In this document: one piece after another, positions 1 through 38,240 of the stretch | Position numbering within the stretch: the stretch's first letter is position 1 | Layout: the number at the start of each line of letters is the position of its first letter | Assembly (NCBI GenBank): GCA_030673825.1 | Contig: JAUTCS010000082.1 | Span: forward strand, 1-38,240 | DNA length: 38,240 bases | Reading direction: 5' to 3' | Source: Verrucomicrobiota bacterium JB024 | Lineage (GTDB): Bacteria > Verrucomicrobiota > Verrucomicrobiia > Opitutales > Cerasicoccaceae | Notes under the pieces: model-generated | What the model was told of the DNA's origin: nothing | What the model saw: only the letters and a program-made list of their open reading frames with translations | Database searches by the model: none | Made by a program: the position numbers and the translations under genes

Positions 1-992
1 TCTTTGAGGTTTTAAAGAACTACGGATTTTTCAAAAACCTGTTCGAGGCCACGGTGGCGTGGATCAAAGAGCATCAGCCGCGAGCGGTCTGCTTTGTCGA
101 TTACCCGGGGTTCAACCTCCGCCTGGCCGAGCGCCTGCACAAGGAGGGCATCAGCGTGAAGGGCGGGGGAGCGACGCGCCTGCTCTACTATATCAGCCCG
201 CAGATCTGGGCGTGGAAGGGGCACCGGCGCTTCAAGATGGCCAAGCTTCTCGACGCGCTGGCGGTGATTTTTCCCTTCGAGGTCAAGTGCTACGCGGACA
301 CCGACCTGCCCGTGACCTACGTGGGGCATCCTTTTACGGCGGCGGACTACGAGCTGCCGTTGCGTTACGCGCCGGAGGGGCCGCTCCTGCTGCTGCCCGG
401 CAGCCGCAAGACGCCCGTGCGGCGGATTTTCCCGCTCATGCTGCGCGCACTGGAGCGGCGCTACGGCGGCTCGGGGCCGGGTGAACCGGCGAGGCAGCGA
501 AGCGTTTCGCCGGACGAGCGGGCGGTGGCGATTTACCCCGGCGAGGCCATTGCGGAGGTCCTGCGCGAGCAACTGGCGGCTTTTCCGGCGCTGAAGGACC
601 GGGTCCGGCTGGAGCCCGGCGACGCGGTGGCCGAGGCGGCGGCGGTCCTGACCAGCTCGGGCACGATGTCGCTCAACTGCGCGCTGGCGGCGATTCCGGG
701 AGCGATTGTTTACCGGGCCAACCCGCTGACGTACTTCATCGGGCGGCGCGTGGTCAGCATCGACCGACTGGGCATCGCCAACATCCTGCTCGGGCGCGAC
801 GTGTACCCCGAATATTTGCAAGGCGCGGCCAGCCCCGAGGCGCTCGGGCGCGAGCTCGACGCCTGCCTGGGCGATCCGGCCCGTCTGGCCGCGACCCGCG
901 AGGCCGCAGCCGAGCTGCTGCATCAGCTTGGTGAGGAGCGCGAGATGTCGCCCGCGCAGTGGGTGTTGAAAAACCTGCCGTCCCTCGCCTGA
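1..992 (+). CDS. lpxB: Lipid-A-disaccharide synthase LpxB, 5' end outside window
   Basis: The frame is open from base 3, so the true start lies upstream of the window; the GTG at 54 is internal. LpxB condenses UDP-2,3-diacylglucosamine with lipid X to make the lipid A disaccharide at the inner face of the cytoplasmic membrane. Seen here: VDYPGFNLRLAERL, YYISPQIWAWK, a VTYVGHPF segment, LLLLPGSR and SSGTMSLNCALA, all in the usual order for this GT19 family. The end, TGA at 990-992, fits a normal C-terminus. Oddity: about 18 residues (GGSGPGEPARQRSVSPDE, bases about 466-522) sit after ALERRYG in a region that does not match E. coli LpxB as I recall it, and they are encoded by palindromic DNA. 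Identity is secure; the function of the insertion is unknown. Confidence 0.93.
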   Translation, partial: FEVLKNYGFFKNLFEATVAWIKEHQPRAVCFVDYPGFNLRLAERLHKEGISVKGGGATRLLYYISPQIWAWKGHRRFKMAKLLDALAVIFPFEVKCYADTDLPVTYVGHPFTAADYELPLRYAPEGPLLLLPGSRKTPVRRIFPLMLRALERRYGGSGPGEPARQRSVSPDERAVAIYPGEAIAEVLREQLAAFPALKDRVRLEPGDAVAEAAAVLTSSGTMSLNCALAAIPGAIVYRANPLTYFIGRRVVSIDRLGIANILLGRDVYPEYLQGAASPEALGRELDACLGDPARLAATREAAAELLHQLGEEREMSPAQWVLKNLPSLA

Positions 993-1128
993 ACCCGGTA
1001 AAAGCGAACCGCAACGACGGCGCAAGCTGCGCTGCTAATGTAGGCATGTTGGGGGCGGCGCGGTGTCCGGGCGTGACTTTGCCGTCGGCATCCTCATATT
1101 CTCGTGGCCGCTGAACCAGCTGTTGCCC

Positions 1129-1923
1129 ATGACGACCCCCTTGAGCGAAATTCGTGAAAAACTCATCGATGCGGACGCCGCGTGTACCGACTGGGAGGGC
1201 TTCGAGTGTTGGAGCCTGCCCCTGGACGAACTGGGTGCGCGTTTCGTCCTCCCCAAGCGCGCCGCCACGGGCAACCCGTGGTTCTGGCGTCCGGAGTTTT
1301 TCGGGGCATTTCCAGGGGCCGACCTCGCGCTGCTGGCGCGGGGATGGACGCTGGGGTTTCTTGATTTACCGAACCATTACGGCTGCCCGTTGGCGGTGGA
1401 GAAGTTCGCCGGGCTGCATACTTTTGCCACGCGCCGGTTGGGGCTGGCCGCGCGGGTCGCCATCATGGCGCTCAGCCGCGGCGGGCTCTCCGGGTATCAC
1501 TTCGCGTCCGAGTACCCGGAAAAGGTCTGCGCCCTCTACGCGGACAACCCAGTGTGCGATTTTCGCAGCTGGCCCGGCGGGCTGTGGAAGGGTCCCGGCA
1601 GCCCGGAGGATTGGCAGAAGCTCCTTGCCGTCTATGGCCTCAGCGACGCCGAGGCCCGAGCCTACGCGCACCAGCCCGCCAGCGAGGCGACGCTGCGACC
1701 CATCGTCGAGGCAGGCATCCCGGTTCTGCACGTGGCCGGTGACGCCGACGAGGTCGTCCCCTACGAGGAAAACACGGTCGTCCTGCGCGGCCTGCTGGAA
1801 AAACTCGGCGGCGACTACCGCGAGATCACCGTCCCCGGCGGCAAGCACCACCCGCACGGCCTGCCGGACCTCACGCCCATCGTGGAGTTTTGCGAAGAGG
1901 CGTTCGCCCGGTGCGGCGAGTAG
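1129..1923 (+). CDS. Alpha/beta hydrolase family protein
   Basis: A 264-aa protein with the alpha/beta-hydrolase order of catalytic elements: a nucleophile elbow ALSRGGLSG (Ser in G/A-x-S-x-G), an acid in HVAGDADEVVPYEEN and a late histidine in PGGKHHPHGL. No signal peptide or membrane segment is seen, so it is probably cytoplasmic; the substrate cannot be read from sequence. I chose the ATG at 1129. A GTG at 1063 would add 22 residues (MSGRDFAVGILIFSW...), which look hydrophobic and are not needed for the fold, but this start cannot be excluded. The gene follows lpxB by about 136 bp in the same direction and has no obvious link to lipid A synthesis. A palindromic repeat lies downstream. Confidence 0.75.
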   Translation: MTTPLSEIREKLIDADAACTDWEGFECWSLPLDELGARFVLPKRAATGNPWFWRPEFFGAFPGADLALLARGWTLGFLDLPNHYGCPLAVEKFAGLHTFATRRLGLAARVAIMALSRGGLSGYHFASEYPEKVCALYADNPVCDFRSWPGGLWKGPGSPEDWQKLLAVYGLSDAEARAYAHQPASEATLRPIVEAGIPVLHVAGDADEVVPYEENTVVLRGLLEKLGGDYREITVPGGKHHPHGLPDLTPIVEFCEEAFARCGE

Positions 1924-1967
1924 CGATTACGTGCCGGGGGGTGCGTTAGTTTCAGCTCCCTGTTTTT

Positions 1968-2036
1968 TACCACGGATATTACGGATCACAACAGATAGTT
2001 CTATTCCGATTCGTGCCATCCGTGTGATCCGTGGTT
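1968..2036. repeat. Intergenic palindrome with ACGGAT tandem units (R1)
   Basis: The left arm reads ACCACGGATATTACGGATCA (from 1969). The reverse complement of the right arm (2013-2035) reads ACCACGGATCACACGGATGG. The arms are imperfect inverted repeats of about 21 bp, each containing an ACGGAT unit twice at 9-10-bp spacing, flanked by T6 on the left and TTAAATAAAA on the right. It fills the gap between the hydrolase stop and proS and could act as a terminator in either direction. The same architecture with different sequence is seen at 23084-23166 and 33484-33562. From memory, similar ACCACGGAT-type repeats are common in Verrucomicrobia and Planctomycetes; I cannot check that here. Confidence 0.8.
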
Positions 2037-2109
2037 AAATAAAATCTTTTTCCGCCGGAAAACTTCCGCGCTTGCCACGGCGGGCGGGGGCGCTTGCATT
2101 GGAGCGCTT

Positions 2110-3636
2110 ATGGCAAAAGCGAAGACAGCCATCACCCCGACGCGGGCCGAGGACTACCCGGAATGGTACCAGCAGGTCATCAAGGCCGCCGACATGGCGG
2201 AAAATTCGCCCGTGCGCGGGTGCATGGTGATCAAGCCCTGGGGCTACACGCTGTGGGAGAACATCCAGCGCGTGCTCGACCAGATGTTTAAGGACACCGG
2301 CCACGTGAACGCCTATTTCCCGCTCTTCATCCCCAAGAGCTACCTCGAAAAAGAGGCCGCCCACGTCGAGGGCTTTGCCAAGGAGTGCGCCGTGGTGACG
2401 CATTCGCGCCTCGTCGATGACGGCAACGGCGGGCTCAAGCCCGACAGCCCGCTGGAGGAGCCGCTCATCGTGCGCCCGACCTCCGAGACCATTATTGGCG
2501 AAATGTACGCCAAGTGGGTCCAAAGCTACCGCGACCTGCCCATCCTCATCAACCAGTGGGCCAACGTCGTTCGCTGGGAGATGCGCACCCGCCTGTTTCT
2601 GCGCACGGCGGAGTTTCTCTGGCAGGAGGGGCACACCGTCCACGCCACCGCCGAGGAGGCGATGGAGGAGACCCGCAAGATGCTCGCCGTCTACGCCGAC
2701 TTCGCGGAGAATTATATGGCCATGCCCGTGATCTGCGGGGAAAAGACCCCCGGCGAGCGTTTCCCCGGCGCGGACCACACGTTTTCCATCGAGGCCATGA
2801 TGCAGGACCGCAAGGCCCTCCAGGCCGGGACCAGCCACTTCCTGGGGCAGAACTTCTCCAAGGCCAGTGGGATCAAGTTCCAGAACGAGCAGGGCGAGGA
2901 ACAGCTCGCCTGGACGACCTCGTGGGGCGTCTCCACGCGCCTGATCGGCGGGCTCATCATGACCCACGCCGACGACGACGGCCTCGTGCTGCCGCCGCGC
3001 CTGGCCCCCTCGCACGTGGTTATCCTGCCCGTCATGCACAAGCCCGAGACTGCCGACGCCGTGCTCGCGTACTGCGAGTCGCTCAAGCAGGAGCTCCAGG
3101 CGCAGACTTTTGCGGGTCGCCGGGTCGAGGTCGAAATCGACAAGCGCGACCTGCGCGGCGGTGAAAAACGCTGGGGCTGGGTCAAAAAGGGCGTGCCGCT
3201 CATCGTCGAGGCCGGCCCCCGCGACATCGAGAACAACGCGGTCTTCGTCGCCCGCCGCGACACCGGCGAAAAGGTCGGCCTGTCCCGCGCCGAATTTGTC
3301 GCCACCGTGGCCGAGCGCCTGCAAGGCATTCAGGACGACATGCTCGCCCGCGCCAAGGCCCACCGCGCCGAGAACACCAAGACCCTCGACACGCTGGAAG
3401 ACTTTAAGGCGTACTTTACGCCGGAAAACGCCGAGCGCCCGGAAATCCACGGCGGCTTTGCCATCGCGCACTGGGGCGGCGATGCCGAGGACGAGGACCG
3501 CCTGGCCAAGGAGATGAAGGTGACCATCCGCAACATCCCGCTCGAAGGCCAGTTCGGCTACGACGGGGAGCCGGGCACCTGCATCTACACCGGCAAGCTC
3601 AGCGCGCAGCGCGTCATCTTCGCCAAGTCGTACTAA
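2110..3636 (+). CDS. proS: Prolyl-tRNA synthetase, archaeal/eukaryote-like type
   Basis: The 508-aa product charges tRNA-Pro with proline in the cytoplasm. It has the short class II ProRS form found in archaea, eukaryotes and some bacteria: no large editing (INS) insertion between motifs 2 and 3, and a C-terminal extension ending in tyrosine (RVIFAKSY). Seen: GCMVIKPWGYTLWE near residue 36, RPTSETIIGEMYAKW (the TxE proline-binding segment), RTRLFLRTAEFLWQEGHT (motif 2) and TTSWGVSTRLIGGLIMTHAD (motif 3), followed by an anticodon-binding domain with VEIDKRDLRGGEK. Length and motifs fit the family throughout. The ATG at 2110 begins MAKAKTAITPTRAEDYPEWY, the usual N-terminus. A stem-loop terminator follows at 3647-3678. 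Confidence 0.96.
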   Translation: MAKAKTAITPTRAEDYPEWYQQVIKAADMAENSPVRGCMVIKPWGYTLWENIQRVLDQMFKDTGHVNAYFPLFIPKSYLEKEAAHVEGFAKECAVVTHSRLVDDGNGGLKPDSPLEEPLIVRPTSETIIGEMYAKWVQSYRDLPILINQWANVVRWEMRTRLFLRTAEFLWQEGHTVHATAEEAMEETRKMLAVYADFAENYMAMPVICGEKTPGERFPGADHTFSIEAMMQDRKALQAGTSHFLGQNFSKASGIKFQNEQGEEQLAWTTSWGVSTRLIGGLIMTHADDDGLVLPPRLAPSHVVILPVMHKPETADAVLAYCESLKQELQAQTFAGRRVEVEIDKRDLRGGEKRWGWVKKGVPLIVEAGPRDIENNAVFVARRDTGEKVGLSRAEFVATVAERLQGIQDDMLARAKAHRAENTKTLDTLEDFKAYFTPENAERPEIHGGFAIAHWGGDAEDEDRLAKEMKVTIRNIPLEGQFGYDGEPGTCIYTGKLSAQRVIFAKSY

Positions 3637-3646
3637 ACCTTCCGCG

Positions 3647-3678
3647 ACCGGGGGCGGGAACATTCGGCCCCCGGTTTT
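3647..3678 (+). terminator. Rho-independent terminator of proS
   Basis: A perfect stem ACCGGGGGC (3647-3655) pairs with GCCCCCGGT (3667-3675) around an 11-nt loop and runs into a short T tract (3675-3678). It starts 11 bp after the proS stop codon. Confidence 0.75.
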
Positions 3679-3785
3679 GACTCAATCCTTGTCGCGTCCC
3701 AAGCGGTTCACCGGACGGGGTTTACCTCGCTGCCCGGAAAAATACCTTTGCCAGCGGGGCGCCGAACGTCTTTCCCTTTTTTCCC

Positions 3786-4238
3786 ATGCCCAAAGTCGAT
3801 CTCGAACTCGTCAAACTCGTCCTGCAGCGCAACGAACTGGATGTGCGCCAGGTCTCGCAGATTATCGAAGACATCAACGTCGAAGTGGCCGCCATGGTCG
3901 AAGACGAGGATAAGCCGCCGCCCATCAAGAAGCAGTTCGTCATGATGGTGTCTGACCCCGAGGGCAAGCTCGCCGGACAGAATATGACCGGCTGGGTCCT
4001 GCAAATCCCCGAGGAGGACAGCCCCTACGTGGCTAACGAGCGCCTGATCAAGTCCGGCTACGCCTACAACGCCTCGCCGCGCGGCCGCCGCATCCCGGTC
4101 CAGTCCATCGGCGAGATCTGCGAGGTCGTCACCGCGAAGTTCACCAAGGAAAACAACGTGTGGATCAAGACCAAGGAGCCCATCCTCCTCGTGACCACCG
4201 ACAACAAGCTGCCCATGGACGAGGGCGGCAAGTTCTAG
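3786..4238 (+). CDS. Conserved-looking hypothetical protein, 150 aa
   Basis: I do not recognise this family. The 150-aa product is soluble, with no signal peptide or membrane segment. It has a helical N-terminus (ELVKLVLQRNELDVRQVSQIIEDIN), an acidic linker (EDEDKPPPIKKQ), and then a mainly beta region: FVMMVSDPEGKLAG, TGWVLQIPEEDSPYVANERL, RRIPVQSIGEICEVVTAKF and IKTKEPILLVTTDNKLP. Codon usage matches its neighbours, and the frame is intact from ATG to TAG, so it is very probably a real gene. It stands alone between the proS terminator and a strong inverted repeat at 4264-4299, which suggests its own transcription unit. Confidence 0.8.
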   Translation: MPKVDLELVKLVLQRNELDVRQVSQIIEDINVEVAAMVEDEDKPPPIKKQFVMMVSDPEGKLAGQNMTGWVLQIPEEDSPYVANERLIKSGYAYNASPRGRRIPVQSIGEICEVVTAKFTKENNVWIKTKEPILLVTTDNKLPMDEGGKF

Positions 4239-4263
4239 CTTTTTTGTTTTTATGTGATTGGAT

Positions 4264-4299
4264 GCGAGAAACCCTTTTGTGAACAAAAGGGTTTCTCGC
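4264..4299. terminator. 16-bp perfect inverted repeat, likely terminator
   Basis: GCGAGAAACCCTTTTG (4264-4279) and CAAAAGGGTTTCTCGC (4284-4299) are perfect inverted repeats around a TGAA tetraloop. The stem starts 25 bp after the stop codon of the 150-aa gene. There is no T run directly after it on the + strand: the nearest comes about 22 nt later. A T-rich run lies upstream at 4240-4251. Termination is therefore an inference; a recognition or REP-like site is an alternative. Confidence 0.6.
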
Positions 4300-4374
4300 G
4301 CTCTTCCCAAAAAACTTTATCTTTTTTGCGTATTGCACGCACCCGCATTTACTCATCCTTAACGTCGTATCACC

Positions 4375-4809
4375 ATGAAACGTGCCCTTCTGATCCTTTC
4401 CGCCCTGTTTTGCCTGAGCCTCCCGGCCATGGCCGCCGATTCGCCCGAGGGCGAGTTCGCGGACAAGATCGAGCAGGCTTTCTCCTCCGGTAAGCCCCAG
4501 AGCTTTATGGACCTGTACTACCAGGGGGTGCCCGCGGAACTGACCCCGGTTTTTACAAAGCTGTGGCAGACGGTCCTCTCGGACAAGACCGAGCTGGCCC
4601 ACGCACAGATCAAGCCGCTGGAAGAAGAGAAAGTGGCCGAGGAAAACCGTTCGGTCGAGGCCGCCGGCAAGGTCTATGTGCGGACCGCTCCGGCCGTCGC
4701 CGCGCTGATTATCGACACCAAGGCCAAGGAAAAGATGACCATTCCGCTCAGCTTCGTGGATGGCCACTACTACCTGGCCAGTTGGAAGGCCCAGCCCGCG
4801 CAGGAGTAG
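4375..4809 (+). CDS. Small exported hypothetical protein, 144 aa
   Basis: The protein begins with a clear Sec signal peptide: MKRALLILSALFCLSLPAMA followed by A-ADSPEG, with an AMA|A cleavage site near residue 20. The mature part is about 123 residues, charged and probably compact (FADKIEQAFSSGKPQSFMDL, then KTELAHAQIKPLEEEK and IDTKAKEKMTIPLSFVDGHY). I recognise no family. The layout, a helical start followed by a beta sheet ending in FVDGHYYLASWK, recalls small periplasmic proteins of the NTF2-like or DUF4440-like kind, but that is only an impression. It is a single gene, with convergent lipoprotein gene 4823-5011 on the other strand. Confidence 0.8.
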   Translation: MKRALLILSALFCLSLPAMAADSPEGEFADKIEQAFSSGKPQSFMDLYYQGVPAELTPVFTKLWQTVLSDKTELAHAQIKPLEEEKVAEENRSVEAAGKVYVRTAPAVAALIIDTKAKEKMTIPLSFVDGHYYLASWKAQPAQE

Positions 4810-4822
4810 GGCACACCAAGGC

Positions 4823-5011
4823 TCACTTCGTATCCTTAATATCGACCCCGTAGTTGTCGCTCTGGGTGTCGTCGTTGTTTTCGGTAAAGCTCATCCCGAA
4901 GCCGTCGCGGACGGTTGTGGTGCTCTCGCAGCCGCATAGAAAGGCGGTCGCGGCCAGCAGAAACAGCGGAAGGAGACGAAAAAAGCACTTTGGTGTTGAT
5001 GTACGGATCAT
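4823..5011 (-). CDS. Small lipoprotein, 62 aa
   Basis: The ATG at 5011 opens a 62-aa protein: MIRTSTPKCFFRLLPLF, a hydrophobic stretch ending in FLCGCES, then a short hydrophilic tail (TVRDGFGMSFTENNDDTQSD, NYGVDIKDTK). LCG|C is an acceptable lipobox with the modified cysteine at residue 28, so the mature lipoprotein has about 35 residues. The function is unknown. A longer open frame continues upstream across the SRP RNA gene, but this start is the only one that gives a signal sequence. The gene is divergent from ffs and its start overlaps the proposed ffs promoter. The tail and lipobox argue for a real gene despite the size. Confidence 0.6.
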   Translation of the reverse strand: MIRTSTPKCFFRLLPLFLLAATAFLCGCESTTTVRDGFGMSFTENNDDTQSDNYGVDIKDTK

Positions 5012-5025
5012 GGTGAGCGAATATT
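4996..5025 (+). promoter_or_regulatory. Putative promoter of the SRP RNA gene
   Basis: TTGATG (4996-5001) and AATATT (5020-5025) are separated by 18 bp. The predicted transcription start, 7-8 nt downstream, coincides with the first base of the SRP RNA terminal stem at 5033. Each box matches consensus at 4 of 6 positions; the support comes from the position. Confidence 0.45.
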
Positions 5026-5032
5026 GATGCTT

Positions 5033-5128
5033 GGCCGGGTCCCATGCAACGACGAACCGGCGAATCCCGCCAGGTCCGGAAGGAAGCAACGGTAGCCAGG
5101 ATTCGCGTGTGCCGTGGGGTGCCTGGCC
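5033..5128 (+). ncRNA. ffs: Small (4.5S-type) signal recognition particle RNA
   Basis: The strand carries the near-invariant SRP domain IV core, GGTCCGGAAGGAAGCA at 5073-5088, with a GGAA tetraloop (5078-5081) and the opposing bulge side AGCAACGGTAGCC. The arms pair outward: GCGAATCC with GGATTCGC, then GGCCGGGT-CCC at the 5' end with GGGGTGCCTGGCC at the 3' end. A T6 run (5129-5134) follows the stem and serves as the terminator. The length of about 96 nt means the Alu domain is absent, as in most Gram-negative bacteria. The RNA binds Ffh and directs co-translational membrane targeting. It lies about 110 bp upstream of dnaX; ffs/scr next to dnaX is a recurrent arrangement in bacteria. Confidence 0.93.
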
Positions 5129-5237
5129 TTTTTTATGCCCGGATATCTCGCTCTGCGAGGTGGGTGGATCGCTAAAAATCACCCGGGCGGCGTTTCTTCG
5201 TTGAAGCCCCCGGCCCGGTCCCGCAATCTGTTTTCCC

Positions 5238-7007
5238 ATGGCAGAAGCCTACCAGGTCATCGCCCGCCGTTGGCGTCCGAAGCAGTTCGACGAACTCGTC
5301 GGACAGGAGCACATCGTGCGCACGCTCAAGAACGCCATCGATACCAATCGCATCGCCCATGCCTACCTGTTTGTGGGCCCGCGCGGCACTGGCAAGACCA
5401 CCACGGCCCGCATCTTTGCCAAGGCACTCAACGCCGAGGGCGGTCCCAGCGCCACCCCCGACGACACCACCGACATCAGCCGCGCCATCATGGACGGCTC
5501 CTGCATGGACGTGATCGAGATCGACGGGGCCTCCAACAACGGGGTGGACCAGATCCGCGACCTGCGCCAGGAGTGCCAGTACGCCCCGGCCCAGGGCACC
5601 TATAAGATCTACATCATCGACGAGGTGCACATGCTCTCGAACCAGGCGTGGAACGCGCTCCTCAAGACCCTGGAGGAGCCACCCGCGCACGTGAAGTTCA
5701 TCTTTGCCACGACCGAGGCGCACAAGGTGCTGGCCACCGTCGTCTCGCGCTGCCAGCGCTTCGAGTTTCGCCCGATCCCGGACGACAAGATCGCGGCCAA
5801 GCTGGGCGAAATCGCCGCCGCCGAGTCGATCGACATCACCCCTGGTGCTCTCGCCACCATTGCCCGCATGGCCGACGGCGGGATGCGCGACGCCCAGTCC
5901 ATCCTCGACCAGCTCATTTCCTTTTGCGGTAACAAGATCACCGACGAGAACGTGCTCGACGTGTACGGACTCGCCTCCGAGGACGACCTTCAGGCCCTTT
6001 GCGAGGCCATGGCCGCCGCCGCGCACCAGCCGCTTTTCGCCACGATCGAGCGCCTCGCCAGCGAGGGCCGCGACCTCTACCGACTCCTGCTGGACATTCA
6101 GCGCGTCGTGCGCCAGAGCTTGCTGGAGGCGATCCAGAACGGCGGACACACCGACCGGCTGGGCACGCCGCTCACCGCCGAGTCCCTCACCCGCATGCTC
6201 GACGCGCTCCAGGCCGCCGAGAGCTCCGTCCGCCAGGGGCTTTCCCAGCGGGTCAACTTCGAGGTGGCGCTGCTGAGGGCCATCGACCAGAGCCGATCCC
6301 GGGCGATCGACTCGCTCATTAGAGAAATTTCGCAGCTTGCAGCCGGCCTCCCCGAGGATGCCGGCCAAAAAAAAATAAGCCCATCGCCCGCGCCTGAAAA
6401 AGCCGCTCCGGCGACCAAGGGTGGGGCGACGACTCCAGCGCCTGAAAACGTTTCTCCTGCGAAACCAGCGGTTACTCCTGCGCCGGCGGCGTCCGTGGCC
6501 CCCGTTGCCAGCCCGGTTAAACGCGCGTCCTCCCCGGCGTCACCGCCCCCTCCGATCCAGTTGCCGCCGGCCAAGGAAGCTTTTACCGTCAAACCGGAGG
6601 CCAGACCCGCTCCGGTTCCCACACCTGCGCCCGCGGCCCCCGAGGAGGCTCCGCCACCCATCGTGCTGCCGGACGACGATGTTCCGCTGGAGGTGCTGGA
6701 GGCTGCCGCCGCCTCGGCAGGCGAGGAGGGCGAGTACTATGATTACTCCGCAAACGACGATACGTCGGTCTCTTTTGGTCGCGCAGCCGAGGATATTTCC
6801 TATCCGGGCAGCAAGCCCTTTGAGGCGGCACGGGAGCGGATTTCTCCAGAAGTCCTGGCGTTACTCGACGAGCGCCTGCGGGCGAGTCCCAAGTATTTGA
6901 AAAAACTCCCCAAGCCGAAGGCCGCCCCGGCGGCGGCTCCGGAAGCTGCCGCGCTGCCCGAGGAGGTGGCACTCCCCGAGGAAGACGAAGACGCCGAGGA
7001 CGCGTGA
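5238..7007 (+). CDS. dnaX: DNA polymerase III subunit tau/gamma (DnaX)
   Basis: The 589-aa clamp-loader ATPase opens the beta clamp at the replication fork. Seen: Walker A GPRGTGKT (47-54), YIIDEVHML (Walker B), [19 protein letters not shown], the SRC motif with the arginine finger ([10 protein letters not shown]), and [14 protein letters not shown] (domain II). Domain III ends near residue 375. Residues from about 380 are Pro/Ala-rich, with a short acidic-hydrophobic tail ([20 protein letters not shown]). Two oddities: the four zinc-ligand cysteines of E. coli DnaX are replaced in register by Ala66, Asp75, Thr78 and Ser81, and an A9 run at 6367-6375 places stop codons close by in both other frames (see that entry). 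No obvious tau domain V is visible. The ATG at 5238 gives the standard N-terminus [14 protein letters not shown]. Confidence 0.96.
6367..6378 (+). promoter_or_regulatory. A9 slippage site in dnaX with adjacent TAA
   Basis: Nine A residues (6367-6375) are read in frame as cAA AAA AAA Ata (Gln377-Lys378-Lys379-Ile380). Loss of one A in the transcript, or a +1 shift, gives TAA (6376-6378) directly after Lys379. Gain of one A, or -1 slippage on the heptamer A-AAA-AAA (6368-6374), gives NKPIARA and then TGA (6395-6397). Both outcomes make a gamma-like protein of 379 or 386 residues that keeps domains I-III. Thermus thermophilus dnaX uses an A9 run for transcriptional slippage and E. coli uses A-AAA-AAG for ribosomal frameshifting. 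No downstream hairpin was confirmed here. Confidence 0.65.
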
Positions 7008-7065
7008 TTCTCGCGCCCCGGTTGGTTTCACCAGCTCTGGTAAACGGCTCGTGGGCAGCCTGCGG

Positions 7066-7809
7066 CTAACGCATGTCCCAGATCGGGGCGAAGACCTTGC
7101 TGCTCATCCAGCCCTGTTCGCCGTCGGGGGTGACAACATAGGCGTAGTCGCCGTGCGTGCGCTTGATGTCGGCGGCGGCACCGGCGTGCAGGAAGCTCTT
7201 GGCCGGGCTGGTCGAGGTCGGAGCAAGCTGGAGCGGAGCGTCGTTGGAGAGAACGATGCCCTCCTTGCTCATAAAATGGTAGCCGGTCAGGCCGGTGCCG
7301 CCGCCGACCAGCCCGAGCAGGCACAAGGCAAGCAGTAGGGTGCGCCAAGGGCTGCGCCAACCGTAGAGCGGCGGCAGGGCGATGAGGAACGCCGCGCCCC
7401 AGAAGGTGAGAGCAGCCAGCCAAGTCCAAGTGTTGACCCCGGCGGCCTGCGCGTAGTCCTCATACCATGCCCGCGTGGGCGGAGTGGCCTCGACCGCATC
7501 GCGGGCCAGTTTAAGGTTGGCGCGGGCGTCTGCGTTGTCGGGATTGAGGACGAGGCAGCGCTCGTACTGGAGGATGGCCTGGCCGTATTCGCCGCTGGCG
7601 GTGTAGGCGTTGCCGAGATTATAATAGACGGTAGAGGCGGGGCTCTCCGCCAATAGCGCGGTGTAGCCCTCGATGGCCTGGGCGTACTGGCCATCCGTAT
7701 AGGCCAGATTGGCCGCGGCGAAGCGCTCGTCGAGCGAGGACGGAGCCTCTGCCGCCCGCAGGGCGAGCGTAGGCAGAAGCAGGAAAAAGATCAGCAGGGC
7801 GCGTTTCAT
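7066..7809 (-). CDS. batE: BatE-like TPR membrane protein
   Basis: Last gene of the Bat operon, 247 aa. It has a signal peptide (MKRALLIFFLLLPTLALRAA), then TPR-like repeats (FAAANLAYTDGQYAQAIEGY, YYNLGNAYTASGEYGQAIL and DNADARANLKLA), two membrane segments (TWLAALTFWGAAFLIALP, TLLLALCLLGLVGGGTGL), and a C-terminal SH3-like module (GIVLSNDAPLQLAPTSTS, DYAYVVTPDGEQGWMSSKVF). TPR plus SH3 is the usual BatE layout. Its ATG overlaps the batD stop by 4 bp. Bat proteins are named for Bacteroides aerotolerance and are thought to act in the cell envelope with a MoxR ATPase; the exact reaction is not known. The TPRs probably serve as a protein scaffold on the periplasmic side. Confidence 0.85.
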   Translation of the reverse strand: MKRALLIFFLLLPTLALRAAEAPSSLDERFAAANLAYTDGQYAQAIEGYTALLAESPASTVYYNLGNAYTASGEYGQAILQYERCLVLNPDNADARANLKLARDAVEATPPTRAWYEDYAQAAGVNTWTWLAALTFWGAAFLIALPPLYGWRSPWRTLLLALCLLGLVGGGTGLTGYHFMSKEGIVLSNDAPLQLAPTSTSPAKSFLHAGAAADIKRTHGDYAYVVTPDGEQGWMSSKVFAPIWDMR

Positions 7810-9602
7810 GAGAGTTTCATCAGTTGGGTGCCGAGGGTTTCCAGGCGGGCCATCTCTGCGCGCAGGTCGAGATCGGCACGCTGGAGACCGCCGAACTTCA
7901 GTGCGTCCCCCGCATGGAGGAAGGCCTGCGTCTGCTCGCGGGTGGCGGTATCGACACCCCGGGTCGCCAATAGGCGGTCGATTTCGTCGGCGGAAAGCGC
8001 CTCCGAGGTCTGATCAACAAGGCGACCGACCGCGCCCTGGATGACGCGCTGGGCCTCGCTGTAAAATGCGGCGTGATCACCGGCGGAGGCCGCTTTACGG
8101 GCGGCGGCGAGCCGGGGTTTCAGGGCCTTGCGGGCGCGAACCTCGCGGGCGTAGCGCGGGTCATTCAGCAGGCGATTGTGTCGGCGGCGGGTCAAGAAGA
8201 GTCCGATCAGTACGGCGAGCGGCACGACCTGCACGCCGAGGAACCACGGCGAGAGCAGCAGAGGGCGCATCGACTGGCCCCAAGCGACTACGGTGGTCTT
8301 GATCGGCAGAAGCTCGGGCTGGCGGGCCTGAGCGGGCGCGGTGCCTCCGCCATTGCGGGCCACGGTCGGGGGGATATTCGGGCGCTGGCCGGGCGGGGGA
8401 GGTGTGATCTTCACCGGCACCGGCGGGAGTGTCAGCTCCTCGTATTTTTCCGTGTCGGGATTGAAAAAGCTAAAGCTGACCGCGGGCGTCTCGGTGACGG
8501 ATTCGTCGCGCGGGATGAGCACGTACTTGTAGTCCATACGGCCCTGATAGCGGTAGCGGTCCGTCGGGGCGAAGTCCTCCTCGGGCGTGTACACACGCCA
8601 GCCGTTGTCATCTGCCAGGGTGGGGGCCTCGAAGCGGTCGAAGTTGCCCGAGCCCTCCAGGCTGAAGCTCAACGTCATCGGCTCACCGACTTGAGCCTGC
8701 GTGGGATCGATCTTCGGCTTGCCGCTGGCACGAAAGATCCCAACGGCGCCGCTGAAGTTCTCCGGGCGCCCCTTCTCGGGCAGGTCGAGCACGGTGAGGT
8801 CGTCCTGATTGGTGTAGAGGGAAAGCTTTTGCAGGCTGCCCCGGCGTTGTCCGGAAAAATCAGGAAGGATCGCTTCGACGTCCAATTGGAAAACCAGGGG
8901 GTTGTCTCCGGCCTTGTACGGGCTGACCACCGTCTGCCATATGACCTCAAGATAGATATCGTTGTTACGTTCGATCTCGCGTCGTACCGGCTGGGAAAAG
9001 TCGCTGACAGCGAAGGCATCGCCAATCTTGGTCGGGATGAATTGTCCGATGCTGTTCGCCTGCACACCCCGCTGCACGTAGAGCCGGATCTGAACCGGAA
9101 GGGATTCGCCGACATAAATTTTATCCCGTGGCAGGACCAACTCCATCTGGAGAGGGGGCCCTCCTTCGTCGTTGCCAGCGCTGGCCACCCTTGCGCTGGG
9201 CAATACCTTCAACGTCGCCGCCGGGATGGTGGCGCTTGCACCGTCAACGATGATCTTGCACTCGGAGATGGTGTACTCGCCCTCGGCGTTCGCGCGGACA
9301 CGAAACTGATAGGATTCGCTGACGACCGTCTGCGTATTGATTGTGTTCGTGGACGTGCTCTTGCCCAAGGTGGCGATTTGGAGGCCCTGAGGAGGTTTCA
9401 GTGCGCTAAAATCAACGGCGAAGCCTCGAACAACAAAAAAGCCTCCTCCTCCCTTGATCTCCTTGCTCACGGTAACTCGGTACACCCCCATTTCGCCGGC
9501 CCGTAAGATGGAGGGCTCGAACGAACTGGTGACACGGATCTCCTGCGCGGCGAGCGTGCCGGCGAACAGGATGCCTAGAAATAGAGCGGTAAGCGTGCGC
9601 AT
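7806..9602 (-). CDS. batD: BatD-like oxygen-tolerance protein
   Basis: 598 aa from the ATG at 9602, which gives a signal peptide MRTLTALFLGILFAGTLAAQ. A TTG five codons earlier is in frame but would leave batD overlapping the previous stop and adds nothing. The exported part has BatD-family beta-rich domains, with LVLPRDKIYVGESLPVQIRL, IPTKIGDAF, QPVRREIERNNDIYLEVIWQ and a DYKYVLIPRDESVTETPAVS strand near residue 370. A Pro-rich linker leads to one membrane segment (LGVQVVPLAVLIGLFLTRRR) and a cytoplasmic helical tail of about 120 residues. It is the sixth gene of the operon, 8 bp after the batB-batC stop and overlapping batE by 4 bp. The envelope role is inferred from the family. Confidence 0.88.
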   Translation of the reverse strand: MRTLTALFLGILFAGTLAAQEIRVTSSFEPSILRAGEMGVYRVTVSKEIKGGGGFFVVRGFAVDFSALKPPQGLQIATLGKSTSTNTINTQTVVSESYQFRVRANAEGEYTISECKIIVDGASATIPAATLKVLPSARVASAGNDEGGPPLQMELVLPRDKIYVGESLPVQIRLYVQRGVQANSIGQFIPTKIGDAFAVSDFSQPVRREIERNNDIYLEVIWQTVVSPYKAGDNPLVFQLDVEAILPDFSGQRRGSLQKLSLYTNQDDLTVLDLPEKGRPENFSGAVGIFRASGKPKIDPTQAQVGEPMTLSFSLEGSGNFDRFEAPTLADDNGWRVYTPEEDFAPTDRYRYQGRMDYKYVLIPRDESVTETPAVSFSFFNPDTEKYEELTLPPVPVKITPPPPGQRPNIPPTVARNGGGTAPAQARQPELLPIKTTVVAWGQSMRPLLLSPWFLGVQVVPLAVLIGLFLTRRRHNRLLNDPRYAREVRARKALKPRLAAARKAASAGDHAAFYSEAQRVIQGAVGRLVDQTSEALSADEIDRLLATRGVDTATREQTQAFLHAGDALKFGGLQRADLDLRAEMARLETLGTQLMKLS

Positions 9603-9610
9603 GGTCTGTA

Positions 9611-12463
9611 CTACCAATCTTTACGTTTGCCCTCGTCGTCCACGTTATATTGCTGCGGGACGTAGAGCGAAGGCAGTTTCTTGTCATCTTTTTTCAGGGC
9701 GTCGAGCAGGCGGCGGGCTTCCTCGCGCGTCATCACACCGGGGACGCGGGGCACATCCTTGGCCTCTTCGCCGCCTTCGCCCACGGCGGCGGCGGGCTTT
9801 TTCTCGCCCTCCTTACCACCGGCCTCGGCGGCAGCCTGCTGCTCCTTGGCGACCTGTTCGGAAAGCTCCTTCAACTGCTCCTGGCTCAAACCCTCTTCGC
9901 CGGGACCTCCCTGGTCCTGTTGCGGCTCAGCACCGGCGGGCTGCTGTTGCTGGCCGCTCTGGCCGGGCTGAGGCTGTTGAGACTCTTGCTGTTTTTGTGA
10001 ATCTTCTTCTCCGGGTTGTTCGCCTTTGTCCTGTTGTTCTTCTTCGGGTTTCTGCTGATCCTGGCCAGACTGATCCTCTCCGGAGGAGTTTTCATCCTGC
10101 TTCTGTGAATCTTGCTGGTCGGGCTGCTCCTGCTCGCCCGATTGCTGCTTTTGCTGCTGGTCGGAGGCGTTGTCCTGATTTTGTTGCTGCTCTCCGGACT
10201 GTTGCTGGTCCTGCTGCCCCGATTGCTGGTTCTGGTTTTGTGAATTCTGTTGGTCCTGCTGGCCGCTGTCTTGCTGGTTCTGCTGAGACTGATCCTGATT
10301 CTGCTGCTGGCTGGAATCGGAGGAGGACTGCTGATTGTTCTGTTGGTTTTGCTGCTGCTGATTCTGATCGTTCTGTTGCTGCTGGTCCTGCGATTGCTGC
10401 TGATCGTCCTGCTGGTTCTGGTCCTGGTTTTGCTGATCCTGATTCTGTTGGTCGTTTTGTTGGTTCTGATCGTTCTGCTGTTGTTCGAGCAGCTTTTTGA
10501 GTTCGTCGATCAGCATGCCGAGCACCTCGGCGTTTTCGGCGAGCTGTTTGGCTTCCTTGGAAAAGGCTTCATTGTTCTCGGCCTGGCGATCGAGCTTGCG
10601 AGTGACGACGTCCAGATTGTGCGCGGCGTCCCGGCTGTCAGGGGCCAGCTCCAGCGAACTCTTGTACTCGTCGGCGGCCTCGCGCCAAAAGGTCGCGCTG
10701 TTCTCACCGGCGCTGGCGGTGGACTCGCTCTGCTCCTGAGCCTGTGTGGTGGCTTGCTTCGCCTGCTCGGCTTGTTGGATAGCCTGCTGAATCTCCTGCT
10801 GCGGGACCATGGTCTGCGTGGTTTCCTCACTGCGCAGCGCGGCAGGGGTGCGGTTGGGCTCGGCACGCTTGAGGATGTCGTTGCCGGTGTCGAGCGCCTG
10901 CTTCGTCTGCGCGAAGGCGGACTCGTTGGCCCGACGGACATCTTCGGCGGGCGGAGTGTCGGCGAGCGCGGCCTTGCCGAGCTGGTAGCTGGCGTTGCCC
11001 AAATTATAAAACGCGTCTGCCTGGAGCTCCAGGTCGAGCGCGGTCAATGCCTGCTGATAGGCCTGACGGGCGGCCTCGTATTCACCCTGCGCGTAAAGGC
11101 TGTTGCCGAGATTGTAGCTGGCCTCCGAGTCAGCAGGGTTAGCGGTCGCGGCGGCAGCGTACGCCTGAGCAGCAGCCGTGTAGTTGCCGGATCGATACAG
11201 CTTGGCCGCCTGCGCGGGAGTGAGGGTGACGACGGGCGGGGAGGGCTCGGTCTCAGAGGATTCATCCGCAGAGTCGGACGGAGCTTCGGGCGGGGTCGCT
11301 GGTGCCGAGGCCGGAGTCGTGATCGGCGCTCCCGTCGGAGCGGGGCTGCTCGTCTGGGCGTGTGCATTCGTCGGCGTCAGGAGACAGGCGGCCCCCAGTA
11401 GCGCAGCCATCGCAGCGGCGGCGTTTTGTTTTCCTTTGGACAGCTTGCGCAGGCGGCGACGCAGGAACAGCTTGCGGGTGCCCACCAGCGGTTCCCACGC
11501 CAGCAGGAAGAGCGCGAGCCCGAGCGGCCACTGGAAGCGTTCGATGCCGATCTTGGTGCGGCGGCTGCCGAGGTCCTGGTCGGGAATGGACTTCAGCCCA
11601 GACTCGAATACCTGCTCCAGCCCGTAGCCCGAAGCGCCCAGTGGTACATAAAATCCCCCCGTGGCCTCGGCGATGTCCCTGAGCGTCTGCTCGTCGAGGC
11701 GGGTCGTGACGGGCTTGCCGTCGCTGTCACGCAGATACTCGATCTGGCCGCGTGCGGTTTCAACGGGGATGAGCTCGCCCTCGGGCGTGCCAACGCCGAC
11801 GGTGTAAACGGTCATGCCGCGTGAGGCCAGCAGCCGGGCCTGTTCGACGCCACTTTCCTCTAAATCCTCGCCATCGGTGATGAGGACGACGACCTTGTGA
11901 TTGTTGTCTTCGCTAAAGGCGTTCTCGGCCTCGGTCAGGGCACGGGCGATGTCCGTGCCGCCGTGGGAGATGACATTCGTGTCCACGGCCTCCAGCGCGA
12001 GACGGAAGGCGTCGTAGTCCAGCGTGAGCGGGCACTGGAGAAACGCGTTGCCAGCGAAGGCGACGAGCCCGACGCGGTCGCCGGGGATCTTGTCCACGAA
12101 GTCGAGGATGGCGAGCTTCGAGCGCTCCAGGCGGTTGGGCCGGATGTCCTGCGCGAGCATGCTCTTGGAAGAGTCGAGGACAAACAGCACGTCGATGCCG
12201 CGGGCGGGCGACTCGCGCCAGGTGTAGCCGTACTCCGGACGGGCCAGCGCGAGCATGACCAGCGCGATCCCTGCGGCGATCAGCAGGTGCTTGAAGCGAC
12301 GGCGGGCGGGGCTGAAGGAACGCAGCAGCCCGGTTAGCAACCGGTCCGCGGCGAACTTGCCCAGCTCGCGTTTACGGGCGCGCGCGGCCAGGTGGAACAG
12401 GAACCACAGGACCAGCAGCGCGGCTGGGATGGCGTAGAGCCAGACTGGAGAGTGGAAGGTCAC
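9611..12463 (-). CDS. Fused BatB-BatC: VWA + TPR + Q/N-rich protein
   Basis: 950 aa, starting with GTG that overlaps the batA stop (GTGA). Order: N-terminal membrane segment; a second at about 60-80 (LLIAAGIALVMLALARPEY); a VWA domain with MIDAS residues (VLDSSKSML, VVLITDGEDLEESG); a membrane segment near 315-333; then a second signal-like stretch at about 343-371 (MAALLGAACLLTPTNAHAQ). After it come TPRs (LYRSGNYTAAAQAYAAAATA, ASYNLGNSLYAQGEYEAARQ), a helical region, a Gln/Asn/Asp/Ser-rich tract at about 661-855, and the conserved C-terminal end (MTREEARRLLDALKKDDKKL). BatB and BatC are usually separate genes; here one frame covers both. Predicted location: membrane-anchored, with the TPR and Q-rich parts probably periplasmic. 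The low-complexity DNA uses mixed CAG/CAA/AAC/AAT codons. Confidence 0.88.
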   Translation of the reverse strand: MTFHSPVWLYAIPAALLVLWFLFHLAARARKRELGKFAADRLLTGLLRSFSPARRRFKHLLIAAGIALVMLALARPEYGYTWRESPARGIDVLFVLDSSKSMLAQDIRPNRLERSKLAILDFVDKIPGDRVGLVAFAGNAFLQCPLTLDYDAFRLALEAVDTNVISHGGTDIARALTEAENAFSEDNNHKVVVLITDGEDLEESGVEQARLLASRGMTVYTVGVGTPEGELIPVETARGQIEYLRDSDGKPVTTRLDEQTLRDIAEATGGFYVPLGASGYGLEQVFESGLKSIPDQDLGSRRTKIGIERFQWPLGLALFLLAWEPLVGTRKLFLRRRLRKLSKGKQNAAAAMAALLGAACLLTPTNAHAQTSSPAPTGAPITTPASAPATPPEAPSDSADESSETEPSPPVVTLTPAQAAKLYRSGNYTAAAQAYAAAATANPADSEASYNLGNSLYAQGEYEAARQAYQQALTALDLELQADAFYNLGNASYQLGKAALADTPPAEDVRRANESAFAQTKQALDTGNDILKRAEPNRTPAALRSEETTQTMVPQQEIQQAIQQAEQAKQATTQAQEQSESTASAGENSATFWREAADEYKSSLELAPDSRDAAHNLDVVTRKLDRQAENNEAFSKEAKQLAENAEVLGMLIDELKKLLEQQQNDQNQQNDQQNQDQQNQDQNQQDDQQQSQDQQQQNDQNQQQQNQQNNQQSSSDSSQQQNQDQSQQNQQDSGQQDQQNSQNQNQQSGQQDQQQSGEQQQNQDNASDQQQKQQSGEQEQPDQQDSQKQDENSSGEDQSGQDQQKPEEEQQDKGEQPGEEDSQKQQESQQPQPGQSGQQQQPAGAEPQQDQGGPGEEGLSQEQLKELSEQVAKEQQAAAEAGGKEGEKKPAAAVGEGGEEAKDVPRVPGVMTREEARRLLDALKKDDKKLPSLYVPQQYNVDDEGKRKDW

Positions 12464-13494
12464 GGGATGCGCTTGAAACGGGTGTTGGCTAAAAGCTGCT
12501 CAAGGCCGATCAGCCCCAGAGCCAGGAAGCACGGCCAGACGAACAGCTCCTCATAGGTGGAGTAGTGCTTGAGCTTGGCCTTGGTTTTTTCGAGTTGGTC
12601 GATCTCGTCGTAAATGTTGGCCAGTTCCTCCTTGTTGGTGGCGTGGTAAAACTTGCCCCCGGTGACCTCGGCCACTTCCTGGAGCATCTTTTCGTCCACC
12701 GCGCTGTCCACATAATCCACGACGATCCGACCGGAGAAGTCCCGAATGTAGTCGCCATTGGGGGTGACACGCGGCATAGGTACGCGGCCGCTGGAGCCCG
12801 CTGCGATAGTGTAAAATTTGATCCCGAAGGCTTTGGCTGCTTCGGCTGCGGCGACGGGCGGGATCTTGTTCACGGTATCCTCGCCGTCCGTCAGCAGGAT
12901 GACGATGCGGCTCTTCGCGGGCTGGTCGCGCAGGCGGTTGCTGGCCATGCCGATGGCTGGACCGATGGCGGTCGCGGTCGAGTCGATGCGCCCGATGTTG
13001 AGGTTGTTGACAAGCTTGAGCAGCCACTCGTGGTTGAGCGTGAGCGGGCTGACCAGGAAGGGCTCCTTGGCAAAGGCAACGATGCCGATACGGTCATCGG
13101 GCCGCTGCTCGATGAAGTGCGTGATGGTACGCTTCACAATGTCGAGGCGGTTGGCCAGGTCGGTGTCCGTAGCGAAGTCCAGCGCGTGCATCGAGCCCGA
13201 GACGTCCACCGCCAGGATGATGTCGATCCCGCTCGTCTCGATCTCGGAGTGGCCCTTGCCCAACTGCGGGCGGGCGAGGGCAATGATGAACGCGGCCAGT
13301 GCGAGCAGGCGCAGGAAAAACAGCAGCGCCCCGGCGCGGGTTTTCGTCCGGCCACTGACGGCGCGGGCCAGCGCCACGCTGGAGAAGACCATGGCGGCGT
13401 TTCGCCCCGAGCGCCCGCGCAGGATCATCAGCACGGGCAGCACCGCGAGCAGCCAGAGCAGTTCCGGATTAGCAAACTGGAGCGAGGTGGTCAT
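12460..13494 (-). CDS. batA: BatA-like VWA membrane protein
   Basis: 344 aa. The N-terminal half carries two membrane segments (ELLWLLAVLPVLMILRG and ALLFFLRLLALAAFIIALAR) on either side of a basic loop. A von Willebrand A domain follows with a complete MIDAS: DVSGSM (Asp-x-Ser-x-Ser), the Thr in RIDSTATAIG and LLTDGEDTVNK. A C-terminal membrane segment (ELFVWPCFLALGLIGLEQLL) closes the protein. This is the standard aerotolerance BatA architecture at the standard length. It overlaps the upstream DUF4381-like gene by 4 bp (ATGA) and the downstream fusion gene by 4 bp (GTGA), which implies translational coupling. VWA proteins next to MoxR ATPases usually act as adaptors for metal-dependent or chaperone functions; the client is unknown. 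Confidence 0.92.
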   Translation of the reverse strand: MTTSLQFANPELLWLLAVLPVLMILRGRSGRNAAMVFSSVALARAVSGRTKTRAGALLFFLRLLALAAFIIALARPQLGKGHSEIETSGIDIILAVDVSGSMHALDFATDTDLANRLDIVKRTITHFIEQRPDDRIGIVAFAKEPFLVSPLTLNHEWLLKLVNNLNIGRIDSTATAIGPAIGMASNRLRDQPAKSRIVILLTDGEDTVNKIPPVAAAEAAKAFGIKFYTIAAGSSGRVPMPRVTPNGDYIRDFSGRIVVDYVDSAVDEKMLQEVAEVTGGKFYHATNKEELANIYDEIDQLEKTKAKLKHYSTYEELFVWPCFLALGLIGLEQLLANTRFKRIP

Positions 13495-14207
13495 GACTTG
13501 GGCGGAGTCGGTGAGACATCCTCGGGAATGACGGCAGAGGAAGGGGTGGCTTTCGGGGCGGGGGCAATCAGCTTACGCATGTCGCCCTCGACCTCGTCGC
13601 GTTCCTCCTGGGCGAGCCCGGCGGTGTTGCCGACTTCTTCGCTCAGGTCGATCTTTTCGATAAAACTCGTGGCGGTGGACAGCAGGCGCTCGCGCTCGTC
13701 CGATCCGAAAGCATGGCGGGCGAACTTCGCCAGGTCGCACAGCCCGAGGAACTCGCCCAGCACGGCCACGGCGGAGGGCTTGAGCTGCGGGTTGTGGCGG
13801 GCGGTGGCGAGAAACTCCTCTGTCGTCTGCTCGGGGGCGCGCAGGCCAAGCGCACGCTCCATGTAGCCGCGCAGGGCATCCGACACGGCGAAGGAGAAAC
13901 GCTTGTCTGCGTCGGGCTGGCCGTCCTCCAGAATGGCGCGGGCCTCGGAGAGTTGCTTGAGCGCCAGCTCGCGCGCGGTGAGCGGGCGGGGCCGGTTGAG
14001 GCGCTTGACGATGAGGCGTATCAGAAAAATCACGACAACCGCGCCGACAATGACGGTTGGAACCAGCCAGGGCCAGTTGGCCTCCCAGTAGGTATCACCG
14101 GCGAGGCCGCGGATGTCCATGATGTCGTCCTCCTGCGCGTAGAGCGGGGCGGCAGCGAGCAAGGCCGCTGTCATGGAAATGTGGATACGTGGAGAAAGAA
14201 AGTTCAT
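13491..14207 (-). CDS. DUF4381-like membrane protein of the Bat operon
   Basis: 238 aa. A signal-like N-terminus (ISMTAALLAAAPLYAQEDD) is followed by DIMDIRGLAGDTYWEANWPW and a membrane segment (LVPTVIVGAVVVIFLIRLIV), then a basic stop-transfer (KRLNRPRP) and a helical cytoplasmic domain (ALKQLSEARAI... SDALRGYMERALGLRAPEQT, TEEFLATA). The position between DUF58 and batA and the overall layout match DUF4381-type proteins found in these operons; I assign the family by architecture, not by a decisive motif. It overlaps both neighbours by 4 bp. The periplasmic part is short, so most of its interactions are probably cytoplasmic, with MoxR or DUF58. Confidence 0.78.
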   Translation of the reverse strand: MNFLSPRIHISMTAALLAAAPLYAQEDDIMDIRGLAGDTYWEANWPWLVPTVIVGAVVVIFLIRLIVKRLNRPRPLTARELALKQLSEARAILEDGQPDADKRFSFAVSDALRGYMERALGLRAPEQTTEEFLATARHNPQLKPSAVAVLGEFLGLCDLAKFARHAFGSDERERLLSTATSFIEKIDLSEEVGNTAGLAQEERDEVEGDMRKLIAPAPKATPSSAVIPEDVSPTPPKS

Positions 14208-15133
14208 CGGCGCTTGCTGCGGTTGGAGAAATACTGGCGCAGGCGGGTGATATAGGGCTCGGTCGTGCTGACCGGGATGACGCCGACCCCGGATTGGCGA
14301 AGGCCGCGCCAGAGCTGGTCGAGGCGGCGCTGGTTCTCACGTTTATAAAGGGAACGCAGGGGGCGGCTGGAGGTATCGACCTCGACGACCTGGCCGGTCT
14401 CGGCGTCCTCCAGCGTGACGATGCCGATGTCGGGCAGCTCGGCCTCGCGCGGGTCGGCCATGACGATGGCGGTGAGGTCGTGGCGCTTGTTGGTGAGGGT
14501 GAGCTTACGGAAGACCGTGTCGCCGTGGCGCTGCTCGGGGTCGGGCAGGCGGCCGTCGGGCCCCTGGAGAAAGTCCGTCACGAGAAAGGCAACAGAGCGG
14601 CGCTTGAGCAGGCGGTTCATGGTGTCGAGTGCGTTGACAATGTCCGTGCCGGTGCTCTGCGGCTCAAAGTACAAGATCTCGCGGATGACGCGCAGGACGT
14701 GCTGACGGCCCTTTTTCGGCAAAATGACGGCCTCGACCTGATCGGTGAAGAGAATGAGCCCGACTTTGTCGTTGTTGCGCACGGCGGAAAAGGCCAGCAC
14801 GCTGGCGATCTCGGCGGCCCGCTCGCGCTTGGACTCCTCGGCGGAGCCGAACGAACCCGAGGCGGAAAGGTCCACCAGCAGCATGATGGTCAGCTCGCGC
14901 TCCTCACGGAATTTCTTGATGAAGGGGCGGTCCATCTTCGCGGTGACGTTCCAGTCGATGGAGCGCACGTCGTCGCCGGGGGTATACTCGCGGACCTCCT
15001 CGAAGTCCATCCCCTGGCCCTTGAAGATGCTGTGGTAGGCCCCGGCCAGCGCGTCGGTCACGAGCCGGTTGGTACGGATCTCGACCTGCCGGACTTTTTT
15101 GAGGATTTCGCGGGTTCTGTCGGTGGACTGCAT
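14204..15133 (-). CDS. DUF58 / VWA-like domain protein
   Basis: 309 aa, soluble. The DUF58 signature is clear: GAYHSIFKGQGMDFEEVREY followed by TPGDDVRSIDWNVTAKMDRP, then FIKKFREERELTIMLLVDLS with the MIDAS-like DLSASGSFG. Another VWA-type strand follows (RSVAFLVTDFLQGPDGRLP). Family length is about 290-310 aa, so it is complete. The gene sits 78 bp after moxR and overlaps the DUF4381-like gene by 4 bp. MoxR-DUF58 pairs are among the most common bacterial AAA-VWA pairs; the DUF58 protein is thought to act as the cofactor or substrate adaptor of MoxR. Its ATG at 15133 opens with MQSTDRTREILKKVRQVEIR, the usual start for the family. Confidence 0.92.
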   Translation of the reverse strand: MQSTDRTREILKKVRQVEIRTNRLVTDALAGAYHSIFKGQGMDFEEVREYTPGDDVRSIDWNVTAKMDRPFIKKFREERELTIMLLVDLSASGSFGSAEESKRERAAEIASVLAFSAVRNNDKVGLILFTDQVEAVILPKKGRQHVLRVIREILYFEPQSTGTDIVNALDTMNRLLKRRSVAFLVTDFLQGPDGRLPDPEQRHGDTVFRKLTLTNKRHDLTAIVMADPREAELPDIGIVTLEDAETGQVVEVDTSSRPLRSLYKRENQRRLDQLWRGLRQSGVGVIPVSTTEPYITRLRQYFSNRSKRR

Positions 15134-15211
15134 GGGAATGATTAACGGAGCGAAAACGCCGGCAACCGCGTCGCGGGCAGCGTATCGGGTTTATCAATAC
15201 ACCTTGACGGC

Positions 15212-16201
15212 TTACGGGACCGGGACGGTCTCGAAGATCTTCGCGACGATGTCCTCGCTGGTGAGGTCCTCGGCCTCGGCTTCGTAGGTCGGGATGACGC
15301 GATGGCGCAGCACATCCATGCCGATGGTCTTGACGTCCTGCGGGGTGATGTAGCCGCGCCCTTGCAGGAAGGCCCAGGCCTTGGCCGCGAGGGTGAGCGC
15401 GATGGTGGCGCGGGGGCTGCCCCCGAACTGCACAAAGTGGTCCATCTGGAGCCCGTACTGGCTGGGCTTGCGGGTGGCGAAGACGATATCGACGATGTAG
15501 TCCTTGACCTTGTCATCGACGTAAATGCCGTCCACGACCTCGCGGGCTGCGAGAATGTCGCTCGGGCGGATGACGGCGCTGACGTCCATCTTCGGCGCGG
15601 TCGAGGCCATGCGCTCGAGGATGCTGCGCTCCTCCTGGCGGCTCGGATAGCCGATCTTCAGCTTGAGCATGAAGCGGTCCACCTGGGCCTCGGGCAGCGG
15701 ATAAGTCCCCTCCTGGTCGATCGGGTTCTCCGTGGCCAGCACGAGAAAGGGGGTGGGGAGCTTGTAGGTCTCGTCGCCGAGCGTCACCTGGCGCTCCTGC
15801 ATGGCCTCCAGCAGCGCGGACTGGACCTTGGCCGGGGCGCGGTTGATTTCGTCCGCCAGCACGAGGTTGGCGAAGACCGGGCCCTTGCGCGTGTAGAACT
15901 CCGCGGTCTGCGGGTTGTAAATGAGCGTCCCGATGATGTCTGCCGGAAGCAGGTCCGGGGTGAATTGCAGGCGCGAGAATTCCGCGTCGATGGCGCTGGC
16001 CAGCGTGCGGACCGAAAGGGTTTTGGCCAGACCGGGGACGCCCTCCAAAAGGACGTGGCCGTTGGCTAAAAGACCGACCAGGAGGCGTTCCACCAAGTAG
16101 TCCTGGCCGATGATGACTTTGCTGATTTCCTGACGAAGGACGGGCACCCAGGCCGCTGCTTCCTTCACCTTTTCGTTCATTTCGGGGAGTGTCGCAGTCA
16201 T
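15212..16201 (-). CDS. MoxR-family AAA+ ATPase
   Basis: 329 aa from the ATG at 16201 (MTATLPEMNEKVKEAAAWVP). An upstream in-frame ATG at 16252 would add 17 residues with no family support. Seen: Walker A GVPGLAKT, FTPDLLPADIIGT, Walker B LADEINRAPAKVQSALLEAM, sensor 1 (LATENPIDQEGTYPLPEAQV), DRFMLKLKIGYP, and the C-terminal lid (GGSPRATIALTLAAKAWAFL). These are textbook MoxR features. MoxR ATPases act as chaperones that mature or remodel partner proteins, here most likely the VWA proteins encoded next to it. It is the first gene of the Bat operon, with a leader of about 100 nt and a possible promoter at 16317-16345. Confidence 0.94.
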   Translation of the reverse strand: MTATLPEMNEKVKEAAAWVPVLRQEISKVIIGQDYLVERLLVGLLANGHVLLEGVPGLAKTLSVRTLASAIDAEFSRLQFTPDLLPADIIGTLIYNPQTAEFYTRKGPVFANLVLADEINRAPAKVQSALLEAMQERQVTLGDETYKLPTPFLVLATENPIDQEGTYPLPEAQVDRFMLKLKIGYPSRQEERSILERMASTAPKMDVSAVIRPSDILAAREVVDGIYVDDKVKDYIVDIVFATRKPSQYGLQMDHFVQFGGSPRATIALTLAAKAWAFLQGRGYITPQDVKTIGMDVLRHRVIPTYEAEAEDLTSEDIVAKIFETVPVP

Positions 16202-16316
16202 GATTGTTTTACTGGAATCCGATAGGGCTAAAAGACCGATAAACAAAGGCAATGTTTCCTTTTTTTAAAGGATATTTACCCCCGTAAACGCACCGAAGCC
16301 TGTGAGAGAAAATCGG

Positions 16317-16345
16317 ATATAAAATATTCCCGCCCCCTCGCGCAA
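16317..16345 (-). promoter_or_regulatory. Possible promoter of the moxR-bat operon
   Basis: On the minus strand TTGCGC (16345-16340) and TTATAT (16322-16317) are 17 bp apart; TATATC at 18 bp is an equal alternative. This would give a leader of about 105 nt before moxR. The flanking bases contain no other good pair. It is a weak call based on pattern only. Confidence 0.3.
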
Positions 16346-16382
16346 ACGATTTTTTCGGAGAGGAGAGATATGTGGGAAAGAG

Positions 16383-16682
16383 CTGGGCTTATGCAGCCCA
16401 GACCCGCAGCAGGCATAGCCTGCACTTTCGATGCTGCGCATCGCATCAGCGTTTGTGGAAAACAGCTTTGCTCTTTTCCACAAACGCTGAGGGGGCATCA
16501 AAACTGGGTCGCCACCTTGGGGAACAGCCGTAAGCCATACTCTCTTATAATGGCGAGCCCGTGTCAGGGAAGGCTACAAAGTCGGTCCGGCGTTTTTGCG
16601 CAGCACGGACGCCGGACCGAGGGTGCAGCCCTGGATGCTGGTCCAGCCGGACCTGCCGCGGGTGCGGGGCGCGCAGCCCCGC
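16383..16682 (+). repeat. Structured repeat element E, copy 1
   Basis: This 300-bp non-coding element fills most of the 492-bp gap between moxR and glnA. The left end is a hairpin CTGGGC...GCCCAG (16383-16401) and the right end a hairpin GCGGGGC...GCCCCGC (up to 16682); the right end, inverted, matches the left (GACCCGCAGCAGG against CACCCGCGGCAGG). Internal hairpins: GCAGGC/GCCTGC (16409-16423), GATGC/GCATC (16430-16442) and a 17-bp stem TCAGCGTTTGTGGAAAA (16446-16462) with its complement (16474-16490). A variable centre follows with GCCAT/ATGGC (16533-16553), then a conserved segment GAAGGCTACAAAGTCGG and a GGTCCGGCGT/ACGCCGGACC stem. It ends 11 bp from the glnA stop. Both flanking genes run on the minus strand, so this copy is antisense to them. 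Confidence 0.88.
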
Positions 16683-16693
16683 ATTCCTCCCAC

Positions 16694-18109
<1,416 letters not shown>

Positions 18110-18154
18110 GAATGGGTTGAGGTTCGTCCGGCAGATTATGTTTGCCGGTTACAG

Positions 18155-18184
18155 ATAATTCCCGTTAGTGGAAGCGCTTTTCAA
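18155..18184 (-). promoter_or_regulatory. Possible glnA promoter
   Basis: On the minus strand TTGAAA (18184-18179) and AATTAT (18160-18155) are separated by 18 bp, about 46 bp upstream of the glnA start. No sigma-54 type GG-N10-GC pair was found in this 98-bp divergent gap. Confidence 0.28.
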
Positions 18185-18207
18185 GCCTTTTCGGCTAATC
18201 CCTTCTC

Positions 18208-20187
18208 ATGCCTCGTCCTAAGAAACGCACTTTGCAGTTCCGGGTCTTTCTGATCGGGGAGCTGACTCTCACCAATTTGCTCGACTGGCTGATCACTCTG
18301 CTGCTTGGGGGGATCCTGTGTTTTAATATCTGGCAGCTTGGTGGCGCGCGTGCCGAAACACAGCTGATTACGGCATGGATGTGCGGCGGATTGCTGTTGC
18401 TGCACGGGCTGTGGTTTGCGCTGTGCCCGCAGGAGGGGAGGTACGCTTTCCAGAAAAACGCCCTGCTGCTTATGCCCTTTCTGGCGTATGCGCTGCTCCA
18501 GTGGCTGGTGATTTCCCCGGCTCCCTGGGAGGCGAGGGGGGATTTCATCCTCGTGCTGGAGGCCTTTATCCTGTTTTGGGTGGCGATTCATAACCTGCGC
18601 CGCCGCCAGCATGTGTGGCTGCTGCTGGCCATGATCTGCTTCTTCTCGGCCCTGACGATCCTGCCCGCCTACAATCAGGCGATGCGGCGTCCGGCCTGGT
18701 GCCCGGCCATCATCAACCCGATGGATGGCCAGACTTACGGTGTCAAGCTCTCCGCCGTCTTCCACGGGAAGGCTGCTGGTACAATGGGCTCACCTGCGGC
18801 CTTCGCGGGGCTGATGCTGTTGATCATCAGCCCGTTGCTGGTGGGGGCATTCTGCCGACGCCTGACTCCGCCGATCCGGTTTCTGTGCTTTTTTCTGGCG
18901 CTGATGGCGATGTACGCCCTGACGCTGACCCAGAGCCTGCCCGCGTTACTAGCCATGACCACCGGGCTGCTGCTGTGCCCCTTCCTGCTGGCTACCAAGC
19001 CTAAGTGGAAGATGTACGCCTTTTTGTGTGCGCTGCTGGTCCCGGTGCTGGGCTTGACCTACCTGTACTTTACCCAGTCCGGCTTCAGTGCGCTGGTCAA
19101 CCAGGCGCTCAAGGGCGAGTACTCCGACCCGCGTCCGGCGCTTTGGCTGGCGGGGTTGAAGAACTTTTTGGCGCATCCGGTGACGGGGCAGGGAATGAGC
19201 AGCTTCGGATGGCTCTTCGAACTGCGCCGTCCGGAGGGCTTCAACTTTTCCCCGGTGTACGCCCATAGCGCCTACCTGAACTTTCTCGGAGACTTCGGCC
19301 TGCTCGGGGTGCTTTTCGTGCTGCCGGTATTCTGGATGCTCACACAGGCCATGCGCACACTCAGCGCGCAGCCGCAGTTCGTACTGCTGGAGCATCCGCT
19401 GAAGCGCAAGGTCGTGCCCAACAAGAGGATGTTCCTAAGCGGGGTGCTGATGGCCTTCTTTGCCTTCGGGGTGCAACTGTTCTTTGAATTCAACCTGCGG
19501 GTACCGGCGCTGCTGTTCATCGTCGCGATCTATCTGGCGATCATGATCAAGTGCCTGCCGACGACCATCTACCACCTGAGCGCGAACAAGCTGACCGGGC
19601 CGGTGTGCTTCGCCGCGGCGGCGGTCGTCACGGTGGGATTGCTGAGTATTGCCAGCCCGTACCTGCTCGGCCAGGCCTACGCCTTTGAGAGTGAGCGCCT
19701 GAACGAGACGACCATCGCGGCTCTGAACGAGCGCTTCACCCCTGAGGCCGAAACGCTGGAAGACGCGCTGCATTTCGCGCAGGAGGCGGTCACCCTCGAC
19801 CCCAACAACCCCCGCCTGCGTACCGATCTGGCGGAGGCCATCCTCAACCAGAATTTCATCCACCCGGCCGCGCATGCCGAGTACGGCCTCCTGGCCGAGG
19901 AGCAGGTCCGACTGGCGCTTGAGCTCAGTCCCGAGTACCTGCATGCCTGGATCGCACTGGGGACGGCCCTGTGGATGCAGGGTGACTACGCCGGGGCCCA
20001 GGAGGCGTACCGCAAGGGCACGGAAATCGCCCCGAACAACGCCATCCCCTGGTACTACCTGGCAGCCTCGCTCAACCTCGAACCCGGAACACGCCAGCAG
20101 GCGCTGGTCGCCATCGACCGCAGTTTGGAGCTCGACCCCTCAAACACCAGCTCCCAGCAACTGCGCATGAAAATCCTGATCCCCTGA
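18208..20187 (+). CDS. O-antigen ligase/polymerase-like protein with TPR tail
   Basis: 659 aa. About twelve membrane segments fill residues 12-500, e.g. LTNLLDWLITLLLGGILCFN, AFAGLMLLIISPLLVGAF and CFAAAAVVTVGLLSIASPYL. Between them lies the Wzy_C-type periplasmic loop: ALKGEYSDPRPALWLAGLKN, FLAHPVTGQGMSSFG and YAHSAYLNFLGDFGLLGV, with the Arg and His typical of WaaL/Wzy/PglL proteins. The C-terminal 140 residues are TPR repeats (EDALHFAQEAVTLDPNNPRL, HAWIALGTALWMQGDYAGAQ, then EAYRKGTEIAPNNAIPWYYL). The family transfers polysaccharide from undecaprenyl carriers to lipid A or proteins; the acceptor here is unknown. Three bases separate its TGA from the next gene, so the two are probably co-transcribed. 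Confidence 0.85.
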   Translation: MPRPKKRTLQFRVFLIGELTLTNLLDWLITLLLGGILCFNIWQLGGARAETQLITAWMCGGLLLLHGLWFALCPQEGRYAFQKNALLLMPFLAYALLQWLVISPAPWEARGDFILVLEAFILFWVAIHNLRRRQHVWLLLAMICFFSALTILPAYNQAMRRPAWCPAIINPMDGQTYGVKLSAVFHGKAAGTMGSPAAFAGLMLLIISPLLVGAFCRRLTPPIRFLCFFLALMAMYALTLTQSLPALLAMTTGLLLCPFLLATKPKWKMYAFLCALLVPVLGLTYLYFTQSGFSALVNQALKGEYSDPRPALWLAGLKNFLAHPVTGQGMSSFGWLFELRRPEGFNFSPVYAHSAYLNFLGDFGLLGVLFVLPVFWMLTQAMRTLSAQPQFVLLEHPLKRKVVPNKRMFLSGVLMAFFAFGVQLFFEFNLRVPALLFIVAIYLAIMIKCLPTTIYHLSANKLTGPVCFAAAAVVTVGLLSIASPYLLGQAYAFESERLNETTIAALNERFTPEAETLEDALHFAQEAVTLDPNNPRLRTDLAEAILNQNFIHPAAHAEYGLLAEEQVRLALELSPEYLHAWIALGTALWMQGDYAGAQEAYRKGTEIAPNNAIPWYYLAASLNLEPGTRQQALVAIDRSLELDPSNTSSQQLRMKILIP

Positions 20188-20190
20188 GCC

Positions 20191-20505
20191 ATGATGAAGT
20201 CCTTTTTGACGACCTGCCTGTGCCTGTTCAGCCTTGGACTATCGATTCCGGTTTGCCTCGGGGCGACTGAAACGGCTCCGACCGCCAGCCCGGCCAAGAC
20301 AGCCGGGGGTACCGTGCGCGACAAGGCCATGGGGCCTGATGTTAAACTGGCCAACCCTTTCCGCTATCAGCCTCCGCCCATACCGCTGATCGCTTTACCG
20401 CCTGTCACCCCCAACCACGCCGAGGGGGCGACGATGCGCGTCGTTCGAGTGGAAGAGATCGTTTCGGTCTCCAAGCCCGACGCCAAGACGTTGACGAACG
20501 AGTAA
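20191..20505 (+). CDS. Small exported proline-rich protein, 104 aa
   Basis: An ATG two codons after the ligase stop opens MMKSFLTTCLCLFSLGLSIP followed by VCLGATE, a Sec signal peptide of about 25 residues. The mature part is short and Pro/Ala-rich (ETAPTASPAKTAGG, NPFRYQPPPIPLIALPPVTP), ending in ATMRVVRVEEIVSVSKPDAK. I recognise no family. A lipoprotein is unlikely because the cysteines near the signal do not sit in a good lipobox. The tight spacing behind the ligase/TPR gene and 42 bp before the cyclase suggest a shared transcript and an envelope role, perhaps as a small partner of the ligase-like protein. This is inference from position only. Confidence 0.65.
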   Translation: MMKSFLTTCLCLFSLGLSIPVCLGATETAPTASPAKTAGGTVRDKAMGPDVKLANPFRYQPPPIPLIALPPVTPNHAEGATMRVVRVEEIVSVSKPDAKTLTNE

Positions 20506-20547
20506 AATCCACTCAGGGTCCGTCCAAGCGCCGCCGCGACTCTCACC

Positions 20548-23016
20548 ATGGCATCTTCCCGCGCCAGCAACCTGAAACTCATCCTGATCATGACCCCGGT
20601 CGTGGTCCTGTGGCTGGCGCTGAGCGAGTGGGAGCTCTTGCAGCCGATTTTCAAGCCACTGGAAAACCTCGCCATGGACTGGCGTTTCCAGGTGCGCGGG
20701 GAGCAGGAAGTACCGGAGGCCCACATCGTCTATGCGAATGTGGACGAGGCGACCTCCGCCTACTGGGGGGAGCGGCCCTTCCCGCGCTCGCAGTACGCCC
20801 AGCTTGCCCGGGTGCTGATCGAGCACGGCAAGGCCAAGGCCGTGGGCTTCGACTTCGTTTTTTCCTCGCAGGCGCACTCGTCCATGGTTTCGCGGGAGGC
20901 CATTATCCAGAATGACCTCGTGCTGGCCGAGCTTTCCCGGCTGTACCCGCAGGCCATTTTCGCGGCGTTTTACAGCGGCACAACGCTGCCCCTGACCATC
21001 GAGGACCGCAAAAAGGACCGCAGCACCGAGCTGGTCGAGGAGCGGCTGCGCGAGTTCCCTTACCTGCGCCAGAACCCGCAAGCCGGGGGCGACACCTTTC
21101 CGGAGATGCCGACTTGGCCGATCATCCCGGCTCCGGGGCAGGGGCACGTCGGCCTGATTGACATGGACCAGGTACGCAACGCCGGTCCCGTGCAACGCTG
21201 GGTGCCGTTGTTCGCCTATGCCAAGGGACCGTACGAGACGCTAAATATCGCGGACGGATTTTTCTACCACAACGGCATCGGCGCGCAGGACGCGCGCGAC
21301 CTCATTGACCAGTTCGAGGGCAATGTCGTGGTCTTTGATGCGGATTTTAACCAGTTCCCGCCCATGCCGGCAGAGACTGACCGGACCTTTTACACCCTGT
21401 CGCTGGAGCTGGCCCTGACTGAAATGGGGCTGGGGCGGGACGCCGTCACTATCGGCGAGGACGAGCTGCTCGTCACCGACGCCGATGGCAAGGTCCTGAT
21501 CGAGGCCCCGTTGACCGACGGACAGGTCGTCGAGACGAACTGGTTCTCGCGTTGGGACAATCGCGAGTTCAATCCAGCCGCCAGCGCCCGGATCATCCTG
21601 GAACAGGCCTACAATCTGGAGAGCGCGACCGGCCCCGACGCCGAGCTGCTCAAGGAGCAGGCGCGGGAGTTTTTCAAGATGTTCGAGGGCGCCGTCGTGT
21701 TGGTCGGCCCGACGGACAAGGCCATGCAGGACCTCGCGCCCACGCCCTTTGACTCCACGCCGGTGCCGAAGGTCAGCGTCCATGGCAACCTTTACAAAAC
21801 CCTCATGAGCGGCCTGTACATCCACCGGTTGCCGCCGGGCGTGGATATCGCCATCCTGCTGGGGTTGACTGCTCTGGTCGCGCTTCTGGGGACAGCTACC
21901 GGGCGTTACAGCCTGTGGTACAAGGCGGCCAGCTTCGGGGTGCTGGCGCTGTACATCCTGGCCGTATTTTTCGTCTTCAGCCGGTTCCAGCTCGTCATTC
22001 CGCTGATCGCCCCGGTGGCCTGCGCGGTCACCACGACCACGGCGGGCGCGATTTACCGCCTGCTGGTCGAGGAGCGTCAGAAGGGCCGGATCAAGGGCAT
22101 GTTCGGTACGTACCTTTCGCCCGACCTGGTCGAGCGCATGGTGGACTCCGGCGAGGAACCGCAACTCGGTGGCGTGGACGAGACGATCACCGCGTTTCTC
22201 AGCGACATCCAGAGCTTTTCCAGCTTCTCGGAGCTCCTGGAACCGCACCAGCTCGTCGAGTTAATGAACGAGTACCTCACCGCGATGACGGACATCGTGC
22301 ACGAGGAGGGCGGTACGCTCGACAAGTACATCGGCGATGCCATGGTGGCGATGTTCAACGCTCCCATCCACATCGAGCACCATGCCTACCATGCCTGCCG
22401 GGCTGCCGCCCGCATCCAGCAGCGTCAGGCCGCGCTACGCAAAAAGTGGGCCGGGGAGGGCGACAAGTGGCCCCCGATCGTCCCCCAGATGCGCACCCGT
22501 ATCGGGCTGAACACCGGTCACGCCACCGTGGGCAACATGGGCTCGGAGTCGCGCTTTAACTACACCATGATGGGCGACACGGTCAACCTGGCCGCCCGCT
22601 GCGAAAGTGGCGCCAAGTCCGCCGGGGCGTACACGCTTGTGAGCGAGCAGACCCGCAACGAGGCGTCTGCCGTCGGTGGCGAGCTGGTCTTCAGGTTCGT
22701 GGACAAGTGGCAGGTCAAGGGCCGTACCCAGCCCGTGGACATGTACGAGCTCGTCGGTTTCCGCTCCGAGCTTACCCCGGACATCCTCGAAGCGCTTTCC
22801 CGCTACGAGGCCGCGCTCAAGCAGTACTTCGCCCGCGATTGGGACGGGGCCGCCGCGGGCTTCGAACAAGCCGCCCAGCTGGAGCAGTTCCAGCCCGGCC
22901 GCGACCCCGGCGTCTTTCTCAACCCGAGCCTCGTCATGCAGGCCCGCTGCGCCCAGATGAAAGCCAGCCCGCCCCCGGAGGACTGGAACGGCGTCTTCGT
23001 CATGAAGACCAAGTGA
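20548..23016 (+). CDS. CHASE2-domain class III adenylate cyclase
   Basis: 822 aa. An N-terminal membrane anchor (LILIMTPVVVLWLALSEW) is followed by an extracytoplasmic CHASE2 sensor (to about residue 415; ENLAMDWRFQVRG, RVLIEHGKAKAVGFDFVFSS, GAVVLVGPTDKAMQDL), three membrane segments (about 425-500) and a cytoplasmic cyclase domain. All catalytic residues are present: metal-binding Asp553 (FLSDIQSF) and Asp597 (YIGDAMVAMFN), adenine-selecting Lys593 and Asp677 (DKYIGD, MMGDTVN), and Asn680 and Arg684 (VNLAAR). The Lys/Asp pair predicts cAMP rather than cGMP. The C-terminus (FGYEAALKQYFARDWDGAAA-type helices) looks TPR-like. The protein should convert an envelope signal into cAMP. It follows the ligase-like and small exported genes on the same strand. 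Confidence 0.93.
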   Translation: MASSRASNLKLILIMTPVVVLWLALSEWELLQPIFKPLENLAMDWRFQVRGEQEVPEAHIVYANVDEATSAYWGERPFPRSQYAQLARVLIEHGKAKAVGFDFVFSSQAHSSMVSREAIIQNDLVLAELSRLYPQAIFAAFYSGTTLPLTIEDRKKDRSTELVEERLREFPYLRQNPQAGGDTFPEMPTWPIIPAPGQGHVGLIDMDQVRNAGPVQRWVPLFAYAKGPYETLNIADGFFYHNGIGAQDARDLIDQFEGNVVVFDADFNQFPPMPAETDRTFYTLSLELALTEMGLGRDAVTIGEDELLVTDADGKVLIEAPLTDGQVVETNWFSRWDNREFNPAASARIILEQAYNLESATGPDAELLKEQAREFFKMFEGAVVLVGPTDKAMQDLAPTPFDSTPVPKVSVHGNLYKTLMSGLYIHRLPPGVDIAILLGLTALVALLGTATGRYSLWYKAASFGVLALYILAVFFVFSRFQLVIPLIAPVACAVTTTTAGAIYRLLVEERQKGRIKGMFGTYLSPDLVERMVDSGEEPQLGGVDETITAFLSDIQSFSSFSELLEPHQLVELMNEYLTAMTDIVHEEGGTLDKYIGDAMVAMFNAPIHIEHHAYHACRAAARIQQRQAALRKKWAGEGDKWPPIVPQMRTRIGLNTGHATVGNMGSESRFNYTMMGDTVNLAARCESGAKSAGAYTLVSEQTRNEASAVGGELVFRFVDKWQVKGRTQPVDMYELVGFRSELTPDILEALSRYEAALKQYFARDWDGAAAGFEQAAQLEQFQPGRDPGVFLNPSLVMQARCAQMKASPPPEDWNGVFVMKTK

Positions 23017-23083
23017 GGAATGGAAAACGCGGAGTTTTTTTCTGAGCTCATACGGTCTTCAGAAAAGCCTGGAAAAGTATCTT

Positions 23084-23166
23084 TTGCCCGCGAAGATACG
23101 CGAAGATACGCGAAATCGTAAAGAAGCGATTCTTCTTCGTGTCCCTTCGCGTGACTTCGCGGGCAA
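23084..23166. repeat. Intergenic palindrome with ACGCGAAG tandem units (R2)
   Basis: The left arm (23084-23114) starts TTGCCCGCGAAG and continues with two ATACGCGAA(G) units. The right arm (23136-23166), read inverted, has TTGCCCGCGAAG, TCACGCGAAG and GGACACGAA. The arms match along about 31 bp with only the two spacer bases of each unit differing. The loop is itself paired (AATCG/CGATT). It sits between the convergent ends of the cyclase and the thioredoxin-fold gene, where a two-way terminator would be expected. Same architecture as R1 and R3, different sequence. Confidence 0.85.
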
Positions 23167-23194
23167 TCTCTTGATCAAGCGTTTATAAGCGGGC

Positions 23195-23785
23195 TCAGGC
23201 CCGCGAGCGGAAGTACTCCGGCTCGTTGCCGGGTTTCCACTTGATGTTGCAGCCGATGGAGGGCTTTTGCACGTCGTCGGGGATTTCCTCGTCGTCGAGG
23301 ATGGCGTCGAGGGCGGCCCGCAGGTCCGAGCCGGTCACGTTGATGCCGTTGCCGGGGCGGGCGTCGTCGAACTGCCCGCGGTATACCAGCAGGCGGTCTT
23401 TGTTGAAGACGAAAAAGTCGGGGGTGCAGGAGGCACGGTAGGCCTTGGCCACGTTCTGGGTCTCGTCGAGGCAGTAGGGGAAGCTGTAGCCCTGTTCGGC
23501 AACCTCCTGGACCATATTGTCCATGCTGTCGTCGGGGTAGTTGTCCACGTCGTTGCTATTAATGGCGACGAAGGCCACGCCCTTGTCCTGGTACTCGTTA
23601 CCGATGTGGGCGATCTCGCGGCGCAGCATGCGCACATAAGGGCAGTGGTTGCAGATGAACATCACCACGTACGCCTTGGCGCCGTCGAAGGCCTCGAGCG
23701 AGACGACATTACCCGCGGTATCGGGCAGGTGAAAGGCCGGAGCGGGCGTGCCCAGCGGGAGCATCGTGGAGTTGACGGCGACCAT
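23195..23785 (-). CDS. Thioredoxin-fold protein, AhpC/TSA-like
   Basis: 196 aa, no signal peptide. The N-terminus MLPLGTPAPAFHLPDTAGN is the usual lead of AhpC/TSA and redoxin domains. The strand AYVVMFICNHCPYVRMLRRE carries a CxxC pair (Cys45-Cys48) in the CNHCPYV setting typical of a cytoplasmic subfamily annotated as thioredoxin family protein. The resolving region includes VAFVAINSNDVDNYPDDSMD, the cis-proline segment ASCTPDFFVFNKDRLLVYRG, and QFDDARPGNGINVTGSDLR. It probably reduces peroxides or protein disulfides; the partner is unknown. It is a single gene, divergent from serS and convergent with the cyclase across R2. Confidence 0.88.
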   Translation of the reverse strand: MVAVNSTMLPLGTPAPAFHLPDTAGNVVSLEAFDGAKAYVVMFICNHCPYVRMLRREIAHIGNEYQDKGVAFVAINSNDVDNYPDDSMDNMVQEVAEQGYSFPYCLDETQNVAKAYRASCTPDFFVFNKDRLLVYRGQFDDARPGNGINVTGSDLRAALDAILDDEEIPDDVQKPSIGCNIKWKPGNEPEYFRSRA

Positions 23786-23918
23786 AGTGCCTCAAAGTAA
23801 TAAGGCTTGCAGAACCGGCGTCAAGCCGTGCTTGAGCGTGAGATGTGTCCGGGCGGCGGCTTTTGCCATCGCTGTCCTTCTGTCCGACGACAATGACGCA
23901 GGACCTTTGACGAAAGGT

Positions 23919-23948
23919 TTGCCAGCGCGTTCCCGGCTGTTCTAGAGT
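23919..23948 (+). promoter_or_regulatory. Putative serS promoter
   Basis: TTGCCA (23919-23924), an 18-bp spacer and TAGAGT (23943-23948) precede the serS ATG at 23968. The boxes match consensus at 5 and 4 of 6 positions. The predicted leader is only about 12 nt. Confidence 0.4.
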
Positions 23949-23967
23949 CCGCGTTTTTGCTTTTGCC

Positions 23968-25248
23968 ATGATCGACATCAAACTCTTACGCGAGGACATC
24001 GAAGGCCTCAAGACCGCCATCGCCCGCAAGAAATTCACCGTGGAGTGGGACGCCATCCTGCGTCTGGACGAGGAACGCCGCGCCGCCATTCTCAAGGCCG
24101 AGACCGCCCGTGCCGAGCAGAAGGCCGCCAGCAAGGAAGTGGGCCAGTTCAAGGACAAGTCCTCGCCCGAGTTTCAGGCCAAGCTGGCCGCCATGAAGGG
24201 CCTCTCCGAGGAGGTCAAGGCCCTCGAAGCCGAAGCCACCGAGGTTGAAGCCCAGTGGAAGGCGCTTTTCCTGTCCATCCCGAACATTCCGGACGCCAGC
24301 GTGCCCGCAGGCCGTACAGAGGACGATAACGTCGTGGCCGCCACCTGGGGCGACCCCAAGACCGTCTCCGCCAGCGCCGTGCCGCACTGGGACATCCCGT
24401 GGTTCGCGCAGGCGATCGACTTCGAGCGCGGGGTCAAGGCCACCGGCGCGGGCTTCCCGTTTTATGTCGGCGACATGGCCCGCCTCGTGCGCGCGCTGAT
24501 CAGTTTCTTTTTGGAAGAGGCACGCCTCAATGGCTACGAGGAAGTTCTCCCGCCGCTCATGGTCAACGCCGCCAGCGCCACCGCCACCGGCCAGCTCCCC
24601 GACAAGGAGGGGCAGATGTACCACATGCCCGTGGAGGATTTTTACATGATCCCGACCGCCGAGGTCCCGGTCACGAACTTCTTCCGCGAGGAGACCTTCG
24701 ACGAGGCCGACCTGCCCGTGTACCGCTGCGGCTACACCCCGTGCTTCCGCCGGGAGGCCGGGAGCTGGGGCAAGCACGTGCGCGGCCTCAACCGCCTGCA
24801 CCAGTTCGACAAGGTCGAGCTCGTCAAGTGGGTCCACCCGGACAAGAGCTTCGAGGAGCTGGAGCTGCTGCGTGGTAACGCCGAAGTCATCCTGCAAAAG
24901 CTCGGCCTGCCGTACCGCGTGCTGCTCATGTGTGCCGGAGACATCGGATTCCCGCATGCCAAGCAGTACGACCTCGAAGTCTGGGCCGGCGGCCAGCAGC
25001 GCTGGCTCGAAGTGTCGAGCTGCTCTAACTTTACCGACTTCCAGGCCCGCCGCGCGGGCATCCGCTTCCGCCCCAAGGGCGGCGGCAAGTCCGAGATAGT
25101 CCACACCCTCAACGGCTCCGGCCTCGCCGTCCCGCGCGTGCTCGCCGCCCTCCTGGAAAATAACCTCCAGGCCGACGGCACCGTCAAGGTCCCCGAGTGC
25201 CTCCACCGCTGGACCGGCTTCGAGACCCTGGCCCCGAAAGCGAAGTAG
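23968..25248 (+). CDS. serS: Seryl-tRNA synthetase
   Basis: 426 aa; charges tRNA-Ser (and tRNA-Sec if present) in the cytoplasm. The N-terminal coiled coil that grips the long variable arm is visible from residue 1 to about 100 (MIDIKLLREDIEGLKTAIAR, EQKAASKEVGQFKDKSS, EEVKALEAEATEVEAQWKAL). The catalytic core has IPTAEVPVTNFFREETFDE, motif 2 (CFRREAGSWGKHVRGLNRLH, then QFDKVELVKWVHP), EVSSCSNFTDFQARRAGIRF, and motif 3 (TLNGSGLAVPRVLAALLENN). The length is normal and the ATG gives the standard MIDIKLLR start. The gene stands alone on the plus strand. Copy 2 of element E begins 13 bp after its stop. Confidence 0.97.
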   Translation: MIDIKLLREDIEGLKTAIARKKFTVEWDAILRLDEERRAAILKAETARAEQKAASKEVGQFKDKSSPEFQAKLAAMKGLSEEVKALEAEATEVEAQWKALFLSIPNIPDASVPAGRTEDDNVVAATWGDPKTVSASAVPHWDIPWFAQAIDFERGVKATGAGFPFYVGDMARLVRALISFFLEEARLNGYEEVLPPLMVNAASATATGQLPDKEGQMYHMPVEDFYMIPTAEVPVTNFFREETFDEADLPVYRCGYTPCFRREAGSWGKHVRGLNRLHQFDKVELVKWVHPDKSFEELELLRGNAEVILQKLGLPYRVLLMCAGDIGFPHAKQYDLEVWAGGQQRWLEVSSCSNFTDFQARRAGIRFRPKGGGKSEIVHTLNGSGLAVPRVLAALLENNLQADGTVKVPECLHRWTGFETLAPKAK

Positions 25249-25261
25249 GGAGAGGGGAGGG

Positions 25262-25544
25262 CTGGGCTTATGCAGCCCAGACCCGCAGCAGACAAAGTCT
25301 GCACTTTCGATGCTGCGCATCGCGTCAGCGTTTGTTGAAAACAGCTCCGCTCTTTTCAACAAACGCTGAGGGAGCATCAAAACTGGGTCGCACCATTAAG
25401 ACCTGCCGAGAGTCACCCCCCTTTTTCTTGTGGCGAACCTGTGTCAATTGAAGGCTACAAAGTCGGTACCGCGGTTGTGGGCAGCACCGAACCCCCACCG
25501 ATGGTGCAGCCCAGGATGCCGCGGGTGCGGGGCGCGTAGCCCCC
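25262..25544 (+). repeat. Structured repeat element E, copy 2
   Basis: The 283-bp element occupies the whole gap between serS and tilS and ends on the base before the tilS ATG. It differs from copies 1 and 3 in ways that keep pairing: GCAGAC/GTCTGC (25288-25302) replaces GCAGGC/GCCTGC, and GTTG/CAAC inside the 17-bp stem (25325-25341 with 25353-25369) replaces GTGG/CCAC. The variable centre has GTCAC/GTGGC (25412-25434). The conserved GAAGGCTACAAAGTCGG is intact. The GGTCCGGCGT stem is degraded and the GGTCC-AGCC-GGACC hairpin is missing. The right-end hairpin is GGGGC-GCGTA-GCCCC. It is the most diverged of the three. Confidence 0.88.
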
Positions 25545-27011
25545 ATGAAAACCAGCATTGCCAGCGCATGGGGCATCACGCAGGCTGCGGGGATGTTGCC
25601 CTGGCACGAGAGAGCCGAAGCTGTGGCCGCCGCGCTTGCGGCGGAGCGGCTGGACTGGCCTGAAAAGGTCGCCGAGCCCATTGGGGTAGGGTGCTCGGGC
25701 GGGGCGGACTCGGTGTGTTTGTTGTTGCTGGCCTGGCTGCGTTACGGGAACGAACTGCGGGTGCTGCACCTGAACCACGGTTTACGTGGCGCGGAATCTG
25801 ACGCTGACGCCGCCTTTGTGGAAAATTTGGCCGGAGAGCTGGGGGTGGGCTTTGTCGGGGATAAACTGGAGGGGCTGCCCGAAGAGCCATCCGAAGCGTT
25901 GTTAAGGGAGCGACGGCTCGATTTCTACCGTCAAAGCGGCTGTGCGACGGTCCTGCTGGGCCACCACGCCGACGACGTGGCGGAAACATTACTCATGCGC
26001 CTGAGCCGGGGCAGCGGTACCGAGGGACTGGCCGCGCCGTTGCCGACGCAGCGATTTTCGGATGGGTTGGCGCTCATTCGCCCGTTGTTGGCCATTTCCA
26101 AAGCCAAACTCCTCGATGCGCTGGCTAAAAACGACATGCCCTGGCGCGAAGACGCCAGCAATGCCGCCCCCGACTACTTCCGTAACCGCGTACGTGCCGA
26201 CGTGTTGCCCGCGCTGCTGGCTGCCGCCCCCGGCAACGCCCGTACCGGGTTGGCCCGCTCCCACCGGTTGCTGGCCGAGGACGCCGAGGCGCTCAATGCC
26301 TGGCTCAATACCCTCGGGCTGAAAATCGAAGCGTGTAAACCGCTGGACCTGGCCCTTTTACGACACACGCCGGTCGCCCTTTGGAGACGTGCTCTCCAGC
26401 GTTGGCTCGCGGTGAACGGCTTGCGCGAGCACCTCTCGGCAGGGGCGGTGGATGCGCTGCTGGATGAGCTGCGCACGGGGCGGAACGGCCGCTTCAGCGC
26501 CGGAGCCCGTACGTGGCTGGTCTTTGACTGGGGGAGGCTGATGCTGGAAAAGCCGGTCGAGGGCGAAAACTCACCCTGGCCGGATACCTGCTTGCGGCCA
26601 GGGCAGACGCTGAACCTGCCCACTGGCCACGAGCTCAAGGCGGAACTGGTCAGCCTCGACGACGTGACGTGTGCGGCGATTCTCAAGGGCAAGTTTGACA
26701 ATCGAACCTGTGTCTATCTGGAAGCCAACGGCTTACGCTTCCCTTTACTGGTGCGCCAGTGGCGCGACGGGGATCGCTACCTGCCGCTGGGCGCTCCGGG
26801 CACCCGCAAGCTCCAAGACTGCTTCACCGACGCAAAAATCCCCGCCCGGGAACGAAAACAGCTGCCGGTTGTCTGTTGGGGCTCGGGCAATATTATCCTC
26901 TGGGTGCCCGGTTTGCCCCCTGATGAGTATGTTAAAGTGACGACGGGCACGGTTTTGGCTCTTCGGTTGACTTACTCCGCTTATTCGCAGAAGATTGCAG
27001 CGTTTGTTTAA
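25545..27011 (+). CDS. tilS: tRNA(Ile)-lysidine synthase
   Basis: 488 aa; converts the wobble C of the tRNA-Ile CAU anticodon to lysidine using ATP and lysine. The PP-loop SGGADS is at 51-56 (GVGCSGGADSVCLLLL), followed by LHLNHGLRGAESDADAAFV, LGHHADDVAETLLMRLSRGS, RPLLAISKAKL, the WREDASNA tRNA-contact segment and RNRVRADVLPAL. The C-terminal domain ends near DRYLPLGAPGTRKLQDCFTD and IPARERKQLPVVCWGSGNII, typical of long TilS forms. The ATG at 25545 directly follows element E. ATG at 25593 (MLPWHERAEAV), preceded by GCGGGG, is an equally plausible start and removes 16 residues not needed by the fold. ftsH begins on the next base after the stop, a known tilS-ftsH neighbourhood. Confidence 0.95.
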   Translation: MKTSIASAWGITQAAGMLPWHERAEAVAAALAAERLDWPEKVAEPIGVGCSGGADSVCLLLLAWLRYGNELRVLHLNHGLRGAESDADAAFVENLAGELGVGFVGDKLEGLPEEPSEALLRERRLDFYRQSGCATVLLGHHADDVAETLLMRLSRGSGTEGLAAPLPTQRFSDGLALIRPLLAISKAKLLDALAKNDMPWREDASNAAPDYFRNRVRADVLPALLAAAPGNARTGLARSHRLLAEDAEALNAWLNTLGLKIEACKPLDLALLRHTPVALWRRALQRWLAVNGLREHLSAGAVDALLDELRTGRNGRFSAGARTWLVFDWGRLMLEKPVEGENSPWPDTCLRPGQTLNLPTGHELKAELVSLDDVTCAAILKGKFDNRTCVYLEANGLRFPLLVRQWRDGDRYLPLGAPGTRKLQDCFTDAKIPARERKQLPVVCWGSGNIILWVPGLPPDEYVKVTTGTVLALRLTYSAYSQKIAAFV

Positions 27012-29156
27012 ATGAGTGATAATTCCCACAACGACTCCGGCTCCTCGCAGAAGCCGCCCTCGCCACAGGGTTTCCAGCCCAAGGTTTATGTCATCTGGCT
27101 CGCGCTGATCGGCCTGATCCTGATGCTCATGTACATGTACCCGGGCGAGCACACCGGCGCGCAAAACCTTGAAATCAATCAGGTTATAAAGATGGCGGAG
27201 GCCGGGGACCTCGTTTCGGTCTCGATCAAGTCCGACCCCAACGGTGGCGACCAGTGGTATAAGGTCTGGGGTGAGATGAAGAACCCCGCGCTGGTCAAGA
27301 CCGCCGATACCCAGGCGGACGCGACCGCTAAAGAAGCCGCCCCCAAGCCCGAGGCCAAGGAAGGCCTGCTCTCCGAGGTCGAGAAAACCTTCACCGCCGC
27401 CGAAAACGCGGACAAGAAAATCCCCGCGACGATCGCCTTTACCTCGCAGGGTCGCCTGACCGACGAGCGCTTTAACCAGCTCACCTCGCCGAGCAACCCT
27501 TACGAGATCAAGGAAGAGCCAGCCAGCACCATGTTCCAGAGCTTCCTGGTCGGGCTGCTGCCGATCCTGCTCATCATCGGGCTCTTATATTTCCTTTTCA
27601 CCCGCCAGCTCCGCGCTGCCGGCAAGGGCGCGATGAGCTTCGGCAAGAGCCGCGCCAAGCTCCTGACCCGCGACAAGGAGCGGGTGGTCTTCCGCGACGT
27701 GGCCGGGTGCGACGAGGCCAAGGAAGAAGTCTCCGAAGTCGTGGACTTCCTCAAGGACCCGAAGAAGTTTCAGAAAATCGGGGGCCGCGTGCCCAAGGGC
27801 ATCCTCATGGTGGGCCCTCCCGGGACCGGTAAGACCCTGCTGGCCAAGGCTGTGGCCGGGGAGGCCGATGTGCCGTTTTTCAGCATCAGCGGTTCGGATT
27901 TCGTGGAAATGTTCGTCGGCGTGGGCGCGGCCCGCGTGCGTGACATGTTCGAGCAGGGCCGCAAGAACGCCCCGTGCCTGATCTTTATCGACGAAATCGA
28001 CGCCGTCGGTCGCCAGCGTGGTGCCGGCCTCGGCGGCGGGAACGACGAGCGCGAGCAGACCCTGAACTCCCTGCTGGTCGAGATGGACGGCTTCGACGGG
28101 CACGAGGGGGTCATCATCATTGCTGCGACCAACCGCCCGGACGTGCTCGATAGCGCCTTGCTGCGTCCCGGTCGTTTCGACCGTCAGGTCATGATCGACC
28201 TGCCCGACCTCAAGGGCCGTGAAGAGATTTTAAAGGTCCACGCCAAGAAGATCAAAATGTCCGTCGATGTGGACCTCGTGCGCGTGGCCCGCGTCACCGC
28301 CGGTTTCTCCGGCGCGGACCTGGCCAACCTGCTCAACGAGGCCGCCCTCGTGGCCGCCCGCTATAACAAGTCCGAGGTTCAGATGGCCGACGTCGAGGAG
28401 GCCCGCGACAAGATCGCCTTTGGCCGCGAGCGCCGCAAGGTCATGGACGAAGACGACAAGCGCGCCACCGCCTACCACGAGGCCGGACACGCCCTCGTGC
28501 AGGCCGTCCTCAAGGACAAGAAGCGCGAGCTGCACAAGGTCACCATTCTCCCGCGCGGACGCGCACTCGGGATGGCCATGACCACCCCGACGAAGGAAGT
28601 TTTAGGCTACTCCAAGCAGGACCTGCTCAACTTCATCTGCATGGCCATGGCGGGCCGTATCGGTGAGGAGATCGAGACCGGCGACTTTTCCAACGGCGCC
28701 GCCTCCGACATCAAGCAGGCCACCGACATCGCCCGACGCATGGTCTGCGACTGGGGTATGAGCGAACTCGGCCCGGTCGCCCTCGGTGACAATCAGGAGC
28801 ACATCTTCCTGGCCAAGGAAATCACCCGCAGCCAGAACTACAGCGACGATACCGCCCGCATGATCGACCGCGAAATCCGACGGATCATTCAGGAGCAGTA
28901 CGACCGCGCCCACCAGATCATCTCCGAGCACAAGGAGGCCCATCAGAAGGTCGCCGACGCGCTGCTGGAGTACGAAACCATCGAGGGCAAGCACGTCAAC
29001 GAGATCCTGGAGTTCGGCGAGATGCGCTCGCCCGTTATCTCCAACTCGCCGCCCCCCCTCGAAAAGCCCGCTCCGGACAAGGAAAAGAAAAAGCCCGCCT
29101 CCGACGAAGGCGAGGAAATGGGCCCCACCAGCGCCCCCGCCGGTTTACCCGCTTAA
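27012..29156 (+). CDS. ftsH: ATP-dependent zinc metalloprotease FtsH
   Basis: 714 aa, membrane-bound AAA+ protease that degrades misfolded membrane and regulatory proteins. Two N-terminal membrane segments ([20 protein letters not shown], residues 24-43; [20 protein letters not shown], about 178-197) enclose a periplasmic domain of about 130 residues with an Ala/Lys/Glu-rich stretch ([19 protein letters not shown]). AAA domain: Walker A GPPGTGKT (268-275), pore loop [15 protein letters not shown], Walker [12 protein letters not shown], and the second region of homology with [20 protein letters not shown]. Protease zinc site HEAGH at 489-493 and the third ligand in the [20 protein letters not shown] region. 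The ATG follows the tilS TAA with no gap, so translation is probably coupled. Copy 3 of element E begins 8 bp after the stop. Confidence 0.98.
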
Positions 29157-29163
29157 GGTGGTT

Positions 29164-29521
29164 GCGGGGCTGCGCGCCCCGGACCCGCAGCTGGGCTTAT
29201 GCAGCCCAGACCCGCAGCAGGCACAGCCTGCACTTTCGATGCTTGCAGCATCGCATCAGCGTTTGTGGAAAACAGCTCCGCTTTTTTCCACAAACGCTGA
29301 GGGAGCATCAAAACTGGGTCGCCACCATGTAGAACACCCAGTCGACCACGCAAAATATTCAATGGTGTTCTCGTGTCAGGGAAGGCTACAAAGTCGGTCC
29401 GGCGTTTGTGCGCAGCACGGACGCCGGACCGGGGGTGCAGCCCTGAATGCTGGTCCAGCCGGACCTGCCGCGGGTCCGGGCTGCGTAAGCCCGGCGCAGG
29501 GTGCGGGGCGCGGAGCCCCGC
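29164..29521 (+). repeat. Structured repeat element E, copy 3 (longest)
   Basis: The 358-bp element fills the gap between the convergent ends of ftsH and ovoA. Each end carries two hairpins rather than one: on the left GCGGGGCTGCGCGCCCC (29164-29180) then CTGGGC/GCCCAG (29191-29209); on the right CCGGGCTGCGTAAGCCCGG and GCGGGGCGCGGAGCCCCGC (to 29521). The right end inverted matches the left over about 60 bp. Internal hairpins: GCAGGC/GCCTGC (29217-29231); GATGCT/AGCATC (29238-29252), one base pair longer than in copies 1 and 2; and the 17-bp stem 29256-29272 with 29284-29300. The variable centre pairs GAACACC (29332-29338) with GGTGTTC (29364-29370). GAAGGCTACAAAGTCGG and the GGTCCGGCGT stem are intact. 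Confidence 0.9.
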
Positions 29522-29524
29522 GTC

Positions 29525-31669
29525 TCACTGAAGCGTCCAGAAGGTGACCTGCGAGAGGGCGTGGTCCCAGGTGCGGCCGCTGCGGCGCAGGGCGAAGGGC
29601 ACATCGACGGGTTCGCGGGACTCCCGGAAGCGGGGGAGGAGGGCGGCGAGGCCGTCGCGGGTGGAGACGTTTTCGCCGGTGGCGTCCTTGTAGCCGCCGA
29701 TCCAGTGTTCCTTTTTCGTAAAGGATTCGCGCCACTCGTTCGTGCAGGCGATGACGAGCAGGCCGCCGGGGTTGAGGCGCTCGTGGACGGTTTTGAGGAA
29801 CTGGGCCGGGTTGTAGGAGCGCTCCAGCAGGTTGGTGACCACGATCAGATCGAAGCCCCGGTAGAGGTCTTTCATGTTCGAGAGGTCGGCCTGCATGAAC
29901 TCGACCTTGCCGCGCGAGGCGTCGAGTCCGAGGTCTTTCAGGTTGGCCTGGCGGAAGTCCACCAGCTCGCCCTCGCGGGGGATTTCCCACTGGGTGTAGC
30001 CCTTGTCGGTCATTTCCACGCCGATGCGGATGGTGCGGGCGGTCGGGTCGAGCGCGAGGACGGAGTCGAACTCCACCGCTAGCTCGAAGGCCGTCCGCCC
30101 GACCTTGCAGCCCAGCTCCATGGCTCGGGTGCGGGGGCGACCCTGGACAGCGTCGAGACAGAGCTGGGCGAGCTTTTCCGGGAAATTCTCCAGCCCGAGC
30201 GCGTCGGGACCGTAGTGCAGCTCGCAGTGGGGGACGACGTCGGGGTCGGTCTCGTAGCGGTCGTCGGGAATGACGACCTCGGCCTCGGCCTCCACATAGC
30301 GGAACCCGGCGTGCTGGTAAAAGTGGCGACGGAAGGCGTAGCGGGACTGGCGGGTGGCCTCGTTACCGGTGGAGATCCACGAGCCGCCCTTGATCAGGTT
30401 GTGCTTGGTGTCAAAGGTCGGGGTGGAAAAGTCGTCGTAGAGCGGATGCACCTCGAAGCCGGGGAAGCCCGCGATGGGCGTCTCGGTATGCTGCCAGACA
30501 TTACCCAAAATATCGTAAAACCCTTGGCCGAAGGCGTGCCGGTCCACCGGGACGGACGAGGCGGTCTCGTTCAGATTGAGGTTGCCGGGAGCCTCGTCGC
30601 TCCAGCCATCCATGTCGGGGGTCTGAGAATAATCCAGCAAGCTGTACCACTCCTCCTCGGTGGGCAGGCGGATGGGCTGGCCGGTTTGGGCGGCCTTCCA
30701 GTTGCAGAAGGCTTTCGCCTCCAGGTAATTCGTTTCCACCGGCCAGGACCAGGGCATCTCGATCTCTTCCAGCATGCAGCGCAAGCGGTAGGCGCCGTCC
30801 TTGTCCTTGCGCCAGAAGCGCGGCATGCCGCGCCCCTCGTAGCTCGCCCAGTGCCAGCCCTCATCGGTCCAGTAACGCTGCTCGGTATAGCCGCCGTCCT
30901 CGATAAACTCCAAAAACTCGCGGTTGCTCACGAGGTACTTCGACGCCTTGAACGGTGCGACTTCGGCCTCGCGGTGGCCGTACTCGTTGTCCCAGCCGTA
31001 GAACTTGCCGTGCTCGCGGGACTTGCCCAGCTCGACGATGCCGCCGGGCACGGGCAGGAGGGTGTTCGCGGGCGGCGCGGTGTCGAGGCGGGCGATTTCC
31101 CAGGCCGGGTGCTTTTGGACCAGTTCGAGAGGGAGTTGACGGATGAGCACGGAAGAGGTCTCCAGGTGGATGCGCTCGTGCTCGATACCCATGAGGATGA
31201 TCCAGAACGGGCTGTCCCAGCCGATGGGCAGGCTGAGCGGCAGCGAGGAAATGAGCCCGTCAATGGCGGCGCGGGCCTTGTCTCGGTAGGCCTTGACCTC
31301 CTCGGGGGTGGGCCATTCGTAGTGGGCCTCGTTGAGGTCGTCCCAGCTCATCTCGTCCACCCCGACGGCGCAGAGCGACTCCAGACGCGGGTCCAGCCGG
31401 TGGTCGAGGATTTTGCCCAAAACGAGCTTATTGATGAAGAAGACCGCCGTGTGCCCGTAATAAAAGATCAGCGGGTGGCGCAGCGGGTCGGCCCGTGTGG
31501 TGTAGGCCTCGGGGCTGGCCAGCGTCTCGAAGAGCGTCTCGTAAGCGTCGTAGGTGGCGTGGAAGTACTGGCGGATTTCCTCGCGCTTGGCCTCGGGATC
31601 ACCGGCGTCCAAGCGCGGCGAAAAGGGACGGGCAAACTCAAGTGTGTCGGCGGAATAGAGAGCGGGCAT
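29525..31669 (-). CDS. ovoA: 5-histidylcysteine sulfoxide synthase / N-methyltransferase OvoA
   Basis: 714 aa. OvoA joins cysteine to histidine C5 with O2 and iron, and its methyltransferase domain completes ovothiol A after sulfur release. Three parts are seen. A DinB-like N-terminal domain holds the iron motif HxxxHxE (GIEHERIHLETSS; His164, His168, Glu170). An FGE-like/sulfatase-modifying domain runs from about 200 to 460 (YGWDNEYGHREAEVAPFKAS, LVSNREFLEFIEDGGY, RLPTEEEWYSLL, YDILGNVWQHTETPI, HNLIKGGSWISTGNEATRQS). A SAM methyltransferase follows (AMELGCKVGRTAFELAVEF, then FDLIVVTNLLERSYNP and HERLNPGGLLVIACTNEWRE). EgtB lacks the methyltransferase, so OvoA is preferred. It is a single gene, with copy 3 of element E past its stop. 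Confidence 0.92.
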   Translation of the reverse strand: MPALYSADTLEFARPFSPRLDAGDPEAKREEIRQYFHATYDAYETLFETLASPEAYTTRADPLRHPLIFYYGHTAVFFINKLVLGKILDHRLDPRLESLCAVGVDEMSWDDLNEAHYEWPTPEEVKAYRDKARAAIDGLISSLPLSLPIGWDSPFWIILMGIEHERIHLETSSVLIRQLPLELVQKHPAWEIARLDTAPPANTLLPVPGGIVELGKSREHGKFYGWDNEYGHREAEVAPFKASKYLVSNREFLEFIEDGGYTEQRYWTDEGWHWASYEGRGMPRFWRKDKDGAYRLRCMLEEIEMPWSWPVETNYLEAKAFCNWKAAQTGQPIRLPTEEEWYSLLDYSQTPDMDGWSDEAPGNLNLNETASSVPVDRHAFGQGFYDILGNVWQHTETPIAGFPGFEVHPLYDDFSTPTFDTKHNLIKGGSWISTGNEATRQSRYAFRRHFYQHAGFRYVEAEAEVVIPDDRYETDPDVVPHCELHYGPDALGLENFPEKLAQLCLDAVQGRPRTRAMELGCKVGRTAFELAVEFDSVLALDPTARTIRIGVEMTDKGYTQWEIPREGELVDFRQANLKDLGLDASRGKVEFMQADLSNMKDLYRGFDLIVVTNLLERSYNPAQFLKTVHERLNPGGLLVIACTNEWRESFTKKEHWIGGYKDATGENVSTRDGLAALLPRFRESREPVDVPFALRRSGRTWDHALSQVTFWTLQ

Positions 31670-31775
31670 AGGTTTGAGGGGGTTGCGATTGGCGGGTGAG
31701 GTTAACCCTTAGACTATCCCATCCGCGCTTCCTGACAACCCATGCGGGCATTTTTAGGGACCGTCCCCAACGCTC

Positions 31776-32339
31776 TCAATCAATGGAAATGACTTCCTGC
31801 TCGGTAACGATGGCATCCATGCGCACATCGTGGCCCTCGCGGGGGATTTTTTCGTAAATCTGCCAGTCATAGGCGAGGGCGAGCTTTGCGCCGACGACCT
31901 GCGCCAGAAAACGGTCGTAGTAGCCGCCGCCGTGGCCGAGCCGGTGCCCCTGCCGGTCAAAAGCCAGCCCCGGCACCAGCACCAGATGCGGGCGCGGCTC
32001 CACGGGCGGGGATTCGGGTGGGGGCTCGAGGATGCCGTACATGCCGGGCGCCAACGCCTCCCACTCGTGCAGTTTGTGCCAGGTCATGACGCCGCCCTCG
32101 TGCGAACGCGGCACGAGGATGGTTTTTTCCCCGATGGCAGAGCTGACCAGATCGTGTGTGGCAACCTCGTTGCCCAGCGACAGATACGCGCACACGGTCC
32201 CGGCTTGCTTCCACAGGTCCAGCTGCTGCAGGCGTGCGCAGATGTCTGCACTGGTGGTGGCGACTTCGCGGGCCGACATTTCGCGCCGTCGGGCGCGTAC
32301 CTCGGCCCGGAGACGGTTTTTATCGGGAGCGGAGAGCAT
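31776..32339 (-). CDS. 5-formyltetrahydrofolate cyclo-ligase
   Basis: 187 aa from the ATG at 32339 (MLSAPDKNRLRAEVRARRRE), the normal length. The enzyme uses ATP to turn 5-formyl-THF into 5,10-methenyl-THF in the cytoplasm. Seen: CAYLSLGNEVATHDLV, KTILVPRSHEGGVMTWHKL, YGILEPPP and the family signature LVLVPGLAFDRQGHRLGHGG with GYYDRFLA. An in-frame ATG at 32396 would add 19 residues, but it overlaps the apt start codon on the other strand and gives a non-conserved leader, so I reject it. Between the chosen start and apt only 55 bp remain, which must hold both divergent promoters. The 106 bp between this gene and ovoA show no clear signal. Confidence 0.9.
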   Translation of the reverse strand: MLSAPDKNRLRAEVRARRREMSAREVATTSADICARLQQLDLWKQAGTVCAYLSLGNEVATHDLVSSAIGEKTILVPRSHEGGVMTWHKLHEWEALAPGMYGILEPPPESPPVEPRPHLVLVPGLAFDRQGHRLGHGGGYYDRFLAQVVGAKLALAYDWQIYEKIPREGHDVRMDAIVTEQEVISID

Positions 32340-32394
32340 GCGGGGGGAATAGGGTTGAACAGGGGGGCGATCAGCGTATTGCTGGAGGGCATTC

Positions 32395-32934
32395 ATGACT
32401 GAAGAGGCGATTAAGTCAAATATCCGCACGATCCGAAATTGGCCCCAAAAAGGGATCAATTTCCGCGACGTGACCACGCTTTTTGAAAACTCGGAATGCT
32501 TCCGCACCGTCATCGATCGGCTGGTTGAGTGGGCCCGCACACGCGAGCTCAGCAGCGTGGCCGGGATCGACGCCCGGGGCTTCGTGCTGGCCGGGGCGCT
32601 GGCCTACCAGTTGGGCCTGCCGCTCATCCTTGTGCGCAAGAAAGGAAAACTCCCCGCCGAGACCCTGAGCGAAAACTACACGCTCGAATACGGCCAAGCC
32701 ACCATCGAGGTGCACGACACGGACACCATCCGCGGGCAGAACGTCCTCGTGGTGGACGACCTGCTGGCCACCGGCGGCACCGCGCTGGCGGCGATCCGTC
32801 TCATGCGCCGTCTCGGGGCCGAGCGCGTGGACTTTGCCACGATCATCAATCTGAGCGAGCTACCGGGCCGGCAGCTCCTCCAGAGCGCGGGCATCCACAC
32901 CTTTGCCCTGTGCAGCTTTAACGAGACCGAATAA
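32395..32934 (+). CDS. apt: Adenine phosphoribosyltransferase
   Basis: 179 aa; salvages adenine to AMP with PRPP in the cytoplasm. Seen: IRNWPQKGINFRDVTTLFEN, AGIDARGFVLAGALAYQLGL, RKKGKLPAET and the PRPP-binding loop VLVVDDLLATGGTALA (residues 118-133), all standard for Apt. The ATG at 32395 is backed by a good ribosome-binding site, GGAGGG at 32384-32389, one of the few clear ones in this window. Length is typical. The stop is 9 bp before orn, so the two are probably co-transcribed; both products handle nucleotide turnover. The gene is divergent from 5-formyl-THF cyclo-ligase. Confidence 0.96.
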   Translation: MTEEAIKSNIRTIRNWPQKGINFRDVTTLFENSECFRTVIDRLVEWARTRELSSVAGIDARGFVLAGALAYQLGLPLILVRKKGKLPAETLSENYTLEYGQATIEVHDTDTIRGQNVLVVDDLLATGGTALAAIRLMRRLGAERVDFATIINLSELPGRQLLQSAGIHTFALCSFNETE

Positions 32935-32943
32935 GCCCGCGCC

Positions 32944-33477
32944 ATGGACGAAACGAAAAACGGCACCTTTTTCTGGCTCGACCTGGAGATGACCGGACTC
33001 GACCCGCAGAGCGACCGCATTCTGGAGGCGGCCTGGATTGTCACTGATAAGGACTTTAACGAGCTGGCCACCAGCGACACCGCCGTCTATCAGGAGCCCG
33101 AGGTCCTCGCGTCCATGAACGAATGGTGCAAGAAGACCCACGGCGAAAGCGGCCTGGTGGACCGCGTGCCCAGCGGCATCGGCGAGGACGAGCTCGACGA
33201 AAAACTTCTCGCGTGCGTCGCGCAGCACTTCGGCCCCGACCCGGTCCTACTCGCGGGCAATTCCATCGGCCAGGACCGCAAGTTCGTGGACCGCTACCTG
33301 CCGGGCTTTGCCCAAAAGCTGCACTACCGCATGCTCGATGTGAGCAGCTTCAAGATCGTCTTCCAGACCTGCTACGGGAAAAGCTTTTCCAAGCAAGGCA
33401 CCCACCGCGCCCTCGACGACATCCGCGAGTCCATCGCCGAGCTGCGTTTTTATCTGGGCTTCATGCAGGGAGCTTAA
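32944..33477 (+). CDS. orn: Oligoribonuclease
   Basis: 177 aa, 3'-5' exoribonuclease of the DEDDh family that removes the last di- to penta-nucleotides (including pGpG) in the cytoplasm. Exo motif I is FFWLDLEMTGLD (Asp13, Glu15). Exo II lies at LLAGNSIGQDRKFVDRYLPG, and Exo III has the DEDDh histidine in GTHRALDDIRESIAELRFYL. The length and end match the family. It follows apt by 9 bp. The pairing is sensible, because Orn releases mononucleotides and Apt recycles adenine, but the link is inference. Its ATG at 32944 begins MDETKNGTFFWLDLEM. R3 lies downstream between orn and the convergent aminotransferase. Confidence 0.97.
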   Translation: MDETKNGTFFWLDLEMTGLDPQSDRILEAAWIVTDKDFNELATSDTAVYQEPEVLASMNEWCKKTHGESGLVDRVPSGIGEDELDEKLLACVAQHFGPDPVLLAGNSIGQDRKFVDRYLPGFAQKLHYRMLDVSSFKIVFQTCYGKSFSKQGTHRALDDIRESIAELRFYLGFMQGA

Positions 33478-33483
33478 AGAAGA

Positions 33484-33562
33484 TTAACCACAAAGGGGCA
33501 AAGACACAAAGTTAGCACATCTCTGTGGGCTCTGTGCTTCTCTGCATTCTCTGTGGCTAAAA
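33484..33562. repeat. Intergenic palindrome with CACARAG tandem units (R3)
   Basis: The left arm (33484-33511) is TTAACCACAAAGG followed by GGCAAAGA and CACAAAG. The right arm (33522-33562), read inverted, is TTAGCCACAGAGA, ATGCAGAGAAG and CACAGAG. The arms agree along about 30 bp with R changes (A/G) only. Each arm repeats a CACARAG-like unit about every 10 bp. It lies in the gap between the convergent orn and aminotransferase genes, 7 bp past the orn stop. From memory, CCACAGAG-type repeats are widespread in Verrucomicrobia, Planctomycetes and other lineages. Confidence 0.8.
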
Positions 33563-33564
33563 AC

Positions 33565-34755
33565 TTAGCTTAACTCCGCAGCACTTACCTTACGGACGGC
33601 CCGCACGAAGTGCTCCAGCCCGGCCCGCCAGACATCAGGCGGCGTGAGCAGGGACAGCACGGCGTGCGGGCTGGAAAAGTCGTAAAAATAGCCGGGATGG
33701 ATGCGCGTCCGGGTATCTTCGGCCAAGGTCTCGGTGAGACGGGTTTCGCGGATGTCGGGCGGCAGTGGGACCACCGCGTACCAACCTCCCTCGACGCGGG
33801 TCGGCAGCGGCAGGCGCGCGTCTGCTAGCTGTTTTTCCAGGTAAGAGAGATTGGTGGCAATGCGTTGACGGATTTGCGGCTGAATCGCCGCTTGGCGCTC
33901 CAGCAGAGCCGGGAGCACCTGTTGAACCGGTGTTGCCACGGACAGAAAAATGTCCGCGATCACCTCCAGCCGTCGACGGGCCTGCCGGAGTAGGCGGGCG
34001 TCCGCGCACTGCATGAGGGTCCAGGCCAGTTTCAGCTGTGGCAGCGCGAGAGACTTTGAAAGGCCGCCAAGGATAAAGGTCAGCGCCCCGGTGCGCCCGA
34101 CCACGCTGCGCACGGCGTCCGCCCCCGGCAGGTGTGGGTAATCGGAGAAAACCTCGTCGCAGATCAGGCTCAAGTTGTGGCGTTGGGCGAGCGCGTCCAG
34201 AAAGGCAAGGTCGTCCTCCCGCAGATAGGAACCGGTCGGGTTGTTCGGATTCACGATCAGGATCGCCCTCGTCTTGGGGCCGACGGCCCGCAGCAGCGCG
34301 TCCTGGTCGATGCGCCACAGTCCCCCGTCGTGCACGAGCGGGTAGGGCACAAGGCGGCAGTCGTTGACCTCGGCCAGCAACCCAAAGAGCGGGTAGCTCG
34401 GCGCGGGGGCGAGGATTTCGTCGCCGGGGTCGCAGAGCATCCGAAACAGATAATGGTACGCATCCGAGGTGCTGGCGGTCAGCATGATGTTGTCAGCGGA
34501 CGGTATAGCTTCGTCCCCGACATGGCTGGCAACAGCCTCGCGTGCAGCCCGCAGACCGAACGGCTCCGGCTCATAGCGCAGCAGGTCGCAGCCGCCGAAA
34601 AGCGCTGGCAGGTCCAACCCGCCGTAGTCGAACCCGCAGGCCGTGGGGTTCGAGACCGTGAGGTCGTACAGGTATTCGGGACTGTCGTCTTCGGTCAGAT
34701 TGATCTCATCAAGGTCCCACTGCGTGCGGGACGAGAAAGGCTGCTTGCCGGGCAT
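33565..34755 (-). CDS. PLP-dependent class I/II aminotransferase
   Basis: 396 aa from the ATG at 34755 (MPGKQPFSSRTQWDLDEINL). An open frame extends 27 codons further to an upstream start, but that leader lacks family character. Fold-type I features: LYDLTVSNPTACGFDYGG, RAAREAVASHVG, NIMLTASTSDAYHYLFRMLC, LAPAPSYPLFGLLA, ILIVNPNNPTGSYLREDDLA, LICDEVFSDYPH, and the PLP lysine in FILGGLSKSLALPQLKLAW. The substrate cannot be read from sequence: it resembles the broad class of alanine/aspartate-type aminotransferases. It is separated from the convergent orn by R3 and lies about 90 bp downstream of the HAD gene on the same strand. Confidence 0.9.
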   Translation of the reverse strand: MPGKQPFSSRTQWDLDEINLTEDDSPEYLYDLTVSNPTACGFDYGGLDLPALFGGCDLLRYEPEPFGLRAAREAVASHVGDEAIPSADNIMLTASTSDAYHYLFRMLCDPGDEILAPAPSYPLFGLLAEVNDCRLVPYPLVHDGGLWRIDQDALLRAVGPKTRAILIVNPNNPTGSYLREDDLAFLDALAQRHNLSLICDEVFSDYPHLPGADAVRSVVGRTGALTFILGGLSKSLALPQLKLAWTLMQCADARLLRQARRRLEVIADIFLSVATPVQQVLPALLERQAAIQPQIRQRIATNLSYLEKQLADARLPLPTRVEGGWYAVVPLPPDIRETRLTETLAEDTRTRIHPGYFYDFSSPHAVLSLLTPPDVWRAGLEHFVRAVRKVSAAELS

Positions 34756-34845
34756 AGGATTGATTGGGACCGTTTGATAAGGTCCTCCGTCGCAAAAAGC
34801 GAGCCCGCGCGGTATGTGCGCCACAGATTTTCCCAAACCCCGCGC

Positions 34846-35487
34846 TCAGGCCTTGAGGTCGAGCAGGTCGGCGGGGCGCTCCAGAATCCACTTGGGCTCG
34901 TAAAGTTTGAGAGCCTTTTTCGAGTTCGCCCCCCAGAGCACGCCCGCGCCTGGGATGTCGGCCTTGCGGGCGGCCTTCATGTCGCGGGCCTCGTCCCCGA
35001 CGAAAACCACGTCCACCGCCTCCAGCGTAAAGGTGCGCAGGATGGCCTTGAGGCTCTTGGCCTTGCCGGAGAGTTTGGGCACCGTGCTGACGAAGTCGAA
35101 GAAGTCGAGCCCGTGCATTTTCAGGAAAGCGCGGACGTTGACCTTGTCGTTGGAGGTGAGAATGCCCAGCACGGTCCAGCGCTTGCGCAGGGCGGGGAGG
35201 ACGGCGTCCATCCCGTCGATGGGGCGAATCTCGTCCATGCGAGCGGCCAGGAGGCGCTTTCCCTCCTTCAGGATCGCGGGCACCTTCAGCCGGGGCACCT
35301 GCTGGTGCTTGATAAACTGCGAAGTCGTCAGGTCGCGCAGCTTGTCGCGGTCGGCCTCCTTGACGGGGAGGTAGCCGTACTTGGGCGCGAGCTCGTTAAA
35401 AATCTCCCAGCCCAGATCGAGCGTGCTGGCGACGGTCCCGTCGAAGTCAAAAATCAGGCAGATGTCGGCTGGCGGTTGGCTGCTCAC
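34846..35487 (-). CDS. HAD-superfamily phosphatase, phosphoglycolate phosphatase-like
   Basis: 213 aa, soluble. HAD motif I is [11 protein letters not shown] (Asp14 nucleophile, Asp16). Motif II is [10 protein letters not shown] (the Thr/Ser after the second strand), motif III the Lys in [12 protein letters not shown], and motif [23 protein letters not shown] helical cap lies between motifs I and II (about 20-90), as in Gph and similar enzymes. The substrate is not known; clearing 2-phosphoglycolate or another small phosphate ester is possible. The ATG at 35487 follows the usual short leader [10 protein letters not shown]. It is divergent from xerC with a 100-bp gap. Confidence 0.88.
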
Positions 35488-35549
35488 GGTGACGGTTACG
35501 TTAAGTCCCGCATCGGTTCCGGCGACACAAAAAGCCGCGTGTTACACAC

Positions 35550-35578
35550 TTGCGACATTCGGGGAGCGCGCCTACCAT
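35550..35578 (+). promoter_or_regulatory. Putative xerC promoter
   Basis: TTGCGA (35550-35555) and TACCAT (35573-35578) are separated by exactly 17 bp. The predicted start of transcription, near 35585, lies only a few bases before the TTG at 35588, so the message may be almost leaderless. Confidence 0.4.
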
Positions 35579-35587
35579 TTACCTCCG

Positions 35588-36517
35588 TTGAACGCCGAAC
35601 CCGAGTCCCCGCCGCTTCCGCCCGAAGCGGAGTCGTTTCTGCACCACCTGGCTGAGCAGAAGCGTTACTCTGCCCGCACCACGCGCAATTACCGCCAGGC
35701 GCTGGAACGCTTCGCGGGCTGGCTGCGGACGGAGCCCGCCGCACCCGCAAGCCTGCTCGGGGCCCAGACCCGGCACCTGCGCCGTTACCTGATGGACCTG
35801 CAAGGGGCCTTCGAGCGCCGTACGGTCAACCTACACCTCTCGGCCCTGCGGGCTTTTTACCGTCACCAGGTCCGCGAAGAGCGGATCGAGGCCAGCCCGC
35901 TGGCGGGCATTTCCGGCCCCAAACTCGAAAAATCGCTCCCGAAGTTTTTAACCGAAAAGCAGATCGCCCAGCTCCTGGCCGGGCCGACCCGCTTGCTGGA
36001 AAACGAGGCCATCGAGCCCTTTGCCGCGCTGCGGGACCGGCTCGTGATGGAGCTGCTCTACGGGGGCGGCTTCCGCGTGAGCGAGCTCTCGGACTTGAAC
36101 TACGGGCAGATCGACGAGGCCTCCGGTGTGGCCCGCATCCGGGGCAAGGGCGGCAAGGAGCGCCTCTGTCCGGTCGGCTCCGTTGCCATGGCCTGCCTGA
36201 AGGCGTTCCGGGCACAATACGCCCGCCACAGCAGCCCCCAGGACCCGGTGCTGATCACGGAGCAGGGAGCACGCTTTTCCGTCCGACGTATCCAGTTGAT
36301 GCTCAAGAAGTACCTCGACCTGGCCGGACTTCCGCACGACCTCACCCCGCACAAGATCCGCCACAGCTATGCGACCCACCTGCTTGACAATGGGGCGGAC
36401 TTGCGGCTGGTTCAGGAGTTATTGGGACACGCCAGTCTCTCGACGACGCAGATATACACCCACGTCAGTGTGGCCCGTCTCAAGGATATGCACAGCAAGG
36501 CCCACCCCCGCGCCTGA
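35588..36517 (+). CDS. xerC: Tyrosine recombinase XerC/XerD
   Basis: 309 aa from the TTG at 35588; no ATG or GTG gives a normal N-terminus, and the upstream part of the open frame has no family match. The core-binding SAM-like domain covers about 12-100 ([41 protein letters not shown]). The catalytic domain has all residues: Arg163 ([11 protein letters not shown]), Lys at 187-190 ([12 protein letters not shown]), His255 and Arg258 ([13 protein letters not shown]), His281 ([13 protein letters not shown]) and nucleophile Tyr290. Length and sequence fit a chromosomal dimer-resolution recombinase acting at dif with FtsK, not a phage or integron integrase. XerC or XerD cannot be told apart here; the symbol is the usual default. 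The TerB-like gene follows on the same strand. Confidence 0.9.
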
Positions 36518-36595
36518 GGAACCCATCACCTCAGCCGCTGTCTGAAGTCGAATCTCCCCCGACGCTCTCTTTTCTCTCCCCCCTCCGCCAGCCTG

Positions 36596-37507
36596 ATGCA
36601 GCGAGAAACTCCGATCACCAAGGCCCTTGCCCGCGTCCTCATGGCCGCGGCCTGGACTCAAGGCTCACTCCAGGAATCCGAGGCGGACGCCCTTAAGGAC
36701 CTGCTTTTCCAGCTCCCCGCGCTCAATGAGAGCGATTGGGAGGAGCTTCAGGAGCTCTTGGACAAACCCGTCTCGTCCCGCCGGGCCGAGCGTTACCAGC
36801 GTGAGTTCAGTGCGCTGCTGGCCGGAGAGGGGGCCCTGACTTTTGCCGCCTACGCGGTCGAGCGCGTCACGGGCACCGGGAGTGGGGCAGGGGCTCCGCC
36901 CGAGGCAAAGACCGTGGAGCAGATACGCACCTGCATCGGCCAGAGCGGGGACGACGCCCTGCTGTGCATGTACCAGCTCATCGAAGAACCGCTGCACGAG
37001 CGCCGCCAGGCCGACGAGCACGAACAACTGCACCGCCTGAGTGAGACCCAGACCTTTCTCGACGAGCGTATGGGCGGCATCCTGGCCGGTGATTGGCCAC
37101 AGCCGCTCAGCCCCGAGGAACTGCGCCGCCTCAGCCTCGCGGGCATCCTGCTGTCCTTTGTCATTCATGCCGACGAGCGTATCGACGAAAACGAGATTCT
37201 CACCGCCGAGAAATACCTCTGCGAGGCCTGGGGCCTGACCGAGGAAAAGGCGCAATTCGTCGTGCAGGTGTCGCTCTCGGACCGCATTGAGGGCATTGAC
37301 CTGATGCGCGTGTGCCGCTGGTTCTACGAGGCCACGAGCGAAGAGGAGCGCATCGGATTTCTGGAGGTGCTCTTCGATGTGGGTATCGCCGACGGTGCGC
37401 TGGATGACCGGGAAATCGACATAATCATGCTCATAGCCGCGGATCTGCGCTTCGATCAGCATCACTTCCAGGCCGCGCTGGAGCGCGTCCTCGCCGCGAA
37501 TTCCTAG
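36596..37507 (+). CDS. TerB-like helical protein, two-domain
   Basis: 303 aa, soluble and all-helical. The C-terminal half has the TerB-like pattern of paired acidic loops: LSFVIHADERIDENEILTAE (Asp/Glu loop), then EAWGLTEEKAQFVVQVSLS, MRVCRWFYEATSEEERIGFL, and LFDVGIADGALDDREIDIIM with a second DG-type loop. The N-terminal half (LMAAAWTQGSLQESEADALK, LFQLPALNESDWEELQEL) seems a weaker copy of the same unit. TerB/DjlA-like domains bind divalent metals and often act as membrane-associated stress scaffolds; the specific role here is not known. The ATG at 36596 follows xerC by 78 bp on the same strand. Confidence 0.72.
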   Translation: MQRETPITKALARVLMAAAWTQGSLQESEADALKDLLFQLPALNESDWEELQELLDKPVSSRRAERYQREFSALLAGEGALTFAAYAVERVTGTGSGAGAPPEAKTVEQIRTCIGQSGDDALLCMYQLIEEPLHERRQADEHEQLHRLSETQTFLDERMGGILAGDWPQPLSPEELRRLSLAGILLSFVIHADERIDENEILTAEKYLCEAWGLTEEKAQFVVQVSLSDRIEGIDLMRVCRWFYEATSEEERIGFLEVLFDVGIADGALDDREIDIIMLIAADLRFDQHHFQAALERVLAANS

Positions 37508-37576
37508 CCTTACGCGCACGATCGGAAGATTTTTTCCTTCCCATTGGCGGCAGTTTCGATGCAATGCCTGACCTTT

Positions 37577-38240
37577 ATGGCATTCGGTTTTATATTTTCC
37601 GGACAGGGCGCCCAGCAGGTAGGCATGGGCAAGAGCCTCTACGAGAACTCCGCCGCGGCGCGCGCGTGCTTTGACCAGGCGAAGGAGATCCTGCCTTTCG
37701 ACTTGAAGCAGCTCTGCTTCGAGGGCCCGGAAAACGAACTGACCCAGACCAAGGTCTGTCAGCCCGCGCTCTACGTGCATGGCTACAGCATCGTGGCCGC
37801 CCTGCGCGAGGCCGGAAAGCTGCCCGAAATCGCCGGGGCCGCCGGGCTCAGCCTGGGCGAGCTGACCGCCTATGCCGTCGCCGGAGTGTACGACTTCGAA
37901 ACCGGCCTGCGCATCGTGGCCGAACGCGGCCGCCTCATGCAGGAGTGCTGCGAGGCCACCGTCGGCACCATGGCCAGCCTCATCGGCGGCGATGTGCCCT
38001 CCGCTGAAAAGCTCGCCGCCGAATGCGACGTGGACCTGGGCAACCTCAACTGCCCCGGCCAGAGTGTGCTCTCCGGTGAAGTGGACAAGGTCAAGGCCGC
38101 CGTCGCCAAGGCCAAGGAAGCCGGCTTCAAAATGGCCGTCCCGCTCAAGGTCGCCGGTGCTTACCACAGCCGCCTGATGAAGCCCGCCGCCGAGAAGTTC
38201 GACGCCTTCCTCAAGTCGCTCCCACCCTTCAGCGCGCCCG
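37577..38240 (+). CDS. fabD: Malonyl-CoA:ACP transacylase FabD, cut by window end
   Basis: The frame is open to the last base, so about 221 residues of an expected 300 or so are visible. FabD moves malonyl from CoA to acyl carrier protein for fatty acid synthesis. Seen: FIFSGQGAQQVGMGKSLYEN (oxyanion QGxQ), VCQPALYVHGYSIVAALREA, the nucleophile motif GLSLGELTAYAVAGVYDFE, ERGRLMQECCEATVGTMASL, and the catalytic His in KVAGAYHSRLMKPAAEKF. The usual bacterial motif is GHSLGE; Leu in place of His is the form I recall from cyanobacterial and plant enzymes. I chose the ATG at 37577 (MAFGFIFSGQ); ATG at 37559 would add six residues (MQCLTF). It follows the TerB-like gene by 69 bp. Confidence 0.93.
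   Translation, partial: MAFGFIFSGQGAQQVGMGKSLYENSAAARACFDQAKEILPFDLKQLCFEGPENELTQTKVCQPALYVHGYSIVAALREAGKLPEIAGAAGLSLGELTAYAVAGVYDFETGLRIVAERGRLMQECCEATVGTMASLIGGDVPSAEKLAAECDVDLGNLNCPGQSVLSGEVDKVKAAVAKAKEAGFKMAVPLKVAGAYHSRLMKPAAEKFDAFLKSLPPFSAP

Follow-up and report, generated by a model that had tools for sequence, protein, structure and literature searches.

The window analysed here, a stretch of 38,240 nucleotides from Verrucomicrobiota bacterium JB024 (contig JAUTCS010000082.1), carries three copies of a repeat designated E, all on the plus strand of the contig. Copy 1 (16383..16682), a full copy without IS630-type terminal repeats, adjoins the minus-strand gene for glutamine synthetase (16694-18109) at its 3' end. 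Copy 2 (25262..25544) is flanked by two plus-strand genes, one for seryl-tRNA synthetase (23968-25248) and the other tilS-like (25545-27011). Copy 3 (29164..29521), the longest and the one with doubled end hairpins, occupies the convergent gap between an ftsH-like gene (27012-29156, plus strand) and a minus-strand gene that encodes an FGE-sulfatase domain (29525-31669). Among relatives that bear a species name, those closest to the FtsH-like protein come from Cerasicoccus (69-71%), which suggests a source in or near that group. The positions, common strand and order of parts given for these copies in the initial annotation were upheld. Elsewhere in the window, the single Rfam match was a bacterial small SRP RNA (5033-5131, 73 bits), and degenerate 33-nt CTG-rich direct repeats (family D2) were noted at 10205-10450 within a long ORF on the minus strand (9611-12463).

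In copy 1 the parts run, on the plus strand, from a left end hairpin (16383..16401) through hairpin P2 (GCAGGC..GCCTGC, 16409..16423), which pairs throughout the family, hairpin P3 (CGATGC-TGC-GCATCG, 16429..16443), whose loop reads GCA on the opposite strand, and a central 21-bp hairpin with a triloop, P4 (16446..16490), to a conserved box, GCATCAAAACTGGGTCGCCACC (16495..16516), which forms the 3' end of the core. Beyond it lie a second box, GTGTCAGGGAAGGCTACAAAGTCGG (16561..16585), a right stem with a GCA loop (16584..16618) and a right end hairpin (16664..16682) that is inverted with respect to the left end. Copy 3 likewise carries on the plus strand P2 (29217..29231), P3 (29237..29253), P4 (29256..29300), the GCATCAAAACTGGGTCGCCACC box (29305..29326) and a right stem with two T.G pairs and a GCA loop (29396..29430), set between a left terminal inverted repeat (29164..29221) and its right counterpart (29464..29521, minus strand). 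P4 of copy 2 lies at 25325..25369 (plus strand), and the inverted end hairpin of this copy is followed by GCACCCGCGGC. The layout is thus shared in general, with the exception that the GGTCCGGCGT stem of copy 2 is, by reading, degenerate.

In BLAST alignments copy 3 was 88% identical to copy 1 across 305 positions and 81% identical to copy 2 across 265. The ends are mutually inverted, as had been described: the left and right repeats of copy 3 match at 84% over 58 bp, and the ends of copy 1 match the opposite ends of copy 3, in inverted orientation, at 87.5-90% over 31-32 bp. As single-stranded DNA, copy 1 folds far more stably than dinucleotide shuffles (z -8.0; none of 200 shuffles reached its value). 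A chance origin of the three copies was rejected on the strength of this fold and of the further BLAST matches.

These matches numbered at least 72 to copy 3 in the window's own genome (G000) when 40 of 100 first-look candidates were scored, and reading reduced them to about 40 separate places once the self-palindrome and partial matches had been set aside. Several fell at contig ends, which is to be expected of repeats that break assemblies. Further copies were also present in three sister genomes of the same genus (G001, G002 and G003), and motif-based excision from stretches fetched from the four genomes gave 122 distinct cores (49 in G000, 42 in G001, 17 in G002 and 14 in G003). A covariance model of the core, of 139 positions, gave 124, 133, 65 and 31 matches in the four genomes respectively at E <= 0.01 with 150 candidates scored per genome, counts that take in weak and backward-read matches. 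In a phylum sample of 387 genomes, searched with stricter filters and 8 candidates scored per genome, matches at E <= 1e-3 were confined to the same four genomes; an order sample of 372 genomes, searched in the same way, added weak matches in G005, G008, G021 and G471. The relatives found beyond the genus are thus weak or partial.

The core of about 135 nt consists of an end hairpin, ACCC(C)GC, P2, ACTTT, P3 (CGATGC..GCATCG), P4 and the box GCATCAAAACTGGGTCGCC, with invariant boxes lying outside the stems. In some copies it is followed by a second, inverted end module. The tip of the right stem was found within the fetched locus for at least 23 of 103 cores, a lower bound set by the fixed tip pattern, which indicates that the unit common to the copies is the core, the full layout first described being a minority form. 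Several cores of G001 are followed by other hairpin modules, making the family a mosaic. By reading, six of these loci (L087, L112, L114, L115, L127 and L135) share a different downstream module, GGCATTTTC..GAAAATGCC together with GTGATCC..GGATCAC. Two loci of G000 (L024 and L037) carry the right modules with the left part swapped for another hairpin repeat of the GGCCAGAAAGGCCGC type, a hint that modules were exchanged or insertions nested.

No protein of E's own was found. The initial annotation had recognised no named family, and a search of 11 E loci against Rfam 15 at permissive E-values likewise returned no family at the gathering cut-off. Searches with copy 1 of 50,697 phage records and 72,556 plasmid records were likewise negative. 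The exact core pattern had no match in viral contigs or in a named genome collection; the latter probably includes G003, many of whose copies spell the box otherwise. The open-access literature, to which the search was confined with subscription papers outside its scope, yielded no description of the family, which is thus apparently undescribed.

Many cores of G002 and G003 lie between terminal inverted repeats of about 40 bp that start CTAGTGTnCCGT. A search for this terminal pattern with at most 2 mismatches returned 69 matches in G002, 53 in G003, 8 in G004, 4 in G001, 2 in G000 and 1 in G005; the reversed pattern, used as a control, gave 0 to 2 per genome and none in G002 and G003. Both terminal repeats were present on 11 of the 122 cores (one in G000, seven in G002 and three in G003), ten of these elements measuring 206-211 bp and one 192 bp, and a single repeat was present on 10 more. 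TA stood at both outer ends in 10 of the 11 two-ended copies, mostly in a CTAG context, in a comparison where the end pattern itself contains TA (4 substitutions allowed); the remaining copy had GA at its right end. The sole two-ended copy of G000 lies at a CTAG that, by reading, apparently overlaps the TAG stop codon of a gene. In a tree of the cores with the hairpin removed, where so short an alignment gave little resolution (7 of 115 inner branches starred), the copies with IS630-type ends clustered, requiring 5 changes against 18.9 when shuffled, and are compatible with a single clade.

The same ends, again with CTAG, bound insertion sequence copies of about 1.15 kb in G002, which encode proteins of 359-365 amino acids with DDE_3 and HTH_32 domains that we take to be of the IS630 family. 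A search for relatives of one G002 transposase returned six stop-free matches in G002, one in G005 and a fragment in G000, and no match in G001, G003 or G004. These ends also flank short elements that have no E core, so the core is dispensable for this type of transposon. Three such MITEs (L238 and L239 in G002, L240 in G003) measure about 145-152 bp, and two copies once stand head to tail. With terminal repeats common to a resident IS630-family element and TA at its ends, the two-ended subfamily would, to judge from its sequence, be classed as IS630-type MITEs resembling RUP. Neither IS630-type end was found on 101 of the 122 cores, the three window copies among them; these three therefore do not have terminal repeats of their own of the kind that defines such MITEs.

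The siting against gene ends first noticed in the window holds broadly. Among 109 copies, 13 of the 122 at contig edges having been dropped, 62 lay in convergent gaps as judged with a simple ORF caller, compared with 12 of the 87 control gaps taken in those loci (Fisher p 2.7e-10). Control gaps had to measure 20-600 bp and to separate ORFs no shorter than 300 bp, a limit that did not apply to the E gaps. Where the upstream gene points towards a copy, the copy mostly starts shortly past its stop codon. The observation that all copies point the same way stands for the window's three and fails in the closed genome G001, where the 52 best matches comprised 25 plus and 27 minus. Nor did orientation follow replication there, with 12 plus and 12 minus copies in the skew-positive part and 13 plus and 15 minus in the skew-negative part, skew being taken from sampled loci.

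The place of copy 1 was free of the element in G001, G002 and G003. At the place of copy 2, G001 has an E copy behind the matching gene, G002 a GC hairpin only and G003 nothing; the flanks of copy 3 have no E core in G001-G003, G001 carrying a GC hairpin of the end type behind ftsH, where the gene order differs. Nine gaps with both flanks matching were occupied in two species, five in the same and four in opposite orientation. This fits the reuse of suitable gaps, and common ancestry may account for the five in the same orientation. Among copies without IS630-type ends, the best pair within a genome was 98% identical and the best pair between genomes 91%, a sign of genome-specific amplification. 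For such copies the intergenic DNA of the sister genomes is too diverged to reveal an exact target duplication or a clean empty-site junction. The suggestion of a non-autonomous mobile repeat is nevertheless borne out by the many copies, the genome-specific amplification, the element-free site of copy 1 in all three sisters, the site of copy 2 occupied in one sister as well, and the subfamily with IS630-type ends.

P4, the part of the core that covaries most strongly, had a stem of 20-22 bp and a short loop in the majority of the 105 copies scored, with 84 distinct 5' arms among them. It was fitted as 21 bp and a triloop with at least 17 Watson-Crick pairs, a requirement under which 105 of the 122 cores were scored. 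Across 100 distinct hairpins, 2047 of 2100 pairs were Watson-Crick, the remainder being 8 G.T, 20 A.C and 25 others; a looser criterion gave 2141 of 2181 Watson-Crick pairs with 2 G.T and 11 A.C (105 of 111 cores with a clear P4). In ten tRNAs from the fetched loci, by comparison, 21 of 218 pairs were G.T and none was A.C. Relative to the commonest pair at each position of P4, 368 cells differed by a transversion-type change and 212 by a transition-type one. The loops added a further trait: among 88 pairs of copies with different loops and arms differing at no more than one position, 20 had exactly inverted loops, against 4.2% with shuffled loops (0 of 500 shuffles reached 20 of 88), and among pairs with identical arms 4 of 19 did so. 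This test covered 103 cores, and related pairs are not independent, so the events are fewer than 20.

Arm homogenisation and spacer inversion are known products of template switching, as far as it is described in PMC8604942 and PMC7202029. The scarcity of G.T pairs, the double changes of transversion type and the inverted loops together point to template switching during replication rather than to the evolution of an RNA helix. The strongest covariation in E thus bears the marks of DNA template switching and not of RNA.

We consider it fairly probable that E is a family of non-coding, modular mobile repeats with an IS630-ended subfamily, in which P4 is kept palindromic by template switching. 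With no protein of its own found, E would rely on others to move. The IS630-family transposase would cut and paste the two-ended copies as RUP-like MITEs, and the remaining copies may owe their spread to past cross-mobilisation or to a helper, since lost, that acted on the hairpin ends. Most copies would insert or persist downstream of genes, in positions that are least damaging. During replication one arm of P4 would template the other, which would homogenise the arms and sometimes invert the loop; the near-perfect palindrome would then follow from one arm serving as the template of its partner.

A structured RNA with a host function, for example as a 3'-UTR or acting in trans, with conserved folding and mobility as a secondary trait, seems rather unlikely to be the basis of the family, although several observations speak for it. 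The invariant boxes lie outside the stems, copies behind an inward-pointing upstream gene start mostly near its stop codon, and consensus folding showed two-sided changes at 19 of the 34 pairs of the core and 20 of the 72 of the full element. The right stem also behaves as if the plus strand folds. In a first set of 19 copies, whose search pattern prescribed the tip of the stem and some of the loop, G.T exceeded A.C by 46 to 4. A second set, found by the upstream box only, gave 27 stems with 50 G.T and 4 A.C. Reading removed three of them, L019 as a run of G/C where a contig ends, L189 as unrelated and L097 minus as the same place read backwards, which left 24 credible stems. Both T.G pairs were kept in 18 of these 24, and 21 had a G-N-A loop, one of them by way of a closed extra pair. 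The kept mismatches suggest selection, though the stem is also less diverse than P4 and its youth may explain them instead. Two loci from different genomes, L022 and L104, have identical unusual right-stem arms that are fully Watson-Crick, with loops AAC and GTA, and L092 and L103 of the first set likewise differ from the usual stem.

Against an RNA stands P4, poor in G.U (8 of 2100 pairs, against 21 of 218 in tRNAs) and changing mostly by transversion-type steps. The left core, moreover, leans the other way from the right stem, with 25 A.C to 10 G.T (p 0.017), so that no single RNA strand fits both. The closing helix of the core, P1 (GACCC with GGGTC), which covaries by eye, proved insecure: its value was reached by none of 2000 permutations over the 120 of 122 cores that could be scored, a result inflated by related copies, by 49 of 2000 within G000 and by 660 of 2000 within G001, where the helix is thus unsupported. 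Orientation relative to tandem genes showed no clear bias (20 against 15), and Rfam offered no match.

Relatives in sister genera bear on the same question. At 17 places chosen by the P3 motif (16 of 17 matches, the G022 one omitted, together with L069), where P3 is thus conserved by choice, a hairpin of 6 bp or more immediately preceded P3 at 13 and one of 7 bp or more immediately followed it at 7, against 0.15 and 0.02 expected from shuffled flanks. These P2-like and P4-like hairpins, in units that by eye often lie between a stop codon and a terminator, would suit a structured RNA, and their stem sequences differ from those of E. Their homology to E is, from sequence comparison, a strong lead rather than proof. 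In G006-G009, seven loci (L351, L352 and L360; L350 and L356; L353 and L359) have short units of P2, P3 and a hairpin directly 3' of stop codons, with host genes that look orthologous and, by eye, a terminator-like hairpin after the unit. In L351, L352 and L360 the arms of P2 differ and their complementarity is kept.

Movement as single-stranded DNA by a Y1 transposase (RAYT/TIRYT) recognising the inverted hairpin ends, in the manner of a REPIN or BIME, is improbable. The hairpin ends are indeed inverted, and read outward both sides mostly show the same loop type, since 109 of the 113 cores scored for P3 have a G-N-A or G-N-N-A loop there on the opposite strand and the right stem has its G-N-A loop in 21 of 24; this fits recognition as single-stranded DNA or RNA. 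G000 has four Y1_Tnp matches, three of them over the cut-off. However, Y1_Tnp (PF01797) had no match in G001, G002 or G003, all of which bear E; none of four E-end motifs occurred in the two Y1 loci of G000 that were scanned (L056 and L060), and no GTAG/CGTC tag was noticed by reading at the end hairpins. A chromosome-architecture or replication-linked site, the other function that had been raised, would suit a dispersed, conserved, palindromic and intergenic element and is very improbable given the mixed strands in both skew parts of closed G001 and positions that mostly differ between species.

Three observations sit uneasily with mobile repeats whose palindrome is maintained by template switching. 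The right stem keeps its T.G mismatches in 18 of 24 copies, which homogenisation by itself would remove; the core boxes are more conserved than free-riding cargo needs; and similar hairpin orders recur in sister genera. A bolder possibility, which we put forward tentatively, is that the core of E arose long ago and is shared across the family as a structured element with its own function, exerted as single-stranded DNA or RNA to which a host or helper protein binds. Selection would then act on the boxes and P3, IS630-type MITEs would have captured the core as cargo, and P4 would be a natural record of template switching.

As a family of mobile repeats, E would appear, by analogy, to work like the RUP and BOX elements. 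RUP, the repeat unit of pneumococcus, is described as a 107-bp element related to IS630-Spn1 with a TA target (PMC2229807; PMC3049150), and both RUP and BOX are reported to be over-represented between convergent genes (PMC3049150). E resembles RUP, as described there, in being non-coding, in its IS630-family-like terminal repeats and TA target and in its preference for convergent gaps, and is set apart from that description by its core of serial hairpins of about 135 nt and by the 101 of 122 cores that have no IS630-type ends. With the BOX elements of Streptococcus, in the account of PMC3049150, it shares modular box combinations, strong folding and convergent gaps; compared with that description, E differs in its inverted hairpin end modules and in having one subfamily on an identified IS630-type transposon. 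Correia/NEMIS and ERIC elements, as presented in PMC2229807, are likewise short and have TA ends, their transcripts fold strongly and RNA effects have been proposed for them; E differs from that portrayal in core layout and range. The GTAG/CGTC REPs with RAYT transposases, of which the verrucomicrobial O. terrae is said to be rich in the GTAG type, are, in the account of PMC3733652, high-copy palindromes as E is; in contrast to their 20-40 bp, E measures about 135-360 bp, and Y1_Tnp had no match in three of the four genus genomes.

In sister species the same folded core is found both with and without IS630-type ends around it, which opens the capture or loss of transposon ends to study. About 100 natural copies of P4, almost all distinct in sequence and almost all without a mispair, and with inverted loops among them, form a readable record of template switching. 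They also carry a warning, as covariation, the usual hallmark of a structural RNA, can come from DNA copying, and the near absence of G.U pairs together with double changes of the transversion type are marks by which the two may be told apart. Were P4 indeed such a record, strong covariation in a repeat family would not need to mean RNA.
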